The notes under the pieces are model-generated. The model saw nothing but the letters and a program-made list of their open reading frames with translations. It searched no databases and was not told where the DNA came from. DNA of 64,000 nucleotides, taken from assembly GCA_022821965.1 (NCBI GenBank), contig JAJECN010000002.1:124001-188000 (forward strand). Reading direction: 5' to 3'. The stretch is from Candidatus Poribacteria bacterium. GTDB taxonomy: Bacteria; Poribacteria; WGA-4E; WGA-3G. A program made the translations under genes and the position numbers. Positions 1 through 64,000 of the stretch are shown piece by piece. Positions within the stretch are counted from its first letter, which is position 1; each line of letters opens with the position of its first letter.

Positions 1-2
1 AA

Positions 3-1712
3 AGTAGGGTAAGCGGAGCTACGTTAACCGCAACTGGTGAACCGATTCCAGATCCAACATGGGGACAACTCAGTGGGATAGTTGAAAGTGTTTCAGGGTG
101 GCTGACGCTTCCTGTTGCTGGAAGTTGGGGACACCTTGTTACCATTATCATTTTGATGATTAGTTTCAACGTTTTCACGATGGGTGCTGGTGCTGTACGG
201 GGCTATATGATGGCGTGGGTGGGCCAAAATATCACGCGCAGACTTCGGAACGAAACTTATGAGCATCTCAACTCGCTTTCCTTAGACTTTTACAATCAGC
301 GTGACACCGGTAACCTCATGTCAAGAATCACAAGCGACGTGGCGAGGCTCCGAGAGTTCATCGCAAGTGGGTTGCAAGATTTAATTGGTGATTCGTTAAC
401 GCTCGTTTATATTTGCGCCTTTATGTTTCTTACTAATTGGAAACTGGCTGCATGGACGTTGATTCCGGTGCCCTGCCTTATTTTCTTTACCATCTTCTTT
501 GGGAAAAAGATGGGCAAAGTGTTTTCCGTGCTATGGAAGCGGTACGCCGACATTAGTACGATATTGGCAAGTACCATCCCCGGTGTGCGGGTCGTCAAAG
601 CCTTTGCGCGTGAACGCTACGAGGTAAACCGATTTAGCGAAAAGACGTATCAGGTATTCGATGGCGAAATGAATGCGGCGAAGTTGTATACCTTGTATCG
701 CCCAATCATGGAATTTATTATCTTCTCCGGTTCTATCTTGATATGGTTGATTGGCGGTTCCCAAATCTTCAACGGACTATTGACGCTCGGCGAACTCTTT
801 ATGTTCCAGGCATTAATGGGACGGTTCTTCAGACCTGTTTACACGCTCTGTCAGATGAACGAGCGATTCATCCGAGCCGCAACGTCTGCCGAGCGAGTAT
901 TTGAAATCATAGACACACCGCCAAGTGTTGCGGACAGAGAAGGCGCGGTCACGCTTGAAAACATCAAAGGCGATGTCGAATTCAAGGATGTCTATTTCTC
1001 CTACGACACAGAAAAGAACGCTATCAACGGTATCAGTTTCCGTGCGGAAGCAGGTGAGATGATTGGACTTGTCGGACACAGCGGTGCTGGAAAGAGCACC
1101 GTGATTAACCTGATTACCCGCTTCTATGATCCAAGTGAAGGTTCAATAGAAATTGATGGACACGACACCCGCGACATTAAACTGAAAGCACTGCGGCAAC
1201 AGGTAGGTGTGGTGCTTCAGGATCCATTCCTGTTCCAAGGGACGATAGCTGAAAATATCGGTTACTCGAAACCGGGTGCTTCCCGACATGAGATTATCGC
1301 CGCAGCGAAAGCCGCGAATGCACATGAGTTTATCATCAAATTCCCCGATGGTTACGATACAATGGTCGGTGAACGTGGTGCTCGCGTGTCTGGTGGTGAA
1401 CGGCAGCGAATTTCTATTGCCCGCGCAATCCTGAAAGATCCAAGAATCCTCATCTTAGACGAAGCGACATCGTCCGTAGACACAGAAACCGAGTCGAATA
1501 TTCAGGAAGCGTTGGAACGGCTTGTCCGCGGGCGCACCGTGTTTGCTATTGCACACCGACTTTCTACTCTCAAGTATGCTGACCGGCTGGTTGTGCTGAA
1601 GGACGGAGGAGTCGATGAAATTGGCACGCATGAAGAACTTCTTGCCAAAGAAGGCACCTACGCAGTTTTGTGTGAAAAACAGACGGAATTATCGAAGATT
1701 CGTGCCTTGTAG
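3..1712 (+). CDS. ABC exporter, fused membrane and ATPase domains (5' truncated)
   Basis: The frame is open to the left edge, so the gene starts outside the window. The visible part holds a type-1 exporter membrane domain (several hydrophobic helices) followed by a nucleotide-binding domain with Walker A (GHSGAGKST), signature (VSGGERQR), Walker B (ILILDEATSS) and an H-loop (AIAHRLST). Half-transporters of this form dimerise in the inner membrane and export lipids, peptides or drugs; the substrate cannot be read from sequence. The next gene encodes a DUF1854 protein. That pairing is known in other bacteria, where some copies are annotated as cyanophycin-metabolism-associated, so the two probably work together. 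Confidence 0.93.
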   Translation, partial: SRVSGATLTATGEPIPDPTWGQLSGIVESVSGWLTLPVAGSWGHLVTIIILMISFNVFTMGAGAVRGYMMAWVGQNITRRLRNETYEHLNSLSLDFYNQRDTGNLMSRITSDVARLREFIASGLQDLIGDSLTLVYICAFMFLTNWKLAAWTLIPVPCLIFFTIFFGKKMGKVFSVLWKRYADISTILASTIPGVRVVKAFARERYEVNRFSEKTYQVFDGEMNAAKLYTLYRPIMEFIIFSGSILIWLIGGSQIFNGLLTLGELFMFQALMGRFFRPVYTLCQMNERFIRAATSAERVFEIIDTPPSVADREGAVTLENIKGDVEFKDVYFSYDTEKNAINGISFRAEAGEMIGLVGHSGAGKSTVINLITRFYDPSEGSIEIDGHDTRDIKLKALRQQVGVVLQDPFLFQGTIAENIGYSKPGASRHEIIAAAKAANAHEFIIKFPDGYDTMVGERGARVSGGERQRISIARAILKDPRILILDEATSSVDTETESNIQEALERLVRGRTVFAIAHRLSTLKYADRLVVLKDGGVDEIGTHEELLAKEGTYAVLCEKQTELSKIRAL

Positions 1713-1726
1713 GCAACAATGCCCCT

Positions 1727-1757
1727 TGTAGTGTGCGCTTTCCAAGTGCACACTACA
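1727..1757 (+). promoter_or_regulatory. 10-bp perfect hairpin between ABC gene and DUF1854 gene
   Basis: The arms TGTAGTGTGC (1727-1736) and GCACACTACA (1748-1757) are exact reverse complements around an 11-nt loop. No T tract follows, so it is more likely an mRNA processing, stability or attenuation element inside the operon than a full terminator. Confidence 0.6.
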
Positions 1758-1791
1758 CCGTCCCTGCTATAGGAGAAGGAGAGACTACGTT

Positions 1792-2301
1792 ATGCAGGAA
1801 GCTACACCGATCACCGACGAGGTGCAGTTCCTTGATGCCCCCAAGGTCAAAATTGCGCGAGATTCGTTTGAAGAACTCACAGTTGAACTGCCGGATGGCA
1901 CAAACCACACAAATGTTGAAGCAATCCGATCCTTCCCACTCACCGATTCCAACAAATATATCACACTGCTGGATAGCGAAGGCGAAGAAATCGGTATTAT
2001 TCAGGACATCAGGCAGTTGCCGCGAGAATCGGCGGAAATCCTCGTGTCAGAGTTGCAGAAGCGGTATTTTATGCCGAAAATCACCAAAATTCATGAACTT
2101 GATGGCGAATTCGGTGTTACGCGGTGGGTGGTGGAAACCAACCGTGGTCCAGTAACCTTTGGCATGCGCACTCGCTACGATGTCGTCAGCCTTGAAAACG
2201 GACGGGTGCTTATTAAAGATGCCGATGGCAATCGTTATGAAATTGAGAACTATCATAGGTTGGACCCCGCAAGTCTGGCACTCCTTGAAACGCAATTATA
2301 G
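1792..2301 (+). CDS. DUF1854 family protein
   Basis: A soluble 169-residue protein with no signal peptide or membrane helix. The ATG at 1792 follows a strong Shine-Dalgarno stretch (AGGAGAAGGA, 1771-1780). Sequence style and position, directly after an exporter ATPase, match the DUF1854 family, which is typically encoded next to such ABC transporters. The molecular role is unknown; a regulatory or accessory role for the transporter is inference from position. Confidence 0.8.
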   Translation: MQEATPITDEVQFLDAPKVKIARDSFEELTVELPDGTNHTNVEAIRSFPLTDSNKYITLLDSEGEEIGIIQDIRQLPRESAEILVSELQKRYFMPKITKIHELDGEFGVTRWVVETNRGPVTFGMRTRYDVVSLENGRVLIKDADGNRYEIENYHRLDPASLALLETQL

Positions 2302-2340
2302 CGTATAGCGGCGTATTCTACGAGATTTAATTATTTTTTA

Positions 2341-2384
2341 AGGCGCAGCTTCCTATATAAACATAGGATCGCGCCTCTCCTTTT
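2341..2384 (+). terminator. Two-tier hairpin with T tract
   Basis: Outer arms AGGCGC (2341-2346) and GCGCCT (2371-2376) enclose inner arms CCTAT (2352-2356) and ATAGG (2363-2367), followed by CTCCTTTT. It lies 40 nt past the DUF1854 stop and before the next gene, consistent with an intrinsic terminator. Confidence 0.65.
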
Positions 2385-2430
2385 AACTAAAACGGCACTG
2401 CTAAAACGATACCCACGGAGGTCGGTAAGA

Positions 2431-3555
2431 GTGGAAAATGTAAGAATCGAACGAATTGAATGGGCACGCTTAACAGGTGAACGTCCTCGCAAAGCTGGCT
2501 GCAACTCGCGACTCGGTGAACATGGATTGTATGTCCGTCCCGCCATCGCACGCCTAACGACAACAGATGGTGCCAGTGGTTTTGGGTTTTCGCCGATCTC
2601 GCGCGAAAAAGCGGAAGCAATCGTTGGGTTTCAACTCAGTGATGCTTTCAATGCAGAAAGTGGTGTCACCGAAGAATTCAGAATTTTAGAATATCCGCTC
2701 TGGGATCTGGTGGGAAATTTGGCACAAAAACCGGTCTATGCGATGCTTTCTGGAGAGAACGGAGACTTTCGCGCCCCGTGTTACGATACCTCGCTCTACA
2801 TCGATGATTTGCACCTTGATGACAACGCTGAAGCGGCGGCACTGATTGCGTCTGAGGCATTAGAGGGAAAGGCACGGGGACATAACGCCTACAAAATCAA
2901 GGTAGGGCGCGGCGCGATGCACATGCCACTCGACAAAGGGACGCAGCGCGATATTGATGTTATCTGCGCTGTCCGCGAGGCTGTCGGACCCGATGCTTCG
3001 ATTTTGATAGACGCAAACAACGGCTATAACCTCAACCTTACCAAACAGGTATTAGGTGGAGCTGCTGATGCAAACGTTTATTGGATGGAAGAGGCGTTCC
3101 ATGAAGATGCCCGCGTTTATAGTCTACTGAAGGAATGGCTGAACGCCGAGGGTTTAGAAACACGTATCGCAGATGGCGAGGGCGGTGCCTCACCGAATTT
3201 GGTGGACTGGGCAAAAGATGGGCTCATTGACATCGTCCAATACGATATCTTCTATCCCGGCTTCTCACGCTGGCTTGAACTCGGTCCGGAGTTAGACGCG
3301 GCGAACGTCGGCACGGCACCACATCACTATGGTGGTTATTACGGCAATTTCGTCACCTGTCACCTTGCAGCGAAGGTAGAGCGGTTTGAGTTCACCGAGT
3401 GGGATCATGCGATGACTCCGGGTATAGATGATTCCGGTTATTCCGTATCCAACGGTTATGTAAACGTACCACAAAGTCCTGGTTTCGGATTGAGTATAGA
3501 GGAAATACCTTACCAAAAAGCGCGTGAAGAGAACGGGTTCGAGGTTCGGGTGTAG
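2431..3555 (+). CDS. Enolase-superfamily (mandelate racemase/muconate lactonizing type) enzyme
   Basis: A 374-residue protein starting at GTG with a good SD (CGGAGG, 2416-2421). It shows the enolase-superfamily pattern: a K-x-K base (residues 155-157, KIK), metal ligands D194/N196 (IDANNG), E220-E221 (WMEEAF) and E250 (ADGEG), and a C-terminal His pair at 298-299 (APHHYGG). Such enzymes abstract a proton alpha to a carboxylate, usually dehydrating or epimerising sugar acids. The exact substrate is not readable. It is followed 40 nt later by a PhyH dioxygenase, probably in the same transcript. The KxK motif places it nearer the mandelate racemase subgroup, but this is not certain. Confidence 0.88.
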   Translation: MENVRIERIEWARLTGERPRKAGCNSRLGEHGLYVRPAIARLTTTDGASGFGFSPISREKAEAIVGFQLSDAFNAESGVTEEFRILEYPLWDLVGNLAQKPVYAMLSGENGDFRAPCYDTSLYIDDLHLDDNAEAAALIASEALEGKARGHNAYKIKVGRGAMHMPLDKGTQRDIDVICAVREAVGPDASILIDANNGYNLNLTKQVLGGAADANVYWMEEAFHEDARVYSLLKEWLNAEGLETRIADGEGGASPNLVDWAKDGLIDIVQYDIFYPGFSRWLELGPELDAANVGTAPHHYGGYYGNFVTCHLAAKVERFEFTEWDHAMTPGIDDSGYSVSNGYVNVPQSPGFGLSIEEIPYQKAREENGFEVRV

Positions 3556-3595
3556 GAGCACATTGCGCTTAAAAGTCAAGAGGAGAACGAAAAGT

Positions 3596-4336
3596 ATGAC
3601 GTATTTATCAGATGCAGATAAGGAATTCTTTAAAGAAAATGGCTATTTGGTCGTCCGCGGCGCGCTGGAACAGGTAGCGATTGATGCCGCACTTGACAGA
3701 CTCTGGGAAGAGTTGGAAGAAGATAGGGACGACCCAGAGTCCTGGATTCGTAAAGGTTATCGCACAGTGCCTGTTGGCAGCGAAGATGTTATCAGTGGGA
3801 CAACATACAACAACCGAGTCTTTGCTATGGCAGAGGAACTCGTCGGTGAGGGCAAATTGAACGCCAGCGGTGGAGCAGGACCGCATATCAATTTTCCAGA
3901 CCCAGACAGAGAGTGGCGCGAACCCGGTGGTGGACATCTTGACGGTTACCATACCCCCACGAACGGGGTGCCTAAAGGTGTTGTTGGTTCCTTTACGCTC
4001 GGTGCTACTGTTTATCTCGACACGGTTGAGAAACAGGGTGGCGGGTTTACGGTCTGGCCCGGAAGCCATCGGATTTGGGCAGAGTATTTCAGACATCACG
4101 ACTTAGATAGCCTCCCGGGTGGTGTCGCTCCGTTTGATTTAGGACCGAGTTACGAATTCACAGGCGGGGCGGGTGATGTCTGTTTCTGGCATCATCAAAT
4201 GAGCCACACGGCTGGCTCCAACTGTGGGCGCAACGTCCGAATCGCACTCATCTCTCGGTACCGCCGGAAAGATTTGGATCAGATTAAGTTTGAGACTCCC
4301 GACGATATGTGGAAATATTGGGATGGGATTTCATAG
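3596..4336 (+). CDS. Phytanoyl-CoA dioxygenase (PhyH) family oxygenase
   Basis: A 246-residue Fe(II)/2-oxoglutarate-dependent oxygenase. The facial triad is visible: H114-x-D116 (GGHLDG) and a distal His in the HQMSHTAG segment (H204), with a downstream Arg (RNVR, about 212-215) suited to bind 2-oxoglutarate. The ATG at 3596 is chosen over longer in-frame starts because AGGAGAAC lies at the right distance and longer versions would overlap the upstream gene. PhyH paralogues hydroxylate many small substrates, and bacterial ones are often expanded in Poribacteria and Planctomycetes. The substrate is unknown; co-transcription with the enolase-superfamily gene suggests a shared catabolic step. Confidence 0.9.
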   Translation: MTYLSDADKEFFKENGYLVVRGALEQVAIDAALDRLWEELEEDRDDPESWIRKGYRTVPVGSEDVISGTTYNNRVFAMAEELVGEGKLNASGGAGPHINFPDPDREWREPGGGHLDGYHTPTNGVPKGVVGSFTLGATVYLDTVEKQGGGFTVWPGSHRIWAEYFRHHDLDSLPGGVAPFDLGPSYEFTGGAGDVCFWHHQMSHTAGSNCGRNVRIALISRYRRKDLDQIKFETPDDMWKYWDGIS

Positions 4337-4375
4337 AATCTCGTTTTTTCGCAGCGTCTCGAATTTGCTTTTGTC

Positions 4376-4396
4376 GGCGCGCTTTGCAAGCGCGCC
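4376..4396. repeat. GC-rich hairpin repeat after PhyH gene
   Basis: GGCGCGC and GCGCGCC flank TTTGCAA (itself nearly palindromic), followed by CAAAACCGCTCCTACAG. The flank, read in reverse as TGTAGGAGCGGTTTT, resembles the sequence near 16570-16590, suggesting a dispersed intergenic repeat. It may also help terminate the upstream transcript. Confidence 0.5.
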
Positions 4397-4535
4397 AAAA
4401 CCGCTCCTACAGACACACTCAAACTTTAACTTGCCAAATATTCTGACAGATGTTATGATTGTTTTTTATTCTATTTTCAAAGCAGATAACAGTATTCATC
4501 TTCATAGATAAAAACAGACTTAGGAAAATTTGGGA

Positions 4536-5000
4536 ATGGACCTCTATCTGAATCCTTCCAAAATCACCGAAATAATAGGTGTGGAAAAAGAAATCATCAA
4601 TCGAACTTTAGAACGGAGAGATGCCGATATTGAACCGTATCTACGTGTCGTCTCTGCCCGATCCGAAAAACCAGGAAATAGTCCAAAACCACAAATTGAG
4701 TTGCGCATTGACGGTCTCGCACTACTAATAAAAAAACTCACCTATAACATCCCAACAGATGACATCATTGAAAACCTCAGCTGTCAGATTTTTCATATAA
4801 CACACCTACGGGAAACCTGCGACAAATTGGAAAAGGAGAATCAAGCACTTATCGCTGAAAATACGCAACTTAAGGAAACGATTGAATCCTTTCAAGTAGG
4901 AAAACGGGAGTTGTCAGCGGAAGTTGACAAGCTGAAAGGTCAATTAACAGAGGAACAATCCAAAACTTGGGTAGACCGCTTGCTAAAACGGAAAGATTGA
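4536..5000 (+). CDS. Hypothetical protein with C-terminal coiled coil
   Basis: I do not recognise this 154-residue protein. The first ~90 residues are mixed helix with no clear motif. Residues ~95-145 form a heptad-rich coiled coil (LEKENQALIAENTQLKE and similar). There is no signal peptide or membrane segment. The ATG at 4536 is preferred over a TTG at 4530, which would sit too close to the AGGA at 4522. A DNA-binding or scaffold role would be a guess. It lies between the PhyH gene and the repeat-built membrane protein, same strand. Confidence 0.65.
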   Translation: MDLYLNPSKITEIIGVEKEIINRTLERRDADIEPYLRVVSARSEKPGNSPKPQIELRIDGLALLIKKLTYNIPTDDIIENLSCQIFHITHLRETCDKLEKENQALIAENTQLKETIESFQVGKRELSAEVDKLKGQLTEEQSKTWVDRLLKRKD

Positions 5001-5056
5001 CGGACACGGACAAACGAGGCTAAAAGTGCCGCCCTCATAGGTATCGAAAAATCGCT

Positions 5057-5677
5057 ATGACAAAAGAAAAACGGCATCAGCTGCTTGCAATCGGATTCTT
5101 CGTATTTGGCATCATATTTCTTTATGTAGAGGGTATCTCACTGCTCCCACCGCGTATTACGCAAAATGCCATTCTATTGAAGGGCATCTCGTTGGTGCTG
5201 CTGAGTGTCGCAGCGATTCTTGCTGGTACCGCTTTCGAGAACAAACGACGGATTTCCGTTATATCTGGCGTAGGTTTAGCAATCGGTCTCGGATTCCTCT
5301 ATCTGCCTGTCCCCTCAATTTTACGCGGCTCAACTTTTCATCTACTTTTCGCTTGTGCTATTGCGTTCGGCATGACAACACCCGCGAAGCGTCCGGTAAG
5401 TATTATCTCAGCACTCTTTGCATGCGTCGGTATTGTTTTCCTTTACCAACCTTTCTCTTCATCACTTAATAGTACCGCCCTACACCTGCTTCTACCCGGA
5501 GTAACCGTTTTCTCGATTGTTTTTTCACAGAAAACCTTGTGTGAACAAATTTCTGTCGGCTTAATCGCGCTGGGCTTGATTGCACTCTGCCAACCCTTTC
5601 TAATACTGTTCTATCAAACAGGCTTTCAACTGTTACTTACGGGTTTAACAGGATTTATTGTCGCAGCACATCGTTAG
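5057..5677 (+). CDS. Membrane protein of four ~50-residue internal repeats
   Basis: A 206-residue, very hydrophobic protein. Four copies of a two-helix unit can be aligned by eye, with a recurring core of the type G-x-x-F-L-Y-x-P followed by H-L-L-L-x-G (residues ~8-55, 65-105, 110-150, 155-204), so about eight transmembrane helices. No known transporter motif is seen and the function is unknown. The SD is weak. The stop codon TAG (5675-5677) is the first base triplet of a MITE-like element, so the C-terminus may have been trimmed by its insertion. Confidence 0.7.
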   Translation: MTKEKRHQLLAIGFFVFGIIFLYVEGISLLPPRITQNAILLKGISLVLLSVAAILAGTAFENKRRISVISGVGLAIGLGFLYLPVPSILRGSTFHLLFACAIAFGMTTPAKRPVSIISALFACVGIVFLYQPFSSSLNSTALHLLLPGVTVFSIVFSQKTLCEQISVGLIALGLIALCQPFLILFYQTGFQLLLTGLTGFIVAAHR

Positions 5678-5833
5678 TAGTTATCAGTTGTCAGGGGGAA
5701 TAGTTGTCAGTTTTCAGTTCGATTTTTCTGCGAAAAACCTTTCAGTTTTCAGTAGTCGGCAGTTAAAGAGGGTTTCTGTGGTGGCTACAACAAACCGGAC
5801 TGTCACAAGGTGACTCTTAACTGAAAACTACTA
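5675..5833. mobile_element. MITE-like element, 159 bp, near-perfect terminal inverted repeats
   Basis: The ends TAGTAGTTATCAGTT (5675-5689) and AACTGAAAACTACTA (5819-5833) are inverted repeats matching at 14 of 15 positions. The interior contains repeated CAG[T]TTTCAGT units and the core AGAGGGTTTCTGTGG. Related copies lie near 58802, inside the gene at 59816-59902, and near 60725. There is no coding capacity, and I see no clear target duplication at this copy. Confidence 0.7.
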
Positions 5834-5859
5834 TGTCAAACAGAACCCATCGTTCAAAG

Positions 5860-6969
5860 ATGAAAAAAGTTGTGATAGTGGGTGCTGGTATCATCGGTGC
5901 CGCACTCGGTTATCATTTATCCCGACGAAACGGCATTGCTGTAACGTTTCTGGAACGCGATATCCCCGGTGCGGGCGCATCTGGACACTCGTTTGCGTGG
6001 GTAAACGCTTTCGGGAAAGATCCGCGTGAGTATCACACCCTTAATCGGCGTGCGCTGGATATGTGGTACCGACTGGCACACCAACTCAATGCGGATATCG
6101 GTATCCATTACGGGGGTGAAATGCGGTGGGAAAACAATCCACAACGCGCCTCGCAGCTGCGTGACCGTATCCGACAAATTCAAACATGGGGGTACCCATG
6201 TCGCCTCATCACCCGTGACGAGATGTTGGCACTTGAACCACATCTACACCTCGACACCGTGGAAGCCGCGTCCTTTTCTGAAGCAGACATTCACATCGAG
6301 ACCGATAAATTTATCGATGTTTGCCTCCGGCGCGCATGCGAAGCAGGGGCGGTTGTGCATCCCAAAAGCGGTGTCACAGAGTTTGTCATTTGCAACGGCA
6401 GTATCACTGCTGTCAAAACCACTGATGCCGAATTCCCGTGTGATGTTGTCGTCTTAGCAAGCGGTGTTCAGACAACCGACCTCGCATCCTTGGCACAAGT
6501 ACACATCCCACAACGGCGAAGCCCAGGAATCGTTATAAAAACAACACTGTGTGCTAAGGTTTTACACAACGTATCAATCATTCACGCCCCATCAATAGAT
6601 AAAAACCATCAGCACCTGCATCTGCGACAATTAACCGATGGGAGTCTCAGAATCGGGCAGGGCACCCAAGAAGGAATCAACCGTGATGATTCGCAACGGC
6701 ATGCCGACGCACTTCTTGATCAGGCCAGAGCTTATCTACCAGCGATAGCAGATGCCGAGGCGATCCCAACACCGGTTGGCTACCGCCCGATGCCACTTGA
6801 TGGGTTCCCGGTACTTGGATTCGCTAAAGCCGTCCCGAACCTATATATTACGCTCATGCACAGCGGTGTGACGTTAGCACCTCTGGTGGGTGAGATGGTG
6901 ACGTTAGAGATCGCGGATGGTGTTCAAATAGATTGGTTTGCACCCTATCGACCTGAGCGGTTTGGGTAG
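5860..6969 (+). CDS. FAD-dependent oxidoreductase (DAO/glycine oxidase type)
   Basis: A flavoprotein with an N-terminal Rossmann fingerprint (VVIVGAGIIGAALGYHL) right at the start, a second conserved patch (GAGASGHSFAWVNA) and a C-terminal FAD-contact region (GYRPMPLDGFPVLGF). It is a member of the D-amino-acid oxidase/sarcosine oxidase superfamily, oxidising amines or amino acids. An ATG at 5833 would add nine residues, but its A lies in the MITE end, so the ATG at 5860, directly before the nucleotide-binding fold, is preferred. Neither start has a good SD. The substrate is unknown. It is followed by a convergent methyltransferase gene. Confidence 0.87.
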   Translation: MKKVVIVGAGIIGAALGYHLSRRNGIAVTFLERDIPGAGASGHSFAWVNAFGKDPREYHTLNRRALDMWYRLAHQLNADIGIHYGGEMRWENNPQRASQLRDRIRQIQTWGYPCRLITRDEMLALEPHLHLDTVEAASFSEADIHIETDKFIDVCLRRACEAGAVVHPKSGVTEFVICNGSITAVKTTDAEFPCDVVVLASGVQTTDLASLAQVHIPQRRSPGIVIKTTLCAKVLHNVSIIHAPSIDKNHQHLHLRQLTDGSLRIGQGTQEGINRDDSQRHADALLDQARAYLPAIADAEAIPTPVGYRPMPLDGFPVLGFAKAVPNLYITLMHSGVTLAPLVGEMVTLEIADGVQIDWFAPYRPERFG

Positions 6970-7032
6970 GTTATTCACAGTAATTGACTTAGCAGTTTAT
7001 AAGGGATTTGGAGATTATCCTGACAGTCGTCT

Positions 7033-7899
7033 TTATTTGCCGTAGTGATCTGTGTATGCCTTCACCAAGTCCCCCTTCCGAAAGCCCGGAACAGCGGTAG
7101 CGCATTCCTGTGCCAGTCGTTCATAATCAATCTCCATCAGCCGTGCTAAGACAGTCGGATTTTGCGCTTTCAAAAGCAACCACTGCTTATTCCGTTCACA
7201 CTGCCTTTCATCTATCTCTCTCCGAGAATAATCCTGCCACCCTTGACACGGCACAGCAAAATCAAACGGGTTCTGAAAGACTTTCAAAGCGTCAGGTGTG
7301 TTGTTGTACTGCCACATCTGAAAATCTTTATGTCGAATAGGTAAAGGTTTATATTGTCGCATGTCCTGATGTGCGCTCACCAAACGCGTCCATATCTGAA
7401 ACTCCGTATTTACCGAATACGACTTACCCGTGTGAAGGTAAAATGCATCCCTTGGAAGAGCCAATTTGCTGATGAAGCGCATGCTCGGGTCAAGCTGCTT
7501 GTGAGTGGTAAATTTGCGGAAATTGACTGGGACAATAAACGCTACGATGTCTGCCAAACAGGCAGCATGATTGAAGAAGGCTATGGCTAACTTTCCGCGT
7601 TTGCCAAATGGGGGGTTGCCAATAACTGCAGTGTCTCTGGGGACGGACGGAAAGTCGGTGACCCTAAAAAAGTCTTGGGATTTCACATTTTTACATTTCG
7701 GCACGAGATCGATGCCGAATCGTTTCTTCGAGGGTAAGAGTTTGTAAAACGCACCCGTGCCAGCAGCAGGTTCCACGAAAAAGAGGTCGCTGAGATTCAG
7801 ATTTAGAGTCGAGAGCGTGTTCCTGAAATGCTTCCAACACGCTCCCGCGACCTCTGATTTTGTGTAAAACTGACCTAATAAACTCTCCAAACTTTCCAC
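7033..7899 (-). CDS. N6-adenine-type DNA methyltransferase
   Basis: A 288-residue SAM-dependent methyltransferase. Motif I is EPAAGTG (residues 43-49) and the catalytic motif IV is NPPF (95-98), the signature of N6-adenine or N4-cytosine amino-methyltransferases. The start is GTG at 7899; a stop codon lies a few codons upstream in frame. No restriction endonuclease or specificity subunit is encoded nearby, so it looks orphan, or a phage- or regulation-type enzyme. It lies 56 nt downstream of a solute-binding protein gene on the same strand and may share its transcript. An RNA or protein substrate cannot be fully excluded. Confidence 0.8.
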   Translation of the reverse strand: MESLESLLGQFYTKSEVAGACWKHFRNTLSTLNLNLSDLFFVEPAAGTGAFYKLLPSKKRFGIDLVPKCKNVKSQDFFRVTDFPSVPRDTAVIGNPPFGKRGKLAIAFFNHAACLADIVAFIVPVNFRKFTTHKQLDPSMRFISKLALPRDAFYLHTGKSYSVNTEFQIWTRLVSAHQDMRQYKPLPIRHKDFQMWQYNNTPDALKVFQNPFDFAVPCQGWQDYSRREIDERQCERNKQWLLLKAQNPTVLARLMEIDYERLAQECATAVPGFRKGDLVKAYTDHYGK

Positions 7900-7955
7900 C
7901 TTTTCGCATCTCGATACCTGTCAAGGCAGCCCGTTTCAATACATGCAGCCGAAGA

Positions 7956-9122
7956 TTACTCAAAGCGTACCAATTTACCATCTTTGACAATCAAAACTTT
8001 CTCATCGTAAACCGCGTCCCCGTTAGCATCGAAAGAGAATTTACCTAAAATTGTGTCAAAATCTCTGATACTTGCGAGCGCGTCTCGAACCGCGGTAGGA
8101 TCGGTTGAGTGTGCATTCGCAATCGCCTCTGCGAGAATATGAAGTGTCGCATACGAACGCGCTGAGTAGTTGCTTGGTTCTATGCCGAATTTGGTACTAT
8201 GATTTTCCACAAAGGCTTTATTCCCCGGTGTATCAACAGCAGTCCCCCACCCTACAAAAGTTATTGCGCCTTCAGCAGCTGCACCTGCGGCCTGCACATC
8301 TGCAGCAGTCAATGTCCGCACGATAAAGGGCGCAGATATACCGAGTTCATGCCCTTGCATGAGGATCCCAGGCTTTTCCGGCGATAGAGATGAAACAAAA
8401 ATAACATCGGGATTCAGGGTCTGGATTCGGGTTAATTGTTCAGAAAAGTCGGTATCCCCACCTTGGAAGGTTTCAGTAATTATCACCTCAACGCCTTTCG
8501 CAGCAAGAACTTCCTGCACGGACGCGTCTCCATCGGTGGAAAAAAGATCGGTTTCATCATATAGTGTAGCGACGCGTTGATAATCGAGTTTTGTCTGTGT
8601 GACTTCAATGCCTCTGGGGATAAGTATATCTGTAGTGAGCGCGACGCGAAAAACGTAATCTCCGATAGCACTGAGACCGCGGGCGGCGGAGGTCGGACTA
8701 ATTGCCACGATCTGATTTTCTTGTGCGATTGGAAAAGCTTCCTCGGTCTGACTTGAGGTAGCAGGTCCGAGGATAACAGATACCCCATCTTGGTGAATCA
8801 GTTCATTGAAGGCTTCAACCGCTCCTGCTACAGTACTCTGACCATCTTTAATGATAAACTTGAACTGTGCACCGTTGGGTCGCGCATTGTTAATTTCGTT
8901 GAGTGCCAATTCAAAGCCCAGCTGTATTGGCTTACCAAATGAATCGGTAAGTCGTCCTGTCAAAGGTAAAACAACACCGATGGAAATTTCTTCATCGGTT
9001 TCCGCTATTTGAGATGTGGTAGGTTGGACAATTTGGGAAACTCGCTCACACGCGGAGAATCCGACAATTAGTACAGTGATTACAAATAGAAATGCGAAGA
9101 GTGTGAATGTTTTAGTATTCAT
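7956..9122 (-). CDS. Branched-chain-amino-acid-type solute-binding lipoprotein (copy 1)
   Basis: A 388-residue periplasmic-binding protein of the Leu/Ile/Val (Peripla_BP_6) type. The start is set at 9122, where MNTKTFTLF opens a lipoprotein signal peptide with lipobox VGFSAC; AGGA sits upstream. A longer in-frame start (9239) would bury the signal peptide. Typical family segments are IGVVLPLTG, SVILGPATSSQ and VAISPTSAARG. It should bind a small ligand such as an amino acid or amide outside the membrane. No permease or ATPase gene is adjacent. A close paralogue lies directly upstream. Confidence 0.9.
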   Translation of the reverse strand: MNTKTFTLFAFLFVITVLIVGFSACERVSQIVQPTTSQIAETDEEISIGVVLPLTGRLTDSFGKPIQLGFELALNEINNARPNGAQFKFIIKDGQSTVAGAVEAFNELIHQDGVSVILGPATSSQTEEAFPIAQENQIVAISPTSAARGLSAIGDYVFRVALTTDILIPRGIEVTQTKLDYQRVATLYDETDLFSTDGDASVQEVLAAKGVEVIITETFQGGDTDFSEQLTRIQTLNPDVIFVSSLSPEKPGILMQGHELGISAPFIVRTLTAADVQAAGAAAEGAITFVGWGTAVDTPGNKAFVENHSTKFGIEPSNYSARSYATLHILAEAIANAHSTDPTAVRDALASIRDFDTILGKFSFDANGDAVYDEKVLIVKDGKLVRFE

Positions 9123-9247
9123 AATAAAGTTCCTATCAGATTTTAGATATGCAGCCCTCGTTTTCCACGCAGAGGTGTTGATGCACATGGGGTTTTGTAG
9201 GGCAAACTTCTGTCTTGCGTTCTCAGGTACACAACCCAACCTGCGCG

Positions 9248-9267
9248 CTTAAGTCGAACTCACGTTA
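9248..9267. repeat. 20-bp dispersed repeat, copy A
   Basis: CTTAAGTCGAACTCACGTTA here matches 42798-42817 at 19 of 20 positions. Both copies lie 30-50 nt past the stop codon of a minus-strand gene. Confidence 0.5.
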
Positions 9268-9313
9268 GATGATTATACTTTATGTCAACCAGAAAGTCAA
9301 CCTATTATCATGG

Positions 9314-10480
9314 CTACTGAAGGAGGAGCAATTCGCCGTCTTTGACAACCAGAACCTTCGGGTCGTAGACTGCGTCCCCGTTAGCATCAAAAGAGAATTT
9401 ACCTAAAATTGTGTCAAAATCTCTGATACTTGCGAGTGCTTCTCGAATCGCTGCAGAATCGGTTGAGTGTGCCCTTTTGATCGCCTCCGCGAGAATATGA
9501 AATGCGGCATACGCGCGCGCCGCGAAGTTGCTGGGTGCCATGCCGAATTGGGTGGTATAATTCTCTACAAACGCTTGATTTTGTGGCGTATCAACAGCGG
9601 CACCCCACCCTACAAAAGTCATCGCGCTCTCGGCGGCTGCGCCTGCGGCTTGCACGTCTGCTCCAGTTAATGTTCGCACGATGAACGGAGCGGATATGCC
9701 GAGTGCGTGCCCTTGGATGAGTATGTCAGGCTTTTCTGAGGGTTGAGATGAAACAAAGATAACATCAGGGTCCAATGCTTGGATTCGGGTTAACTGTTCG
9801 GAAAAGTCGGTATCCCCACCTTGGAAGGTTTCAGTGGCGACCACTTCAATACCGCGCGCCTTGAGGACCTCCCGCACTGCTGCGTCGCTATCGGTGGAGA
9901 AAAGATCGGTTTCATCATATAGTGTAGCGACGCGTTGATAACCGAGTTTTGTCTGTGTGACTTCAATGCCCCTGGGGATAAGTATATCTGTCGTCAGCGC
10001 GACGCGAAAGACAAAATCTCCGATCGCGCTGAGACCACGGGCAGCGGAGGTCGGACTTATTGCGACCACCTCATTTTCTTGTGCGATCGGAAAAACTTCC
10101 TTCGTTTGAGTTGAAGTAGCAGGTCCAAGAATAACGGACACCCCGTCTTGGTAGATTAGTTTATTGAAAGCTGAGACTGCGCCTTCTATAGTGCTTTGAT
10201 CGTCTGCGATGATAAGTTTGAGTTCCATACTATGAGGGTGGGCGGCGTTAATTTCGCTGAGTGCCAACTCAAAACTTTGCAGGAGTGGGCTACCAGACGT
10301 GTAACTGAACCGACCCGTGAACGGTAAAACGACACCGATAGAAATATCTTCACCGACTTCCTTCATCTGAGGTGTGGCAGGTTTGATAATCTGGGAAACT
10401 CGCTCACACGCGGAAAATCCGACAATTAGGGCAACGATCGCGAATAGAAATATGAATCGTATGAATTTTTTCGTATTCAT
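9314..10480 (-). CDS. Branched-chain-amino-acid-type solute-binding lipoprotein (copy 2)
   Basis: A 388-residue paralogue of the next gene downstream, with long identical stretches (for example LFSTD, TETFQGGDTDFSEQL, SIRDFDTILGKFSFDANGD). Lipoprotein signal MNTKKF...VGFSAC; SD AAAGGAG five bases before the ATG. Differences concentrate in the N-terminal lobe (for example the FTGRFSYTSGSP region), where ligand contacts lie, so the two copies may differ in specificity. It is the first gene of a probable three-gene transcript with copy 1 and the methyltransferase. No transporter partner is visible. Confidence 0.9.
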   Translation of the reverse strand: MNTKKFIRFIFLFAIVALIVGFSACERVSQIIKPATPQMKEVGEDISIGVVLPFTGRFSYTSGSPLLQSFELALSEINAAHPHSMELKLIIADDQSTIEGAVSAFNKLIYQDGVSVILGPATSTQTKEVFPIAQENEVVAISPTSAARGLSAIGDFVFRVALTTDILIPRGIEVTQTKLGYQRVATLYDETDLFSTDSDAAVREVLKARGIEVVATETFQGGDTDFSEQLTRIQALDPDVIFVSSQPSEKPDILIQGHALGISAPFIVRTLTGADVQAAGAAAESAMTFVGWGAAVDTPQNQAFVENYTTQFGMAPSNFAARAYAAFHILAEAIKRAHSTDSAAIREALASIRDFDTILGKFSFDANGDAVYDPKVLVVKDGELLLLQ

Positions 10481-10631
10481 GAAACTCCTTTAATAGCATA
10501 CGAAATGTAGGCTTTCGTCTGTTGACAGCACGCGAAGTGCTTATTATTTCTACCTTCTAATTATATCATTTTCGCGCCGAGAATCAAGTTAAAATATCCC
10601 CATGTACTCATGTACTTTTGAAAATGTAAGC

Positions 10632-10660
10632 TTGATATTACAAAATATCTGTGATATAAT
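10632..10660 (+). promoter_or_regulatory. Housekeeping promoter of the FRG-TPR gene
   Basis: TTGATA (10632-10637), 17-bp spacer, TATAAT (10655-10660). Transcription would start near 10667, about 100 nt before the ATG at 10771 and 220 nt before the GTG at 10885. Confidence 0.7.
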
Positions 10661-10690
10661 TCGATTACCAGTTTAGGATGGTACTGCTGC

Positions 10691-10759
10691 GAAACGGCAC
10701 CCCAATTCCGTTTCTGCCACCCTCCCACCGTAGTAGGGGGATAAAACAACTGGAATTGG
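10691..10759 (+). promoter_or_regulatory. Leader with two mutually exclusive hairpins
   Basis: GAAACGG (10691-10697) can pair with CCGTTTC (10708-10714). CCAATTCC (10702-10709) can pair with GGAATTGG (10752-10759). The two pairings share bases 10708-10709 and overlap in the loop, so only one can form. This is the layout of an attenuator or switch, but no known riboswitch class is recognised. Confidence 0.45.
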
Positions 10760-10884
10760 AAAATCCACCTATGAATGACCAGTATCAATATGTTGGAGAG
10801 CATCTTACACGTAATATAGTGTAGGAACTTATTATAGAACTATTCACAGGAAAAATTGCTGAAAAGCAGGAAATCATCAAGGCC

Positions 10885-12573
10885 GTGGATAAAGTCCACC
10901 GTGACCGTGGTGGAAAACCTACAAAGCTTAAGGTCCATCCTGTTGGGCAAACCCTACGTCACATGAAGATAGCCGGACTTGCAGAAAACCCTGAACGTGG
11001 TTTTTGGCGTATTCTTTCTGAGGAAGTGTCTCAAGCGGAAGCGTCGGAAGAAACGTCTCAGTCAGAAGAATCCAACAAAATTAAAACGCTGGCTGAGTTT
11101 ATGACATGGGCAAAGAAATTTGATGGCGGAGCTCACGTTTTTCGCGGAGTACCAAATGAAGCATATGGGATACAAGCATCGGCTTATCGGCGTCCGGAGG
11201 AAGAACAAAGAAGTTTTGAGAAATTCCTCTATATCAATAGGGATTTAATCAGAGAAGCTCGCCTTCGAGGATACGATCAGAAGGATGGACGGGAACTGAA
11301 GCCATTAGAAATACTTGCTGATCTTCAGCATTTTGAAGCAGCTACCTGTCTGATAGATTTTACCTACAGTGCCCAAATCGCGCTCTTTTTTTCCTGTCAA
11401 CCAACCTCCAAAGAACCTCTAAACGGTCAAGTCTTTGCGGTGCATAAACAACCTCCGAAGTTTAAAGAGATTACACCAGACTTGCTAAAAGAAGATATTG
11501 ATGAGTTTCTCAAAGATGATAAGGAGGCTCAGCTGTATTATTGGCAACCTCGGCACCAGAACCACCGTATTATTGCACAGCAATCTGTTTTTGTATTTGG
11601 AAATTATGAGTTGAAGCCCGATGACGAATGCATTATCGCAGGAGATAGAAAAGAAGATATCCTGAAGGAACTTCAAAACGTATCAGGAATCACTGAAGAC
11701 AGACTGTTCCCCGATTTTGAAGGCTTCGCGCGTGTACGTGGGGTAACGGCACCATACACGGAGCGCACTCCCTTTGATTATAAGACTCGTGGGTATTCGG
11801 CGTATGAAAGAGGGGACTATAAGGATGCTATAGCGGATTATGATATAGCCATTGATAAGGACCGCAATGATGCCGAGAGCTACTACTTCCGAGGGCTTGC
11901 CCAACACTCACTCGAAGAGTGGGGGAAAGCCATCGTTGATTTCGACCATGCGCTTCGCCTGGATTCAGAGCATAAGGATACCTATTATTTTCGTGGACAG
12001 ACAAAATTTCAATTAGATCAATATGAGGAAGCCATCGACGATTTTAATAGTGTAATTCGCCTGGATTTAAAGAATAAGTATACTAAGTATGCCTATTTTA
12101 CGCGTGGGCTTGCGAAATACGACTTGGAACGATATGACGAAGCCATCGTTGATTTCGACCATGTAATTCACCTGGATTCAGAGTATAAGAATGCCTATTA
12201 TTGGCGTGCGCGTGCGAAATACGACTTGGAACGATATGACGAAGCCATTGTCGACTTTGATGAAGCGATTCGCAGAAGCCTTGAGGGAAGAGGAGTTTAT
12301 TATTGGCGTGGTCTTTCAAAGAAGCGATTAAAGCAGTATCCTGCCGCCATTGCTGATTTTGACAGAGCAATCCGTTTGGAACCTACTCATGCCTATTCAC
12401 ACTATCATCGCGGAGGCGCAAAGTTTGAGCTTGAGCGCTTTGCCGAGGCACAAATAGACCTTAAAGAGGCATTATCACTAGCTAAACAGAGTGACGATGA
12501 TGCACTAATAGGTTGGATTTTGAATCTACGTAAAAAAGTGCCCGAAAGTAGTGAATCTGACATTCCCTTTTGA
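10885..12573 (+). CDS. FRG-domain and TPR-repeat protein (5' end interrupted by amber codon)
   Basis: A 562-residue protein. Residues ~68-290 form an FRG domain (HVFRGVPNEAYGIQAS, LADLQHFEAATCLIDFT, QVFAVHK). Residues ~302-545 hold seven TPR repeats of the pattern YYxRGxAKxxLxxYxEAIxDFxxAIxLx. FRG domains occur in proteins of mobile and defence islands and their activity is not established. In the same frame an ATG at 10771 opens MNDQYQYVGEHLTRNIV, hits TAG at 10822, then continues ELIIELFTGKIAEKQEII into this frame, so the true N-terminus was probably at 10771. The GTG at 10885 is the first usable start after the stop and has only a distant AGGA. Confidence 0.8.
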   Translation: MDKVHRDRGGKPTKLKVHPVGQTLRHMKIAGLAENPERGFWRILSEEVSQAEASEETSQSEESNKIKTLAEFMTWAKKFDGGAHVFRGVPNEAYGIQASAYRRPEEEQRSFEKFLYINRDLIREARLRGYDQKDGRELKPLEILADLQHFEAATCLIDFTYSAQIALFFSCQPTSKEPLNGQVFAVHKQPPKFKEITPDLLKEDIDEFLKDDKEAQLYYWQPRHQNHRIIAQQSVFVFGNYELKPDDECIIAGDRKEDILKELQNVSGITEDRLFPDFEGFARVRGVTAPYTERTPFDYKTRGYSAYERGDYKDAIADYDIAIDKDRNDAESYYFRGLAQHSLEEWGKAIVDFDHALRLDSEHKDTYYFRGQTKFQLDQYEEAIDDFNSVIRLDLKNKYTKYAYFTRGLAKYDLERYDEAIVDFDHVIHLDSEYKNAYYWRARAKYDLERYDEAIVDFDEAIRRSLEGRGVYYWRGLSKKRLKQYPAAIADFDRAIRLEPTHAYSHYHRGGAKFELERFAEAQIDLKEALSLAKQSDDDALIGWILNLRKKVPESSESDIPF

Positions 12574-12622
12574 CAGAAAATAACTGTACTGCCATCAGAA
12601 ATTTAGGTCGCTGTCTACACTA

Positions 12623-12645
12623 AGAGTGTGATACAATAACACTCT
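12623..12645 (+). terminator. Hairpin after FRG-TPR gene
   Basis: AGAGTG (12623-12628) and CACTCT (12640-12645) lie 50 nt past the stop. There is no T tract, so termination is only possible. Confidence 0.35.
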
Positions 12646-12698
12646 CACTGAAAGGTGTATCCGGTAGAGAACCATCCTTTCTCTGATTGGGAGAGTTT

Positions 12699-12790
12699 GA
12701 TATTAGGCTGCCTGTAATATCAAGCAGATAACAATGTCTCAACATTGTGGATTGGCAGATGACGAAAATCCGCGTTATCCGCGTCATCTG
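12699..12790. repeat. Cluster of three inverted repeats in intergenic DNA
   Basis: The 615-nt gap 12574-13187 has no convincing gene. It contains GATATTA/TAATATC (12699-12705, 12715-12721), ACAATG/CATTGT (12731-12736, 12743-12748) and CAGATGACG/CGTCATCTG (12756-12764, 12782-12790). The last pair encloses ATCCGCGTTATCCG, a wording seen in widespread bacterial intergenic repeats. Confidence 0.55.
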
Positions 12791-12828
12791 TGTAATCCGT
12801 GATTCAGATAATTTGCGCGCCGCACAAC

Positions 12829-12909
12829 CTAACAGGTTATGCTACGGAAGATGGCACAGTCTAACAGGAAACCATGCTACGAGAAGTACAGCCTAACAGG
12901 TTATACTAC
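12829..12909. repeat. Degenerate 32-bp tandem repeat, three units
   Basis: CTAACAGG recurs at 12829, 12861 and 12893, exactly 32 bp apart, each followed by a variant of TTATGCTACG. The first and third copies form a small palindrome (AACCT-AAC-AGGTT type). Confidence 0.6.
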
Positions 12910-12970
12910 ATAAATCCTGCTTCTGACAATCCACCGCCAAAATATTTATACGCCCATTACTCACTTGCAT

Positions 12971-13102
12971 CAGGGCCATTCAATTTTAAGAAATTATTGG
13001 ATTTCACGTCTTTTTTCAAGGATCCGGTTCGGTTAGGAAACCGAACCTACCGGGCCTGGTGGGTGAAAATTCGAGCGAAAAATGGACAATTGAATGACCC
13101 TG
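12971..13102. mobile_element. 132-bp MITE with 10-bp target-site duplication
   Basis: Terminal inverted repeats CAGGGCCATTCAATT (12971-12985) and AATTGAATGACCCTG (13088-13102) match at 14 of 15. Both sides are flanked by the identical decamer TCACTTGCAT (12961-12970 and 13103-13112). Inside is a palindrome GTTCGGTT-AGGA-AACCGAAC (13027-13046). There is no transposase, so it must have been moved in trans. Ends beginning CAGGG and a duplication of 8-10 bp would suit an ISAs1-type element, but that assignment is inference. Confidence 0.8.
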
Positions 13103-13121
13103 TCACTTGCATCCTCTGTGC

Positions 13122-13150
13122 TTGACCGATTTTCTGTTATCGGGTATATT
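13122..13150 (+). promoter_or_regulatory. Promoter of the Gfo/Idh/MocA-dehydratase operon
   Basis: TTGACC (13122-13127), 17 bp, TATATT (13145-13150); start expected near 13157. The -35 box lies 10 bp beyond the MITE target duplication. Confidence 0.65.
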
Positions 13151-13187
13151 ATGGTAAACTTAATCGTTAACATATCAAAGAAGGTGT

Positions 13188-14189
13188 ATGACAATCGAAA
13201 CGAAATCGCCTGTTCGCTGGGGAATCCTCAGCACAGCAAATATTGCCACAAAGGTCGCTCGTGCAATCCATCTCGCTCGGAACGCTGACTTAATTGCGGT
13301 TGCGAGTCGGACTGAAGAACGTGCTACTGCGTGGGGACAAGAGCATAATGTCCCTACGACCTATGGCACCTACGACGCGCTTCTCGCTGATGATTCACTT
13401 GATGCCATCTATATCCCCTTACCACCCTCCCTCCACGCTGAATGGACAATCAAGGCAGCGGAACACGGTAAGCATGTCCTTTGCGAGAAGCCGCTCGCCG
13501 CAAATGCTGATGAAGCCACCGCTATGGTAGATGCCTGTCGTCAAAACGGTGTGCAGCTCATGGACGGTGTTATGTGGGTGCATCATGAACGTACCCCAGC
13601 AATGAAGCGGAAGATAACGGATGGGACCCTTGGACAACTCCGCCGAGTGACGGCTGCGTTCACCTTCAATTGGGACACAATCCCAGTCGGCAATATCCGA
13701 GCAATGAAAGAATTCGCGGGTGGAAGCCTCGGAGATTTAGGCTATTACTGTGTCCGCGCGATTCTCTGGGCATTCGAGCAGATGCCGACACAGGTCTTCG
13801 CGACAGCGCGTTACGAAGTAGGAGTGGACTTTAATCTCGCTGGCATCCTCTGGTTTGAAGATGAACGCATTGCTACCTTGGATTGTGGGTTTGACACAGG
13901 GCTTCGGAAGTGGTTTGAGGTTGCTGGTACGCGCGCCTCAATCGTCTGTGATGATTTCACAGTCCCTACCGCCGAAGATACTGCTCGATTCTGGGTTCAC
14001 GGAGCAGACGGCAACGAGCGAAATGACGTTGAAGGCTGTATTCAGGAGGTTAGGATGATTGAACGATTCTCTGAGATTGTGCACTCTGGGAACCTTGAAG
14101 AAAAATGGTCCGAAGTAGCAGTAAACACAATGCGCATCTGTGACGCGCTCCTTGAATCGGATCGACGTAAAGAAATCATCAAATTGTAA
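13188..14189 (+). CDS. Gfo/Idh/MocA family NAD(P)-dependent oxidoreductase
   Basis: A 333-residue protein with an N-terminal Rossmann fold (RWGILSTANIATKVARAI), the family EKP motif (HVLCEKPLAANADEA, about residue 90-105) and a C-terminal substrate domain. These enzymes oxidise or reduce sugars, inositols or their derivatives with NAD(P). The ATG at 13188 follows GAAGGTG. It is 45 nt upstream of an enolase-superfamily dehydratase on the same strand, which suggests oxidation of a sugar to the acid followed by dehydration. The exact sugar is unknown. Confidence 0.9.
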   Translation: MTIETKSPVRWGILSTANIATKVARAIHLARNADLIAVASRTEERATAWGQEHNVPTTYGTYDALLADDSLDAIYIPLPPSLHAEWTIKAAEHGKHVLCEKPLAANADEATAMVDACRQNGVQLMDGVMWVHHERTPAMKRKITDGTLGQLRRVTAAFTFNWDTIPVGNIRAMKEFAGGSLGDLGYYCVRAILWAFEQMPTQVFATARYEVGVDFNLAGILWFEDERIATLDCGFDTGLRKWFEVAGTRASIVCDDFTVPTAEDTARFWVHGADGNERNDVEGCIQEVRMIERFSEIVHSGNLEEKWSEVAVNTMRICDALLESDRRKEIIKL

Positions 14190-14234
14190 TGGTGGTAAAC
14201 AGGAAATTGCTTCTACAGAACGGAAAGGATTGCT

Positions 14235-15422
14235 ATGAAAATTACAAATATTGAAACGTTTATTGTGGATGCGGGGTGGCGCCCTTGGACCTTTGTGAAG
14301 GTGGAAACAGACGAAGGCATCACCGGCTACGGCGAATGTAGCGATGGCAGAAACCCTAACGGTGTGGTAGGAACTATCAAAGACTTCACCGCCCTGTTAA
14401 TTGGACGAGATCCACGCCCCTATGAGATGCGGTTCTGGGACATGATTCGCGGTTCTCGGCAAAGCCCTGGCGGTATCGCGGCGAAAGCGATCGCAGGCAT
14501 CGAATGCGCGCTGGTAGATATTAAGGCGAAGGCATTGGGAATCTCTGTTGTTGAGTTGTTCGGGGGACCGACCCGTGATGATGTACGGGTCTATTGGTCG
14601 CACTGTGGTTCTTCCCGGGCACGCAATTATGAACTGATTGGCGTACCCCCCTTAAAAAGCATGGATGACATCGCTGCATTAGGGCGTGAGGTCGTTGAAA
14701 GAGGTTTCACCGCCCTCAAAACTAATGTTATCTTTCCCGGCGATCAAGCTTCTGTCCACTTCGGTGGCTTTGGCGGTGGACCCGGTACGACCGACGGAAA
14801 TGTAACGCCTCAAGTTCTACGACACATCGAAACCTTAATCGGCACTTTCAGAGAAGCAGTGGGACCCGATGTCGGTATTAACCTCGATCTGAATTTCAAC
14901 TTCAAACCGGAGGCGTGCATGCGTATCGCCAAAGTCCTTGAGCAGTTCGATATGCTGTGGTTGGAGATTGATATGTACGACCACGAGGCTATCCGTCAAA
15001 TTAAGGATTCTACAACGACGAAGATCTGCACCGGCGAAAACCTCTATTACATGCGAGAATACCTCCCCTATTTTGAATGCCGCGCCGCCGATGTGTTCAT
15101 GATAGATGTACCGTGGAACGGATTCGCACCCTCAAAGAAGATTGGTGACTTGGCGAACGTGTTCCAACTCAACGTTGCGCCGCACAATTACTATAGCCAC
15201 CTTGCTACCTATATAAGCGCAAGTCTCTGCGCGGTCCTGCCTAATGTACGAATCATGGAGATCGATATTGATGATGTCCCTTGGAAGGATGACTTAACAA
15301 CGCATATCCCAGATATTACGGATGGCTACATGAAAATCCCGACGCGTCCGGGGTGGGGCACCGAACTCAACGAAGAGGTTGCCAAAGCACACCCCTGGCC
15401 TGATCGGAGAGGCGAGTGGTAA
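14235..15422 (+). CDS. Enolase-superfamily sugar-acid dehydratase
   Basis: A 395-residue mandelate racemase/muconate lactonizing enzyme family member. The capping domain (MKITNIETFIVDAG) is followed by a barrel with KTNV (about residue 161), metal ligands LDLNFNF, WLEIDMYD and TGENLYY, and a catalytic His in VAPHNYYSH. Its length and the GENLYY/APHN pattern resemble galactonate-type dehydratases, but the substrate needs testing. SD GGAAAGGA before the ATG. It is co-transcribed with the upstream Gfo/Idh/MocA gene; two further Gfo/Idh/MocA genes face it on the other strand. Confidence 0.88.
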   Translation: MKITNIETFIVDAGWRPWTFVKVETDEGITGYGECSDGRNPNGVVGTIKDFTALLIGRDPRPYEMRFWDMIRGSRQSPGGIAAKAIAGIECALVDIKAKALGISVVELFGGPTRDDVRVYWSHCGSSRARNYELIGVPPLKSMDDIAALGREVVERGFTALKTNVIFPGDQASVHFGGFGGGPGTTDGNVTPQVLRHIETLIGTFREAVGPDVGINLDLNFNFKPEACMRIAKVLEQFDMLWLEIDMYDHEAIRQIKDSTTTKICTGENLYYMREYLPYFECRAADVFMIDVPWNGFAPSKKIGDLANVFQLNVAPHNYYSHLATYISASLCAVLPNVRIMEIDIDDVPWKDDLTTHIPDITDGYMKIPTRPGWGTELNEEVAKAHPWPDRRGEW

Positions 15423-15444
15423 ATAGCGGAACTGGGACGTGATG

Positions 15445-16509
15445 TTATTGCAAGATAGCCACATCATCCGCGCTATGGACGGGATGGGGGTTCAGATCGT
15501 AGTCGCCATCCAGTGAAATGTCGTCAAGCATGACGACCTCTCCTGATGTGGCGGACTGGTGCATGGCAAATACCGTTTGGACGACGTGCAAGTTGCTACG
15601 TCCATGTGTGATAGGCGTTTCTCCGGTGCGCAGGCACTCCTGAAAGTGAACCATCACATTACCGAAAGCATCAGGAAACCACGTTCCCTCTATCGACGGC
15701 TTAATTTCACGTGTCTCCGGTTCTGTGAGGTGAACGGTCATATCATCACTATTCCCGTAGATCGCTCCTTTCGTGCCTTGGATACGAATCTCTTCGTGCG
15801 GGTGTTGCAAGTTGCGTCCGGAATCGACGAGAAACGCCCAGTTACACGAAAGCAATCCTTGTATACCACTACGGCTTTTGAAGAGGGCGGTAGATACAGT
15901 TTCTCCGTCCTCAATGGACCTATTATGTCCGTGTGCTTGGCAATAAACACTCTCATACTCGCCGAACCATTTATAGACAAGCCCGACGTGATGCACTTGC
16001 ATCGCTGGAATCAAGTGGCGTTCGGGGAACTCAGTGTAAAACCCGTTGCAGGTTATTGAGACGTGATAGATTTCGCCGAGGTGTTCAGCGTTGATATAAG
16101 GTTCAATAGCGAGGAAACCGGGAACGAAACAGGAATTTTGGTTTACCATGAGTTGCACATTGTGTCGCTCACAGGTCTCTACCATTTCAACGGCTTGTTG
16201 CATCGACATTGAGAACGGTTTCTGGCAGAGGATATGCTTGCCAGCCGCAGCTGCAGCTTTGACGATAGGGGAACGGATCCACGGTTGCACTGCCATGTCA
16301 ATCACGTCAACATCGGCATCGGCAATTAAGTCCACAATACGGGTATATCGCTTATCAATGTTAAACTTATCGCCAACCTCGTTAAGGCGTGCCGCATCTT
16401 TGTCACAGATCGCAGCGATGTGTAACCCCTGGCGTTGATAACCGAGTAGGTGCTGCTGTCCAATCCCCAATCCAATTAAACCGATACCGAATTCCCGCTT
16501 ATTTGTCAT
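15445..16509 (-). CDS. Gfo/Idh/MocA family oxidoreductase
   Basis: A 354-residue protein. Rossmann segment GIGLIGLGIGQQHLLGYQ, family motif ILCQKPFSMSMQQA (Q in place of the usual E in EKP), and substrate-domain segment VHHVGLVYKWFGEYES. Likely an NAD(P)-dependent sugar or cyclitol dehydrogenase. The start codon at 16509 has a weak SD. It is convergent with the dehydratase gene (22 nt apart) and probably co-transcribed with the Gfo/Idh/MocA gene at 16608-17864. Confidence 0.9.
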   Translation of the reverse strand: MTNKREFGIGLIGLGIGQQHLLGYQRQGLHIAAICDKDAARLNEVGDKFNIDKRYTRIVDLIADADVDVIDMAVQPWIRSPIVKAAAAAGKHILCQKPFSMSMQQAVEMVETCERHNVQLMVNQNSCFVPGFLAIEPYINAEHLGEIYHVSITCNGFYTEFPERHLIPAMQVHHVGLVYKWFGEYESVYCQAHGHNRSIEDGETVSTALFKSRSGIQGLLSCNWAFLVDSGRNLQHPHEEIRIQGTKGAIYGNSDDMTVHLTEPETREIKPSIEGTWFPDAFGNVMVHFQECLRTGETPITHGRSNLHVVQTVFAMHQSATSGEVVMLDDISLDGDYDLNPHPVHSADDVAILQ

Positions 16510-16522
16510 TATGTCAATTGCT

Positions 16523-16548
16523 CTCTAACGCACAACAGTGAGTTAGAG
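16523..16548. repeat. Inverted repeat and hairpin-family sequence between two dehydrogenase genes
   Basis: CTCTAAC (16523-16529) pairs with GTTAGAG (16542-16548). Just to the right, GCGAGTAAAACTCGTTCCTAC (near 16567-16587) belongs to the GTAGGAACG hairpin family also seen near 4376. Confidence 0.45.
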
Positions 16549-16607
16549 ACCTAACTTTGAAGCGTCGCGAGTAAAACTCGTTCCTACAAGGCACAGTTGT
16601 ACAACAG

Positions 16608-17864
16608 TTAGATGCCTAACCCTTCGTCAATCTCGCGCTGATATGTATTGATTGATTCATCCAGCATCTGATCCATCTGAACGATTTGCCCCGTTGCACC
16701 GGACTCAAGAATTGCGTAGGAGACAGCGACAGAACGGGTGCCTTGATAGGCATCGACTTCAACTTCACGGTTTTCGGCAATAACTTCAGCAAATTCACCA
16801 TATTCAATAGCAATATTTTTAGCGTCTCCTTGCGTAAACGTGTAGTTCCACAATCGGTCGCCGCCGAAAAGGGCTGCTGTGACAGCATCTAAGCGAAAGT
16901 CTGGGACGAGATCCAAGAGTCGCTCGTCGTTAATTGTTTCCTGTCCATCAACATTGAGGGTGATAATTCCACCGCTCCGATCGCCAGGGAGCGTCATAGA
17001 GCCACGAGAACCGTGAATTTTTCGGAGCCAACCCCCTTGTCCCCATGCCGCGTGCTCCTCAATATATTGCCCGACAACGCCGCTTTTGAAAGTCAGTGTT
17101 GCATAGGCGGCGTCCTCCGCTGTTGCCTCAAATTCAGCGGGCATCTCGCGCTGCCATTTTGTATAGACACCGGCGGGGTTAGAACCAGATTCACCGGTCA
17201 CTGCGGCAGAATTATGCCGGATAGGTTCATGAAGACGGGTTTGCGCGTAGACAGTATCAATTTCGCCGAGTAGATACTCCATCATGTCAGCATAGTGAAC
17301 GCCGACGTCAAGCAACACACCACTTTGATCCTTTTGGTGTCGCCAGACGGAGATAGTCATACGGTTTGCGCCACCAATTGCATGGTGGATGAGGAAACGT
17401 GGGGTACCGATGACTTCCGCATCCAGCAGTGCCTTGGCAAGCCGATTCATCGGATCGCGTCGATAGTTCTCAGCAACGCTGAGGATTGCATCAGAAGCAT
17501 CAGCCGCACGACGAATGAGATTGCACGCCCGAACGGTCAACCCCATCGGCTTTTCAACCATAGTATGCCAACCGCGTTCAAGGGTTTCAACAGCGACGGT
17601 GTGATGATACGGTGGTGTGGTAGTCACATCTACAGCATCTACGCCGACTTCAGCGAGTTCTTCCAGACTCCCAACAACAGCAGGCTTTTGACCGAAACGT
17701 TCTTCTGCCTGTGCCGCGAGTGACTCAGCATTGTCAAGAACCGGATCACAAGCACCGACAAGGTCAAAACGTGTCCACCCTACCCGATGGAGTTCTGCCA
17801 ATCCGTACATGTGTCGGTGTCCCATCCCGCCACATCCAACAATTGCCAATCTAATTTTATCCAT
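16608..17864 (-). CDS. Gfo/Idh/MocA family oxidoreductase
   Basis: A 418-residue protein with Rossmann start LAIVGCGGMGHRHMYGLAEL, EKP motif (HTMVEKPMGLTV) and a conserved LLDVGVHYADMMEYL segment in the substrate domain (D and H candidates for catalysis). GGGGGAT precedes the ATG. Third dehydrogenase of the cluster. It is longer than its neighbours because of an extended substrate domain and C-terminal tail. The reaction is likely NAD(P)-linked oxidation of a sugar derivative; the substrate is not identifiable. Confidence 0.9.
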   Translation of the reverse strand: MDKIRLAIVGCGGMGHRHMYGLAELHRVGWTRFDLVGACDPVLDNAESLAAQAEERFGQKPAVVGSLEELAEVGVDAVDVTTTPPYHHTVAVETLERGWHTMVEKPMGLTVRACNLIRRAADASDAILSVAENYRRDPMNRLAKALLDAEVIGTPRFLIHHAIGGANRMTISVWRHQKDQSGVLLDVGVHYADMMEYLLGEIDTVYAQTRLHEPIRHNSAAVTGESGSNPAGVYTKWQREMPAEFEATAEDAAYATLTFKSGVVGQYIEEHAAWGQGGWLRKIHGSRGSMTLPGDRSGGIITLNVDGQETINDERLLDLVPDFRLDAVTAALFGGDRLWNYTFTQGDAKNIAIEYGEFAEVIAENREVEVDAYQGTRSVAVSYAILESGATGQIVQMDQMLDESINTYQREIDEGLGI

Positions 17865-17909
17865 GTTATCCCCCTGCTGCTGACGGTGCGTCTTGTAAGC
17901 ACCCTCCGT

Positions 17910-19418
17910 TTAATCAAGGACCGCTTCTAACCGCTTAAGATCAACTTCCATTTGGGTCGCATTATCTTGGTACATTTGGGAACGCTTAAGGACCTTATTC
18001 GCATATCTTTTACCTCTGCTGATAAGCGGACCGCGTATTTTCACCTTACCGGGACCGACGTTATACGCGCCGAGTGCCAAAGTCAAATTATTCAAATGTT
18101 TTTTATAAAGCATCTTGAAATAAGTTAAACCAGCGTGCAAGTTTTTGTTCGGATCAAATCGCTCATCTATGTTCGGATCAAAATTCGGCTTGCGTTTATT
18201 TTTGTATTGTGGCACCTTGAGCCCAAGCTCCTTTGCCGCAGCAGGCATTAGCTGCATCAACCCTGCTGCTCCATTCTTCGACACAGCGAGTGGGTTAAAG
18301 TTCGACTCAGTGTGAATGATGGCAAGCATGAGTTCGACATCAATGTCATATTCTTTTGAGATTTGGACACTCTTGTATACGGAATCTGTCCGCTTTGATT
18401 GTCGTGTTTGAATTGCTGATTCCGCTACTGGTGGTTGCGTCGTTATACCGTCTGTAATCTGAGGTCTTTGTGAGGTAAACTGCGTTCCATCATTCGATTT
18501 TTGTGAAATAGATTGCTCTCCGCCAAAATACATCCCCACTGAAGCGAGATGTTTACGGTCAAAATCACCGTGATTGAGATAGGTGTAATGGAACTGTTTT
18601 CCCAATTGGTTCAGTGAAAACCCGATGCTCCAAGACTGCGGGAGGGTTTTGTCGGTAAAGGAGAACGCTGAACCGAACCGAGCCATAATTGACGCATTCC
18701 CGACTTCTACACTCGTTCCGAAACCGGGGGTGGTAATATCAAAGCGATTATGCCATCGAATAATTGGATGGGGAGTTAAGACCGCACCGAATGCAAGCTG
18801 CTGGTCGAAAGTTTGCAAAACCTGTCCATTTTGGTGACGAATGGTTACACCAGAAATATCGCGGAACCGGACACCGAGAGCAAGGTAGGAATTAACGTCT
18901 GTTACCACACCGACATCATAATTTTGTGCCCAAAGGCTACCGTGATACGGGGCACGACTATATCCTGTGCTTGCACCGAGTTGTAAAGTTCCGAATTTCC
19001 TTGCATAAGAAAACAGTGCCTGATTGTTACCAAGCTCAAAACTACCGATCGGGTTCGCGGTGTGCTCCACGAGAAATCGGTCGCTGCTATTTAAATCCAA
19101 GAAATTTACACCGAATGTGCCAATCGGTTTAATAGGATATGCGAGAGAAACTGCACCTTGGGACAGGTCATAGATGAGGTTTCCGCGTTGCAACGTCGCA
19201 AGCCCGGCGGGATTCCAGAGTGGGCTTGTGGCATCATCTGCGCTGCTGATAAACGCGCCGCTCAGTCCAAGCCCACGCGTTCCAACCTCAGGTCTTAGAT
19301 TGGGTGGATTTGATAATGTGCTTGTTTGACTCAGGAGATACGCTACTAAAAGAAGAACAGACGCTATGAGGAGCCAACCCCGTTTACGGTATAATAAGGT
19401 ATTTAGTTGGTTTTTCAC
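17910..19418 (-). CDS. Outer-membrane-barrel-like domain fused to SLT lytic transglycosylase
   Basis: About 502 residues from GTG 19418, which opens with a signal anchor (KRGWLLIASVLLLVAYLL). The N-terminal ~300 residues carry the start of PorV/UPF0164-type barrels (GLGLSGAFISSADDATSPLW, NPAGLATL) and alternating beta strands. After a linker (~residues 325-350) comes an SLT lysozyme-like domain: catalytic Glu in HTESNFNP, then GAAGLMQLMPAA and GAYNVGPGKV. It should cleave peptidoglycan glycan strands. The start is uncertain: an ATG at 19490 overlaps the upstream peptidase gene by 107 nt, the GTG by 35. The overlap suggests translational coupling. Confidence 0.82.
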   Translation of the reverse strand: MKNQLNTLLYRKRGWLLIASVLLLVAYLLSQTSTLSNPPNLRPEVGTRGLGLSGAFISSADDATSPLWNPAGLATLQRGNLIYDLSQGAVSLAYPIKPIGTFGVNFLDLNSSDRFLVEHTANPIGSFELGNNQALFSYARKFGTLQLGASTGYSRAPYHGSLWAQNYDVGVVTDVNSYLALGVRFRDISGVTIRHQNGQVLQTFDQQLAFGAVLTPHPIIRWHNRFDITTPGFGTSVEVGNASIMARFGSAFSFTDKTLPQSWSIGFSLNQLGKQFHYTYLNHGDFDRKHLASVGMYFGGEQSISQKSNDGTQFTSQRPQITDGITTQPPVAESAIQTRQSKRTDSVYKSVQISKEYDIDVELMLAIIHTESNFNPLAVSKNGAAGLMQLMPAAAKELGLKVPQYKNKRKPNFDPNIDERFDPNKNLHAGLTYFKMLYKKHLNNLTLALGAYNVGPGKVKIRGPLISRGKRYANKVLKRSQMYQDNATQMEVDLKRLEAVLD

Positions 19419-20172
19419 TTCTGTCTTTGTACCTAATTTCAAAATGTAAATGGGGTCCTGTTGAAATACCGGTATTCCCGGAAAGACCAATTACTTGCCC
19501 CTTGGAGACGGTTTGGCCCTTTTTCACCCGAATACGAGATAAATGTCCATACCACGTGGTAAAATCGTCATCGTGTTCAATGCCTATAATTTTACCGTAT
19601 CCACCCCGCCGACCAGCAGCGATAACTCTGCCAGCTTTAGAAGCATAAACACGCGTCCCTATAGCTGCTCGGAAATCTGTACCTTCATGAAACTGATATT
19701 TACCCGTTACAGGATGAGGACGGTAACCGTATCTTGAAGTAACAACCAAAGGTACCCGAAGGGGCTTTCCAAAACTGGGACTGCCATCCTGTCGGATGCG
19801 AATTCTTGTGCCAATCTGGAGGCTGCGAGGTGAAGAGATACCATTGATTCTCTGAAGGTCCCGTGATTCAACGTTATGGCGACGTGCGATACTCCACAAC
19901 GTATCTCCTGCTTTTACTCGATACCAAATTCCCTCAACAGGGATAGGGGCTCCAGGAATCAGCAGCTTTTTCCCGATTTGCAACGATTCTGTTGGCTGAA
20001 TGCTATTCGCTTGGATAATTGATTTGAGAGGGACTTTATATTTCCGAGAAATGCCCCACAACGTATCTCCTTTTTTCACCAGATGCTGATGCACACCAGC
20101 ATCAAGTCTCATTCCAGAGAACGCCACCACAAACACAACAGCTATAGAAATATGAATTAACTTCCTCTTCAT
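19384..20172 (-). CDS. M23 peptidase with two LysM domains
   Basis: A 262-residue secreted murein hydrolase. The start is at 20172 (SD AGGG, seven bases upstream) giving signal peptide MKRKLIHISIAVVFVVAFSG. Two LysM domains follow (HLVKKGDTLWGISRKYKV and YRVKAGDTLWSIARRHNV), then an M23 zinc peptidase with H-x-x-x-D (FHEGTDF) and HLHF. The family cuts peptide cross-links in peptidoglycan or acts as an activator of amidases. Its 3' end overlaps the transglycosylase gene, so the two wall enzymes are probably made together. Confidence 0.92.
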   Translation of the reverse strand: MKRKLIHISIAVVFVVAFSGMRLDAGVHQHLVKKGDTLWGISRKYKVPLKSIIQANSIQPTESLQIGKKLLIPGAPIPVEGIWYRVKAGDTLWSIARRHNVESRDLQRINGISSPRSLQIGTRIRIRQDGSPSFGKPLRVPLVVTSRYGYRPHPVTGKYQFHEGTDFRAAIGTRVYASKAGRVIAAGRRGGYGKIIGIEHDDDFTTWYGHLSRIRVKKGQTVSKGQVIGLSGNTGISTGPHLHFEIRYKDRSEKPTKYLIIP

Positions 20173-20265
20173 TTGATACCCTAAGACAATATAAGCAAAA
20201 GTAAATTCTAACCGCATGCCAAGCAAAGCGAACACCACTTTCAGGACAGAATTAACTTTTACAAA

Positions 20266-20796
20266 CTAATCTCTAACGGTTAGCAAAACCGTTTTTGTTT
20301 CCGAAAAAATTTGGGTGTCGGTATCAATTCCAGAGGCTCCGACTGAAACAACCTCACTAATTACCGTTACAACAAGTTGAATGACTTCAACTTGAACGTT
20401 CTCTCCATTTAGCGTCTGGGGAGCAGTCCAAGTAACTGGATTTTCGCTGGAAGCGGAAAGTTCCCCAAACTGGGTAATATTCAGCCAGTTTAACGTGACA
20501 CTGGTACCTCTAACCCCTTTCACCGAAGCAGATAGTTCTACATCTTCACCAGGTTCCACCGTTTTCTGTGTAACGGTGATCTTTACGTCAAGATCGGTAA
20601 CCTGCTCCGTCGTCTCCGCAGCATCCGGGTTTTCTGTAAGTTCAACGATATCATTAGTGGCTTCACTATCTACTGCCGTTGTATCTGTCTCGGACACAGG
20701 ATTGTTTAGGTTGCTACCGCCGCAACTCGCGAAACTTAATACGAAACCCACTACGAGAATGTAAAAAAATATTCCAAGGAACCGATATACTCTCAT
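20266..20796 (-). CDS. Lipoprotein with Ig-like C-terminal domain
   Basis: A 176-residue protein. Signal peptide with lipobox SFASC, a long acidic Ser/Thr/Glu-rich linker (residues ~28-70), then a beta-rich domain (KITVTQKTVEPGEDVELSAS) resembling bacterial Ig-like folds. SD GGAGAGG. No enzyme motif; function unknown. It lies directly upstream of the M23/SLT pair on the same strand and could assist in wall or outer-membrane assembly, which is inference from position only. Confidence 0.72.
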   Translation of the reverse strand: MRVYRFLGIFFYILVVGFVLSFASCGGSNLNNPVSETDTTAVDSEATNDIVELTENPDAAETTEQVTDLDVKITVTQKTVEPGEDVELSASVKGVRGTSVTLNWLNITQFGELSASSENPVTWTAPQTLNGENVQVEVIQLVVTVISEVVSVGASGIDTDTQIFSETKTVLLTVRD

Positions 20797-20934
20797 GGTA
20801 CCATCCTCTCCTCATATTCAGGTCAGTGAAAACACTTATACAGGGCATGCCCAATAGAACATTTATTTCCACTAACAGAAACGGATAAGAAGGGAGTTTG
20901 GTTACAACAATCAAGTAGGTTTGGAAATAGAATG

Positions 20935-20963
20935 TTAGGCTGAGACGAACTTTCTCAGCCTAA
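20935..20963 (-). terminator. Terminator of cytochrome c gene
   Basis: TTAGGCTGAGA (20935-20945) and TCTCAGCCTAA (20953-20963) form a perfect 11-bp stem with a 7-nt loop, 15 nt past the cytochrome stop. The T content on the minus-strand side is modest. Confidence 0.7.
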
Positions 20964-20977
20964 ATATTTCTTTATTT

Positions 20978-21769
20978 TTACAAGTTTTCTAATTCTTGGC
21001 GCAAGAATGCAAGAATGTCCGCGATGTCTTGGTCACTGAGGATATCGGGTGCGTAGAATGGCATAAGAAAACCACCACCGCGAATCTTGGTAGCCCAACG
21101 CGCCATCGCTGCGTCAATATTGCGAGGTGCTCTGGAACGGATAACTTGCGACCCGATACCGGCTTTGAAAGGGGTCGGATGACAGACGACACAAGCGCGT
21201 CCAAAAAGTTCCCATCCCTTTTGTGCATCGCCACTCATCGCGGCGAGTTTCTCACCCGCTGCCTTTTTCGCATCTTCATCCAGCATCGCAATTTCAAACT
21301 CGGGACCTTTGTTGTCCCCAGAGATAAATTCAAAATAAGCCATGAGTGCTTCAGCATGTTCCGCTGGAATCGCGGTAGGATTCACTTTGTCATGGGGGAC
21401 CCGCTGTAAGAAATGCTCGTAACAGAACCCTCCGCCACCTGCTGCGCGTGCGAAATCTGCGCCTTTGATCATCCCACCCTTTGCTTCTCCGCGGTGTGGA
21501 ACACCGACGACACTGTGCCCTGCACGAATCAAACCGTCTGGGTTTGCTTTGTCATCGAAATCAGCGTGGCAGTTTGCACAGGAAAGCCCAGTCGCGTAAC
21601 CCTGTTTATTACCGGCTGTTGTTTTAATTGTTCCTTTAAAAGTTGGATCGTGGAAAAGTTCGCGTCCCAGCTTTGCTTTGTCCGACATTTGTGACATTTG
21701 GGCATGTGCCAGAAGGATAAATCCTATAATCAAAACACTGCAAAGGGAAAACGAAACAAATTTACGCAT
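20978..21769 (-). CDS. Di-haem c-type cytochrome
   Basis: A 263-residue exported protein with signal peptide (FSLCSVLIIGFILLAHA) and two haem motifs, CANCH (64-68) and CVVCH (193-197). The second half ends in a typical cytochrome-c tail (GGGFLMPFYAPDILSDQDIADILAFL) with a candidate Met ligand. Probably a periplasmic electron carrier or the electron-accepting subunit of a dehydrogenase; no partner enzyme is adjacent. SD AAAGGAG. Strong promoter 32-60 nt upstream and strong terminator, so it is a single-gene unit. Confidence 0.88.
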   Translation of the reverse strand: MRKFVSFSLCSVLIIGFILLAHAQMSQMSDKAKLGRELFHDPTFKGTIKTTAGNKQGYATGLSCANCHADFDDKANPDGLIRAGHSVVGVPHRGEAKGGMIKGADFARAAGGGGFCYEHFLQRVPHDKVNPTAIPAEHAEALMAYFEFISGDNKGPEFEIAMLDEDAKKAAGEKLAAMSGDAQKGWELFGRACVVCHPTPFKAGIGSQVIRSRAPRNIDAAMARWATKIRGGGFLMPFYAPDILSDQDIADILAFLRQELENL

Positions 21770-21800
21770 TATGAATCTCCTTTTGATACATATTCAAAAT

Positions 21801-21829
21801 ATTTTATCAAAGATATAATTTATTGTCAA
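21801..21829 (-). promoter_or_regulatory. Promoter of cytochrome c gene
   Basis: On the minus strand: TTGACA (21829-21824), 17 bp, TAAAAT (21806-21801). Very close to the housekeeping consensus. Confidence 0.7.
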
Positions 21830-21895
21830 TGGAAAATTCAGGTTTTTTTATGTTGAATATTATACACTGTATAGCTTCAACGCTCCAAAAGACAT

Positions 21896-22459
21896 TTAGG
21901 TTGACTCCAAAACAGCAATGTAGGGTAAATTCCGATACTGTTGTGCATAGTCAAGTCCATATCCAACAACGAAGGCATCCGGAATTTCAAAGCCGATATA
22001 ATCGATAGCAACAGATACTTCACGTTGAACAGGCTTATCAAGCAGTGTGCAAACCTTAACAGTTTTCGGATTCAACACCTCGAGATGTTCATGTAGAAAC
22101 TCCAAAGTCCGTCCTGTATCAACAATATCCTCCACAATCAGGATATGCCGCTGTTTAAGGTAATCACTACCACCACGAATAAGTTGAACTGCTGATGGTT
22201 TTGTGCTATTGTGGTAACTCACAAGTTGCACAAATTCAAAGCGAAGTGCGACTTCTCTGCCCTGATCCGCAAGTTGTGCCCTAAAGATGGCGCGCGCAAG
22301 GTCTGCGAAAAACAGAACACTTCCCCTAAGCACACCAAGTAAGACCAATTCTTGGTCCTCGTAATCAGTAAATATCTGAGCACCAAGTTCCTGAATTCGG
22401 CTCTGGAGGCGGGATTCGGATATAAGAACAGATTCAGAGAGAGGTTTCGTCGCTGACAT
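21896..22459 (-). CDS. hpt: Hypoxanthine phosphoribosyltransferase
   Basis: A 187-residue purine-salvage enzyme converting hypoxanthine or guanine plus PRPP to IMP or GMP. The PRPP loop is ILIVEDIVDTGRTL; LLGVLRGSVLFFADL and GFEIPDAFVVGYGLDY are further family signatures. The start MSATKPLSES at 22459 lies inside the end of tilS (26-nt overlap), indicating translational coupling; longer starts would run deeper into tilS. The tilS-hpt order is conserved in many bacteria. Confidence 0.93.
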   Translation of the reverse strand: MSATKPLSESVLISESRLQSRIQELGAQIFTDYEDQELVLLGVLRGSVLFFADLARAIFRAQLADQGREVALRFEFVQLVSYHNSTKPSAVQLIRGGSDYLKQRHILIVEDIVDTGRTLEFLHEHLEVLNPKTVKVCTLLDKPVQREVSVAIDYIGFEIPDAFVVGYGLDYAQQYRNLPYIAVLEST

Positions 22460-23921
22460 AACGTAAATAAAGATATTGCTGCGTACCCGGCTGAATCTTG
22501 AACCGCTCACTGGTGGTATAGCCAACGATCCAGAGGATTTCATCGCCACAAACAAGTAGTGGGACGCTACCCCGTTCATAGCGAGGCACTTTAGCGTCCA
22601 TCAAAAAATCCTTAAGCTTTTTTGTTCCCCGCATACCGTAGGGTTGAAACCGATCGCCTTGCCGTCGATTGCGTACCGTGAGCAGTAATGTTTCTGGAGA
22701 TGGATTTGCAAACATCTCCTTTAACTTTTCATAATCGAACACTGCTTCAAATTTTCCGTCCGGTAACTCAGGTGTTTCAAGAGATTGGATATGACCCAGT
22801 TCTACGGTGATTTCTGCTTTTAAAGCAGTAATGGACACTTTACCCGGAACAGCGAGTGGATACGCAAAATTTTCCATCTCAACGGGAACCGGCGATCTGC
22901 AACCCGCGTTCACCTCAAAGATAAGGCACTGATACGCACGTCGGAATCGCAAGCCGTTCGGAAGTGCTAACACAGTATTGGGGGACTCTCTTTCGATGAT
23001 CCTTAGCATCGCTTCACAGTGTGTAAAATAGAGATCGCCCGTATACCCTGACATTTCAGCGAAACTCTGCCGCAGCACCCGTCTCTGTACCGCGATATGG
23101 TACTGCCGAAGTTTCGCGCTGTCTAAGACAACACTCTCTGACTTTATAGGTATCTCAACCTCAGTCGAATCTTGTATCCGACACGCCTCAAACGCCTCCC
23201 GCGCGACCGTATCAAGGTATTCCGATTCAGTGCCCAATACACCCGCCGTACGGCTTAATCCGGTCTTGATGTTCGGATTATAGTCCCTTTCAAGTAGCGG
23301 GATTAATTCGTGGCGGATACGGTTACGAAGATAACGTGTATCCGTGTTGGTTGAATCCTGTCGCTCCACCAGCTCCATAGATGTAAGAAACGCCTCAATC
23401 TGTTGTCTCGTAAAATCTGTAAGTGGTCGAATAAACTTGACATCTCTAACAGGAGCAATACCTTTCAATCCAGTGGTTCCGCTCCCGCGGATGAGGTTCA
23501 TCAAAACCGTCTCGGCAGTATCGTCCCGATGGTGTCCTAAAGCGACTTTGGTCGCTCGAATTTGTGTGCAGACATCTTCATAAAATTGATACCGTGCTCT
23601 ACGTGCGCTTGCCTCTACAGAAAGCTTCCACCGCTTCATCAAAAGAGGAACGTCAGCATGTCCAATGGTGCACGGTAATTCTAAGTTCGTTGCATGCTGC
23701 TGCACAAAGTCCGCATCCGCATCCGCATCCGAACGAAGACAGTGATTTAAATGAGCGACATGAAGTTGACAATTGAGTTGAGTACGTAAGGCATGTAAAC
23801 CGTATAGGAGTGCGAGAGAATCCGCACCGCCTGAGACCGCAACAACTACCGTTTCGCCATTTTCGATCATTGCGTGCCGCAAAATGAAGCGGTGCATCTG
23901 TCGCACAAAGTCGGTCGTCAT
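22434..23921 (-). CDS. tilS: tRNA(Ile)-lysidine synthetase
   Basis: A 495-residue enzyme that attaches lysine to C34 of the CAU-anticodon tRNA-Ile2, switching it from Met to Ile decoding. The PP-loop ATPase motif SGGADS is at residues 30-35; LGHHRDDTAETVLMNLIRG and the central and C-terminal TilS domains follow (MRGTKKLKDFLMDAKVPR). The start is an ATG with AAGG upstream. It is preceded 21 nt upstream by a CAT-anticodon tRNA gene on the same strand and overlaps hpt downstream. Confidence 0.95.
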   Translation of the reverse strand: MTTDFVRQMHRFILRHAMIENGETVVVAVSGGADSLALLYGLHALRTQLNCQLHVAHLNHCLRSDADADADFVQQHATNLELPCTIGHADVPLLMKRWKLSVEASARRARYQFYEDVCTQIRATKVALGHHRDDTAETVLMNLIRGSGTTGLKGIAPVRDVKFIRPLTDFTRQQIEAFLTSMELVERQDSTNTDTRYLRNRIRHELIPLLERDYNPNIKTGLSRTAGVLGTESEYLDTVAREAFEACRIQDSTEVEIPIKSESVVLDSAKLRQYHIAVQRRVLRQSFAEMSGYTGDLYFTHCEAMLRIIERESPNTVLALPNGLRFRRAYQCLIFEVNAGCRSPVPVEMENFAYPLAVPGKVSITALKAEITVELGHIQSLETPELPDGKFEAVFDYEKLKEMFANPSPETLLLTVRNRRQGDRFQPYGMRGTKKLKDFLMDAKVPRYERGSVPLLVCGDEILWIVGYTTSERFKIQPGTQQYLYLRYVSDETSL

Positions 23922-23942
23922 GAGGTTGCCTTAAAAGGGCAA

Positions 23943-24016
23943 TGCCGGTGCGGAGATTCGAACTCCGGACAGCACGATTATGAGTCGTGTGCTCTGAACC
24001 CCTGAGCTACACCGGC
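23943..24016 (-). tRNA. tRNA with CAT anticodon (Met-elongator or Ile2)
   Basis: A 74-nt cloverleaf: acceptor GCCGGTG/CACCGGC, D arm GCTC...GAGC, anticodon arm CACGA-CTCATAA-TCGTG, T arm CGGAG-TTCGAAT-CTCCG, discriminator A. G1-C72 pairing excludes initiator tRNA. The anticodon core CGACTCATAATCG equals that of E. coli tRNA-Ile2, but acceptor bases do not decide between Met and lysidine-modified Ile2. No CCA is encoded. Confidence 0.9.
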
Positions 24017-24061
24017 AGATGTCTGGATGGACTTATGAATTCTACTCCAGTATCTTTATTA

Positions 24062-24090
24062 AGTATAACACACGTGATAAAAAAAGTCAA
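24062..24090 (-). promoter_or_regulatory. Promoter of the tRNA(CAT)-tilS-hpt unit
   Basis: On the minus strand: TTGACT (24090-24085), 17 bp, TATACT (24067-24062); about 40 nt before the tRNA 5' end. No other promoter is obvious before tilS. Confidence 0.68.
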
Positions 24091-24234
24091 ATGTTTTTTA
24101 ACTTGTCAGAAACATCAGAAGCCCTGCTATTTTAGACGGACGGGGCAGATTTCCTCCGTTATTATCTCGTTTTTTCGGGGATCTGACACCTGCTTCAGCA
24201 CCATTACCCACCTATGAGATGACTCCGAGACATT

Positions 24235-26106
24235 CTATAGGTAAGGGGTCATATCCCATAAATAAATGATGCCGTCAAATCCACCGCTCGCAAGCAGGCG
24301 ACTATCCGGTGAAAAGGCAAGAGATTCAACATCGCTTTTATGCCCTGATAACGCAACGATAAGCTCCCGAGTTTCTATATCCCAGATCTGAATTTTCTGC
24401 TCCGGCCACGTTCCGCCAATAACGAGTCGGCTGCTGTCGGGTGAAAACGTAAAGGATTCAAAGCTGACCGTATCAAGCGTAGCCATGGGTTGCCACGTCT
24501 TTGTACACCACAAGGTAACAGTTTTGTTGTTTGCACCTGTCGCGAGGCACTTTCCATCGGGCGGAAATGCGACCCCTCTGACCATCCCCGAAGTTTCAAG
24601 TGTAGCGATATTTTCCCCTGTAGCAGCTTCCCACACCTTAGCAGTTCTGTCAACAGGACTATCACCATCAGAAAAAAAGAAAGTTGTACCATCTGCATGT
24701 GTTTTCATTTCCCAGTTGTCCCCACCGCCACTGACCAAGAGGCTTCCATCAGGTGAGAACGCGAGGGATAGGATGCGCCCTATATGCCCCGATAGGGTTT
24801 GAAAGCATTGCTGTGTCTCTACATGCCAAAGTTTGACCCTTTTATTCCTGCCACCTGTCGCTAAAAACGTCCCATCTGGTGACATCGCGACGGTATCAAC
24901 ATGTCCGCTATGGGTGAAACTGGCGCGCTTTTCCTCATCCCACAATTCAATGGTATCATATTCTGGATAAGCCGGACAACTCAACCCCAAGCAATGCCCC
25001 TCTGGGGAAAATACAAAGGTCCGCGCAGCTCCCTTACCCCCGTCAATTTCCTTGATTTTTTCGCCTGTATTGACATCCCACAATATAAGCGAATTGCCCG
25101 CCATTTTAAGTTCTGCAAGGTGTTTTCCATCCGGTGAAAATCGAACCCTCCGACCCCAGCCATCCTCATCATGATCTATAGATAGGTTTGGTTTTATTTT
25201 ACACCACTTTTCCGCGTGAATAGCGCGCGGTATCAGGATGCCATCTGCAACACGCAATACGCTGACAGTGTCGTCCTCATAGTACGTTGCCATAGATGTA
25301 CCATCCGGAGAAAACGCAACAGCGTTAATCGGTTTTTCATGGGTAACACACCAAAGTTGTTCCCCAGTCTCAACGTCCCAGAGTATTGTAGAGCAATCCA
25401 TACGCTGACCGGCAGTTGCCAGATACCGTCCATCTGGAGAAAAAGCGATGTCCCCTATGCCCCCTCTGTTGAAAGTCTCAACATGACCTGAGTCGAATGT
25501 TACAGATTTCTCTTGTCTTTCGTGTGTAAAAGTCCAGCGGATTTCTTCTGTGTCGATATGCCAGAGTGTCGCAGTTGCGTCGCTGCTACTGGTTGCTAAA
25601 AGCGTACCATCCGGAGAGAAAGTTGTTGATGTCACTGAGCCTTGATGCGTAATGGTAAAACAGGCGGTTCCGGTTTCAACATCCCACAGCGTAGCAGTCG
25701 CGTCCCTACTGCTGATAGCAATAAATTTACCATTGGGTGAAAATATAATTGAATTGATATAATCTTTATGGATGTAGGTAGTAAGTGCTGTTTCAGTATT
25801 GATATCCCATAGTGTTGTTTTACCGTCCCAATCCCCGGTGGCGATTCGAGTGCCGTCAGGCGAAAAAACAACTTTTGAGAGGAGTCCGGTACCTTCAACC
25901 GCTATTAACGACATGAAGTCTTTGGTGTGGGCATCATAGAGCCATACACCAAGTCTGGATGCTATGGCAATCAGATTTTCGTCCGGTGATATAGTGAAAT
26001 CAGAGATACCACCTCTTTCAAATCGTGCAACTGCCCCGGGCGGTAAACAGACAGTATTCTCTCGCGGATAATTCGCTGCAAAGACTTCGGATAACTTATC
26101 GGACAT
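24235..26106 (-). CDS. WD40-repeat protein, about 13 repeats
   Basis: A cytoplasmic-looking protein of 623 residues made almost wholly of WD40 units. Thirteen F-S-P-[DN]-G-type blade starts can be counted (for example VVFSPDGTRIATG, LAFSPDGSLLVSG, LAFSPDSRLLASG), enough for two seven-blade propellers with one divergent blade. Such proteins are protein-binding scaffolds; no enzymatic domain is attached. An ATG at 26112 is closer to the SD (GGAGG) and is an alternative start. TATAAT at 26192-26187 (minus) may be its -10 box. It lies downstream of tRNA-fMet. Confidence 0.88.
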   Translation of the reverse strand: MSDKLSEVFAANYPRENTVCLPPGAVARFERGGISDFTISPDENLIAIASRLGVWLYDAHTKDFMSLIAVEGTGLLSKVVFSPDGTRIATGDWDGKTTLWDINTETALTTYIHKDYINSIIFSPNGKFIAISSRDATATLWDVETGTACFTITHQGSVTSTTFSPDGTLLATSSSDATATLWHIDTEEIRWTFTHERQEKSVTFDSGHVETFNRGGIGDIAFSPDGRYLATAGQRMDCSTILWDVETGEQLWCVTHEKPINAVAFSPDGTSMATYYEDDTVSVLRVADGILIPRAIHAEKWCKIKPNLSIDHDEDGWGRRVRFSPDGKHLAELKMAGNSLILWDVNTGEKIKEIDGGKGAARTFVFSPEGHCLGLSCPAYPEYDTIELWDEEKRASFTHSGHVDTVAMSPDGTFLATGGRNKRVKLWHVETQQCFQTLSGHIGRILSLAFSPDGSLLVSGGGDNWEMKTHADGTTFFFSDGDSPVDRTAKVWEAATGENIATLETSGMVRGVAFPPDGKCLATGANNKTVTLWCTKTWQPMATLDTVSFESFTFSPDSSRLVIGGTWPEQKIQIWDIETRELIVALSGHKSDVESLAFSPDSRLLASGGFDGIIYLWDMTPYL

Positions 26107-26347
26107 GACCATACAACCTCCGATTGAATAGTGGGATTTGATGAAGTCAGTTAACAAACAACAAGAAACAGGACTTTCTCCCACCAATTATACTGAAACT
26201 AATAGCTGCGCAACATACGCTTGGCACAATGCAGCAGCGCAGAAGAACAGGGTCGGGTATGGGATCTGCAAAGGGAAAAATGCCTCAGTTGTGGGGTTTC
26301 CTGAATCTAATCGTGTTTTTTGCGAAAAACAAAAAAGTTCAAGAAGA

Positions 26348-26421
26348 TTGCAGGGGGGGGATTTGAACCCCCGTCCTCCGGGTTATGAGCCCGACGAGCT
26401 ACCTGGCTGCTCTACCCTGCG
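26348..26421 (-). tRNA. Initiator tRNA-fMet (CAT)
   Basis: 74 nt. Initiator hallmarks: C1 opposite A72 (unpaired), and three G-C pairs in the anticodon stem (TCGGG-CTCATAA-CCCG). The T arm has GGGGG-TTCAAAT-CCCCC. No CCA encoded. Confidence 0.95.
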
Positions 26422-26495
26422 GCAAGTTTTTAACTGCGGACCTTCTGTTCGGTTTTGCCTATGTTAGGCTGCCTTTTGGATGAGGTCCTAAATCA

Positions 26496-26581
26496 TGGTC
26501 GAGGAGGGACTTGAACCCTCACACCTTTTTACAGGCGACGGATTTTAAGTCCGTTGTGTCTACCGATTCCACCACTCGACC
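26496..26581 (-). tRNA. tRNA-Leu (TAA)
   Basis: 86 nt with acceptor GGTCGAG/CTCGACC, anticodon arm ACGGA-CTTAAAA-TCCGT and a long variable arm (CGCCTGTAAAAAGGTG), typical of class II tRNA-Leu. It lies 74 nt upstream of tRNA-fMet in the same transcript. Confidence 0.95.
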
Positions 26582-26596
26582 GCGAGTGTTGTTAAT

Positions 26597-26625
26597 AGTA
26601 TACACCATCTCTATGTGTTTGTCAA
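26597..26625 (-). promoter_or_regulatory. Promoter of tRNA-Leu and tRNA-fMet
   Basis: On the minus strand: TTGACA (26625-26620), 17 bp, TATACT (26602-26597), 15 nt before the tRNA-Leu 5' end. Near-consensus, as expected for stable RNA genes. Confidence 0.75.
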
Positions 26626-26740
26626 CTTTTTTTGACTTTTTTGAGAAAACGCTGCTAACGCCGCTTTGCCTACATAAAATTGTCGAAGTCTCTTCTTGCT
26701 ACTTGACTTTTTTTTCAAAATCGTATATTATGAGGATATT

Positions 26741-27514
26741 ATGAAAAACATCAAACTTGCATCAGGACATGAAACGCCTATATTCGGTTTGGGAACTTGG
26801 CAGTTAAAAGGCAGACAGTGTGAACGCATCGTTAAAGAAGCCATCGCATTAGGCTATACGCATATTGACACGGCATGGATGTACCAAAACCAGCGCGAGA
26901 TCGGGAAAGCACTCCATGATATCGACATTGATCGTGAGGAAGTGTTCCTCACCACTAAAATCTGGCACACCCATCTCAAACATGCCGAGGTCCTTGCCCA
27001 ATTTGAAGAATGTCTGGGCGATTTGCAGATGGATTATGTGGACCTGTTGTTGATTCACCATCCGAGTGATTCCGTTCCATTTGTTGAAACCTTTGATGCC
27101 TTCCACAAACTCTATGAGGCGGGTAAAGTCAAAAGCATCGGTATTAGTAATTTTAGCATCGCTCAGGTCGAAGAAGCGTGTGAGGTCTCTGAACTCCCGA
27201 TTTGCACGAATCAGGTGGAGTACCATGTACGCAGAAACCGATCGGATTTGCGAGACTATTGCCACGCGCGTGATATAGTGATGACAGCGCACCGTCCTTT
27301 GGCTGTCGGAAATCTTGCCAATGACGCAGTTCTGCGCAGCATCGGAGAAGCGCACGAAAAGACTGCAGCACAAGTCGCATTACGGTGGTTAGTCCAGCAG
27401 AACATCATCACAATTCCCAAATCGGGTTCAGTGCCGCATTTACGCGAGAATTTAGATGTTTTCGAGTGGGAATTGACCGACGAAGAAATGCAAACACTTG
27501 ATACCGTAACGTAG
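26741..27514 (+). CDS. Aldo/keto reductase
   Basis: A 257-residue NADPH-dependent carbonyl reductase. The catalytic tetrad is visible: D43 and Y48 (HIDTAWMY), K73 (TKIWH), H106 (LIHHPSD). Cofactor segment IPKSGSVPHLREN near the C-terminus. The start MKNIKLASG with GAGGAT upstream is preferred; a longer frame from 26696 begins in promoter-like DNA (TTGACT 26703, TATTAT 26726, 17-bp spacer), whose start site would fall almost on the ATG. Physiological substrate unknown. Confidence 0.92.
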   Translation: MKNIKLASGHETPIFGLGTWQLKGRQCERIVKEAIALGYTHIDTAWMYQNQREIGKALHDIDIDREEVFLTTKIWHTHLKHAEVLAQFEECLGDLQMDYVDLLLIHHPSDSVPFVETFDAFHKLYEAGKVKSIGISNFSIAQVEEACEVSELPICTNQVEYHVRRNRSDLRDYCHARDIVMTAHRPLAVGNLANDAVLRSIGEAHEKTAAQVALRWLVQQNIITIPKSGSVPHLRENLDVFEWELTDEEMQTLDTVT

Positions 27515-27616
27515 GGGCAGATAGAGTGATTTCAGGCACTTGTAGCATAGTCTGTTCGGTTATGCGTTTTTATGGATTTTCTTAAGGATCGTAGCTTGTA
27601 AAGGTATAATTAAAAA

Positions 27617-28903
27617 ATGAAGTTTGGGCTGTTTTATGAACATCAGATTCCACGCCCATGGCACGATGGCGCAGAACATAAACTCTTTCAAGATGCGTTA
27701 GCGCAGGTAGAACTCGCTGACACACTCGGATTTGACTATATCTGGGAAGTTGAACACCATTTCCTTGAGGAGTATTCACACTCATCGGCACCGGAGGTAT
27801 TTCTCGCAGCGTGTAGCCAGCGGACAACACAGATCCGTTTAGGACACGGGATCGTGCTGATGCCTCCAGCATACAATCATCCGGCGCGCGTCGCTGAACG
27901 CATCGCCACACTCGATTTGGTCTCAAATGGACGTGTGGAGTGGGGAACCGGAGAATCCGCCTCACATATAGAACTCGGCGGGTTCAATGTTGACCCGAAA
28001 TGCAAACGCGAGATGTGGGCGGAATGCACACGTGAAACGGCGAAAATGATGACGCAATCGCCTTATTCAGGCTATGATGGACAGTACTTTTCGATGCCAC
28101 CGCGCAATGTCGTGCCAAAACCGCTGCAGACACCACATCCACCACCGTGGGTGGCGTGTTCCAGCCGCGACAGTCTTCGATATGCTGCCAAATATGGACT
28201 CGGTGCATTAACCTTCGCATTCGTCGATGCAGACGAAGCAAAATTCTGGGTAGAAGAGTATTATGAAATTTTTGAGAGGGAGTGTGAACCCTTGACACAG
28301 CAGGTGAATCCGAACATCGCCATGGTGTCAGGTTTTTCGTGTCATGACAACGAAGAAACTGCCGTTGCCCGTGGGTTAGACGGCTTGCGCTTCTTCCGAT
28401 TCGCACTCGCACATTACTATCACAACGGTTCGCAAATACCAGGGGAAACGGATATTTGGCAACTCTATAAACAAACAACACAGGATCCAGCTGAAGGTAG
28501 AGCAGGCATTGGCACGCCAGACCAGATCCGTGAACACTTGGAAATAATGGAAGATGCCGGAGTGGACCAAGTCGTCTTCATTCAGCAGGCTGGTGCGAAT
28601 CGCCATGAGGATATCTGTGAATCGTTGGAACTGTTCGCTGAACGAGTTCTCCCAGATTTCAAAGCGCGAGACGCAGCACACGTTGCTAAAAAAAATGAGC
28701 GACTCGCTGAAGCAACTCAACAAGCGGAAGGGCGAAAACCTGCTTTGACATCCCTCAGTGAAGTCCCAATCGTGGATTCTTATCCAGTGCTCAAGCAGAA
28801 ATTAGAGGAGAAAGCGGAAGAAACCAACAATGAAATGAGCGATGACGGTAAAAATTTTCTGTTATCAATAGAGGGTGGAAAGCGAACTTTTAGTAAAGGT
28901 TAG
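27617..28903 (+). CDS. LLM-class flavin-dependent oxidoreductase (luciferase-like)
   Basis: A 428-residue luciferase-like monooxygenase (FMN or F420 dependent). Family segments: MKFGLFYEHQIPRPW, FDYIWEVEHHFLEEYSHS, RLGHGIVLMPPAYNHPARVAERIATLD, and GRVEWGTGES. Longer than the usual ~350 residues, with a charged C-terminal tail (residues ~345-428). Acts on small organic substrates with O2 in the cytoplasm; the exact one is unknown. AAAGG lies 13 nt before the ATG. Confidence 0.9.
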   Translation: MKFGLFYEHQIPRPWHDGAEHKLFQDALAQVELADTLGFDYIWEVEHHFLEEYSHSSAPEVFLAACSQRTTQIRLGHGIVLMPPAYNHPARVAERIATLDLVSNGRVEWGTGESASHIELGGFNVDPKCKREMWAECTRETAKMMTQSPYSGYDGQYFSMPPRNVVPKPLQTPHPPPWVACSSRDSLRYAAKYGLGALTFAFVDADEAKFWVEEYYEIFERECEPLTQQVNPNIAMVSGFSCHDNEETAVARGLDGLRFFRFALAHYYHNGSQIPGETDIWQLYKQTTQDPAEGRAGIGTPDQIREHLEIMEDAGVDQVVFIQQAGANRHEDICESLELFAERVLPDFKARDAAHVAKKNERLAEATQQAEGRKPALTSLSEVPIVDSYPVLKQKLEEKAEETNNEMSDDGKNFLLSIEGGKRTFSKG

Positions 28904-28984
28904 ACTTAACAAAGGACCATCGCGAAGCAGTTCGCTTATGGGCGAGTACGCCGCAAAACGTAGTGGAGCGAAGATAATAAAAAA

Positions 28985-30418
28985 ATGAAGCATGTATTGG
29001 TAATTGACGACGACGAAAAAATCTGTTGGGCATTCGAGCAATTCCTGGAGAGCGAAGGCTATCGTCCCAGCATTGCGAATAATGCTGAAGAAGGCTTGCG
29101 TCGCATTGCAGCTGATAAGCCGGATGTTGTCTTGCTTGATGTGAAATTACCGGGGATGAGTGGTCTCGAAGCATTAGCCGAAATTAAAGCCAATCATCCG
29201 TGGGTAATTGTGGTTATCATCACAGCTTACGACGACGTAGAAACGACAATAGAGGCAATGCGCCTACAAGCGTTTGATTTCGTCCCGAAACCGATTGACC
29301 TGGATATTGTCAAGAGCGTATTAGAGCGTGCCTTTCGTACACAATCCGTCCGTAGCACTTTGCCCGTGGAAGCAGCAGATGAATCGCCAACAGAGCAGAG
29401 CGGGCACCGACTGGTTGGAAAGAGCAGCCAGATGCGCGAAATCTACAAACTCATCGGTATCATGGCAAGCAACACGATGACTGTCCTGATTGAAGGCGAA
29501 ACAGGGACAGGCAAAGATCTGGTTGCACGCGCAATTCACACGGGCAGTACCCGGAAGGAAGCACCATTCGTTCCAGTTGATTGCGGTGCTCTGCCGGACG
29601 AACTCTTGGAGAGTGAGTTATTTGGCTACGAAGCCGGAGCGTTCACAGATGCAAAAAAGGAAGGGAAACCCGGACGATTTGAGTTGGCTAACGGGGGTAC
29701 ACTTTTCCTTGATGAAGTCGGTAATATGACACCAACATCACAGATGAAATTGCTCCGCGCTTTACAGACACAAGAGATTGAGCGATTGGGCGGAACTCGG
29801 CGGCTCACAGTGGATGTTCGGGTCATCGCCGCCACGAATCAAGAACTTGGCGAAATGGTGAAGCGCGGACAGTTCCGTGAGGATCTCTACTATCGTTTCA
29901 AACGTATCGCACTTCATCTTCCGCCGTTACGAGAACGTCAAGAGGATATTCCGCTCCTCGTCACACATTTCTTGCAACTCATACAGGAAGAACTCGGTAA
30001 GCCGATTCGCGGTATCTCTGAAGAAGGGATGAAATTGCTGCAAGACTACTCGTGGCCCGGCAACGTCCGGGAGTTGGAGAACTGCATCCGAAGCGCAGCA
30101 ACGCTCTGCCGCGCAGACGTGGTTCTTCCTGACGACCTACCGCCAGAGATCCGAACAGGTCAGCAGACCGATCCTACTGGTGCCTCACACTTGGAAACCT
30201 CTCTCAAATCTGTTTTACAGGACATTACAAAAGAAGCCATCACACAAGAAAAACGGGGGCTTTACGAGGAGGTTGTCGCGCTGTTGGATAAGGCACTCAT
30301 TGAACTGGTGTTAGATGAATTTTCGGGCAATCACAGCAAGACGGCAGAACTGCTTGGGATGAGTCGGACCACACTCATAAAGAAGATTAAACAGAGTAGT
30401 GGTGCTAATACTGAATAA
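28985..30418 (+). CDS. Sigma-54-dependent response regulator (NtrC family)
   Basis: A 477-residue, three-domain activator: receiver (D52 phospho-acceptor in LLDVKLPG, K102 in VPKPID), AAA+ ATPase (Walker A GETGTGKD at 171-178; Walker B TLFLDEVG; arginine finger region FREDLYYRF) and a Fis-type helix-turn-helix at the C-terminus (NHSKTAELLGMSRTTLIKKI). The sigma-54 contact loop reads GAFTDA (218-223), not GAFTGA. It activates RNA polymerase with sigma-54 when phosphorylated. No histidine kinase is adjacent, so the partner is elsewhere. Confidence 0.93.
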   Translation: MKHVLVIDDDEKICWAFEQFLESEGYRPSIANNAEEGLRRIAADKPDVVLLDVKLPGMSGLEALAEIKANHPWVIVVIITAYDDVETTIEAMRLQAFDFVPKPIDLDIVKSVLERAFRTQSVRSTLPVEAADESPTEQSGHRLVGKSSQMREIYKLIGIMASNTMTVLIEGETGTGKDLVARAIHTGSTRKEAPFVPVDCGALPDELLESELFGYEAGAFTDAKKEGKPGRFELANGGTLFLDEVGNMTPTSQMKLLRALQTQEIERLGGTRRLTVDVRVIAATNQELGEMVKRGQFREDLYYRFKRIALHLPPLRERQEDIPLLVTHFLQLIQEELGKPIRGISEEGMKLLQDYSWPGNVRELENCIRSAATLCRADVVLPDDLPPEIRTGQQTDPTGASHLETSLKSVLQDITKEAITQEKRGLYEEVVALLDKALIELVLDEFSGNHSKTAELLGMSRTTLIKKIKQSSGANTE

Positions 30419-30440
30419 GCCCCGTAGGAGATAAGACATT

Positions 30441-31157
30441 ATGGGTTCGTGGATTCGGATTGCGCACCGTGGTGCATCAGGAAGCGCACCGGAAAATACG
30501 CTCGTAGCATTCAAGAAGGCAATCAAAATTGGTGTGGATGCGGTTGAACTTGACCTGCACGGCACCGCTGATGGTGAAATCGTGATAATGCACGACTCCA
30601 CCTTGGATCGCACAACGAACTTCCGCGGGGCTATCAACAATACCACTTTAGAGACGATTCGAGGTGCGGATGCTGGAGAGTGGTTTGATGCTGAATTTAC
30701 AGGTGAACCGGTACCGACGCTTGAAGAGGCATTGGAATGCATCGCAACGGAGACAATTGCTGTCTTGGAAATCAAAGATTCGCTGATAGCCGAAGCGGTT
30801 GTCGCAAAAATTCATGAGACAGATACGTTAGATCTCACCGTTGTTATTTCCTTTCACACCACGGTCTTACAAACTATCCGTGCATTAGAACCCCGTATCC
30901 CAACAGGATGGCTCATTGGGAATCACAATAAACATGTATCTCCTATTCATCTGTGCCAACAATTAGGGGAGCTCGGTAGCAGTCTGCTGAATGTCAATCA
31001 TCAACTGATTACAGCGGAATTCGCTTATGAAGTTCAACGCCGTGGGATTGCACTGTGGTGTTGGACTGTAGATGACATCACTCGCATGCGAGAAATGAAG
31101 ACACTCGGCGTGCAAGGTATTACCTCAAATTATCCTGAACGTTTCGCTGAAATTTAG
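30441..31157 (+). CDS. Glycerophosphodiester phosphodiesterase
   Basis: A 238-residue GDPD-family enzyme hydrolysing glycerophosphodiesters to glycerol-3-phosphate and an alcohol. Catalytic His and metal ligands sit in AHRGASGSAPENT (H9, R10) and VELDLHGTADGEIVIMHDS (E36, D38, H51). TIM-barrel C-terminus with LWCWTVDD. No signal peptide, so cytoplasmic. SD GTAGGAG. 22 nt after the response regulator, possibly co-transcribed. A decayed copy of its 3' end lies at 31586-31715. Confidence 0.93.
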   Translation: MGSWIRIAHRGASGSAPENTLVAFKKAIKIGVDAVELDLHGTADGEIVIMHDSTLDRTTNFRGAINNTTLETIRGADAGEWFDAEFTGEPVPTLEEALECIATETIAVLEIKDSLIAEAVVAKIHETDTLDLTVVISFHTTVLQTIRALEPRIPTGWLIGNHNKHVSPIHLCQQLGELGSSLLNVNHQLITAEFAYEVQRRGIALWCWTVDDITRMREMKTLGVQGITSNYPERFAEI

Positions 31158-31204
31158 CACCCATTGGGCAAGTCCCGCGCCTTTGATTTTTCTATATGAC
31201 CCGT

Positions 31205-31444
31205 TCATTTTAATCCTAACGATAAAGATCCGGTTTTCCCCACTGCTTCAAAACCTACTTTCGATACGACCTTCATGACGTTGGCAGTAGTGATGCGTAA
31301 GGGATCAAAATGCACAACTGCCTCACCTTTGTGCAGATCCATCTCTGCACGCTGAATACCTTCAAGTTCTGTCAATGCATCTATCCCTGTTTTGACGCAA
31401 TGTTGACAAGACCTATCACTAATTTTTAATTTTATTTTTTCCAT
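31205..31444 (-). CDS. Heavy-metal-associated (HMA) domain protein
   Basis: A 79-residue ferredoxin-like metal-binding domain with the C-x-x-C motif (SCQHC, residues 13-17) and the usual beta-alpha-beta pattern. Such single-domain proteins carry Cu+ or similar ions to transport ATPases. Compared with the paralogue at 41303-41509 (GGMSCQHC), the glycine pair before the motif is lost (SDRSCQHC) and the C-terminus is longer. AAAGGA before the ATG. No metal ATPase is adjacent. Convergent with GDPD. Confidence 0.85.
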   Translation of the reverse strand: MEKIKLKISDRSCQHCVKTGIDALTELEGIQRAEMDLHKGEAVVHFDPLRITTANVMKVVSKVGFEAVGKTGSLSLGLK

Positions 31445-31585
31445 AATAGTATTCCTTTACTGCAAAGTCATGCTTGCCCAAACGGCACGTGGAGATTGCC
31501 TCGTGAATCAGTAGATTCGCAATCAAGATAAACGTATTGCGCTTGAAAGAGCCGCTTGCAACACACCTGCATACTAAACGATTCG

Positions 31586-31715
31586 TACGGATGTTGGGTT
31601 TCATTTTGTGGCGTTGAAATGTAGATGTGGGATTACTCGTATGCGCTGAGTGAGGGTGCTTGGTGTGAGAGGTCTTACGTCAAATTATCGGGAAGATTTC
31701 GCCGAAGTTCAGTCC
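31586..31715 (+). pseudogene. Decayed 3' fragment of a second GDPD gene
   Basis: The stretch reads, with stops and frameshifts, V-R-M-L-G-F-I-L-W-R-stop-N-V-D, then ITRMR and LGVRGLTSNYREDFAEV, matching the C-terminus of the intact GDPD (VQRRGIALWCWTVD, ITRMR, LGVQGITSNYPERFAEI). At DNA level TCAAATTATC and the flanking codons are conserved. It has internal stops, no start and no upstream body, so it is a remnant of a duplication. Confidence 0.72.
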
Positions 31716-31717
31716 AT

Positions 31718-33061
31718 TCATCTCCGCTGCCAAAACGCAACTGCGATGTATGCAAGAATCGGATAAGACAACAACGCTGTTGACCACGCGATGCCCTCTA
31801 ACCCCCAATACTGCATGAAGATCCAATTGAGGAAGGGATTTAGAATGAGTCTAATAAGGGTTGCTGTGACAACGGTTCGGTGCGCTTGACGCGCGAGGTG
31901 TGCACGAATTAGCAGCCTGCTGATTAAACGTGGGAGCATCCCTAATAGATAGATGCCGAGTAGTGAGGCAATATGGAACTGCCCCGACTCAGACAATTCA
32001 CCGTGTCCATACAACAGGGCAACGATGTCCGTGCGGAGGAGGTAGAAACCTATCAGGAACGGGACCATTAGGATCAGTAGTACAATAACGCTTTGCCAGA
32101 CGCTTTGTTGTAGTTGTGCTCCATTGGCGGCTGAATCATTTTCCGATTGTGAATTGGTGGAAGACATCTTTGCCCAGTGTGAAAGCAGGACGGGGAGTGT
32201 TACGCCCGTGAGCGTTTCAGGAATTGCACAGAGACGAAGCGCGTAATCGAGTTTCGAGATGGAACTTGCCCCTAACGTGCTCGCCATGCCTCTGTCAACA
32301 ACAGGGTTGAGCCCGTCCGAAATCGCCGCGCCCATCATCAGTAGGCATTGCCGTAGGAATTGAGTCGTGTATGCGGTTGATCGCCAATTAAGTTTTAGAT
32401 GCCGCGTGCGGAGGTTTAGAACAGCACAACATCGTTGGAATAAGACAACCACTTGGAAGAGTTCACCGATGATTAGAGCAAGCGGAATGCTAAACCAAAT
32501 TAGATATGGCTTACAGAAGTATATGATGCCGATGACAAGGATGGCACGGAGTCCCTGCAGAATAACCGGTAGATGAAACGCTTGATAGGTATCTAAGATT
32601 GCCTTGAGCATCCAGCGGACTGCAGCAATAATCGAGAAACAGAGAAATCCACACACAATACTGATTACGGTAGTAGGCGCGAGTCCAGCATTCGGGAAAA
32701 ACAGTTGAGAGATTGCCCATGAAATGGCGACGAGGATGCAGCAGAGTCCCGGCATGAGTATGATATAGCGAGAGAAGATTGATTGGACGCAGCGTTGTGC
32801 TTCGGTTTCGCCTTTCGCGCTGGCTTCGGCTAACATGGGAACAAGCACAGAGTAGGCGGAAGCGGCACTCAGCAACTCAATCAAGAATATGGAGATGCCC
32901 CAGTAATAATAGATAAAATCCATTTCCGCGGGGTCGCCGAACCAATTGGCGAGGACAACGTAGATAAGAAGCGTCCCCGCCCGCCCAATCAGGCTAAGGG
33001 GTATAATAATAAGTACGTTTTTAAGGAGGGAAACTTGGGACTGGGGGACATGAGTTGGCAT
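31718..33061 (-). CDS. MurJ/MviN-like lipid flippase
   Basis: A 447-residue integral membrane protein with about 12 hydrophobic segments. The N-terminal part (SLIGRAGTLLIYVVLANWFG) and the middle segment GAAISDGLNPVVDRGMASTLGASSISKLDYALRL follow the MviN/MurJ pattern (MOP superfamily). MurJ flips lipid II; relatives flip other polyprenyl-linked sugars. Shorter than E. coli MurJ (~510), so an O-unit or exopolysaccharide flippase role is also possible. The stop abuts the GDPD remnant. Confidence 0.82.
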   Translation of the reverse strand: MPTHVPQSQVSLLKNVLIIIPLSLIGRAGTLLIYVVLANWFGDPAEMDFIYYYWGISIFLIELLSAASAYSVLVPMLAEASAKGETEAQRCVQSIFSRYIILMPGLCCILVAISWAISQLFFPNAGLAPTTVISIVCGFLCFSIIAAVRWMLKAILDTYQAFHLPVILQGLRAILVIGIIYFCKPYLIWFSIPLALIIGELFQVVVLFQRCCAVLNLRTRHLKLNWRSTAYTTQFLRQCLLMMGAAISDGLNPVVDRGMASTLGASSISKLDYALRLCAIPETLTGVTLPVLLSHWAKMSSTNSQSENDSAANGAQLQQSVWQSVIVLLILMVPFLIGFYLLRTDIVALLYGHGELSESGQFHIASLLGIYLLGMLPRLISRLLIRAHLARQAHRTVVTATLIRLILNPFLNWIFMQYWGLEGIAWSTALLSYPILAYIAVAFWQRR

Positions 33062-33162
33062 GGAGTGGCTAATGAGAGGCGTGTTTGAAGGATACAGAGT
33101 TGTATATACCTAAAGTCTGTAGCAACTTTGAATATACACAACTCTGTCGGTTCGATAATTCT

Positions 33163-33837
33163 TTAGAAGCGACTCTTGATAGTGCTCCATGTGGTTGTGA
33201 GTTTACCCGCTGGCTCGACGGGTAGTCCCTCTTTCGCTTTCTCGTAATCTTCATCCGTTGGTTGAAACGGTTTGGTTGAAATCATGAAAATGTCGAACAA
33301 AGTCTCTTTAGCTGCGTCGGCTTCCCGGGGTTGAATACGGACGGTGTTAGTCCCCTTTTTTAAATCGGTTGGGGACTGTGATTCCGGTTTATCTCTGCCG
33401 CCCCTCCACGACCATATTGGTCCGTGTGTGTCTATTATTAAGCTGTCCCCAGCATCAGCAATATTATCGCTGTTAAGGACGATAAACCATGATTGCCCAC
33501 CACCGCGGAAATCTGCGACTCGCCCCCAAATGTACGCCTTTCCTGCCACTGGGCTTTCAAACTCATAGTCTGCAAACCCACCAGCCACTTTAGCAATCAG
33601 AATATCTTCAGCTAACCATGGTTTCTGTGCTTTACCCGCTAATTTCCTTTCACTCTTGCCCGGCTTTATCCCTTCAGCTTTATCAAAGTTCGCTGCCGAA
33701 ATCCAGATTTGCCAACCTCTTTCAAGGTTCGATTCACGCCATTCTTTCACAGCCGAGACCGGCAGTACAAACGTCAAGATCAAGAATCCACTGATGAGGA
33801 GTACGAAAAACTTCGGTGGTATATCTATCCGTTTCAT
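33163..33837 (-). CDS. Secreted protein with conserved C-terminal tail (paralogue 1)
   Basis: A 224-residue exported protein. Signal peptide (FFVLLISGFLILTFVLPVSA) followed by a beta-rich domain with GWQIWIS, YIWGRVADFRGGGQSWF and NTVRIQPREADAAKET segments, similar in layout to carbohydrate-binding modules; no catalytic motif. It ends VEPAGKLTTTWSTIKSRF, the tail shared with three other secreted proteins in this window. Paralogous to the next gene. Function unknown; cell-surface sugar binding is a guess from the fold pattern. Confidence 0.8.
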   Translation of the reverse strand: MKRIDIPPKFFVLLISGFLILTFVLPVSAVKEWRESNLERGWQIWISAANFDKAEGIKPGKSERKLAGKAQKPWLAEDILIAKVAGGFADYEFESPVAGKAYIWGRVADFRGGGQSWFIVLNSDNIADAGDSLIIDTHGPIWSWRGGRDKPESQSPTDLKKGTNTVRIQPREADAAKETLFDIFMISTKPFQPTDEDYEKAKEGLPVEPAGKLTTTWSTIKSRF

Positions 33838-34049
33838 GGTTTTGTCTCCTTGATGTTTGCAGCGGTACAGTTCACCATCCTTGTGTTCTAAAGGTTAAAA
33901 GCCTACCACTGCAAACATAACATTATAGCAAGCTAACTTTATTGAATTCGCGGCTAAGATGGTGTAGGGAAACTGAAATACGGATGCTTACCCTACACCT
34001 CACGGTTAGTTTGGTAGGATGCACCACATTGAGTTACAGTACGGCGAAG

Positions 34050-34775
34050 TTAAAAACTGCGCTTGAGCGTCGCCCACGTCGTCGCCAGTTTATCAACGGG
34101 CTCAACTGGTGTGAGACCACCCAACGGTGAAGCGTTTTTGAACATATCATCGTCGGGTGCAAAGTCTGTTGTGGAAATCATAATGACATCCATCAAAGTC
34201 TCTTTTTTGGTGTCTGCTTCTCGTGGGACGATACGGATGGTATTTTCTCCCGCAACTAATTGCGTTGGAGATTTGGTTGTGTTATCTCTACCACTCGCCC
34301 ACGCCCAATTGCCGGGTGTATCAATAATCAGTCCTTCACCCTCATGGTCTTTGCTGTTAAGAACAACAAACATGGACTGTCCGCCGCCCCGGGTATCTCC
34401 AACACGACAATAAATAAAGGCATCACCGGCTTCGGAACTTTCAAAATTGTATTCGATGGACGCGCTCCCAACACTACCGGCGAGAGCGATGACTACATCG
34501 TCTCCTATTGCAGAACCGCCAATATCTGAACCGTCGCGTTCTGCTTTTGCTTTACCAGCCAAAAAGTCTTGTGCCAAAGAATCGTCTTTACCGAGTTTGA
34601 AGGTGTCTTCACCTTCGCGTGCAGTCGGTTCTGTTCCTGCATCAATCCAGATCTGCCAGCCACCCTCTAATTCAGATACTCGGGTTTCTGCTGGAATTTG
34701 AACCACCAACGCAAGCATTAAAAATAGGCTCGCTGTACATCCAAAAATTACAGTTGAGAAGAGTCTCTGTTTCAT
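34050..34775 (-). CDS. Secreted protein with conserved C-terminal tail (paralogue 2)
   Basis: A 241-residue paralogue of the gene at 33163-33837: GGWQIWIDAG, GDAFIYCRVGDTRGGGQSMF, NTIRIVPREADTKKETL align across the whole length. Signal peptide TASLFLMLALVVQIPAET; SD TAGGAG. The C-terminus is VEPVDKLATTWATLKRSF. Transcribed from its own strong promoter. The pair probably arose by tandem duplication; function unknown. Confidence 0.82.
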   Translation of the reverse strand: MKQRLFSTVIFGCTASLFLMLALVVQIPAETRVSELEGGWQIWIDAGTEPTAREGEDTFKLGKDDSLAQDFLAGKAKAERDGSDIGGSAIGDDVVIALAGSVGSASIEYNFESSEAGDAFIYCRVGDTRGGGQSMFVVLNSKDHEGEGLIIDTPGNWAWASGRDNTTKSPTQLVAGENTIRIVPREADTKKETLMDVIMISTTDFAPDDDMFKNASPLGGLTPVEPVDKLATTWATLKRSF

Positions 34776-34882
34776 GATTTCTCCTAAAATTGAGAAGTTG
34801 AAGGTTTTGTAACGGAAATGTCGTCGGATTGAAACCGAAGACTTTTTGTGCTGTACGGCTGTTGCATGTATAGGTTGCCCTG

Positions 34883-34912
34883 ATTATATTACATTTAGGG
34901 AAAAATTGTCAA
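34883..34912 (-). promoter_or_regulatory. Promoter of secreted paralogue 2
   Basis: On the minus strand: TTGACA (34912-34907), 18 bp, TATAAT (34888-34883). Both boxes are perfect consensus; leader about 100 nt. Confidence 0.72.
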
Positions 34913-34988
34913 TTTATATGTGAGAAAAGGAACGAAGTCGGGAAACCTCGTCAGCATAGCGGTGTGAGAACGGTTGGGCAGGGCGAGG

Positions 34989-35009
34989 TTAAGAAACCTC
35001 GCCAGCAAA
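34989..35009. repeat. Hairpin repeat after proA
   Basis: GGCGAGGTT-AAGA-AACCTCGCC type palindrome. A half copy with GAAACCTCGTCAGCATAG lies about 50 nt to the left. It is downstream of the proA stop and may act as its terminator. Confidence 0.5.
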
Positions 35010-35041
35010 GGAGGAATTAAAATGCGTTAGAAAAGGCGGTA

Positions 35042-36304
35042 CTACTCACGTACCTGACCTTCTCCGTAGACGATATATTTATAAGTCGTTAATCCCTCAA
35101 GTCCCATGGGACCGCGGGAGTGGAGTTTCTGTGTGCTAATGCCAACCTCAGCACCCAAGCCGAATTCATAGCCGTCGGTGAAAACGGTGCTGGCGTTGAC
35201 GTAGACTGCTGCGGAATCCACCTCTTTGAGAAACCGCTGTGACGCACTATAACTTTCGGTGATAATCGCGTCTGAGTGGTGCGAACCATAAGTTTCTATA
35301 TGTTCAATCGCCTCATCTATATCGTCCACTACGCGAACGGAGAGGATATAGTCGAGATATTCCGTGCGCCAATCTTCTTCGGTAGCCGGTTTCGCATCGC
35401 GATAAATCTGTTGGGTCCGTTCGCATCCGCGGATTTCAACATCCGCGCCCTGCAACTTATCACAGAAGGTAGGAAGGAATTTCTCGGCGGTGTCTGCGTG
35501 AACAAGGAGGGTCTCTACAGCGTTGCAGACGGCAACCTTGTAGCCAACTTTCGCATTCATACAAATCCTGGTTGCCATATCAAGGTCAGCGGCTTCGTCA
35601 ACATAGATATGACAAATGCCGTCGGCATGCCCTAAAACAGGGACATCGGATTCTTTCATCAAACGCTGGACGAATTCATTACTGCCGCGTGGAATAACGA
35701 GATCAACGTATTCTGGTAGACCGATGAGTTCGTAAACCGCTTGTCGATCGGTCGTGTTAACGAATTGGATAGCATCCGGAACGCCTTCTGTGGCGGCAGT
35801 ATCACTAAGGATATCCGCGAGCGTCGCGTTAGAGTTAATGGCTTCGGAGCCACCACGGAGGATAACCCCGTTTCCAGATTTGATGCAGAGTGCGGATACC
35901 TCTACGGTCACATCTGGTCGTGACTCGTAAACGACACCCACAACACCAATAGGCACGCGGACCGTGCCGATTTTAAGTCCATTCGGTCGCTCGCCCATGC
36001 TGATGATCGCACCAATCGGATCGGGGAGTGCAGCGACTTGGCGAAGGTTGTCCACCATCCGTTCGATTTTCTTGTCATCTAACAAGAGACGTTCCATGAG
36101 AGGTGCCGCGAGTCCGGTCTCTTCGCCGTTTTCAAGGTCAATGCGATTCGCAGCCTGAATTTTATCTTTGGAATTTTGTAGGCTTTCAGCCATCGCTAAA
36201 AGCGCATGGTTTCGTACATCGGCTGAACTCCGTGATAAAACGCGCATCGCCGATTTCGCCTTTCGTGCTTGTGATTGGATCAGTTTTTGAATATTTCCGT
36301 TCAT
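35042..36304 (-). CDS. proA: Gamma-glutamyl phosphate reductase
   Basis: A 420-residue NADPH-dependent enzyme reducing gamma-glutamyl phosphate to glutamate semialdehyde, step two of proline synthesis. Family segments: the VPIGVVGVVYESRPDVT pattern, GNGVILRGGSEA, and the active-site Cys in VGYKVAVCNAVET; C-terminus SRGPMGLEGLTTYKYI. Length typical (about 420). AAAGGAAC before the ATG. It follows proB after a 157-nt gap that holds its own promoter. Confidence 0.96.
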   Translation of the reverse strand: MNGNIQKLIQSQARKAKSAMRVLSRSSADVRNHALLAMAESLQNSKDKIQAANRIDLENGEETGLAAPLMERLLLDDKKIERMVDNLRQVAALPDPIGAIISMGERPNGLKIGTVRVPIGVVGVVYESRPDVTVEVSALCIKSGNGVILRGGSEAINSNATLADILSDTAATEGVPDAIQFVNTTDRQAVYELIGLPEYVDLVIPRGSNEFVQRLMKESDVPVLGHADGICHIYVDEAADLDMATRICMNAKVGYKVAVCNAVETLLVHADTAEKFLPTFCDKLQGADVEIRGCERTQQIYRDAKPATEEDWRTEYLDYILSVRVVDDIDEAIEHIETYGSHHSDAIITESYSASQRFLKEVDSAAVYVNASTVFTDGYEFGLGAEVGISTQKLHSRGPMGLEGLTTYKYIVYGEGQVRE

Positions 36305-36360
36305 AGTGTTCCTTTAAAAACCACGCGATTGATAGATCTTAAATGAAAATGGACATTAGC

Positions 36361-36390
36361 ATTATAGCATGTCGGTTAGAAAATTTTCAA
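36361..36390 (-). promoter_or_regulatory. Internal promoter of proA
   Basis: On the minus strand: TTGAAA (36390-36385), 18 bp, TATAAT (36366-36361), about 60 nt before the proA start. Confidence 0.6.
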
Positions 36391-36461
36391 GGTAGTTTAA
36401 AAATCCAAGTCTTCCTTCGGTAGGGGGGGTCAGCCGCACCAGCATTGTTTGGCGCAGCGTA

Positions 36462-37625
36462 TTAGTCGAGCAGGACGAGGTTATCCCGATGTATGATTTC
36501 ATCGTAATCGCGGTAGCCGAGAATGTTCTCAATATCCTTCGTGTGTTTCCCCGCAAGTTTGGCGGTTTCTACAGCATTATAGTTCACCAAACCGCGTGCG
36601 AATTCTGTTCCATTTTCAGTGAGACACGAAACCGTATCGCTATAGTCAAAATCACCTTCGACCTGTCGAATCCCTGCGGGCAATAGGCTTTTTCCACCTT
36701 GCACAAGTGCGTCCCGTGCCCCGCTATCTACAAAAAGTTTACCCTTAGGAGGACGCGAATAGGCGATCCACCGTTTTCGTCCAGAGATACGGGAGTTTGG
36801 GAGGAACAACGTCCCGAGAAGTTCACCCTTCAAGAGTCTTGTAACGACAAGCGGTTCTCGTCCGTGTGCCATCACCATCATCTCTCCTGATCCGGTAACG
36901 ATATCGGCGGCTCGCAATTTCGTCACCATCCCACCCGTGCCACTCGTTGTGCCAGCTGTCCCAGCGGCTTGCCAGATATCCTCTGAAATAGATGTAACAG
37001 TGTGAATCAATTGCGAGTTAGGGTCGTGTCTTGGGTCTGCCGTGTAAAAACCTGCCTGATCTGAGAGGATAACGAGGAGTTGCGCTTGGGCGAGATTTGT
37101 CACGTAAGCCGAGAGGGTGTCGTTATCGCCGACCTTGATTTCATCAACCGCGACGGTATCGTTTTCGTTGATAATTGGTATTACGTTGAGATGGAGAAGG
37201 GCACGCATGGTATCGTTCATGCGCGTGTAACGTTCCCGATTCGAGAAATCGTCGCGTGTAAGAAGCATGAGTGCAGCCTGCTGCCCATAGTTGCGAAAAA
37301 GCTCCTCGTAAACCGCCATCAATTGGATCTGTCCAACAGCGGCAGCGGCTTGTAAGCGTGGCAACGTCTGCGGACGTTGTTTCAAACCGAGCTGGGGCCA
37401 ACCTGCGGCGATTGCCCCAGATGTGACGAGAATAACCTCCACACCGTCCTGTTTCACGAGTGCTAAATCGTGGACAAGCCCATGGAGTGCATCTTCATTA
37501 AGATTTGCTCCTTCTGAAATAGTGCTGCTTCCAACCTTCACGACAACGCGTTTCACGTCTGACAAACAGGCGCGCTGTTTAGCCAGATTGCATTGCCCGT
37601 GGGCTATAGGTGAACTCGAATTCAT
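36462..37625 (-). CDS. proB: Glutamate 5-kinase with PUA domain
   Basis: A 387-residue kinase making gamma-glutamyl phosphate, the first step of proline synthesis. Kinase core: VVVKVGSSTISEG, VTSGAIAAGWPQLG, INENDTVAVDEIKVGDNDTLSA, GTSGTGGMVTKLRAA. A C-terminal PUA domain (about residues 285-370) gives the long form of the enzyme. The start is uncertain: ATG 37625 overlaps obg by 47 nt; a GTG at 37556 just before the kinase core would shorten it by 23 residues, but has no SD. Confidence 0.95.
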   Translation of the reverse strand: MNSSSPIAHGQCNLAKQRACLSDVKRVVVKVGSSTISEGANLNEDALHGLVHDLALVKQDGVEVILVTSGAIAAGWPQLGLKQRPQTLPRLQAAAAVGQIQLMAVYEELFRNYGQQAALMLLTRDDFSNRERYTRMNDTMRALLHLNVIPIINENDTVAVDEIKVGDNDTLSAYVTNLAQAQLLVILSDQAGFYTADPRHDPNSQLIHTVTSISEDIWQAAGTAGTTSGTGGMVTKLRAADIVTGSGEMMVMAHGREPLVVTRLLKGELLGTLFLPNSRISGRKRWIAYSRPPKGKLFVDSGARDALVQGGKSLLPAGIRQVEGDFDYSDTVSCLTENGTEFARGLVNYNAVETAKLAGKHTKDIENILGYRDYDEIIHRDNLVLLD

Positions 37626-38868
37626 CAATCTGAATGGTGTCTCCTTCTACAGCACCTGCGCGTTCCAGTGCGTTAATCACTCCCATATTTTTCAATTTTC
37701 GGTACAGTAGGATGAGTGCTTGTTCGTTTTCCATGTCAGTCATGAGAACAGCACGACGTGGCTCAGCACCGCTGACAATAAACCCTTCCGCAGTCTCAGA
37801 GAGTTTAAACCGCGTGCGCGGTTCCTCAGGAAATTCCTGTTCAAAAACAATTGTCGTCTCTGTTTCCTCTCGGGCGCGTACTTCGAGGTATTGTAAGGAA
37901 CGGTAGGCTTGCTGCATGAGCGGGTTCACGCCTTCACCCGTAACTGCGGAGATTGGAAAAACCTTCCGTTTACCAAAGTACCTTTGAACGCGTTCCAAAT
38001 TCGCTGCAGCGTCCGGCATATCTATTTTGTTGAGGGCAATAATTTGCGGAAGTTTTGTCAGGAGTTCGTTGTAATGCCGCAGTTCGAGGTTGAGTTGCTC
38101 GTAGTCCTCAATCGGATCCCGTCCATCTGTCGCACTCAGATCGATGACATGGATCAGCATTTTGGTGCGCTCAATGTGGCGCAGAAATTGATGTCCTAAG
38201 CCTGCCCCTTTGTGCGCGCCTTCTATCAATCCGGGGATGTCGGCAAGAACGAAATTCTGCTCTCGATTGATGCGGACGACCCCTAAATTCGGGCGGAGCG
38301 TGGTGAACGGATACGCCGCTATTTTCGGAGTTGCGGCAGAGGTTCGCGCCAGCAATGTTGATTTACCAGCGTTCGGATAACCGACCAATCCAATATCGGC
38401 GATGAGTTTAACCTCAAGGCTTATCTCGCGTTCTGCTCCGGGCTCCCCTTTCTCGGCGACGCGCGGTGCCTGAAACGTACTGCTCTTAAAGCGGGCATTC
38501 CCTTTGCCCCCGATCCCACCACGGGCGACAACAACAGTTTCGTCAGGCTCTGTCAGATCCGCAAGGAGTTCCGCTGTTTCCAAGTCTCTGACAATAGTAC
38601 CAGTCGGCACTCTAACAACACGATCCGCGCCGTCAGCCCCGTCTCGTTGTTTGCCGGTGCCGTGTCCACCGTTTTCAGCGACTTGGCGCGGATTATGACG
38701 CAAATCAATCAGCGTACTCATCCCAAGAGTTGCCGTAAGGACGACATTGCCGCCACTGCCGCCGTCTCCACCATCGGGTCCACCGCGAGGGACATATTTT
38801 TCCCGACGAAAACTGATACACCCGTTCCCGCCGTTCCCTGCTTTCACCTGAATTCTTGCTGTATCCAT
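37579..38868 (-). CDS. obg: Obg family GTPase
   Basis: A 429-residue ribosome-associated GTPase with the three-part layout: glycine-rich Obg fold (QVKAGNGGNGCISFRREKY), G domain (GYPNAGKST, DIPGLIEGAHKGAGLG, NKID) and a C-terminal OCT domain (about 345-420). Involved in late 50S subunit assembly and stress control. AAGG lies 10 nt before the ATG. It leads an obg-proB-proA run on the minus strand, an order known elsewhere. The usual rplU-rpmA neighbours are absent here. Confidence 0.96.
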   Translation of the reverse strand: MDTARIQVKAGNGGNGCISFRREKYVPRGGPDGGDGGSGGNVVLTATLGMSTLIDLRHNPRQVAENGGHGTGKQRDGADGADRVVRVPTGTIVRDLETAELLADLTEPDETVVVARGGIGGKGNARFKSSTFQAPRVAEKGEPGAEREISLEVKLIADIGLVGYPNAGKSTLLARTSAATPKIAAYPFTTLRPNLGVVRINREQNFVLADIPGLIEGAHKGAGLGHQFLRHIERTKMLIHVIDLSATDGRDPIEDYEQLNLELRHYNELLTKLPQIIALNKIDMPDAAANLERVQRYFGKRKVFPISAVTGEGVNPLMQQAYRSLQYLEVRAREETETTIVFEQEFPEEPRTRFKLSETAEGFIVSGAEPRRAVLMTDMENEQALILLYRKLKNMGVINALERAGAVEGDTIQIDEFEFTYSPRAMQSG

Positions 38869-39047
38869 AGGCTACACACCTTAGAGAATAAGGGTTCAAT
38901 TTGGAACAAACGCGCAACTGAGAGTTACACCTTCACACAGTGCCGTTTCACAGTGGATTCTGTCTGGAGGCACGCGCTGTCAAAAACGGAGCGTGTTAAT
39001 CCCATTAGGTTTAAACTCTTTCCACTTGTGCGCCTCTGTTACTTCAA

Positions 39048-40190
39048 CTAATTACGACCTTCAAGAGGATCGTCTTGCGAGGTAGCTGGTGGTGCTGTAA
39101 ATGTGAATGATCCTAAACCCGCAACCGTAATAGTTATTGTATCACCGTCTACTCCATCATCGTCCACTCCATCGTTATTCCCGTCAATGAGCGTTCTAAT
39201 GAGGAACTGAATGGAATCTCCATCGGGACCACTGGTCTGCAAAATAGAGCCTGGTAACCTATCTTTAATGTCCTTATTATTTTTATCCCTTAATGCTGTG
39301 ATTGTAAATCCGCTGGTAGCGAAGGTTAATCCCGTACCATCCGGTCTGTCATCTTTGTAGTATATCCACACTATCCACCCAGTTGTCTTAGTGGTATCAG
39401 CGGGTTTGACATAGTGGGCATCAACCTCTCCGGGGCCTGCGTTAATATCAGTGCCGTCGTTGTTATTACCGTCGTTGTTATTCCCACCGTTGTTTCCGCC
39501 CCCATTATTACCGCCGTTGTTTCCCCCATTATTTCCGCCATTGTTCCCACCGTTGTTGCGGGGGCTGAGAGTGTTATCACCGGCACCGTTGTTTCCGCCC
39601 CCATTATTACCGTTATTACCCCCATTGTTTTCGCCGTTGTTGCCTCCACCGTTGTTTCTATCCCCATTATTACCGTTATTGCCTCCATTATTGCCGCCGT
39701 TATTGCCATTGTTGCGGCGGGTGAGGGTGTTATCACCGTTATTACTGCCACCGCCACCACCAGTATTAACGCCTTGCGGTGGAGCGGTACCGAGGGGGTC
39801 TTCTAACTCGGTTTCCTCTTGCGCTATCAATTGTGCCAAAATCTCGGTGGTATCTGTCTCTATTTCTGCCCGAAGAATAAGTTTGTCTTCATCATAGAAT
39901 TCATAAACGATGCTTCTTTCATGAATGTGGATGATAGGGGCATTAGCACCAGGGCTTCCGGGCAGTCCCGGCGGTCCTTGTGGTCCTTGGAAACCTTGTG
40001 GTCCTCTGGCTCCCGGAATAACCTTTACGCAAATGGAATCAAACCCATCTTGCAGGCAAGCGGTATCCTCACCAACCGAGTGAAGATACCGGTCTACACT
40101 ATCAACCGTTAGTGTGGGACCTGTATAACGGTTTTCACATCCAGTGGTACTCAGGGATACTATAAAAATTGCAAGGAGCAATTTTTTCAT
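39048..40190 (-). CDS. Collagen-like, Asn/Gly-repeat lipoprotein (copy 1)
   Basis: About 380 residues. Lipoprotein signal (IVSLSTTGC), a domain with two Cys (TACLQDGFDSICVKVIPG), a short collagen-like G-x-y stretch (GPQGFQGPQGPPGLPGSPG), a conserved NAPIIHIHERSIVYEFY block, then ~100 residues of NNGG-type repeats and a C-terminal beta-rich domain ending in Asp-rich segments. The ATG at 40190 has a perfect SD (GGAGGTGATTG). No enzyme motif; probably a surface protein. The repeats will vary in length by slippage. The next gene upstream is a paralogue without the NNG region. Confidence 0.82.
   Translation of the reverse strand: MKKLLLAIFIVSLSTTGCENRYTGPTLTVDSVDRYLHSVGEDTACLQDGFDSICVKVIPGARGPQGFQGPQGPPGLPGSPGANAPIIHIHERSIVYEFYDEDKLILRAEIETDTTEILAQLIAQEETELEDPLGTAPPQGVNTGGGGGSNNGDNTLTRRNNGNNGGNNGGNNGNNGDRNNGGGNNGENNGGNNGNNGGGNNGAGDNTLSPRNNGGNNGGNNGGNNGGNNGGGNNGGNNNDGNNNDGTDINAGPGEVDAHYVKPADTTKTTGWIVWIYYKDDRPDGTGLTFATSGFTITALRDKNNKDIKDRLPGSILQTSGPDGDSIQFLIRTLIDGNNDGVDDDGVDGDTITITVAGLGSFTFTAPPATSQDDPLEGRN
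39455..39735. repeat. Low-complexity coding repeat (Asn-Asn-Gly)
   Basis: Tandem units around GTTATTACCGCCGTTGTT on the + strand encode N-N-G-G repeats on the minus strand. The opposite strand has long open frames as a by-product. Confidence 0.85.
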
Positions 40191-40262
40191 CAATCACCTC
40201 CGTTTTTATTTTTATTAATGTCAGTTCGATTTAAACATTTGTCAATCGCTAAATCACCAATT

Positions 40263-41105
40263 TTACAGAAGGTTCAGGTTAAACGTCGAATTTACTGGTC
40301 TTACACCATCCTGACCGTCTGTCATTGTGAATATTGCCTCATGGTTGGGGAATAAACCGATGACGCTAATAACTATTTCATTTAGTTTCGTTAAAACGAA
40401 GAATTGAAGGGCATCTCCGCCGGGACCACCTTTGATTTGCGCAACATCCCTTACTACCGGGATTTGATTACCATTCTCATCTTCCTCGTATGATGTAGTA
40501 AGGTTGTGCACAAAGCCACTTTCATCTCTGGCGCGTACTGTGACCTGAAGTCCAGTATCCACATTAAAATTTGTCCCTACCCGCTCGGGTGTGTCGCCGA
40601 GTCCATCACCGTCTGTATCTGGATATGTTATCCACACGGTCCACCCTACTTTTTCGCGTGTATTGACATCCCTTTGCTGGGCTATTGGCACTGTCGGGTC
40701 ATCGTTATTGCCTCCATCATCCTGATTGCTTTGTTGTGCCGCTAATAATTCTAAGAGTTCGGAGGTTTCTGCTTGCGTCTCTGCCCGGAGCATAAGTTTG
40801 TTTTCATAATAGAACTCATAAAAGATGCTTCTTTCATGAATGTGGATGATTGGAGCGTTCACGCCGGGACTTCCTGGTTCTCCTTGGGGTCCTTTGGGTC
40901 CTTGAGGTCCTCTGGGTCCTTCGGGTCCTGGAATAACTTTTATACAGATTGAATCAAATCCATCTTGTAGACATACATTATCTTCACCAGTATTACGAAG
41001 ATACTGGTCCACACGGTCAACTGTTAGCATTGGACCTGTATATGGGATTTCACATCCAATGATACTCAAAGACATTACAAAAACTGTCATGAGCAATTTT
41101 TTCAT
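40263..41105 (-). CDS. Collagen-like lipoprotein (copy 2)
   Basis: A 280-residue paralogue of the neighbouring gene: lipobox SIIGC, conserved NVCLQDGFDSICIKVIPG block, collagen-like GPRGPQGPKGPQGEPGSPG, NAPIIHIHERSIFYEFYYE, then a beta-rich C-terminal domain with an Asp-rich TYPDTDGDGLGD loop (possible Ca2+ site). It lacks the NNG repeat. SD GGAGGTCG before the ATG. Likely a surface-exposed structural or adhesive protein; function not established. Confidence 0.82.
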   Translation of the reverse strand: MKKLLMTVFVMSLSIIGCEIPYTGPMLTVDRVDQYLRNTGEDNVCLQDGFDSICIKVIPGPEGPRGPQGPKGPQGEPGSPGVNAPIIHIHERSIFYEFYYENKLMLRAETQAETSELLELLAAQQSNQDDGGNNDDPTVPIAQQRDVNTREKVGWTVWITYPDTDGDGLGDTPERVGTNFNVDTGLQVTVRARDESGFVHNLTTSYEEDENGNQIPVVRDVAQIKGGPGGDALQFFVLTKLNEIVISVIGLFPNHEAIFTMTDGQDGVRPVNSTFNLNLL

Positions 41106-41132
41106 CAGCGACCTCCATTTTTGCTTTAATTT

Positions 41133-41170
41133 GTCTCATTGACAATTCGGATGCCGCCAGGCAATGAGAC
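41133..41170 (-). promoter_or_regulatory. Hairpin in leader of collagen-like gene
   Basis: GTCTCATTG (41133-41141) and CAATGAGAC (41162-41170) form a 9-bp perfect stem about 28 nt upstream of the start codon. May control mRNA stability or protein binding. Confidence 0.4.
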
Positions 41171-41302
41171 TATAAAGCAGCCCGTTCAACCTTAAGAACA
41201 CGAACATACGCTATACAGATACCGTCCCTATTGCACTATTGCAATTTTTCTTGAATTTTTGTTCAATCTAACCTATGCGTTTTCGTCGAATGCCTGTTCC
41301 TA

Positions 41303-41509
41303 TTAAAGTACCTCGAAACCTACTGCGGTTATTGCCTCTGTGAGATTCGCAGTGGTAATATATGAGGCATCGAAATGCACAACAGCCTCCGCTTTGCGCA
41401 AATTCACCTTCGCACGTCGGACACCGCGAAGCTCCCTAAGCGCATCGGTTACAGTTTTGACGCAATGTTGACAGGACATGCCGCCGATCTTTAATTTTGT
41501 TTTTTGCAT
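41303..41509 (-). CDS. HMA-domain metal chaperone
   Basis: A 68-residue copper-chaperone-like protein with the classic GGMSCQHC motif (residues 9-16) and beta-alpha-beta-beta-alpha-beta length. Delivers Cu+ or another soft metal in the cytoplasm in known homologues. AAAGGC precedes the ATG. The stop of the zinc-ribbon gene lies four bases upstream, so the two are translationally linked. A paralogue is at 31205-31444. Confidence 0.9.
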   Translation of the reverse strand: MQKTKLKIGGMSCQHCVKTVTDALRELRGVRRAKVNLRKAEAVVHFDASYITTANLTEAITAVGFEVL

Positions 41510-41513
41510 GATG

Positions 41514-41693
41514 TTATGCCTTTGTTAGAAAATTACGTCCACACGCCGGACAATTCGGTGTGTGCGTACGGATTGCTAATCCACATTCAGGACAAATCCG
41601 CTTTGTTTGAAAGCGTTCCACGAGACGTGATACAATAACGATTCCTAAAAAAAGGATAATAAGAAAGGTTACTTCCCAAAAACCGATAGACAC
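41514..41693 (-). CDS. Small membrane-anchored zinc-ribbon protein
   Basis: A 59-residue protein starting at GTG 41693 with GGAG eight bases upstream. One N-terminal membrane helix (VTFLIILFLGIVIVSRL) and a C-terminal zinc ribbon with two C-P-x-C-G knuckles (CPECG and CPACG), ending FLTKA. Four Cys suit one Zn2+. It sits between nfo (43 nt upstream) and the HMA gene (4 nt downstream), all minus strand, so probably one operon. Function unknown. Confidence 0.8.
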   Translation of the reverse strand: MSIGFWEVTFLIILFLGIVIVSRLVERFQTKRICPECGLAIRTHTPNCPACGRNFLTKA

Positions 41694-41736
41694 ACCTTAA
41701 TCTCCGCCGGTTTCTACTTTAACATCATAGACGTGC

Positions 41737-42576
41737 CTACGACTTTAATTTTCGCAAAGTCGCGAGGTTTGTCTCGTGCATTGTTTCCATTTGTGGCGTT
41801 TCAATAATGAGTGGAACTTCCGCAAATCGAGAATCGTTGAGGATATATGCAAATGCAGTTGCACCGATGTTGCCATCGCCAATGTGTTCATGCCGATCTA
41901 CGCGACTCTGATAGGTTGATTTTGCGTCGTTGAGATGGAAAGCCTGTAATCGTGTGAGCCCAATAATGTCATCAAACCGATTAAAAGTTGTCTCACAGTC
42001 CGCTTCGGTCCGCAGGTCATAACCAGCGGCAAAGACATGACATGTATCTAAACAGACCCCAAATCGCTCTGGGTATTTCGACATACCGATAACATCGCGC
42101 AAATGTTCAAAGCAGTAGCCGAGGTTCGTGCCTTGTCCAGCCGTGGTTTCAAGCAGAATGGTGACATCCGGTGCTTCAACGTTTTCAAAGAGGAAATCGA
42201 AACTCTCACCTAACTGTTTTAAGCCGAACGCCTCGCCTTCGTTGAGGTGTGCGCCGAGGTGTGTAACAATATAGCGGAGATCGAGCACATGTGCAAGTTC
42301 CATCTGTTCCTGAAACTGTTGGCGTGATTTCTCAAGCACCTCCGTTTTCGGCGAAGCAAGATTACTTAAGTGAATATCGTGAACAATTACATCCCCAATG
42401 GGAGATGCTGTCCAAGCATCACGAAATTTTTCAATTATCGCGGCAGTTGGCGGTTTTGCTTGCCACCGATTTGGGTTTCTCAAGAAAATTTGGATCGTGT
42501 CGCAGTGGAGTTCTTCGCCATTTTTAATGGCATTGTGTAAACCCCCCGAAGCGGACACATGTGCACCGAGAATCAT
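41737..42576 (-). CDS. nfo: Endonuclease IV
   Basis: A 279-residue AP endonuclease that cuts 5' of abasic sites in base-excision repair. The metal ligands of the three-zinc centre lie in recognisable blocks: VHDIHLSNLASP, VTHLGAH, LLETTAGQGTN, GVCLDTCHVFAAGYD, FHLNDAKS, HEHIGDGNIG, IIETPQ. The start is MILGAHVSASGG at 42576; a TTG at 42606 would add ten residues encoded by a hairpin repeat. No good SD. First gene of an nfo/zinc-ribbon/HMA operon. Confidence 0.95.
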   Translation of the reverse strand: MILGAHVSASGGLHNAIKNGEELHCDTIQIFLRNPNRWQAKPPTAAIIEKFRDAWTASPIGDVIVHDIHLSNLASPKTEVLEKSRQQFQEQMELAHVLDLRYIVTHLGAHLNEGEAFGLKQLGESFDFLFENVEAPDVTILLETTAGQGTNLGYCFEHLRDVIGMSKYPERFGVCLDTCHVFAAGYDLRTEADCETTFNRFDDIIGLTRLQAFHLNDAKSTYQSRVDRHEHIGDGNIGATAFAYILNDSRFAEVPLIIETPQMETMHETNLATLRKLKS

Positions 42577-42584
42577 ATTTTTAT

Positions 42585-42604
42585 CGCAAGTTTCGGAAAC
42601 TTGC
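42585..42604. repeat. Hairpin repeat upstream of nfo
   Basis: GCAAGTTTC-G-GAAACTTGC palindrome. A partial direct copy (ATCGCAAGTTTTGG) follows about 40 nt to the right. Confidence 0.5.
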
Positions 42605-42797
42605 AAGCCATGTTGGCTTTAGGATCGCAAGTTTTGGTTCGTAAACTACGTTAAAATGGGTATCCCTCTTTTTAATTAGACGAACTTAGCACCTTCTATT
42701 ATTAAAAATACCACAAAAACGCAACGAAGTCAAACAAAAAGCGTTTGAAGGACGTTTGTAAAAGAGATATGTGCCGTGTTAGGTTTTCTCTAAATTC

Positions 42798-42817
42798 CTT
42801 AAGTTGAACTCACGTTA
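42798..42817. repeat. 20-bp dispersed repeat, copy B
   Basis: CTTAAGTTGAACTCACGTTA, 19 of 20 identical with 9248-9267; 32 nt past the stop of the minus-strand alcohol dehydrogenase gene. Confidence 0.5.
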
Positions 42818-42849
42818 TATAGGACAGGAGCGAATCGGGAAATTTGTTG

Positions 42850-43866
42850 TTAGGGATGGACAACTGTTTTGACTCCGCGCCGCGCATCAGCGTTATCGAA
42901 CGCTGCTAAACCCTGTGCAATCGGAAATCGATCGGTTAACAAAGGCTCAAAATTGAGTGCTTTCTCTATTAGAAGCTGTTTCGATTCTTCAAGGCTGGCT
43001 CGAGAAAATGCCCATGAAGCCATCAGTTTATGACCTGCATAGTGAAATTCTTCCAGGTTGACGCGGAGCTCTTCACCTTCTGGAGCGAGTCCAAAGAAGT
43101 TGAGACATCCACCTCTGCGTACAACCTTAAAAGCAAGCGTAATTGCGGAGGTGTCATTAGTGGTTGCAGAGATAACAGTGTCAACGCCGCCACCGGTAAT
43201 CTCTTGGAGCTGCGCGACTCCTGCAGGTGAGGTATCAAAAGTGAGATCAGCACCAAGGGTTTCGGCAACACTTCTGCGATGAGGTAACGGTTCCACCACA
43301 TAGGTTGCTAAACCCGCGCGCTTCGCCAATTGCGTGAACATCAAACCGATGGGACCGGCACCGAGGATAGCGACGGAATCCTTGAAAAAGGTTTCTCGCA
43401 TCGCATTCAGGCAACAGCCCAAAGGTTCCAGAAAGAGCAGTTCTTCCGGCGGAATGCTGTCCGGTACTTGGATAAGTTTACCCGTATCCACGCCATGCTT
43501 TGGCATCCGCATGTATTCGGCATAGCCACCGTCAAGGTCGTGCCCGATGCCTTCAACGGTGTTGCAATATTTATCCAAATCATTCTGGCATTCGGCACAC
43601 ACGCCACAAGAGAGCATTGGGTTGACGGTAACCCGTTCTCCAGTTTTGACATCCGGGTGTCGGCTCTCTACTATCACACCTGCAAGTTCGTGTCCCATCA
43701 CGACGGGGGGCGCATAATCCGACACATCTCCACGCAGCGCAGCGAGGTCAGATGCGCAAATACCGCAGAGGTCCATCTGGATAAGCACATCTCCAGTAGC
43801 AAGCGCGGGGATGGGCTTTTCGTGAATACGTAATTGCTGGATTTTCTCAAAAACGATGGCTTTCAT
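42850..43866 (-). CDS. Zinc-dependent alcohol/polyol dehydrogenase (MDR family)
   Basis: A 338-residue medium-chain dehydrogenase. Catalytic zinc ligands C37 and H59-E60 (CGICASD, GHELAGV); structural zinc Cys at 87, 90, 93 and 101 (CGVCAECQNDLDKYC); NAD-binding GAGPIGLM near residue 170. Resembles sorbitol, threonine or galactitol dehydrogenases. Located next to a Gfo/Idh/MocA gene on the same strand (133-nt gap), which fits sugar or polyol catabolism. No SD visible before the ATG. Confidence 0.92.
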   Translation of the reverse strand: MKAIVFEKIQQLRIHEKPIPALATGDVLIQMDLCGICASDLAALRGDVSDYAPPVVMGHELAGVIVESRHPDVKTGERVTVNPMLSCGVCAECQNDLDKYCNTVEGIGHDLDGGYAEYMRMPKHGVDTGKLIQVPDSIPPEELLFLEPLGCCLNAMRETFFKDSVAILGAGPIGLMFTQLAKRAGLATYVVEPLPHRRSVAETLGADLTFDTSPAGVAQLQEITGGGVDTVISATTNDTSAITLAFKVVRRGGCLNFFGLAPEGEELRVNLEEFHYAGHKLMASWAFSRASLEESKQLLIEKALNFEPLLTDRFPIAQGLAAFDNADARRGVKTVVHP

Positions 43867-43999
43867 ATTTTTTTTGTAAATTTATTTCTTTGATTGGACG
43901 GTGAGGTTAAAAGTTTGTTGGTAAAAGTCGGAAAAATGAGGATGAGGTCAAAACTTATCGAGTGAATATGGGAACCCCATCCTCGAAGCAGATATGCCG

Positions 44000-45028
44000 C
44001 TATTCAAACTCGTAAGGCACCGTCTCTGCCTGATGGGTCTTAGCGGACTTTTCTGCCAGATCCATTACAGCAATAACGCGGCGAGCGGATTCCGGTGTCA
44101 CGAGTAAAGGTGTGCCATCGTTTAAATGAGCGACGATGTTCTGATAGTAACTCGGTCCAGGTCTGCCATGATGCTCGACTTCCTGCTCGTTCGGCTGTCC
44201 TTCAACTTCCGATAGCACTTTAAATCCGTTGCCTTCGGAGGTAATCGCGCCGTGTGAACCGAGCAGTTTCCACCGCGGTCCGCCAATTTTCGCGATGTTA
44301 GACATCTGAATGTTTGCCATTGCTCCATCAGCAACCACTTTTCCACCTGCGAACCGAATAATCGCTTGGACGTGGTCCTCGTTACTAATATCATCCCAGA
44401 CGAGGTTCGGTTGATAGAAGCCGGTGATGTTAATCATCGGGGCTTCAAGAACATTGAGCAGCCAATCGAGGTAATGGGCACCCCAGTCGTAGAATTGTCC
44501 ACCGGAGATTGCTTTGACGCTGCGCCACCAATCAGGATTCGGTCTGCCATAACCGCCGCCCCACATCTCAACGTTAAAGACTTTACCGATAATACCGGAA
44601 TGGACGAGTTCACGAAGAGTCCAAAAATCGGCATCCCAGCGCCGATTGTGGTGAACGGACAACATAACGCCGTTCTCTTCCGCGGTCGTAATCATCTCGG
44701 TGGCTTCCGCGATTGTAACACACATCGGTTTTTCAACGATGACGTGCTTGCCTGCTTTAAGACTCGCCACGGTTGGCGCACAGTGCAAGCTATGCGGAAG
44801 GACGTTTGCGACGAGATTAATATCGTCGTCCGCGTTGAGGTCTTCGACTGCATTATAGGTGCGGATTCCCGGAAAATCCTCTTCAGCCGCCTCTGTTCGG
44901 GCTGGATCAATGTCACAGATAGCGACACATTCAATGCCGTCGGTATTCTGCATCATGTTCGCGTGGGCTCTGCCCATATTAAATGCCGCTCCGTATCCGA
45001 GGACGGCACCTTTGATAGTATCTGCCAT
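44000..45028 (-). CDS. Gfo/Idh/MocA family oxidoreductase
   Basis: A 342-residue NAD(P)-dependent oxidoreductase: Rossmann segment GAVLGYGAAFNMGRAHAN, EKP motif (HVIVEKPMCVTIAEA), substrate-domain segment GGQFYDWGAHYLDWLLNVL. SD AAGGAG. Fourth family member in the window. Probably acts with the downstream zinc dehydrogenase on a sugar or cyclitol; substrate unknown. Confidence 0.92.
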   Translation of the reverse strand: MADTIKGAVLGYGAAFNMGRAHANMMQNTDGIECVAICDIDPARTEAAEEDFPGIRTYNAVEDLNADDDINLVANVLPHSLHCAPTVASLKAGKHVIVEKPMCVTIAEATEMITTAEENGVMLSVHHNRRWDADFWTLRELVHSGIIGKVFNVEMWGGGYGRPNPDWWRSVKAISGGQFYDWGAHYLDWLLNVLEAPMINITGFYQPNLVWDDISNEDHVQAIIRFAGGKVVADGAMANIQMSNIAKIGGPRWKLLGSHGAITSEGNGFKVLSEVEGQPNEQEVEHHGRPGPSYYQNIVAHLNDGTPLLVTPESARRVIAVMDLAEKSAKTHQAETVPYEFE

Positions 45029-45125
45029 TTGTTTGGCTCCTTCTTTTTCATTTATGAATGCCTTATTATAGCATAACCGAGAAAAATTGGTATAAAATTA
45101 GCGTGGAGATCTCGCACAAGAAAAT

Positions 45126-45155
45126 TTGACACTGATAACTATCACGTGCTAAACT
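45126..45155 (+). promoter_or_regulatory. Candidate promoter of terpene-cyclase-like gene
   Basis: TTGACA (45126-45131), 18 bp, TAAACT (45150-45155), 36 nt before the ATG. The -10 box is weak. Confidence 0.45.
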
Positions 45156-45190
45156 ATACATTACAATTCAACGGTACAAAAGGATGGAAT

Positions 45191-46939
45191 ATGAAAGAAC
45201 AGGTCGCATCTGCATTAACGCGCGGGACTGCCGCTTTGCTCTCACAACAGGTTGAAGGTGGCAACTTTGAAGGACAGCTCTCCTCAAGTACTTTTCCCAC
45301 CTGCGCGTATGCCTGGATTGAACTTATCCGAAGCGGGACACTGGACCCTGCCCTCACCGAATGGTTTATCGCAAATCAGAACGAAGATGGTGGATGGGGG
45401 CTGGATACTGCAAACATATCGAATACAGAAGCGACCCTATTTGTCCGTTTAATATTGGAGCAGATTCAGAAACAGGCACCCAATCCATCCGTTGAAGAGG
45501 TGCTGGCATCCGCGCCTAAATCCCAGTCGCAGCTCGCCTTGGTTAAATTGGCTTACGCTGCTTTTAACGAGTTTGATTGGACAGAATTAACGCTATCAGA
45601 AAACGCGCTGCCGCTCATAAAACTCGCGAGACAATTGACGAAAATCCCATTCCTCGGCAGTCGGTTGAAACCACCCAGACACCGTTTGCCACCCGTTGCT
45701 CTCTTCAACACCCCAATGTTCGATGCGCTATTCATCGCTGAACAACATACACTCGTGCCTGTCTTCATTATGATTGAACTGAATACAAGCAAACGCCCTG
45801 AAATGATTGCGTCACTTACAGCGTGGTTGAAATCGCATGTCCTCAGCGATGGCAGCTGGTTTCGGGTAAACTATATCACAGCTCTTTCTGTCCTGGCGCT
45901 CATTGAACTGGAAAAGAAATGGACAGCAGATGAAGAAATCTCGGCATTTATTGAACGCGGAATCGACTGGCTCCGCACGACGCGAAACCCTGATGGTGGG
46001 TGTCGAGAGGCACTAAACCTCAATGTGTGGGATACCGCGCTGAGTATCATCGCACTAACAGAGGTGTATGCTACACATAATGAATCGGAGTTACAAGCCG
46101 TTCCTACAAATGAACTTACCGACAACGTGAAACGCGCTGCGCAATGGCTCATCAAACACCAAAATGATAATGGAGGATGGTCATTTTCGGGATTAGAGGA
46201 CAACACACTTCCGAGTGACGCTGACGATACAGCACTCGGAACCCTCGCGCTGATCCGATCGCTCTTTATGGGTGCCCCTGTTGACCGTGAGGCATTAGAT
46301 CAAGCAGTTCATCGCGGGATCGCATGGTTAAAGACACAGCAGAGTCCAGATGGCAGTTGGAGTACATATCAACCCGGTCAAGGAGATGTGGGTTGCGTGA
46401 GCATCACAGCGCATGCAATCGAAGCACTTCTTGCATTTAATCAAAGCGATGTTCCTGATAAACCAGATGTTCAAAGTGAGATCAATCGTGGAATTCAGTG
46501 GCTACGACGACAAATTCATCGAGACGGGTATTGGAGAGACTTGTGGCTGGCAAAAGACACGTACGGTACCGCCTGCGCGATAATAGTACTCATAAAAGCT
46601 GGACAGAAAAGTGCTCCTGAAGTCCAGCGTGGGGTCGAATGGCTCGAACGGACCCAAAATGCGGATGGGGGTTGGGGAGAAGATATGTTTGGAAACCCGA
46701 CCGAAAGCACAGTGGAGCAGACGGCTTGGAGCACTTATGCCCTCCTACTCGCCAATCCAGACAAGCACGCCGCCAAAAAGGGAACAGCGTTTCTGCTCCA
46801 ACACCAACGAGAAGATGGCTCATGGCCCGAGCAGTGTGTCGGTATCTATTGGGAGATCATCGGTGGCTACGCCGACCCGATTTATGCGTCTGTCTTTCCG
46901 ATACTTGCCTTGTGTCAGGCATCGCAAACAAACCTTTAG
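45191..46939 (+). CDS. Squalene-hopene-cyclase-like class II terpene cyclase
   Basis: A 582-residue protein of prenyltransferase/squalene-oxidase repeats. QW-type motifs: QNEDGGWG, QNDNGGWSF, QSPDGSWSTY, HRDGYWRD, QNADGGWGED, QREDGSWPE. A DXDD proton-donor motif (DADDTA, residues 343-346) is the signature of class II cyclases. Shorter than typical SHC (630-720), so the product may be a hopanoid-like or other cyclic terpenoid. ATG chosen with AAAAGGATGG upstream. The next gene, 14 nt on, is a glycosyltransferase, suggesting a glycosylated terpenoid lipid. Confidence 0.85.
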   Translation: MKEQVASALTRGTAALLSQQVEGGNFEGQLSSSTFPTCAYAWIELIRSGTLDPALTEWFIANQNEDGGWGLDTANISNTEATLFVRLILEQIQKQAPNPSVEEVLASAPKSQSQLALVKLAYAAFNEFDWTELTLSENALPLIKLARQLTKIPFLGSRLKPPRHRLPPVALFNTPMFDALFIAEQHTLVPVFIMIELNTSKRPEMIASLTAWLKSHVLSDGSWFRVNYITALSVLALIELEKKWTADEEISAFIERGIDWLRTTRNPDGGCREALNLNVWDTALSIIALTEVYATHNESELQAVPTNELTDNVKRAAQWLIKHQNDNGGWSFSGLEDNTLPSDADDTALGTLALIRSLFMGAPVDREALDQAVHRGIAWLKTQQSPDGSWSTYQPGQGDVGCVSITAHAIEALLAFNQSDVPDKPDVQSEINRGIQWLRRQIHRDGYWRDLWLAKDTYGTACAIIVLIKAGQKSAPEVQRGVEWLERTQNADGGWGEDMFGNPTESTVEQTAWSTYALLLANPDKHAAKKGTAFLLQHQREDGSWPEQCVGIYWEIIGGYADPIYASVFPILALCQASQTNL

Positions 46940-46953
46940 GGCCGCATATAGCG

Positions 46954-47634
46954 ATGGTACGGAAAATATCGATTATTATCCCTATCCTGAACGAAGCAAA
47001 GATTTTAGAAAAAACGCTGTCTCAACTCAGGTCGGAACACGAATACCACGAACTCATCATCGTGGATGGCGGAAGTACTGATGGCTCAATTCCTATCGCC
47101 GAGAATTATGGAAAGGTGCTAACATCAGTGCGTGGAAGGGCAAAGCAGTTAAACGCAGGTGCGGCGGCAGCGACAGGGGACATCCTAATTTTCCTACATG
47201 CAGATAGCTGGCTTGAGCCCGGGGCATTGGCAGCAGTAGAAACCGCGCTGGCATCGGGGTACATCGGTGGTGGATTTCAACAGAAGATTGACGGAAAAAG
47301 TATTCTCTATCGTATGATTGAGATAGCAGGGAACATCCGAGGCAGATACCTGAGGGTATTTTACGGGGATAGTGGTATCTTTCTCACACGCACCGACTTT
47401 GAGAGAATCGGGGGGTTTCCAGAGATTCCAATCTTGGAGGAGATGGAATTTTCAAAAGACCTGCGGAGACTTGGAAAAACAACTCTGGTCAGTCCTTGTA
47501 TCCATATCTCAGCGCGGCGATGGGAAACCAGGGGTATTGTCCGGACGACAGTAAACAATTGGGTGATAACACTTCTCTATTTTCTGAAAGTCTCACCGGT
47601 GAAACTTGCCAAACTCTATCGCCATATCCGATAG
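46954..47634 (+). CDS. Family 2 glycosyltransferase (TIGR04283-like)
   Basis: A 226-residue GT-A enzyme starting MVRKISIIIPILNEAK, with nucleotide-sugar motifs IIVDGGSTDGS and LIFLHADSWL (DxD-like H-A-D), GGFQQKI, and acceptor-side GGFPEIPILEEMEFSKDL. These traits match the TIGR04283 family (rSAM/selenodomain-associated transferase). A C-terminal hydrophobic stretch (NNWVITLLYFLKVSP) may dock on the membrane. Almost contiguous with the cyclase-like gene, so it probably acts on its product; that is inference. Confidence 0.87.
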   Translation: MVRKISIIIPILNEAKILEKTLSQLRSEHEYHELIIVDGGSTDGSIPIAENYGKVLTSVRGRAKQLNAGAAAATGDILIFLHADSWLEPGALAAVETALASGYIGGGFQQKIDGKSILYRMIEIAGNIRGRYLRVFYGDSGIFLTRTDFERIGGFPEIPILEEMEFSKDLRRLGKTTLVSPCIHISARRWETRGIVRTTVNNWVITLLYFLKVSPVKLAKLYRHIR

Positions 47635-47740
47635 CCGAAAAAAAGGGAATTCCCTGCCTGCCTTGGAAAGCAGACCGGAAATTCCCCATCAGAGATGTCA
47701 GGATAACTTTGCCGCTACCCCAACACCAGCGTGTTTGAAA

Positions 47741-48607
47741 TTAACGACCCGCCTTGAGTGAACCCCAACTTGTCGCTAATTTGTTCTTGGCTTCAACATT
47801 AAATGTCCCATTTTCCGCGAGCCAATTGTTGATGAATTCAGCAACCCCGATACCGCGAATATCCGGTTTCTCTGGCCATTCAGGAGCACCTACTTGCCAC
47901 ATGGCTGCAATCATACCGGTACCATCTTTGCCCGGTGTCTTGCTGACTGCGACTGCTGGATCCGCCGTATTTTTATCTGCTACAGCAAGGGCAACAACAT
48001 CCCAATCCGATTTCTCGAATTTCTCAAGGTGCCACGGACGGGTCGATTTAAACGGCTTGAATGAAGGGATAGCCTTTTTCCCGACTGCAGTCGCTTCAAA
48101 GTTCGCCCCGCGGTTGTCAAAGCCTAATCCGGGGATATCAAAGACATTGGCAGCACCATCCCTACCATTATTTGGACTCCGTATCCCGCCCTCGTAACTC
48201 ATGTAGAAAATCCAGTCTGCCACGTTAATGACGACGTTGCCTTCTTCAATGAAGTTCTCTACATTGGAGCCATCAGGCTTTTTGTTTGGAAACGGATAAA
48301 GTCCACTCGGTGTGGTGCCACAGGCGAGGATAATAACGTCCTGCTGGCCGTTTCCGGTATGTTCTATACACCACTTTGCGAGAGGGGAATTATCGCCGAC
48401 TTCATCACCATCACCGAAATCTTCAATACTGTTAAACAGTGCCTTGACGCCCGCATCGCTCTTAATCGCCTTGACATTTTCAGCAACTGCTTTGTCGGAA
48501 ATCCAACCGGGGTTGGTTGGTCCCGAATAAAAAGCCAAATCGTTGGCTGAAACCATAGCCATACCGCCCACAAGCGCGAAAATGACTATACTTACATAGA
48601 GTTTCAT
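47741..48607 (-). CDS. Secreted protein with conserved C-terminal tail (ThuA-like core)
   Basis: A 288-residue exported protein; start ATG 48607 (GGAGG 11 bases upstream), signal peptide MKLYVSIVIFALVGGMAMVSA. The core contains DVIILACGTTPSGLYP, NFIEEGNVVINVADWIFYMSYEGG and a C-terminal FINNWLAENG helix. This arrangement resembles glutamine-amidotransferase-like (ThuA) folds without a clear catalytic triad. It ends VEAKNKLATSWGSLKAGR, the shared tail. A decayed relative lies just upstream (48735-48826). Function unknown. Confidence 0.75.
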   Translation of the reverse strand: MKLYVSIVIFALVGGMAMVSANDLAFYSGPTNPGWISDKAVAENVKAIKSDAGVKALFNSIEDFGDGDEVGDNSPLAKWCIEHTGNGQQDVIILACGTTPSGLYPFPNKKPDGSNVENFIEEGNVVINVADWIFYMSYEGGIRSPNNGRDGAANVFDIPGLGFDNRGANFEATAVGKKAIPSFKPFKSTRPWHLEKFEKSDWDVVALAVADKNTADPAVAVSKTPGKDGTGMIAAMWQVGAPEWPEKPDIRGIGVAEFINNWLAENGTFNVEAKNKLATSWGSLKAGR

Positions 48608-48708
48608 GATATGTAATACCTCCGTTTTGGTTGCCATCAGTATAGGTTCTGACCTATCTCTGTTTGTTGCGGTGGATCGTTAACGTGCCACCCCAACACT
48701 TGTCGTAG

Positions 48709-48727
48709 AGTTGTCAAAAGGACAACT
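48709..48727. repeat. Hairpin
   Basis: AGTTGTC-AAAAG-GACAACT, 7-bp perfect stem, in the 344-nt gap between two secreted-protein genes. Confidence 0.4.
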
Positions 48728-48734
48728 GGCGCAC

Positions 48735-48826
48735 AACTTCGATTTTCCCCAGGGGGTCGCCACTCTGCCCTGGATCTCTACAACGGTTGTAATGCGTTTG
48801 TATTCCACGAGCCAATTGCTGATAAA
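48735..48826 (-). pseudogene. Remnant of a secreted-tail gene
   Basis: On the minus strand one frame reads FISNWLVEYKRITTV, then VEIQGRVATPWGKSK, preceded by a stop. FISNWL matches FINNWL of the neighbouring gene and the DNA around it is nearly the same (AATTGGCTCG). The second block is the shared C-terminal motif. No start or body remains. The rest of the 344-nt gap shows no gene. Confidence 0.65.
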
Positions 48827-48951
48827 TCATTTGCTCGCGGAGTACCTCATATTCAATAAAGTGTACCTTAAAACCCAAATTAGTGTCAACAATTTTTTGC
48901 AGAAGATAACAATATTTAGCATCAAAATGCTTAAACACCGTTTTCGTGGGT

Positions 48952-49692
48952 TCAGAACGGCTTTCGTTTGAGGTTTGCCCACGTTACAGCAAGTTTGCCT
49001 TCCGGTTCAACAGCGAGATTCACCTCACGCGGACTGTCGTAAAGAAACAGGTTGTCAATGTAATAGTGTTGGAGCTGGTTGGTGTGAATTCCAAGCACCC
49101 CCTTGGGATGGAGATTTTTGTCATCCTTCCACTCAGTAACCTTTTCATAAACGAGTTCGCCTTGTCGTTTTATATGGAGTTGAAAGTGGTTATCATCCCC
49201 CAGTAACGCCAGCGTGTACCACTCCTTTGTCGTCACAGGAAACGGGAATTCGGCTCTGAAATCACGATACTCGTTCCAGGTGCCCCGATCATTCCCTTCG
49301 CGCTTGTACCAACGCGCGGAGTTCGGGCGACCGAATCCGTTCTCAGGCGTGATAATTAATTGATAGAAGTGTAAATCTTCGTTGGCGCGAAACAGGAGCT
49401 CCATTTTACTCGGAAAATCATCATCGTCAAACAGATAGAAATCAAGGCGAAGCCCAAAATCTTCAAACTCCACCAACCCGTATCCGAAATCCGCAGCTCC
49501 GTTGCCATCTCCGCCGAGCCTCTCGATTTCCAGATGACCGCCCTTTACTTTCCAGGACTCGTCCTGACCTTTCCAATACTTATTGTTAAGTTTACCACTA
49601 AAATCATCTTCTACAAGAAGTTTCGCATCACTGATATGACACAAAAACAGAACAGATGCTATCAGGTAAAAAAGAATAGCAACTTTTCGCAT
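48952..49692 (-). CDS. Secreted concanavalin-like protein with conserved C-terminal tail
   Basis: A 246-residue exported protein: signal peptide VAILFYLIASVLFLCHISDA, then a beta-sandwich layout (LLVEDDFSG, GHLEIERLGG, DFGLRLDFYL, GVLGIHTNQLQHYYIDNLFLY) like LamG or DUF1080 (3-keto-disaccharide hydrolase) domains, which bind or cleave glycans. The C-terminus is VEPEGKLAVTWANLKRKPF. SD GAGGGAGGG. Transcribed from a consensus promoter. Substrate unknown. Confidence 0.8.
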   Translation of the reverse strand: MRKVAILFYLIASVLFLCHISDAKLLVEDDFSGKLNNKYWKGQDESWKVKGGHLEIERLGGDGNGAADFGYGLVEFEDFGLRLDFYLFDDDDFPSKMELLFRANEDLHFYQLIITPENGFGRPNSARWYKREGNDRGTWNEYRDFRAEFPFPVTTKEWYTLALLGDDNHFQLHIKRQGELVYEKVTEWKDDKNLHPKGVLGIHTNQLQHYYIDNLFLYDSPREVNLAVEPEGKLAVTWANLKRKPF

Positions 49693-49725
49693 GGTAGTTC
49701 CCTCCCTCTGTATCAGATTTCTTTA

Positions 49726-49755
49726 ATTATATTTTATTTTGTCGGAATTTGTCAA
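49726..49755 (-). promoter_or_regulatory. Promoter of concanavalin-like secreted gene
   Basis: On the minus strand: TTGACA (49755-49750), 18 bp, TATAAT (49731-49726). Confidence 0.72.
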
Positions 49756-49793
49756 GAATTGTTTAATATTTTTTTGAAAAAAATAAATCTCTA

Positions 49794-49822
49794 TTGCGAT
49801 GTAGGGGCATTTATTGTAAAAT
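49794..49822 (+). promoter_or_regulatory. Candidate promoter of SUMF1-domain gene
   Basis: TTGCGA (49794-49799), 17 bp, TAAAAT (49817-49822), 30 nt before the ATG. Confidence 0.5.
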
Positions 49823-49851
49823 AACCCAAATTGTTAAAAAGGCTTGTGAAA

Positions 49852-50745
49852 ATGAATTTCAAGTACAAAATCGTTAACAGCGGCGTTTTCGTTCTTATCT
49901 GTGCCTGTTTTCTCATCTGTAATAGTCCAGTGTCCACCGAACCCTCTTCTGTCATTGTCAATGAAATTGATGGCAGTGAGATGGTTCTGATTCCATCGGG
50001 GACCTATCTCATCGGAAGCACATCGGCACAAACCACCGCTTTGATCAACAAGGACGCACGACTCGCTGAGGATTTTTTCGAGGCGGAACACCCACAACAC
50101 ACTGTGTCGTTATCCGCTTTCTACATCGATCGCTACCCCGTAAGTAACGCACAATACGCCGCGTTTATCGCAGCAACGAATCACCCGACACCAAAATACT
50201 GGAAAGACGCACCACAAATGGGCGCAGAAAAACCATTTCCTGTAGGTGCTAACAACGCGGCACATCCCGTTATCGGTGTCTCTTACGCTGATGCTTTAGC
50301 ATACTGTGAATGGGTAGGCAAACGACTTCCTACAGAGGCAGAATGGGAGATAGCGGCACGCGGCGGGCTTGTCAATCAGAACTATCCGTGGGGGAACGAA
50401 TCCTCTCGAAACTATGCGAACACTGTTGGTATTTGGGGAAAAGACAAGTGGCATTGGACCTCGCCCATCGGAAGTTTTCCTCCTAATGGATACGGGTTAT
50501 ATGACATGGCAGGCAATGTGTTTGAATGGTGCGCTGACTGGTACACACCGGATTCCTATCAGCACAGCCAACCTGAAAACCCGCGGGGACCCGAAATTGG
50601 GCAAACCCGTGTACTGCGCGGCGGCTCGTGGAGCAACAATCTCTTCGGTATCTATCAGATGCGGTGCGCTTATCGGTTTCACGCTCGTCCAGAAACCCGT
50701 AATTTAACCATTGGTTTCCGATGCGTCACAACACCTTCCCCTTAA
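49852..50745 (+). CDS. SUMF1 (formylglycine-generating-enzyme-like) domain lipoprotein or secreted protein
   Basis: A 297-residue exported protein; start MNFKYKIV with signal region VFVLICACFLICNSP. The SUMF1 fold is clear: MVLIPSGTYLIGS, HTVSLSAFYIDRYPVSNAQYAAF, RLPTEAEWEIAARGG, YPWGNE, GLYDMAGNVFEWCADWY, RVLRGGSW, GFRCV. The paired active-site cysteines of true FGE after GGS are missing (NNLFGIYQMRC), so it is unlikely to make formylglycine and may be a binding protein or another enzyme. Convergent with the next gene. Confidence 0.88.
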   Translation: MNFKYKIVNSGVFVLICACFLICNSPVSTEPSSVIVNEIDGSEMVLIPSGTYLIGSTSAQTTALINKDARLAEDFFEAEHPQHTVSLSAFYIDRYPVSNAQYAAFIAATNHPTPKYWKDAPQMGAEKPFPVGANNAAHPVIGVSYADALAYCEWVGKRLPTEAEWEIAARGGLVNQNYPWGNESSRNYANTVGIWGKDKWHWTSPIGSFPPNGYGLYDMAGNVFEWCADWYTPDSYQHSQPENPRGPEIGQTRVLRGGSWSNNLFGIYQMRCAYRFHARPETRNLTIGFRCVTTPSP

Positions 50746-52427
50746 TAGGCTTCAATCTGATTCTCACCCTCTATAACTTTCAGAAACCGATTCACAGGCA
50801 CTTCCGAAAATTTCTGAACGCTTCCACGCTGCCACTGAATTTCTAACGCGACACTTTCCTCCGCTCCAACCCCAAAATGCAAACGCAAATCGTTTTGTGA
50901 GAGATAACTTGAACCGCTCCGTACCTCCCGCACTTGAGTGTACCCACCGGCTTTGACAAGCACTCGCGTTCCAATCGCCGATCGGTTAGAAACAGTCCCT
51001 ACCAGTTTAAGGGTCATCCAATTCCCTGAACCGTGTTCGTCATCGTTCCGAAGAATATCCACACGTTCACCGACGTTCGACACCACCAGATCCAAATCGC
51101 CATCGTTATCCAAGTCACCAACGGCACTGCCGCGGCTGGAGCGTTGCAATGCAAATCCTGGACCACTTCCTGCTGTGACATCCGTAAAGGTGCCGTCTCC
51201 TTTGTTCCAAAACAGATGATTGCGTTGCGCATAAGTGGTCGAACTATCAATAAGCTCCACATTATCGTGGATATGTCCATTCGCAACGAAGAAGTCTTGA
51301 AACCCGTCTTGGTCGAAGTCAAAGAAATTGACACCCCACGCCAAATAAGGCAGGCTGACGGCACCAGTGCCGGACGAATAGGTCTGATCTGTGAAGAACT
51401 CACCCGCGTCGCTATGGTAGAGTGTATTCGTCTGATGCTGGAAGTTAGTGACAACGAGGTCTAACCATGTATCGTTATCGTAATCGCCGAAAGCCACACC
51501 CATCCCGTTTTCGACCAATCCATGCTCACTCAGTGCCACGCCAGCAAATTGACTCTGTTCTTGAAATCGTCCGCGTCCATCGTTGTTATAAAGGAAGTTG
51601 GCATCCGCATCATTTGCTACGTAGAGATCAGCATCCCCGTCTGCGTCATAATCGCCGAAGGTGACACCGAGACCCCGCGCAGCGAAGTTGTCAAAACCGG
51701 CATTCTGTGTATCCTCTGTAAAGGTGCCATCGCCGTTATTACGAAAAAAAACATCTTTCACCCCATCATAAGTGCGAGGACTACAGTAAACAAGAATCCC
51801 TTTGACGCGACACGGTGTATGCGTCTCTACAGAGAAGTCAACATAATTAGCGACATAAAGGTCAAGGTCTCCATCAGCATCTACATCTCCAAAGGCACAT
51901 CCCGCGCTCCACTCAGAAACCGCTACGCCTGCTTCTGCTGTTCGATCACTAAAAGTCCCGTCGCCATTATTTTGATAAAGCACGTTACCGCCAAAGTTGG
52001 TGACGTACATATCAAGCCAGCCATCGTTGTCGTAATCACCGACACAAACACCGACGCCATATCCGTGATGCCCAACCCTACTCGCTTCGGTTACGTCAAC
52101 GAAATGTCCCGTGCCATCGTTGCGGTAGAGGCGATTCATCGCCCCTGTAGTTGTACCGGGTGAATCCAAATTGGCACCGTTAACGAGATATATATCGACA
52201 TCATTGTCGTTGTCATAATCGAACAGTGCGATGCCAGAACCGAGTGTCTCGACAAAATACTTCTTGTAACTGCGACCGTCCTCGTGTTGGAACACCACAC
52301 CGCTTGCCGCTGTGACATCTGTAAATCTAACAGTTGGTTCTCCATCTCCATTAGAGGTGACCAAAAGACTTAGGAGGAGTGGAAGCACGGTCTTTATAAA
52401 AAAACACCAATAAATGCGATCTCTCAT
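50742..52427 (-). CDS. Secreted FG-GAP/ASPIC-UnbV repeat protein
   Basis: A 561-residue exported protein with about eight FG-GAP/VCBS calcium-binding repeats of the form FGDYDNDGWLDMYVTN (D-x-D-x-D-G loops), forming a propeller, and a C-terminal ASPIC/UnbV domain (AIGTRVLVKAGG, REVRSGSSYLSQ, LHFGVG). Such proteins are abundant in Poribacteria, Planctomycetes and Acidobacteria and act at the cell surface; the exact role is unknown. AGGAG 11 nt before the ATG. Its stop overlaps that of the SUMF1 gene (TTAA shared). Confidence 0.93.
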   Translation of the reverse strand: MRDRIYWCFFIKTVLPLLLSLLVTSNGDGEPTVRFTDVTAASGVVFQHEDGRSYKKYFVETLGSGIALFDYDNDNDVDIYLVNGANLDSPGTTTGAMNRLYRNDGTGHFVDVTEASRVGHHGYGVGVCVGDYDNDGWLDMYVTNFGGNVLYQNNGDGTFSDRTAEAGVAVSEWSAGCAFGDVDADGDLDLYVANYVDFSVETHTPCRVKGILVYCSPRTYDGVKDVFFRNNGDGTFTEDTQNAGFDNFAARGLGVTFGDYDADGDADLYVANDADANFLYNNDGRGRFQEQSQFAGVALSEHGLVENGMGVAFGDYDNDTWLDLVVTNFQHQTNTLYHSDAGEFFTDQTYSSGTGAVSLPYLAWGVNFFDFDQDGFQDFFVANGHIHDNVELIDSSTTYAQRNHLFWNKGDGTFTDVTAGSGPGFALQRSSRGSAVGDLDNDGDLDLVVSNVGERVDILRNDDEHGSGNWMTLKLVGTVSNRSAIGTRVLVKAGGYTQVREVRSGSSYLSQNDLRLHFGVGAEESVALEIQWQRGSVQKFSEVPVNRFLKVIEGENQIEAY

Positions 52428-52538
52428 CGCAAGTGGTTCTCCTAATGTTTACGAGCGATAATTCTTCAAAGCGATCCTACATCAAGGCATTATACCCGAC
52501 CCGTGTATAGAAGTCCAGCATCTTTCGCTACTGTAAGG

Positions 52539-52567
52539 TTGCAATAAAACGGCAAACTCGCTAAAAT
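52539..52567 (+). promoter_or_regulatory. Candidate promoter of TPR gene
   Basis: TTGCAA (52539-52544), 17 bp, TAAAAT (52562-52567), about 55 nt before the ATG. Confidence 0.45.
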
Positions 52568-52622
52568 ATGAGAGCGTTCAACCTGTAAATCTGTCTCGTA
52601 ATCATGCAAGGAAGATAAATTG

Positions 52623-54497
52623 ATGTTCCACCGTCAACCGCTAATTTGGATTTGTGTCCTGCTCATTACGATTGGTAACACAACTATCGCAAACGAAAAA
52701 GCGATGTCCCTGTTTTCACAAGGCATTCAAGAATTAAACGCTGGAGAGTTAGACCCTGCGCTTGAAAGGTTTGAACAGGTTACGATACTCGTGCCTGATT
52801 TCGCAGATGCCCACTACCACCTCGGACTCGTTTACTATCAGAAAACGGAATATCGAAAAGCGATTGATGCCTTTACGCAAACCTTAAAACTTCTGCCGCG
52901 CGACACAGACGCACTTATCAAATTAGGGTTGGCTTCACACAAAGCAGGTGAGGCAGATGCCATAGCTCCCCTTGCGAGACGAACCCTCTATGAACAGGCA
53001 GTCAAAGCCTATCAAACTGCGCTTGAAATTCAACCACATAACGTGGAAGCACTTAACAATTTAGGGCTTGCCTACCAAGAATTAGGTCGGTTTAGGGACG
53101 CAATTGCAGTATATGAGGAAGGATTGACACTCAATCCAGACCTTCCGCAATTGCATGCTAATTTGGCAACCGCTCGCGACTTACAGACTGGCGTTTATTC
53201 ACTTGCAGCGCATCAACACTACAAGGTAGGAACACGAGCGAAACGTGCAGGACGAACGGAAGCAGCAATGGCAGCATGGAAACAAGCCATTACTGAAAGT
53301 CCAAAGTATCTACAAGCGTATCTTCAGTTGGCTGAACTCTATTTTCAAAGCACCGAATACGAATCCGCAATTCGCACTTACCTTTCGGCAATCGCGTTGC
53401 TATCCGAAAGCGAACCTTCTCAGCGTTCAGGCACAGCAAATATCTTCTATAACCTCGGCAATAGTTATCTCTATGCCCAGCAATTGGAATCAGCAGTTTC
53501 CGCCTATCAACAAGCAGTAGACCTGAACCCGGAAATGGTCCGTGCTTGGGCAAATATGGGAACGGTGCTGCTTGAAATGGAAAGGTTTGATGCCGCTATC
53601 GCGGTATGTCAGTCGGCATTAAAAGCAAATACCGCTGCGAGCTCTGCAGGGAAAGATGTCCCTATTTCACCATCTGAATTAAATGCGATTGAATTCACAC
53701 GCAGTACGGCTCAAGATATTAAAGACGGTGAATACACCATGCAGGCGTATCGTATATGGAGACGAGGAATTTCAGCGAGAAATGTGGGAGATATACCGAC
53801 TGCGCTTAAATTATGGGAGCAGGCAGCAACCCTGAGTCCACGTTATGCAGTAGCATACGAGAACTTAGCGTGGGTCTATTTCAACCTAAAACGATTCGAC
53901 GATGCAATCCAATCGTGCAAAACTGTTCAAACAATTCGTCCGAGTCCACAGGTTGCACAATTACTTACGTTCGCCAGCGAACTTAAAGCGGGGAAATACC
54001 CGTTTGAAGCCTATCAACTGTGGGAACAGGGACGACGTGCCAGCGCAGCAGGCAATCTGACAGAGGCGGTTACGCTGCTCTCGAAAGCAATCGAGGTAGG
54101 TCCAGAGTTTGCGGCAGCATACAATACGTTAGCGTGGCTCTACGCTGATAAATTGGGAACGAACTTAACAGAGGCAGAAAAGTTAGCGAGACGTGCGCAC
54201 AAACTTGATCCGGACGCAACACATATTTACGATACGCTTGGATGGATATTACACAAACAGGGACACCACACAGAAGCCCTCAATGCCTTCAAGCAGGCAC
54301 TTGAGCGCACCCCAAACAATCCCGAATACCTATACCACGCCAGTTTAGCGGCGATAGAAATCGGAGACTCCGCTCAAGCGTTGAAATACCTCGCCGAAGC
54401 CATTGCACTTGACAAGGCACTCGTACAGAGGGTGCAAACCCAAAGTGAGTTCGATGCCATCCGTTTTACTTCGGCATTTCGCGACATCTTCCCGTAA
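52623..54497 (+). CDS. Periplasmic TPR-repeat protein
   Basis: A 624-residue protein with signal peptide (LIWICVLLITIGNTTIA) and many TPR units in three blocks (residues ~30-190, 195-345, 375-610), for example ADAHYHLGLVYYQKTEYRKAIDAF and THIYDTLGWILHKQGHHTEAL. SD AAGGAAG. TPR proteins scaffold complexes; placed beside a secretin operon (convergent, 3 nt apart) it could act as a pilotin-like or assembly factor, but this is inference. No other domain. Confidence 0.9.
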   Translation: MFHRQPLIWICVLLITIGNTTIANEKAMSLFSQGIQELNAGELDPALERFEQVTILVPDFADAHYHLGLVYYQKTEYRKAIDAFTQTLKLLPRDTDALIKLGLASHKAGEADAIAPLARRTLYEQAVKAYQTALEIQPHNVEALNNLGLAYQELGRFRDAIAVYEEGLTLNPDLPQLHANLATARDLQTGVYSLAAHQHYKVGTRAKRAGRTEAAMAAWKQAITESPKYLQAYLQLAELYFQSTEYESAIRTYLSAIALLSESEPSQRSGTANIFYNLGNSYLYAQQLESAVSAYQQAVDLNPEMVRAWANMGTVLLEMERFDAAIAVCQSALKANTAASSAGKDVPISPSELNAIEFTRSTAQDIKDGEYTMQAYRIWRRGISARNVGDIPTALKLWEQAATLSPRYAVAYENLAWVYFNLKRFDDAIQSCKTVQTIRPSPQVAQLLTFASELKAGKYPFEAYQLWEQGRRASAAGNLTEAVTLLSKAIEVGPEFAAAYNTLAWLYADKLGTNLTEAEKLARRAHKLDPDATHIYDTLGWILHKQGHHTEALNAFKQALERTPNNPEYLYHASLAAIEIGDSAQALKYLAEAIALDKALVQRVQTQSEFDAIRFTSAFRDIFP

Positions 54498-54500
54498 CGC

Positions 54501-57431
54501 CTACTCTTCTGGAGTCTCTTCCTCCATTCGGGTGGCTCCGTTACTCTGCCAATCATCCGCCTTCTGCTTGAGTTTCTCAATGTCTTCAGGGTTCTTAATG
54601 TCTACAATGTGGGGTGTAATGATGATAACAATCTCAGTATCTTCGACTGCAGTTTCAGTACTTTTGAAGAGCCGACCAATCAACGGAATGTCACCTAAGA
54701 TCGGAAGTTTGTTCTCCACCTGCTTCTGCTTTTTACGGATGATACCACCGACAACAATCTGTTGACCGTCCTCGACATCAATGTAGACGCTGAGCGAATT
54801 ATCATCGGTAATAGGTGCGTTGAAGTCGGTAAACTCAATGAAGTTACTGGCACTGATGTTTGTAATATCCAACCCGATGGTACGCTTGCCATCCTCACCG
54901 ACTTGTGATTTCGCTATGTACGGCGTGAGTGAGATATTGATGCCCACAGGTGGATCGATGAAGTCGTAGTTGAAAAGCGGTTGTGAGACGGTCTCACCCA
55001 AGATGCTCGTGGTATCAACGCTCTGGAGATAGGGGATACGTCTGCCGCTACTCCACGTGGCAGCTCTGGAATCTCGTGTCAAAAGTGAGGGTGTTGAGAG
55101 GGTTTGTACCTTGTTCTCACGCATAAGCGTGTGGAGAAGTGCCATATACTCCTTAGTTGCCAAACCGAGGTTAAACCCTGATATTTCCTGATCAAGTCCG
55201 AGTTGTGCGTCAAGTTCTCCGATAAGTGGGTTTCCGGGTCTTGGAGATACACCGAAAATTTTGTTCTCTTGTGCCGTGAGTTCAATTCCAAGTTTAGTGG
55301 TCTCGTCAAGGGTGACTTCAAGAATTTGAATGTCGATCCAGACCTGGCCTCGGACGAAGTCTAACTCCTTAATGAGCGCCATGACATCGGGGAGGTATCG
55401 CTGTTGCGTTGTGATAATCAAGGAATTCGTGTCGGGATCCGCAAAGACGGTGACTTTTCCACGTAGGGAATTGATATCTTGCTGTTGCTGCCTTCCGCCA
55501 GAAGCAAAGAACGCTCTAAAACTGAAGCCCCCTTCTTCTTCACCTGCCCAAACCTGCTCAAGTACTAACTGGAGCTGCTCAGCACTGCCATACTCAAGTC
55601 GAATCGCCTTCGTAATTTCCTTCTGTCCTTCCGGCGTAGGAACATCCATGGAGTTGATAAACTCTGTGATGAGCTCGAAGTTGCGTTGCGTGGCGGTTGA
55701 GACGATGATAGCGTTGAGCGTCGGATAAGCCTCAGCAGTGACGTTACCCGCCAATGAACCCTGCGTTTGATTACGGTTACGTTCAGCAAGGAAAAAGAAG
55801 AAGTTCCCTGTGTTACTGGAGCTGCCTTGGTAGACGTTGTTGATGGTAGCCGCGACGTTCTCTGCGTCCGCGTATTGAAGTTTATACATGCGGGTACCCC
55901 ATTCCTGGTCCGGCATGTTGACATCAAGTCTTTTGATGAGTGCATCGATGGTTTCAAAGTTCTGGGAACTCGTTGATACGAGAATAGCGTTGAGGCGTAG
56001 ATCAGCAACGAGATGAACCTCGCCTTGGACCCCGAAACCAGCGTTTTCAGTCGGTTCCCGGTCCCGGCGGCGCCACCAAGGAACGTCCCTGTCTGCCCCT
56101 GCACTGCCGCCTTCAAAAAGGTCTTGCAGATTTGGAGTAAGGGTTTCAGCATCAGCAAACTTAAGAAAATAGAGTCTAATTTCTTCTTGCGTTTGCTCCT
56201 GGTCGAGTTCCTCTATGACCTTTTCAATGATAGAAAAGTTACGTGGATCGGAGGAGACAACGATAACGTTGAGCCGATCGTTGTGAGAGACGTTGACAGT
56301 GCCGACGATACCTTCTTGGTCAAGCCCCTGTTCGCGTCGCCAGTTCGTTAATTTTGCGCGATCCCAAGCGTCCATTCTGCGTCGGTTATCGCTACGCTCA
56401 CCGGTGAGTACTTCCTGGAGGGTTTGTGCAACATCCTCAGCGGCTGCGTATTGAAGCCTGAAAGTGCGAATCTGAGTTTGGGCGGTGGGTGAGACATCGA
56501 GATCCTTGATGATCTCTTGTAGGAATACCAAGTTTGCTTCAGAGGCTTTAAGGACGAGTGAATTGGAGTTGGGTTCCGGGATAATCTTGATAGTACCATC
56601 AAGAACTTCGTAGCCAATACCGTCAGCCTTCATCTGTTCCGCTGCGGCTCTCGCCTCTTCTGCAGTAATACGGGCACCACCGCTTTCAGGTTTACTTTCG
56701 TCGCGTCCTTCCCCTTGCTGCAAAGCACTTGTGAGTGCTTGTGCTAATGAATTGGCATCGGCATAAACCAGTGGGTAAATGAGAATCTTTAATGGGAATC
56801 TTTCACCTTCGTCAGCAACTTGTAGAATCGAGACGATTCGGCGTATATTGGAGGAGACATCGGTTATGACAAGAGCGTTTGTTCCGCTATCGGCGGAAAT
56901 ATGCGCCTGCTTGTTGAGCAGAGGCTTAAGGGCGTTTACCTGTTGTGAAGCAACAACATTCGTCAATCGAATGATGTAGGTTTGGATCTCATCAGTCATT
57001 TCAACGAGGTCAGGGTTCGGCGGAATGCTTTTAACAACACCTTTGGTCGCCAGCGCACGTGCAAAGGTTGTGACGAGGAGTGTACTATCGGTTCGAATGA
57101 GCGTGAGGTCATATTGTGTTAGGACAGTTTTGATTTTCTCAATGACTTCATCAAGAGTTACGTTTCTGAGATTAGTGAGTGCGAACCTTTTATCTTTTAT
57201 GTCTTCTTCACTTGCGATGATGGTGAGGTCAGCCTCTCGCGAGAGCCATTCCAAGAGTCCTTTAAGTTCTTGGCTTGTAAAGTTAAAGTCGAAACGGATT
57301 GCACGTCCCTGTTCGTCAGTTTCAGCGACACGCATTTCGGATTGCTGTTCCTGAGCATAGAGTTCAGCAAGCCCGAAAATGAGCAATCCTAAACAAAGTA
57401 ATGAAATAAATGAGAGCCTTTTTCTTCGCAT
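54501..57431 (-). CDS. gspD: Type II secretion secretin with six N-domain repeats
   Basis: A 976-residue outer-membrane secretin. Signal peptide (RLSFISLLCLGLLIFGLAELYA); an N0/STN-like domain (~47-125); six secretin N1-type repeats (~150-205, 215-312, 320-412, 415-503, 511-597, 604-692), each ending like NFxxIxxLIxxLD; then the beta-barrel secretin core (~695-945: VWIDIQILEVTL, STPSLLTRDSRAA, VGINISLTPYI, GQQIVVGGIIRKK, KLPILGDIPLIGRLFKS). Typical GspD proteins have two or three N repeats and ~650-750 residues. AAAGGA before ATG 57431. Last gene of the secretion operon. Confidence 0.92.
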   Translation of the reverse strand: MRRKRLSFISLLCLGLLIFGLAELYAQEQQSEMRVAETDEQGRAIRFDFNFTSQELKGLLEWLSREADLTIIASEEDIKDKRFALTNLRNVTLDEVIEKIKTVLTQYDLTLIRTDSTLLVTTFARALATKGVVKSIPPNPDLVEMTDEIQTYIIRLTNVVASQQVNALKPLLNKQAHISADSGTNALVITDVSSNIRRIVSILQVADEGERFPLKILIYPLVYADANSLAQALTSALQQGEGRDESKPESGGARITAEEARAAAEQMKADGIGYEVLDGTIKIIPEPNSNSLVLKASEANLVFLQEIIKDLDVSPTAQTQIRTFRLQYAAAEDVAQTLQEVLTGERSDNRRRMDAWDRAKLTNWRREQGLDQEGIVGTVNVSHNDRLNVIVVSSDPRNFSIIEKVIEELDQEQTQEEIRLYFLKFADAETLTPNLQDLFEGGSAGADRDVPWWRRRDREPTENAGFGVQGEVHLVADLRLNAILVSTSSQNFETIDALIKRLDVNMPDQEWGTRMYKLQYADAENVAATINNVYQGSSSNTGNFFFFLAERNRNQTQGSLAGNVTAEAYPTLNAIIVSTATQRNFELITEFINSMDVPTPEGQKEITKAIRLEYGSAEQLQLVLEQVWAGEEEGGFSFRAFFASGGRQQQQDINSLRGKVTVFADPDTNSLIITTQQRYLPDVMALIKELDFVRGQVWIDIQILEVTLDETTKLGIELTAQENKIFGVSPRPGNPLIGELDAQLGLDQEISGFNLGLATKEYMALLHTLMRENKVQTLSTPSLLTRDSRAATWSSGRRIPYLQSVDTTSILGETVSQPLFNYDFIDPPVGINISLTPYIAKSQVGEDGKRTIGLDITNISASNFIEFTDFNAPITDDNSLSVYIDVEDGQQIVVGGIIRKKQKQVENKLPILGDIPLIGRLFKSTETAVEDTEIVIIITPHIVDIKNPEDIEKLKQKADDWQSNGATRMEEETPEE

Positions 57432-57444
57432 AACATCCAATCCT

Positions 57445-58719
57445 TTAAAATATTCGAGCGATGAGGAAGATATCCACATTTAAATTTGTTGCGCCACGAT
57501 CTTCGGAATTCCGTCCGCGCCTCGCCGAACGCTCTGCTGTCTGCTTATCGGCAGAGATCCGCAAATCGCGCACCGTGAGCCATTTGGCGCCTGTTTCAAT
57601 GAGGTGATTTAAGTTAACCAGTTTTTCGAGATCTGTTTTGAATTTCATTTCAACTGTATAGTGTTCGGTTTGATACGTTAGGGGTGCTAACGCGAGCTGC
57701 TCTAAAAGTGTCGCGCGCCGTTGCTGAATTTGCTCAATATATTTGACAAGCGCGTATTGGAACTGATCTATATCCAACGACTCGTCGGTGTAAGCGTCTG
57801 GTGCCTGTGTGAGAATCTCTAAAAGAATACTGTCCGTTCGCAATTGGGTTTCGACAGTAGCAGGTTTTCCACCGATACCGAAGAAGCCCGGTGTAGCGGC
57901 AGTTCTGACTTTATGAACCTGTGTTTCAAAGAAGTCCTGTCTGGAATCTGCCGCGCCTCGAAGCTGCCGCGTCAGCATGCCCTTGATAACCGCTGCGAGC
58001 TTAATTCGGAGCGAGACTGGTATTACCTCTGGAAGCGAAGCGAATTCCCACTCCGCCGCAGCGTCTGCTGAATACATCCCCTCCTCCTTATTACTCGCGT
58101 GTTCTACTTTCTTTGTTTCAGACATTGAACTGTCTGTTTTATCTGATCCGGTATCTGTTTCATCTTCTGTCCCTGACAACCACGCATCCATTAGTGCATT
58201 GTATGCGTCGTCTTCCGACTCTTGTTCAACCATCTCTGTGAGTTCTGCTTCTTCCGTCTCTATATGTTTGAGATAATGATAGAGGACAAGATTCGCTCGG
58301 TTCTCCACCGTTAGTTTTTGCGTTTGCTTAACGGTTCCGGGTTTCGTGAGAAGTTGATAATTTTGCTGAATACCAGCACGTCTGACGAGTGCATCAATAC
58401 GGGATCTAATGACGGTCTCTGGAAGTTCGGTGTCAAAGAGTGTAGCGGCGCGTTGTGTATTCGCACGCGCCTGTTGATTCGATGCAGATGCTAATCCCGT
58501 TTCCTTGTAAATCTCGGATTCGACAGGTTTGAGCACTTCGGCAGCACGCACCAAATCTTCAGTCTTTAACAACTGCTCCTGCTTCGCCTTAGCGTCTTGA
58601 TTCGCAAATAAGCGATAGAAGGCAGGCCCGCCCTGTATCGCGAGTAAAATCAGGAGCAATCCTCCCAAGATACCAAGCAATATTCGGCTCCGTGGCGTTA
58701 ATTGGAGATCCAGTTCCAT
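57445..58719 (-). CDS. GspM/PilO-like inner-membrane secretion component
   Basis: A 424-residue bitopic protein: one N-terminal membrane helix (ILLGILGGLLLILLAIQGG), then a periplasmic helical and ferredoxin-like region, with a highly acidic linker (~150-215). Position between the PilM/PilN fusion and the secretin, and the late segment QTEHYTVEMKFKTDLEKLVNLNHLIET (PilO-like), fit GspM/PilO, which couples the cytoplasmic platform to the secretin. Its stop is 13 nt before the secretin start. Assignment rests on position and architecture. Confidence 0.72.
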   Translation of the reverse strand: MELDLQLTPRSRILLGILGGLLLILLAIQGGPAFYRLFANQDAKAKQEQLLKTEDLVRAAEVLKPVESEIYKETGLASASNQQARANTQRAATLFDTELPETVIRSRIDALVRRAGIQQNYQLLTKPGTVKQTQKLTVENRANLVLYHYLKHIETEEAELTEMVEQESEDDAYNALMDAWLSGTEDETDTGSDKTDSSMSETKKVEHASNKEEGMYSADAAAEWEFASLPEVIPVSLRIKLAAVIKGMLTRQLRGAADSRQDFFETQVHKVRTAATPGFFGIGGKPATVETQLRTDSILLEILTQAPDAYTDESLDIDQFQYALVKYIEQIQQRRATLLEQLALAPLTYQTEHYTVEMKFKTDLEKLVNLNHLIETGAKWLTVRDLRISADKQTAERSARRGRNSEDRGATNLNVDIFLIARIF

Positions 58720-58801
58720 AAGTCAATCCTTTTGAAACGCAAAACCGTTATCCGGTTAAGAGTGGGGCGCGCCTGAAAAGCACACCAGGGAAAATTTACA
58801 C

Positions 58802-58887
58802 AAAAGAGGCTATCAGCCGTCAGCCGTCAGTAAAAGAGGTTTCTGATTAAATCAACGCTTCTTTACTGATTGCTGATAGCCTTTCTT
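58802..58887. mobile_element. MITE-like repeat between GspM-like and PilM/PilN genes
   Basis: AAAAGAGGCTATCAGC (58802-58817) and GCTGATAGCCTTTCTT (58872-58887) are inverted repeats matching at 14 of 16. The core GTCAGTAAAAGAGGTTTCTG is shared with the copy near 60725 and related to 5675-5833. Confidence 0.6.
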
Positions 58888-58909
58888 GCCGATGGTTTCC
58901 GCCAGCCAT

Positions 58910-60715
58910 TTATTCGTTTTTCTCGTCTTCAAGAGTTTCCGTCATAGGCGGTGAAAGACGCAGTTCTGTATCCATTTCTGGTTCATCAATTTGTATTTTG
59001 GGCATCGGGTAGCGTTTTTTAGCGAATGTTTTGATAGCGGAGGCTGTTAGGTTACACCGCACTTGTACTTGAAAAATCTCTTTCCTATTCTGGGTAATCG
59101 TTGTGACCTCACCGGGCCGAACATTAGTGAACACTCCGGAACGATCAAGTGCGCCCAAGAGCGTATTGATGGCGTTATGAGAAGCACTTTCCAAATTGAA
59201 TGTAATGCGCGCTGTCGTCGGTTCGTGAAGGTTCGTGATATTGAAATTGGTCCAGGCAACCTGTGTTCTGTCTCCAAACATCTCGCTGAGAGCATGTAAA
59301 ATATCGAGTGGTGAGATGTGATGCGCTAACATGTCAGTAAGTGCCAATTCTCTTCCAAGTTGTGCTTGCGCGGCAGCCATCGGTTGTGCGTAATGTGTAA
59401 GCTGCGCCTCAACGGCTTCGTTTCTATGTTTTTGTGCGCGTTGGAGCGTATAACCACCGAAAAAGATTCCGCCGACCAATAAGATGCCCAATCCAGCGGC
59501 AGCTAAAAGTTGACGTTGCCGTGTTGTCTGTGTGAGTGTTTCAACTGCCTCTTGCGGCAATAGGGAAACCTGAGGTCCCGGTTTCAGCGCATTGAGTCCA
59601 ACACCCAAAGGAACGGCAAGCGTATCACCCCACTCGTCCAGAAGATGTTCTACCCCCGGATGAAGAGGACGGATGTCAATATCTGCCTGCTGTTGGAGTG
59701 TGTGAAGTGGATTCCATAATTGTGTCGGAATGTCAAGTTCTGTTTCACAGACGGATGCAAGGTCCCGGACACGAGCACCCTCACCACACAGCCAGAGTTC
59801 GGTTTCCGCTTCTGCTGAATGGTTATCGGTTAAAGAGTCTCCCGTGGCAGCCACAGAACCCTCTTGTAACTGATCACTGGTAACTGATGACTGACGACTA
59901 TTCGATTCACCATGTGCAGTGGCAGCAGCAATAGAACGTTGAAGTTCCCCGATAAACTGCGTTGTCCACGTAGATGCCGGAGCCTCGCTTGCAGAGATGT
60001 GCTGTTTCTCCTGTGCCGCCGCCTCAATATCTATATTCAAGGTGCTGCTAATATGTTCAGAGAGATGATTACTGCCGAGTCGGAAACTACGTGAAAAGCG
60101 GAGTTCCTGACTCTCCATGAAACAGAAATCTGTTTGTTCCGCACCTATATCAACAATGAACGTAGACTTTGTGCATCCGCTGTTGGCTGCGACTTCCGAG
60201 AGGGCTATCATCGACGGTGTGACACCCGACGCGGAAACGCCAATTTGTTCAAGGAGATCCAAATAACCTGTAACCGTCGCACGCCGTGTGGATACTAATT
60301 CTACAGAGGTGGCTTCTGAGGTCCGCTGCACATCGTGATACGTAAAGATTGCTTCTTCAATTCGGAAAGGGAGTTCCGCTTCTGCAGCGATGGCGACGAT
60401 GCTCGCGAGCTGTTCATCGCCTGCAGCCGGCAAATTCGCTAAGCGTTTTGTATTCACCAAGAATCGCGGCAACGCAAGAACAACTTCCGTACTATCCCGG
60501 TTGAACAGTGAACGGAGGTTTCCTTGTACCGGAGAGTCCCCAACAGATTCCCAAAGACGTTTCACCGATTCAGCGACCTGCTGTTGGTCATCTTTGTCCG
60601 GATACGTCACAACATTTGCGTTGATGAGATGCACTGCCCCAGATGACTGCTCAAGCTGAACCATTTTGGCTCTATTTGTGCCAATGTCTATCGCTATGAC
60701 TCGATTTTTTGCCAT
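58910..60715 (-). CDS. Fused PilM-PilN (GspL-like) secretion platform protein
   Basis: A 601-residue protein. Residues 1-~380 form an actin-like PilM domain (VIAIDIGTNRAKMVQLE, FIVDIGAEQTDFCFM, LAVPLGVGLNALK). A membrane helix (LLAAAGLGILLVGGIFFGGYTL, ~407-428) and a PilN-like periplasmic part follow (LDILHALSEMFGDRTQVAWTNFNI). This is the organisation of GspL. Residues ~272-300 (S/T/Q-rich, NSRQSSVTSDQLQEGSV) are encoded by a copy of the MITE-like repeat, in frame. It anchors the secretion ATPase in known systems. Confidence 0.85.
   Translation of the reverse strand: MAKNRVIAIDIGTNRAKMVQLEQSSGAVHLINANVVTYPDKDDQQQVAESVKRLWESVGDSPVQGNLRSLFNRDSTEVVLALPRFLVNTKRLANLPAAGDEQLASIVAIAAEAELPFRIEEAIFTYHDVQRTSEATSVELVSTRRATVTGYLDLLEQIGVSASGVTPSMIALSEVAANSGCTKSTFIVDIGAEQTDFCFMESQELRFSRSFRLGSNHLSEHISSTLNIDIEAAAQEKQHISASEAPASTWTTQFIGELQRSIAAATAHGESNSRQSSVTSDQLQEGSVAATGDSLTDNHSAEAETELWLCGEGARVRDLASVCETELDIPTQLWNPLHTLQQQADIDIRPLHPGVEHLLDEWGDTLAVPLGVGLNALKPGPQVSLLPQEAVETLTQTTRQRQLLAAAGLGILLVGGIFFGGYTLQRAQKHRNEAVEAQLTHYAQPMAAAQAQLGRELALTDMLAHHISPLDILHALSEMFGDRTQVAWTNFNITNLHEPTTARITFNLESASHNAINTLLGALDRSGVFTNVRPGEVTTITQNRKEIFQVQVRCNLTASAIKTFAKKRYPMPKIQIDEPEMDTELRLSPPMTETLEDEKNE
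59816..59902 (-). repeat. In-frame copy of the MITE-like repeat inside the PilM/PilN gene
   Basis: On the coding strand, CAGTTACAAGAGGGTTCTGT, then GGCTGCCACG, then GACTCTTTAACCGATAACC, matching the core of the 5675-5833 element (CAGTTAAAGAGGGTTTCTGT, GGTGGCTAC, GACTCTTAACTGAAAAC). The 87 bp equals 29 codons, so the frame is kept. Confidence 0.65.
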
Positions 60716-60724
60716 TTTTTATTT

Positions 60725-60860
60725 GCTGTCGGCTATCGGCTATCGGCTGTCAGTAAGAGGGTTTCGAGTAAGTCAAATCTCTCTTTACCGATGGTTTTCA
60801 ATGGCTGATACCTACCTGCCACTCCCTCTAAGTGCCGACAGAAACTGACTGCCGGCAACC
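60725..60860. mobile_element. MITE-like repeat upstream of the PilM/PilN gene
   Basis: Contains GGCTATCGGCTATCGGCTGTC, the core GTCAGTAAGAGGGTTTCGAG and CTCTCTTTACCGATGG, paralleling the 58802 copy, and CCGACAGAAACTGACTGCCGG at its right end. Fills the 155-nt gap between gspK and the PilM/PilN gene. Confidence 0.55.
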
Positions 60861-60870
60861 ATTAAGTTAT

Positions 60871-62457
60871 CTAATCTTGTAGCCAATACTTTACAATTAT
60901 CTGATCACCCGTCCGGTCAATGACACCAACACAAGTGGAGATAACTCTGTTTGCGGTATCAACACCGTTTGCCTCAATGCGATAGCCGTGTGAACGGTAA
61001 GTTACCGAATCAACGACTTCACGGAAGGTTTCAAAGTTAATATCCTCTAATTGCGACAGTTCGGAGATGCGAGTGAACGGATTCCCTTTTATCTCCTCTT
61101 CAGTAAAACTTTGTACCTGTGAGGTGTCGGGTGCGTCTTCTTCGCGGCGTTCGACAATTGCTTGTGCTTTTTGTGGATCCATTCCCGGTAGTAGTGCTAA
61201 TATCTCAGGTGGTGCCGTGTTTATGTTGATGAGACCTTCGCGGATGTCCCCCTCTTTTAGTGTTATTTTGTCAATAATACCGATGAATTCCTGCTGCGTC
61301 AACATCTTCACATCTTTGATTGCATCAATGTTCTGGAAAAGCCCCTGTGAATCACGATGATCAACGATGCGTTCAGCAATGCCTTCATCAACACCCTGCA
61401 AAGATTGCAAGGTTTCTACATCGGCGGTATTGATATTAACTTGCCCACTTTCTCCCTGTGGTTGTTGTGCCTGCCCTTGCCCCGGTGGCCCATTTCCTTC
61501 TGGGGCATTGGTTTCTTCCTCTTCATTCGTTTCCCCACCGGCATCTTCTGTGGTAAGTTGGTCTTGTATGTTGTTAAAAAGTTCGTCAGAAACTGCTTGC
61601 ACATCCAGGAGTGAAGCGAACCTGTCAAAATCTCGTTGCTGGATAAGCGATTCCGCTTCCGCTTGCGAGAAAACAGACTGGTTTTGCTGTGTGTTAATTT
61701 GTGTCAGTTCATTTGCATCAGCCGTATTGACATCGACAAGCGGTTCCCCGTCCGGATCCGTGCTGGCATCAACCGAATAAATAGTAGTTAAATCAACAAG
61801 TCCCGGTGGTGTGTCCGCTGACGTTGCTTGTGGGCTGCTAAAGCCTGCCGTTGAGGGACCTTCAGCCGTCCCCGTGGCTGTCGGTTGCACACTCGCACTG
61901 TTTTGTGCAAACGTCCCAGTTTGTTGTGCCCCGTAGAGAAGTTCAGATGTCATCCCTTCGACCCGTGCAAGGTCACGAACAGTGCGGTAGGGTCGCCCCT
62001 CCACAATTCTGTTGGCAAGTTCTTGAACGAACGCTTCATCTGATGTAGTGCCCACCTGCATGAGTAAATTATTGATGAGGTCTACATCGACAGTGTTGAT
62101 ATTAACCTTTGATGCCTCGTCTGTAATTGTCACAGAATAGTTTAAGAAATTGCCAACCTGAATTCCATCTTCAACTTGTCCTTGGATGGGTTCAGCCCAA
62201 GTTTCACCGAGCGAATCGAAAGGGGTCTGGTCTGCACGCACGACAGCAAGCGTCCACTCAAAGCCGGCTCTTGCGGCGTAGTGAAACTTCGCCCTGTCCA
62301 AAAAATTCCGCTGCGTCCGCTGTTCTATATGAATCGAGTAAAGCAGCTGCGCCGCGAGAACAGAGAGTATAGTAAGTATCCAGAGGGTTGAGACGAGGGA
62401 TAGCCCGGCCTGCTCCTCGTGGAATGCGCGGAAACCCCGCGTTCTAAATAGCGTCAT
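60871..62457 (-). CDS. gspK: GspK-like minor pseudopilin with four helix-hairpin-helix segments
   Basis: A 528-residue protein. N-terminal pseudopilin helix (GLSLVSTLWILTILSVLAAQLLYSI, residues ~18-42) with a GspK-type E-Q-A-G processing region. Four V-N-I-N-T-A-type motifs, each starting a helix-hairpin-helix (~117-122, 241-246, 340-345, 410-415), separated by a Gln/Gly/Pro-rich linker (~305-337). GspK normally has about 320 residues and one such region. It caps the pseudopilus tip in T2SS. Positioned between gspJ and the PilM/PilN gene. Confidence 0.87.
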   Translation of the reverse strand: MTLFRTRGFRAFHEEQAGLSLVSTLWILTILSVLAAQLLYSIHIEQRTQRNFLDRAKFHYAARAGFEWTLAVVRADQTPFDSLGETWAEPIQGQVEDGIQVGNFLNYSVTITDEASKVNINTVDVDLINNLLMQVGTTSDEAFVQELANRIVEGRPYRTVRDLARVEGMTSELLYGAQQTGTFAQNSASVQPTATGTAEGPSTAGFSSPQATSADTPPGLVDLTTIYSVDASTDPDGEPLVDVNTADANELTQINTQQNQSVFSQAEAESLIQQRDFDRFASLLDVQAVSDELFNNIQDQLTTEDAGGETNEEEETNAPEGNGPPGQGQAQQPQGESGQVNINTADVETLQSLQGVDEGIAERIVDHRDSQGLFQNIDAIKDVKMLTQQEFIGIIDKITLKEGDIREGLININTAPPEILALLPGMDPQKAQAIVERREEDAPDTSQVQSFTEEEIKGNPFTRISELSQLEDINFETFREVVDSVTYRSHGYRIEANGVDTANRVISTCVGVIDRTGDQIIVKYWLQD

Positions 62458-62469
62458 CTGTAGACTCCC

Positions 62470-63375
62470 CTAAGGTCTACCTCCTGCTCCACCGCCAGCA
62501 GTAGCACTTACTGGAAGATACACCATCGTTGATTGGGTCATACCAATTGACTGTGCTGTCGGCTGCCCCTGTGTCGTGAGTTGTGCTGTATTTGTACTTA
62601 CAGGTGCCTGTGACTCTCCTTGGGCAGTTATCAGGATCTGTACAGCACTCGGAAGACTCTCCGCATCATCCCATGAGGTTCTCCAAGCTTCCGCTTCACC
62701 ATCAAAATACTTTAAATCAAAACTGATAAGCCCAGCAATGAGCGTCGAAATATCGACATAAATCGGTTCCCCATTTTCGTCCGTTTGTGGGACCTCACCC
62801 GTCTGTAGAAAAGGACCGATAACAGTTTCAGGATCAAGCGTTGTTGTTCTCACACGAAAGAGGGCAAGCTCACCCTCTTGTTGATCCATAGTATCGCCCG
62901 TAAATGCCTCTTGAAAGTTCGCGGAACCCAAGTTGGATTCATTGGGCATCGGTTCAGGTCCGACGAAGTAAGCCACACGCTGCACATCACTTGCAAGCGG
63001 TATGGAAGGCTGCGAGGAGGACTGTGCTTGGAAACTTCCAAGTTGCTCCAAAAAGGGGTCTGGATCTGTCCTGACAAGCGTGACGAAACTGAGCATATCC
63101 CTATCCCCTAATTGGCTCGGTCCATCTTGGGTGTAGATGGCAAGTTCTGGTTCCTCAAGTGAGACTTGCATGTTTCGGAGATCCGTTACAAGCCGATCCA
63201 TCGCGACCCGACTCCTTTGTACCGCCAATATTCTTGCCTCCGTCCGATGATACGCATCTACAGCTGTTTTGAAAGCAAAATATGCAGATCCCCCAATAAT
63301 GACGAGGATACTGACTGCCATGAGCATTTCAACGAGTGTAAATCCACTCTCGGTGCGAATTCCTTTAGTCTTCAT
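62470..63375 (-). CDS. gspJ: GspJ-like minor pseudopilin
   Basis: A 301-residue prepilin-like protein. Start MKTKGIRTESGFTLVEML (AGGT six bases upstream) gives a standard G-F-T-L-V-E cleavage and methylation site followed by the helix LMAVSILVIIGGSAYFAF. C-terminal beta domain, ending in a Gly-rich tail. Size and order (after gspI, before gspK) fit GspJ. 13 nt after the gspI stop. Confidence 0.85.
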   Translation of the reverse strand: MKTKGIRTESGFTLVEMLMAVSILVIIGGSAYFAFKTAVDAYHRTEARILAVQRSRVAMDRLVTDLRNMQVSLEEPELAIYTQDGPSQLGDRDMLSFVTLVRTDPDPFLEQLGSFQAQSSSQPSIPLASDVQRVAYFVGPEPMPNESNLGSANFQEAFTGDTMDQQEGELALFRVRTTTLDPETVIGPFLQTGEVPQTDENGEPIYVDISTLIAGLISFDLKYFDGEAEAWRTSWDDAESLPSAVQILITAQGESQAPVSTNTAQLTTQGQPTAQSIGMTQSTMVYLPVSATAGGGAGGRP

Positions 63376-63388
63376 TTTTACCTGATAA

Positions 63389-63808
63389 CTATCCCTGCTG
63401 TGCTTGTGGCATCTGTCGGTCCGCAATATAGGTACTCATAGACATTGAGTTCTCTCTGTTTCTATGCAGCCATGTGACGGTCACTTGAACCCGACGGACG
63501 TTTTCAACGTCTTCAGAGTCCACATCCTCAACGACAGAACTCCAACGATAGCGTGTATTCTCACCAAATTCACCAGTTTGTTCACCAACATCGGGATAAC
63601 CTTCCATCTCAATTTCTGCCATCCGAAATTTGAGGAGGTAAAGTGCAGTAGTGCTGTTATCTGAAAGTCCTTGATTGCGTGCAGCGGTCGTAAACGCCTG
63701 CAAAAGTGCGGGCAAGATCGCCGCCAAAATTGTTAATGTTACAAGTATCTCAACGAGCGTAAAGCCGTCTTTTTCTTTTGATCTTGAGTGTATAATTGAT
63801 AAATTCAT
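63389..63808 (-). CDS. gspI: GspI-like minor pseudopilin
   Basis: A 139-residue prepilin-like protein with processing site DGFTLVEI and helix LVTLTILAAILPALLQAF. The GspI-like pattern of a short beta domain with MAEIEMEGYPDVGEQTGEF follows. Weak SD (GGAAG). It lies between partial gspH and gspJ. A PilV-type role is the alternative. Confidence 0.85.
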   Translation of the reverse strand: MNLSIIHSRSKEKDGFTLVEILVTLTILAAILPALLQAFTTAARNQGLSDNSTTALYLLKFRMAEIEMEGYPDVGEQTGEFGENTRYRWSSVVEDVDSEDVENVRRVQVTVTWLHRNRENSMSMSTYIADRQMPQAQQG

Positions 63809-63831
63809 TTTTCAGGACTTCCGATGAGAAA

Positions 63832-64000
63832 TTAGTTGCTGGTCTCAAAACCTAACATTTCAATCTCTGCTGGTGTGAGTTGTCGGACCCGGACACGTCC
63901 ACTTGCTGCCTCGACATTAACAGACATTATCTGATTGCGCGAGTTCCGCAGGTACACGGCTGTCTCCTCAGAGGTCGAAGTCGGTGAAAAGTAGACATAT
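63832..64000 (-). CDS. gspH: GspH/FimT-like pseudopilin, C-terminal part (cut by window end)
   Basis: An open minus-strand frame from the window edge to the stop at 63832. It reads YFSPTSTSEETAVYLRNSRN, then QIMSVNVEAASGRVRVRQL and TPAEIEMLGFETSN. S-x-x-G-R-V-R-V near the end is typical of GspH/FimT C-termini. It is 23 nt upstream of gspI. The N-terminal prepilin signal lies outside the window. Confidence 0.7.
   Translation of the reverse strand, partial: YVYFSPTSTSEETAVYLRNSRNQIMSVNVEAASGRVRVRQLTPAEIEMLGFETSN

Follow-up and report, generated by a model that had tools for sequence, protein, structure and literature searches.

The window analysed here, a stretch of 64,000 nucleotides from a Candidatus Poribacteria genome, raises the question of what brings a small mobile element to rest immediately upstream of a promoter, and what such an insertion means for the gene that the promoter serves. 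Read directly from the window sequence, positions 12971-13102 hold a 132-bp ISAs1-family MITE (+ strand) with a left terminal inverted repeat, CAGGGCCATTCAATT (12971-12985, + strand), and a right end, AATTGAATGACCCTG (13088-13102, reading CAGGGTCATTCAATT on the - strand). The two ends are complementary at 14 of 15 positions and form the sole inverted pair reported within 12000-14000. Perfect 10-bp copies of the target duplication TCACTTGCAT border the element at 12961-12970 and 13103-13112. The right copy is followed by a 9-bp gap (CCTCTGTGC, 13113-13121), a distance that is constant in the family, and then by the -35 box TTGACC (13122-13127, + strand), a 17-bp spacer and the -10 box TATATT (13145-13150, + strand). 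The initial annotation had rightly seen the element close upstream of the -35 box, but its distance of 10 bp needs correction: TTGACC begins 9 bp past the right duplication and 19 bp past the element end. The promoter serves a GFO/IDH/MocA-type oxidoreductase gene (13188-14189, + strand), with an MR_MLE (mandelate racemase/enolase-type) gene downstream (14235-15422, + strand). The proposed designation of these genes as a sugar-catabolism operon is putative: Pfam places the first product among the GFO_IDH_MocA oxidoreductases and the second among the MR_MLE enolase-type enzymes.

Copies, relatives and parent elements

Searching the genome itself (5.69 Mb in 62 contigs) with the element returned three full-length copies with 100, 99 and 95% identity over 132 bp, together with two right halves. 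The second full-length copy is bordered by a perfect 10-bp duplication, GAGGGTAAGC, and the third (L003) has no target duplication. Among 40 genomes searched, 22 contained matches to the MITE at E<=1e-12. When the three copies from the genome itself and 60 near-full copies from relatives were examined together, a perfect duplication of 9-11 bp was present in 36 of the 63 and one with at most one mismatch in 46. Copies are mostly intergenic (61/63), the other two lying within predicted ORFs. Short, non-coding, multicopy and equipped with terminal inverted repeats and a target duplication, the element has the properties of the MITE that had been proposed from its 14/15 inverted ends and perfect duplication. 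A chance inverted repeat is ruled out by the full-length copies within the genome and by the duplications across copies. A single fixed sequence shared by all relatives is likewise ruled out, by the matches in 22 genomes and by relatives in which the promoter is free of the element.

Each of the 38 genus genomes gave a match when searched with the window region; some of the listed matches cover only the MITE. G001, the nearest relative (92% over the downstream part), is identical from the -35 box to past the -10 box and carries no element there; at the locus L040, part of the left flank is in common with the window and the element is again absent. Since the gfo promoter also occurs in relatives without the element, it must predate the insertion and is no part of the inserted sequence. 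The earlier suggestion of a fairly recent insertion is supported. In the window the insertion spared the core promoter together with the 19 bp preceding it and replaced sequence only beyond about -54. Judging from the sequence, the promoter should stay functional, because the duplication and the 9-bp gap leave native DNA in place to about -54; changed regulation of the gene is possible but unsupported. Upstream of the MITE, at window positions 12740-12920, we observed the repeat-like sequence CGTCATCTGTGTAATCCGTGATTCAG (partly present in L040) and two 22-bp copies of CCTAACAGGTTATRCTAC, so that repeats seem to be piled up in this intergenic region.

The guess that the parent of the MITE is ISAs1-like is borne out by full-length elements, one of them complete in the genome itself and others in congeners. 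The resident element measures 1346 bp, has ends CAGAGGCATTCAATT and a 9-bp duplication, and encodes a 401-aa transposase that matches NCBIfam NF033564 (ISAs1 family) at 213 bits against a cut-off of 70. PF13808 and PF01609 (DDE_Tnp_1_assoc and DDE_Tnp_1) are above cut-off in this protein, with no Transposase_mut match at E<=0.001; an AlphaFold model (alignment of 4) was too poor for use, at a mean pLDDT of 42.6. In the congeners G017, G018 and G005, ISAs1 elements of 1339-1345 bp have exactly CAGGGTCATTCAATT as both of their ends and are bordered by 10-bp duplications. Ends beginning CAGGG and a duplication of 8-10 bp are features of the ISAs1 family, and the partner elements resemble it in transposase family, CAGGG-type ends (CAGGG/CAGAG), duplications of 9-10 bp and a length of 1.2-1.35 kb. 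As the congener elements combine the ends of the window MITE with 10-bp duplications, the MITE is plausibly an element that an ISAs1 transposase could move, presumably in trans. A CAGAGGCATTCAATT-type end also lies about 125 bp inside several contig ends of the genome, which suggests that more ISAs1 copies were lost to assembly.

Distance between elements and promoters

Promoters in the following comparisons are predictions made with a weight matrix based on the E. coli consensus. Sigma70-like promoters were predicted in 41 of 126 MITE flanks versus 25 of 582 control stretches, and nearly all -35 boxes of the flank promoters start 18-19 bp from the element. The same spacing emerges from 125 MITE flanks that were not selected for promoters, where 30 of the 48 occurrences of TTGAC fall at an offset of 18-19 from the element end and -10-like hexamers accumulate at 41-42. 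It is seen in MITEs both with and without the hairpin interior described below. Furthermore, in the flanks of 33 full ISAs1 elements with duplications, TTGAC occurs 21 times within the first 60 bp, 18 of them at 18-19.

The distance was resolved to the base pair in 103 independent elements (26 full IS and 77 MITEs) drawn from the loci in hand and chosen by their ends and a 9-11 bp duplication only, after removal of elements with a common target flank; the set includes a few alternative pairings of neighbouring ends (e.g., L399, L227), which mostly dilute the signal. Taking the best promoter over both flanks, the -35 box stands exactly 9 bp past the duplication (+9) in 22 of the 26 IS and 45 of the 77 MITEs. 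A promoter scoring at least 8 is found at +9 in 70 of the 103 elements (21/26 IS, 49/77 MITEs), versus two at +8, four at +10 and a mean of 0.74 over the other offsets. Random points with the same geometry have a promoter in 5 of 3679 cases. At +9, a promoter scoring at least 8 is missing in 33 of the 103 elements, and one scoring at least 6 in 26. This distance is the same for 9-bp (14 elements) and 10-bp (53 elements) duplications, and therefore the cut on the promoter side is the fixed one. Either end may face the promoter: full IS are divided 13:13, and hairpin MITEs present the left end in 22 cases and the right end in 11, with 10 unclear. Given a distance to the -35 box that is kept to a single base pair in 70 of 103 elements, promoters appear to direct the transposase to its target.

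Other mobile elements served as weak controls. Nine IS630-type elements with recognisable ends, among 30 loci of the same genus, keep no fixed distance and have promoters at 25, 29 and 51 bp. TA-duplication MITEs yielded only five candidates that could be used; some of these are doubtful, and no promoter accompanies any. Elements of the Transposase_mut type could not be used, since PF00872 was found in none of 37 genus genomes at E<=1e-20. At the gfo promoter itself, the locus L054 has a MITE with the -35 box only 1 bp past the duplication; in L065 a MITE-like right end, for which no duplication was found, lies 12 bp from the -35 box. The idea that this promoter is a special hot spot, hit independently in the window, L054 and L063, was considered, but we prefer the general rule because L063 obeys +9 at the promoter on its other flank; L054 does not fit.

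Beyond the genus, a single end-finder was run on 49 loci (25 plasmid stretches and 24 loci from the Poribacteria phylum) and returned 16 distinct elements whose ends were clear. Fifteen of the 16 come from outside the genus, and seven of these 15 (L423, L431, L432, L445, L455, L474 and L486) have a TTG hexamer 7-10 bp past the duplication, and in the remaining eight no TTG hexamer was found at that distance. In a further set of 20 Poribacteria loci, most of which belong to another genus of the family, 12 had recognisable ends when a duplication was not required, and TTGAC lies at 17-18 bp in four of the 12. The pattern beyond the genus is thus uneven and suggestive only; several proteobacterial ISAs1 members that were tested differ from the Poribacteria elements in giving no such promoter signal. 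Promoter targeting may be a property of an ISAs1 subclade. One ISAs1 copy, L479 (G066:C140), has no target duplication but lies between good promoters, each 17-18 bp away, an arrangement that might come from recombination between two promoter-sited copies.

Promoter or sequence motif as the target

The explanation that we favour, with a probability of roughly 0.86, is that the window MITE was moved by an ISAs1 transposase and that the place of insertion was set by a sigma70 promoter. Alternatively, the transposase might directly read a TTGACA-like motif with AT-rich DNA downstream, promoters being hit only for containing the motif. Direct reading would suit the full IS of the genome itself (L168/L268), which has TTGACT at +9 inside an apparent WD40-type gene with no clear -10 box, as well as the ISAs1 elements L431, L432 and L445 from other taxa, with TTG at 7-9 bp and no convincing -10 box. 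The surroundings of the motif speak against it: among 44 flanks picked for TTGAC alone at +8 to +10, 41 have at least four of six matches to TATAAT at 16-18 bp, versus 58 of the 451 TTGAC found elsewhere in the same loci. Moreover, where TTGAC is absent (59 elements), matches to the -35 box and to the -10 box each still peak at +9, so that the -10 signal stands in the right place even there, and the target consensus contains the extended -10 tG. The -35 and -10 boxes both matter, and therefore the whole promoter looks like the target; recognition of the motif by itself seems unlikely to us.

Much less probable is the account given in the initial annotation, that of an ordinary MITE whose proximity to a promoter is incidental and which perhaps altered the regulation of the operon. 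The element did replace the sequence upstream of about -54, but it did so at the distance that is the rule for its family, and left the core promoter with its adjoining 19 bp intact. Random or broadly intergenic insertion, with only the copies upstream of promoters surviving selection, would explain why almost all copies are intergenic but hardly the sharpness of the peak at +9 relative to +8 and +10, the fact that near-identical and presumably young IS copies within a single genome show it too, or the lack of a fixed distance in the IS630-type elements of the genus, and we give it the least credence.

In the promoter-set mechanism, a non-autonomous MITE would be moved in trans by a DDE transposase of the ISAs1 family to a position dictated by a sigma70 promoter. 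The strand on the promoter side would be cut 9 bp upstream of the -35 hexamer, at about position -45, and the other cut would fall 9-10 bp further out, giving rise to the duplication, with either element end able to face the promoter. Recognition would involve RNA polymerase bound at the promoter, by way of sigma region 4 or the alpha-CTD, and not a reading of the promoter sequence by the transposase itself. In the usual numbering of the -35 box, cuts near -45 and -55 lie where the alpha C-terminal domains of the polymerase touch the DNA. The element would gain by inserting outside genes while leaving the core promoter untouched. Docking of the transposase on the promoter-bound holoenzyme is the most likely route, by analogy with the contact with the transcription machinery proposed for TnGBS-type elements, which was in turn modelled on Ty3 (PMC3942029, main text). 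A bolder proposition, which we consider evenly poised, is that the ISAs1 transposases of this clade, which are unrelated to the Mutator-like promoter-targeting elements discussed below, independently evolved polymerase-guided insertion at about -45/-55, with single-base precision and in either orientation, by docking on a sigma70 holoenzyme, and that they filled these genomes with promoter-homing MITEs that mark active promoters of uncultured bacteria.

Related systems and the hairpin cargo

The yeast retrotransposons Ty1 and Ty3 are led by transcription factors to integrate at a set distance upstream of transcription starts and thereby spare genes. Unlike the elements described here, they are retroelements acting at Pol III genes in a eukaryote, with unrelated chemistry and host machinery. 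Among bacterial elements, TnGBS and ISLre2 (p-MULT 3) and part of the ISKra4 group (p-MULT 4), all of them Mutator-like, insert upstream of sigmaA -35 boxes at 15-17 bp from the inverted repeat, those of p-MULT 3 mostly with IR-right toward the promoter (PMC3942029). Compared with these elements as the main text of that paper describes them, the Poribacteria elements likewise possess a DDE transposase and insert a fixed distance upstream of -35 boxes. They differ in having an ISAs1 transposase, in a distance of 19 bp (10+9), in presenting either end to the promoter and in that MITEs obey the rule too. Thus, the Poribacteria ISAs1 elements act like the Mutator-like promoter-targeting elements of that description but do not belong to them, because their transposase is not Mutator-like. 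The name ISAs1 is absent from the main text of PMC3942029, and we found no report of promoter targeting by ISAs1 or by MITEs in the open-licence literature, which is not proof that none exists.

If the favoured reading is true, two or more distinct families of DDE transposases would have come to direct transposition to promoters, and comparison across the families would make the means of promoter sensing (DNA motif, sigma factor or alpha-CTD) testable. Promoter targeting would explain how MITEs reach high numbers without damage to genes, and would caution that a MITE beside a promoter need not signify selected regulation. It would also offer a route, from sequence only, to the promoters of uncultured Poribacteria.

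The interior of the window MITE holds a REP-like hairpin core (13026-13051, GGTAGGTTCGGTTTCCTAACCGAACC on the - strand), in which GTAG directly precedes a palindrome. The genome contains 48 such hairpin sites versus none for a reversed control pattern, and the fold has a z of -2.9. Of 26 exact copies, 11 have T..A as the free stem pair, 15 have G..C and none is mixed, a compensatory change; with the GTAG tag, the palindrome and the many copies, this gives the core the properties of a REP. A role as terminator was considered; no T-run follows the hairpin on either strand of the window sequence. Besides ISAs1-type MITEs, the core is found in an ATGAAG..CTTCAT repeat resembling a TA-duplicating MITE and in composite repeats of greater length, and it also stands at solitary sites; it looks like a small palindrome carried as REP cargo in otherwise unrelated mobile repeats. 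In A. variabilis, GTAG repeats of the GTAG-type REP are reported to be inserted within longer palindromes (PMC3733652); as far as that source describes them, they are like the hairpin core in having GTAG before a palindrome and tens of copies, and unlike it in that the hairpin here is cargo in MITEs of more than one family.

Further MITEs that share the ends of the window MITE, and likewise have duplications, contain other interiors, including other hairpins. L332-L338, L170, L340 and L063 are ISAs1-type MITEs whose near-identical ends enclose very dissimilar interiors, including GTAGGAGCGAGC..GCTCGCGA and GTAGGAGGGATT..AATCCCGA hairpins that resemble other REP types. A 315-bp element in L351 (252-566), with a perfect 10-bp duplication, contains the hairpin core twice, on either side of part of another common repeat that looks to have recombined into the core. 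Y1_Tnp was found in 36 of 37 genus genomes, and in the three stretches of the genome examined no RAYT/Y1 gene was flanked by the MITE hairpin. In L025 (C10:37954-40991 of the same genome) the hairpin core lies between near-identical 21-bp direct repeats, CATCAAAATTACATAGGATGA and CATCAAGATTACATAGGATAA, in a region that may be coding. Elsewhere in the genome, L345 (C6:56000-57486) has a Y1/RAYT-like gene with GTAGGCACGC..GCGTGCC hairpins on both sides, which suggests a genuine REP-RAYT pair in Poribacteria.

Follow-up and report, generated by a model that had tools for sequence, protein, structure and literature searches.

How a dispersed repeat comes to lie within the reading frame of a secretion-system gene is the question raised by a 64-kb stretch of DNA (the window), which lies on contig C27 of a genome of 5.69 Mb whose named relatives are all Candidatus Poribacteria, a sponge-associated phylum. 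The host gene (58910..60715, minus strand) encodes a PilM-type actin-like protein of 601 aa with Pfam matches to PilM_2 (E=1.9e-19, residues 9-266) and FtsA (E=1.3e-8, residues 187-336). Its setting is a type II secretion / type IV pilus cluster, the neighbouring genes on the same strand encoding a secretin (six Secretin_N and one Secretin match, 54501..57479), T2SS protein K (T2SSK and HHH_3, 60871..62457) and two prepilin-like proteins (N_methyl, 62470..63808), all identified by Pfam matches. The initial annotation had described the host protein as a PilM/PilN fusion; the PilM part is borne out by the PilM_2 and FtsA matches and the PilN part is not, as these are its only Pfam matches, and a fusion is plausible from the length of the protein and a predicted helix at residues 388-420.

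A palindromic element copy in the pilM reading frame

A repeat had been placed in frame within pilM at 59816-59902, a range of 29 codons (NSRQSSVTSDQLQEGSVAATGDSLTDNHS) covering about residues 272-300 of the protein, and a repeat is indeed present there, its limits now being refined to an 85 bp palindromic element copy at 59818..59902 on the minus strand. This copy reads AATAGTCGTCAGTCATCAGTTACCAGTGATCAGTTACAAGAGGGTTCTGTGGCTGCCACGGGAGACTCTTTAACCGATAACCATT on the coding strand (59902-59818) and has ends AATAGT / CCATT, the canonical element ends being AATAGT...ACTATT. When positions 59780-59940 were compared with their own genome by blastn, 47 matches were obtained at E<=10. The best non-self matches had E values of 9e-19 (83% over 84 bp), 6e-18 (89% over 65 bp), 3e-16 and 5e-16; identities of 85% (72 bp) and 88% (64 bp) are also among the best. 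The top match (83% over 84 bp) lies itself within a gene, that encoding NadB, and the closest intergenic copies in this genome have an identity of 82-89% over 64-78 bp. Judged by these alignments, the similarity of the pilM repeat to other loci is well beyond chance.

The pilM copy is an eroded palindrome with a folding z of only -1.1, and a stable secondary structure was rejected since folding was no better than that of shuffled sequences. In an AlphaFold model of PilM, which is weak overall (mean pLDDT 50.5) and was used for the linker alone, residues 268-302 form a coil with pLDDT of about 23-27 between a helix at 247-275 and a strand at 306-310. The repeat-coded peptide is hydrophilic and is probably disordered.

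Three other members of the family were observed in the window, all of them intergenic. A superfamily member downstream of pilM (58801..58888, minus strand) has heptad arms, an inverted repeat and a folding z of -3.7, the member upstream of the pilM start (60722..60815, minus strand) has heptad arms and a AAGAGGGTTTC core, and a longer member at 5675..5833 (plus strand) has an additional inner hairpin (CGATTTTTCTGCGAAAAACC) besides its heptad arms. The heptad arms and an AAGAGG core are common to these copies (at 5675, 58802 and 60725) and the pilM copy. Smith-Waterman z scores against the pilM element, calculated from dinucleotide shuffles, were 5.1 for the copy at 5675, 3.7 for that at 58802 and 4.6 for that at 60725, and the score at 5675 was exceeded by at least one of 300 shuffles. 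As similarity confined to the window was marginal, genome-wide matches were used instead. The suggestion that the repeat at 5675-5833 is the same as the pilM insert holds for family membership and not for sameness, this being a distant member only; the relationship in a comparison of the four window copies is likewise marginal alone, and the close relatives are found at other places in the genome. Two further copies do flank pilM as had been noted, and they have no special status, both spots differing in the two nearest relatives: 60722-60815 is occupied by a different sequence in G001 and G008, and 58801-58888 by another family member in the same two genomes. Variation of both intergenic spots beside pilM among the nearest relatives represents fast turnover of intergenic copies.

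Distribution of the PilM insert among relatives

The PilM protein was detected in 59 of 60 relatives and its repeat-coded linker only in G000, G001 and G008 (94% identical), and when the 38 genus genomes were all searched with the peptide, PilM contained the stretch in these three only. In the 24 other genus genomes inspected the PilM linker is unrelated, shorter and without DNA similarity to the repeat, confirming the expectation that residues 272-300 would be missing from related homologues. In the nearest outgroup, G017 (83%), the linker is unrelated and 12 residues shorter, corresponding to a net gain of +36 nt (12 codons). At the DNA level about 45 nt of unrelated linker in the outgroup compares with about 80 nt of repeat in the window, indicating loss or overwriting of the old linker. 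In a 36-genome tree, constructed from PilM, NadB and CarA with linker columns removed, the PilM insert is one change. On the basis of these comparisons the PilM gain is recent and is more than a plain extension. The element-free linkers of PilM and NadB share no sequence with the element-bearing ones, so that insertion plus deletion is indistinguishable from replacement.

Architecture and distribution of the element

Between an AATAGT and an ACTATT end, the element has a core (TTACAAGAGGGTTTCTGTGGCTGCCACAGGAGACTCTTTAAC) with (YRTCAGT)n heptads as its left arm and (CGATAAC/TGAAAAC)n heptads as its right arm. When 39 other copies were lined up, a core of TTACAAGAGG(G) was followed by CTCTT(T)AAC, right-arm heptads and ACTATT. 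Many copies have AATAGT...ACTATT ends and inverted heptad arms, mostly with a length of about 83-140 bp. Copy counts derive from searches and are approximate: the heptad-triplet pattern TCAGTNNTCAGTNNTCAG (TCAGTNN type) occurs 110 times in the window genome as against 8 for a reversed control, and a profile search at E<=0.001 gave matches in 37 of the 38 genus genomes, with 31 in that of the window, one to three matches in each of five sister-genus genomes and zero matches in other families. The distribution of heptad triplets across genomes resembles that of the profile matches. Of 40 DNA matches examined in the window genome, four lie within clear long genes and most of the others outside long ORFs.

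Other sequences are associated with some of the compared sites. Where the window genome has a heptad element, L225, L227 and L231 have intergenic repeats of a second family unrelated to it (TTACCTTGCGGTCA...CAACCGGGTTT...), and at L217 / L240 (G008) a copy of the element encloses a hairpin of another kind (TTTAACCATCAACTCG...CGAGTTGATGGTTAAA).

Comparison of orthologous intergenic sites in four genomes revealed swapped cores between fixed flanks and changes in heptad number. One site in G001 has a deletion leaving the remnant AAGTAGTTA, one in G008 has a nested hairpin, and another palindromic family is present at one of the compared sites. Core exchange, heptad changes, deletion and the nested hairpin together indicate that recombination or turnover among copies is frequent. 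No target-site duplication or clean empty site was found when the joined flanks of six intergenic copies were searched in three relatives. With regard to the features expected of a MITE, the element has inverted ends, and neither a target-site duplication nor an autonomous partner was found; no mobilising enzyme emerged from a search that included the four Y1 transposase genes of the window genome. Mobilisation by a RAYT was rejected as a candidate, the four Y1_Tnp loci being without flanking heptad arrays within about 1.5 kb, with the sole exception of L092, where a one-sided heptad cluster lies several hundred bases from a Y1_Tnp gene.

The element is present in frame in unrelated proteins

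A tblastn search with PilM residues 266-301 matched another G017 gene, identified as NadB. In-ORF copies were sought with a 27-residue peptide query and then with a profile of 11 peptides (A1), and 44 distinct copies were obtained in the genus, encoding the near-identical peptide NSxQSSVISGQLQxGSVxxTxxSLTDNRKLKTDNYS. These copies are distributed over at least eight recognisable protein families besides PilM and are mostly at linkers. The pilM insert is not a lone case: many unrelated genes of the genus, overlooked in the initial annotation, carry the same element in the same frame. Hosts named from Pfam matches include NadB (FAD_binding_2 and Succ_DH_flav_C), CarA (CPSase_sm_chain and GATase), a PD40/Omp85 protein, penicillin-binding proteins, Reg_prop propeller proteins, DUF4159, C25 peptidase and A2M, and several long host proteins are without any Pfam match. 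The long-gene hosts found by DNA search of the window genome are PilM, NadB, the PD40/Omp85 protein and a very long unnamed protein.

NadB contains the element in frame in eight genomes (L055, L126-L130 and L156-L163; G000, G001, G008, G017 and G029, G006, G020, G014). The insert separates the FAD-binding domain from the C-terminal one and is found in two separate clades, requiring three changes on the tree. For CarA, 12 of 30 aligned genomes have a short element-free linker of about 9 residues (YAWQHQENNNVDPKYRVVALDFG type), and in the remaining aligned sequences a full-length or decayed element-like peptide is present between the N-terminal and glutaminase domains, a position which in a solved relative is the linker to the glutaminase domain. 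The termini AATAGT/ACTATT and the core are common to the NadB and CarA copies at the DNA level. In the four genomes closest to that of the window, CarA and NadB had a single match each, and the element-bearing copy therefore appears to be the only one; this single-copy state suggests that the host protein would stay functional with the peptide. In-frame copies are also present in genomes of 1 to 3 contigs (G005, G009 and G017), making an assembly artefact unlikely.

One very long ORF, L146 (G007:C59:80856-83948), presumably TamB-like, has three in-frame element copies, and L133, an ORF related to it, has no Pfam match. Penicillin-binding proteins contain the element in two genomes at two sites, at residues 501-537 of L141, within the transpeptidase domain, and at residues 121-154 of L144, before the transglycosylase domain.

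The element is open in one reading frame

Among the 44 in-ORF copies, a set found with a profile of the host reading frame and hence selected for that frame, the host frame has 0 stops, the +1 and +2 sense frames are open in 0% and the antisense frames in 0-5%, with stops in the closed sense frames mostly located in the right half of the element. The four long-gene copies from the DNA search of the window genome have the same orientation and peptide frame. An array of TCAGTTA heptads encodes LSVISYQ in every frame and an array of TAACTGA has stops in all three (MacGregor 2015, PMC4679880). Read on the TCAGTTA strand, the left arm of the element is free of stop codons, and the right arm, of TAACTGA type, is stop-free in one frame in the subfamily concerned, so that one reading out of six allows entry into a gene without truncation. 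The host frame is also open in some close intergenic copies (L003), and several others are without an open sense frame, as expected where there is no coding constraint.

Origin of the pilM insert

It is very probable that the pilM insert is a copy of a non-autonomous palindromic Poribacteria element with one open frame, carried as a tolerated linker passenger. The gain in PilM occurred once, in the ancestor shared by the three genomes, the new linker taking the place of the old one and being about 12 residues longer. Inserts hitting an open frame in a flexible inter-domain linker would survive purifying selection and others would be lost, the PilM peptide presumably being kept because it is tolerated and not for a function. 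The repeat had been called exapted, and no result favours gained function over tolerance; tolerated insertion of selfish DNA in flexible linkers is the simplest reading. True exaptation, in which a longer flexible tether is useful to PilM (and to NadB and CarA) and is positively selected, would be consistent with retention of the frame in three PilM and eight NadB orthologues, with the remnants, either full-length or decayed, seen in many CarA genes and with recurrence at linkers of conserved proteins. However, the CarA element decays freely in sequence and length with the frame kept, the DNA of intergenic copies is of the same kind and most PilM homologues are without the insert, and we regard this explanation as improbable. 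Convergence of low-complexity Ser/Thr/Gln/Asn linkers with no mobile repeat involved is extremely unlikely: such linkers are compositionally biased, and those of PilM and NadB are hypervariable, but coding and intergenic DNA of one genome are 82-89% identical, with E values down to 6e-18, and termini and core are common to NadB and CarA as DNA. This identity rules out convergence for PilM, NadB and CarA, and convergence is possible for the weakest, decayed copies.

A rather unlikely account is that the element-bearing linker spread by gene conversion or transfer of gene pieces and not by fresh transposition into each gene. The three changes and two clades of NadB are in its favour, as is the exchange of cores at orthologous intergenic spots. 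In addition, a CTATAGAA flank beside the element is the same in both NadB clades and matches element-free relatives of one clade only, and this common flank suggests that a NadB gene piece moved with its element between clades. The host genes are otherwise unrelated, however, and the penicillin-binding protein family has the element at two sites, so that de novo insertion is needed too. More tentatively, and with less than even probability, the element itself may have evolved for translation, as a heptamer palindrome whose stop-prone arm was cleared in one frame and which colonises inter-domain linkers of conserved single-copy enzymes genus-wide, spreading standard linker modules among unrelated proteins outside Rickettsiales.

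Relation to known repeats

According to reviews, Rickettsia palindromic elements (RPEs) are in-frame palindromes in many Rickettsia genes, each with a conserved peptide, and guanylate kinase, one tested enzyme, is active despite an RPE insert (PMC10969869, PMC2229807). The same descriptions present RPEs and Wolbachia repeats (Ogata et al. 2000, 2002, 2005, per PMC10969869, PMC2229807, PMC3733652) as dispersed palindromes of about 100-150 bp with inverted ends, located intergenically and in frame in unrelated conserved genes with a conserved peptide, in all of which they are like the Poribacteria element. The latter differs in belonging to another phylum with genomes of 4-7 Mb and in its TCAGTTA/TAACTGA heptad arms of variable number. 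An RPE proper requires Rickettsia, which excludes an element whose named relatives are all Candidatus Poribacteria. The features of a protein-coding palindrome are present, namely inverted ends, intergenic and genic copies and an in-frame peptide in unrelated conserved genes, and the Rickettsia/Wolbachia type is the closest kind known, likened by behaviour and description and not by RPE sequences.

The TAACTGA / TCAGTTA repeats of Beggiatoaceae, Cyanobacteria and Bacteroidetes (MacGregor 2015, PMC4679880) have the same heptamer as the element arms, which contain direct repeats of TAACTGA or its complement, and the likeness extends to one orientation being stop-free and the other having stops in all frames. 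In those groups the heptamers occur for the most part as simple direct repeats ahead of start codons and rarely in ORFs, then usually at the ends of proteins (PMC4679880), whereas the Poribacteria element lies inside conserved enzymes, is palindromic with the heptamer in both orientations, and has a conserved core and a right arm stop-free in one frame. ERIC, Correia/NEMIS, YPAL and the RU-3 MITE (Delihas, PMC2229807) are also small inverted repeats with ORFs and in-frame gene fusions, and are set apart by description, many of their fusions being new or hypothetical proteins and not internal inserts in conserved enzymes. REP/RAYT (Y1) systems resemble the element in their short dispersed palindromes, and four Y1_Tnp genes are present in the genome, but these are without flanking copies. 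REPs carry GTAG/CGTC tags. Literature on Poribacteria combined with palindromic, repeat/transposable or miniature inverted elements gave no account of the element in titles and abstracts.

Rickettsia and Wolbachia, intracellular bacteria with small genomes, are the best-known hosts of palindromic elements lying in frame within conserved genes. The present data join two literatures, on TAACTGA heptamer repeats and on protein-coding palindromes, and the filled, decayed and empty sites over about 38 genomes make the birth and decay of a linker traceable. Behaviour of this kind by a different repeat in Poribacteria, which have large genomes and are associated with sponges, would demonstrate a recurrent route of selfish DNA into proteins.
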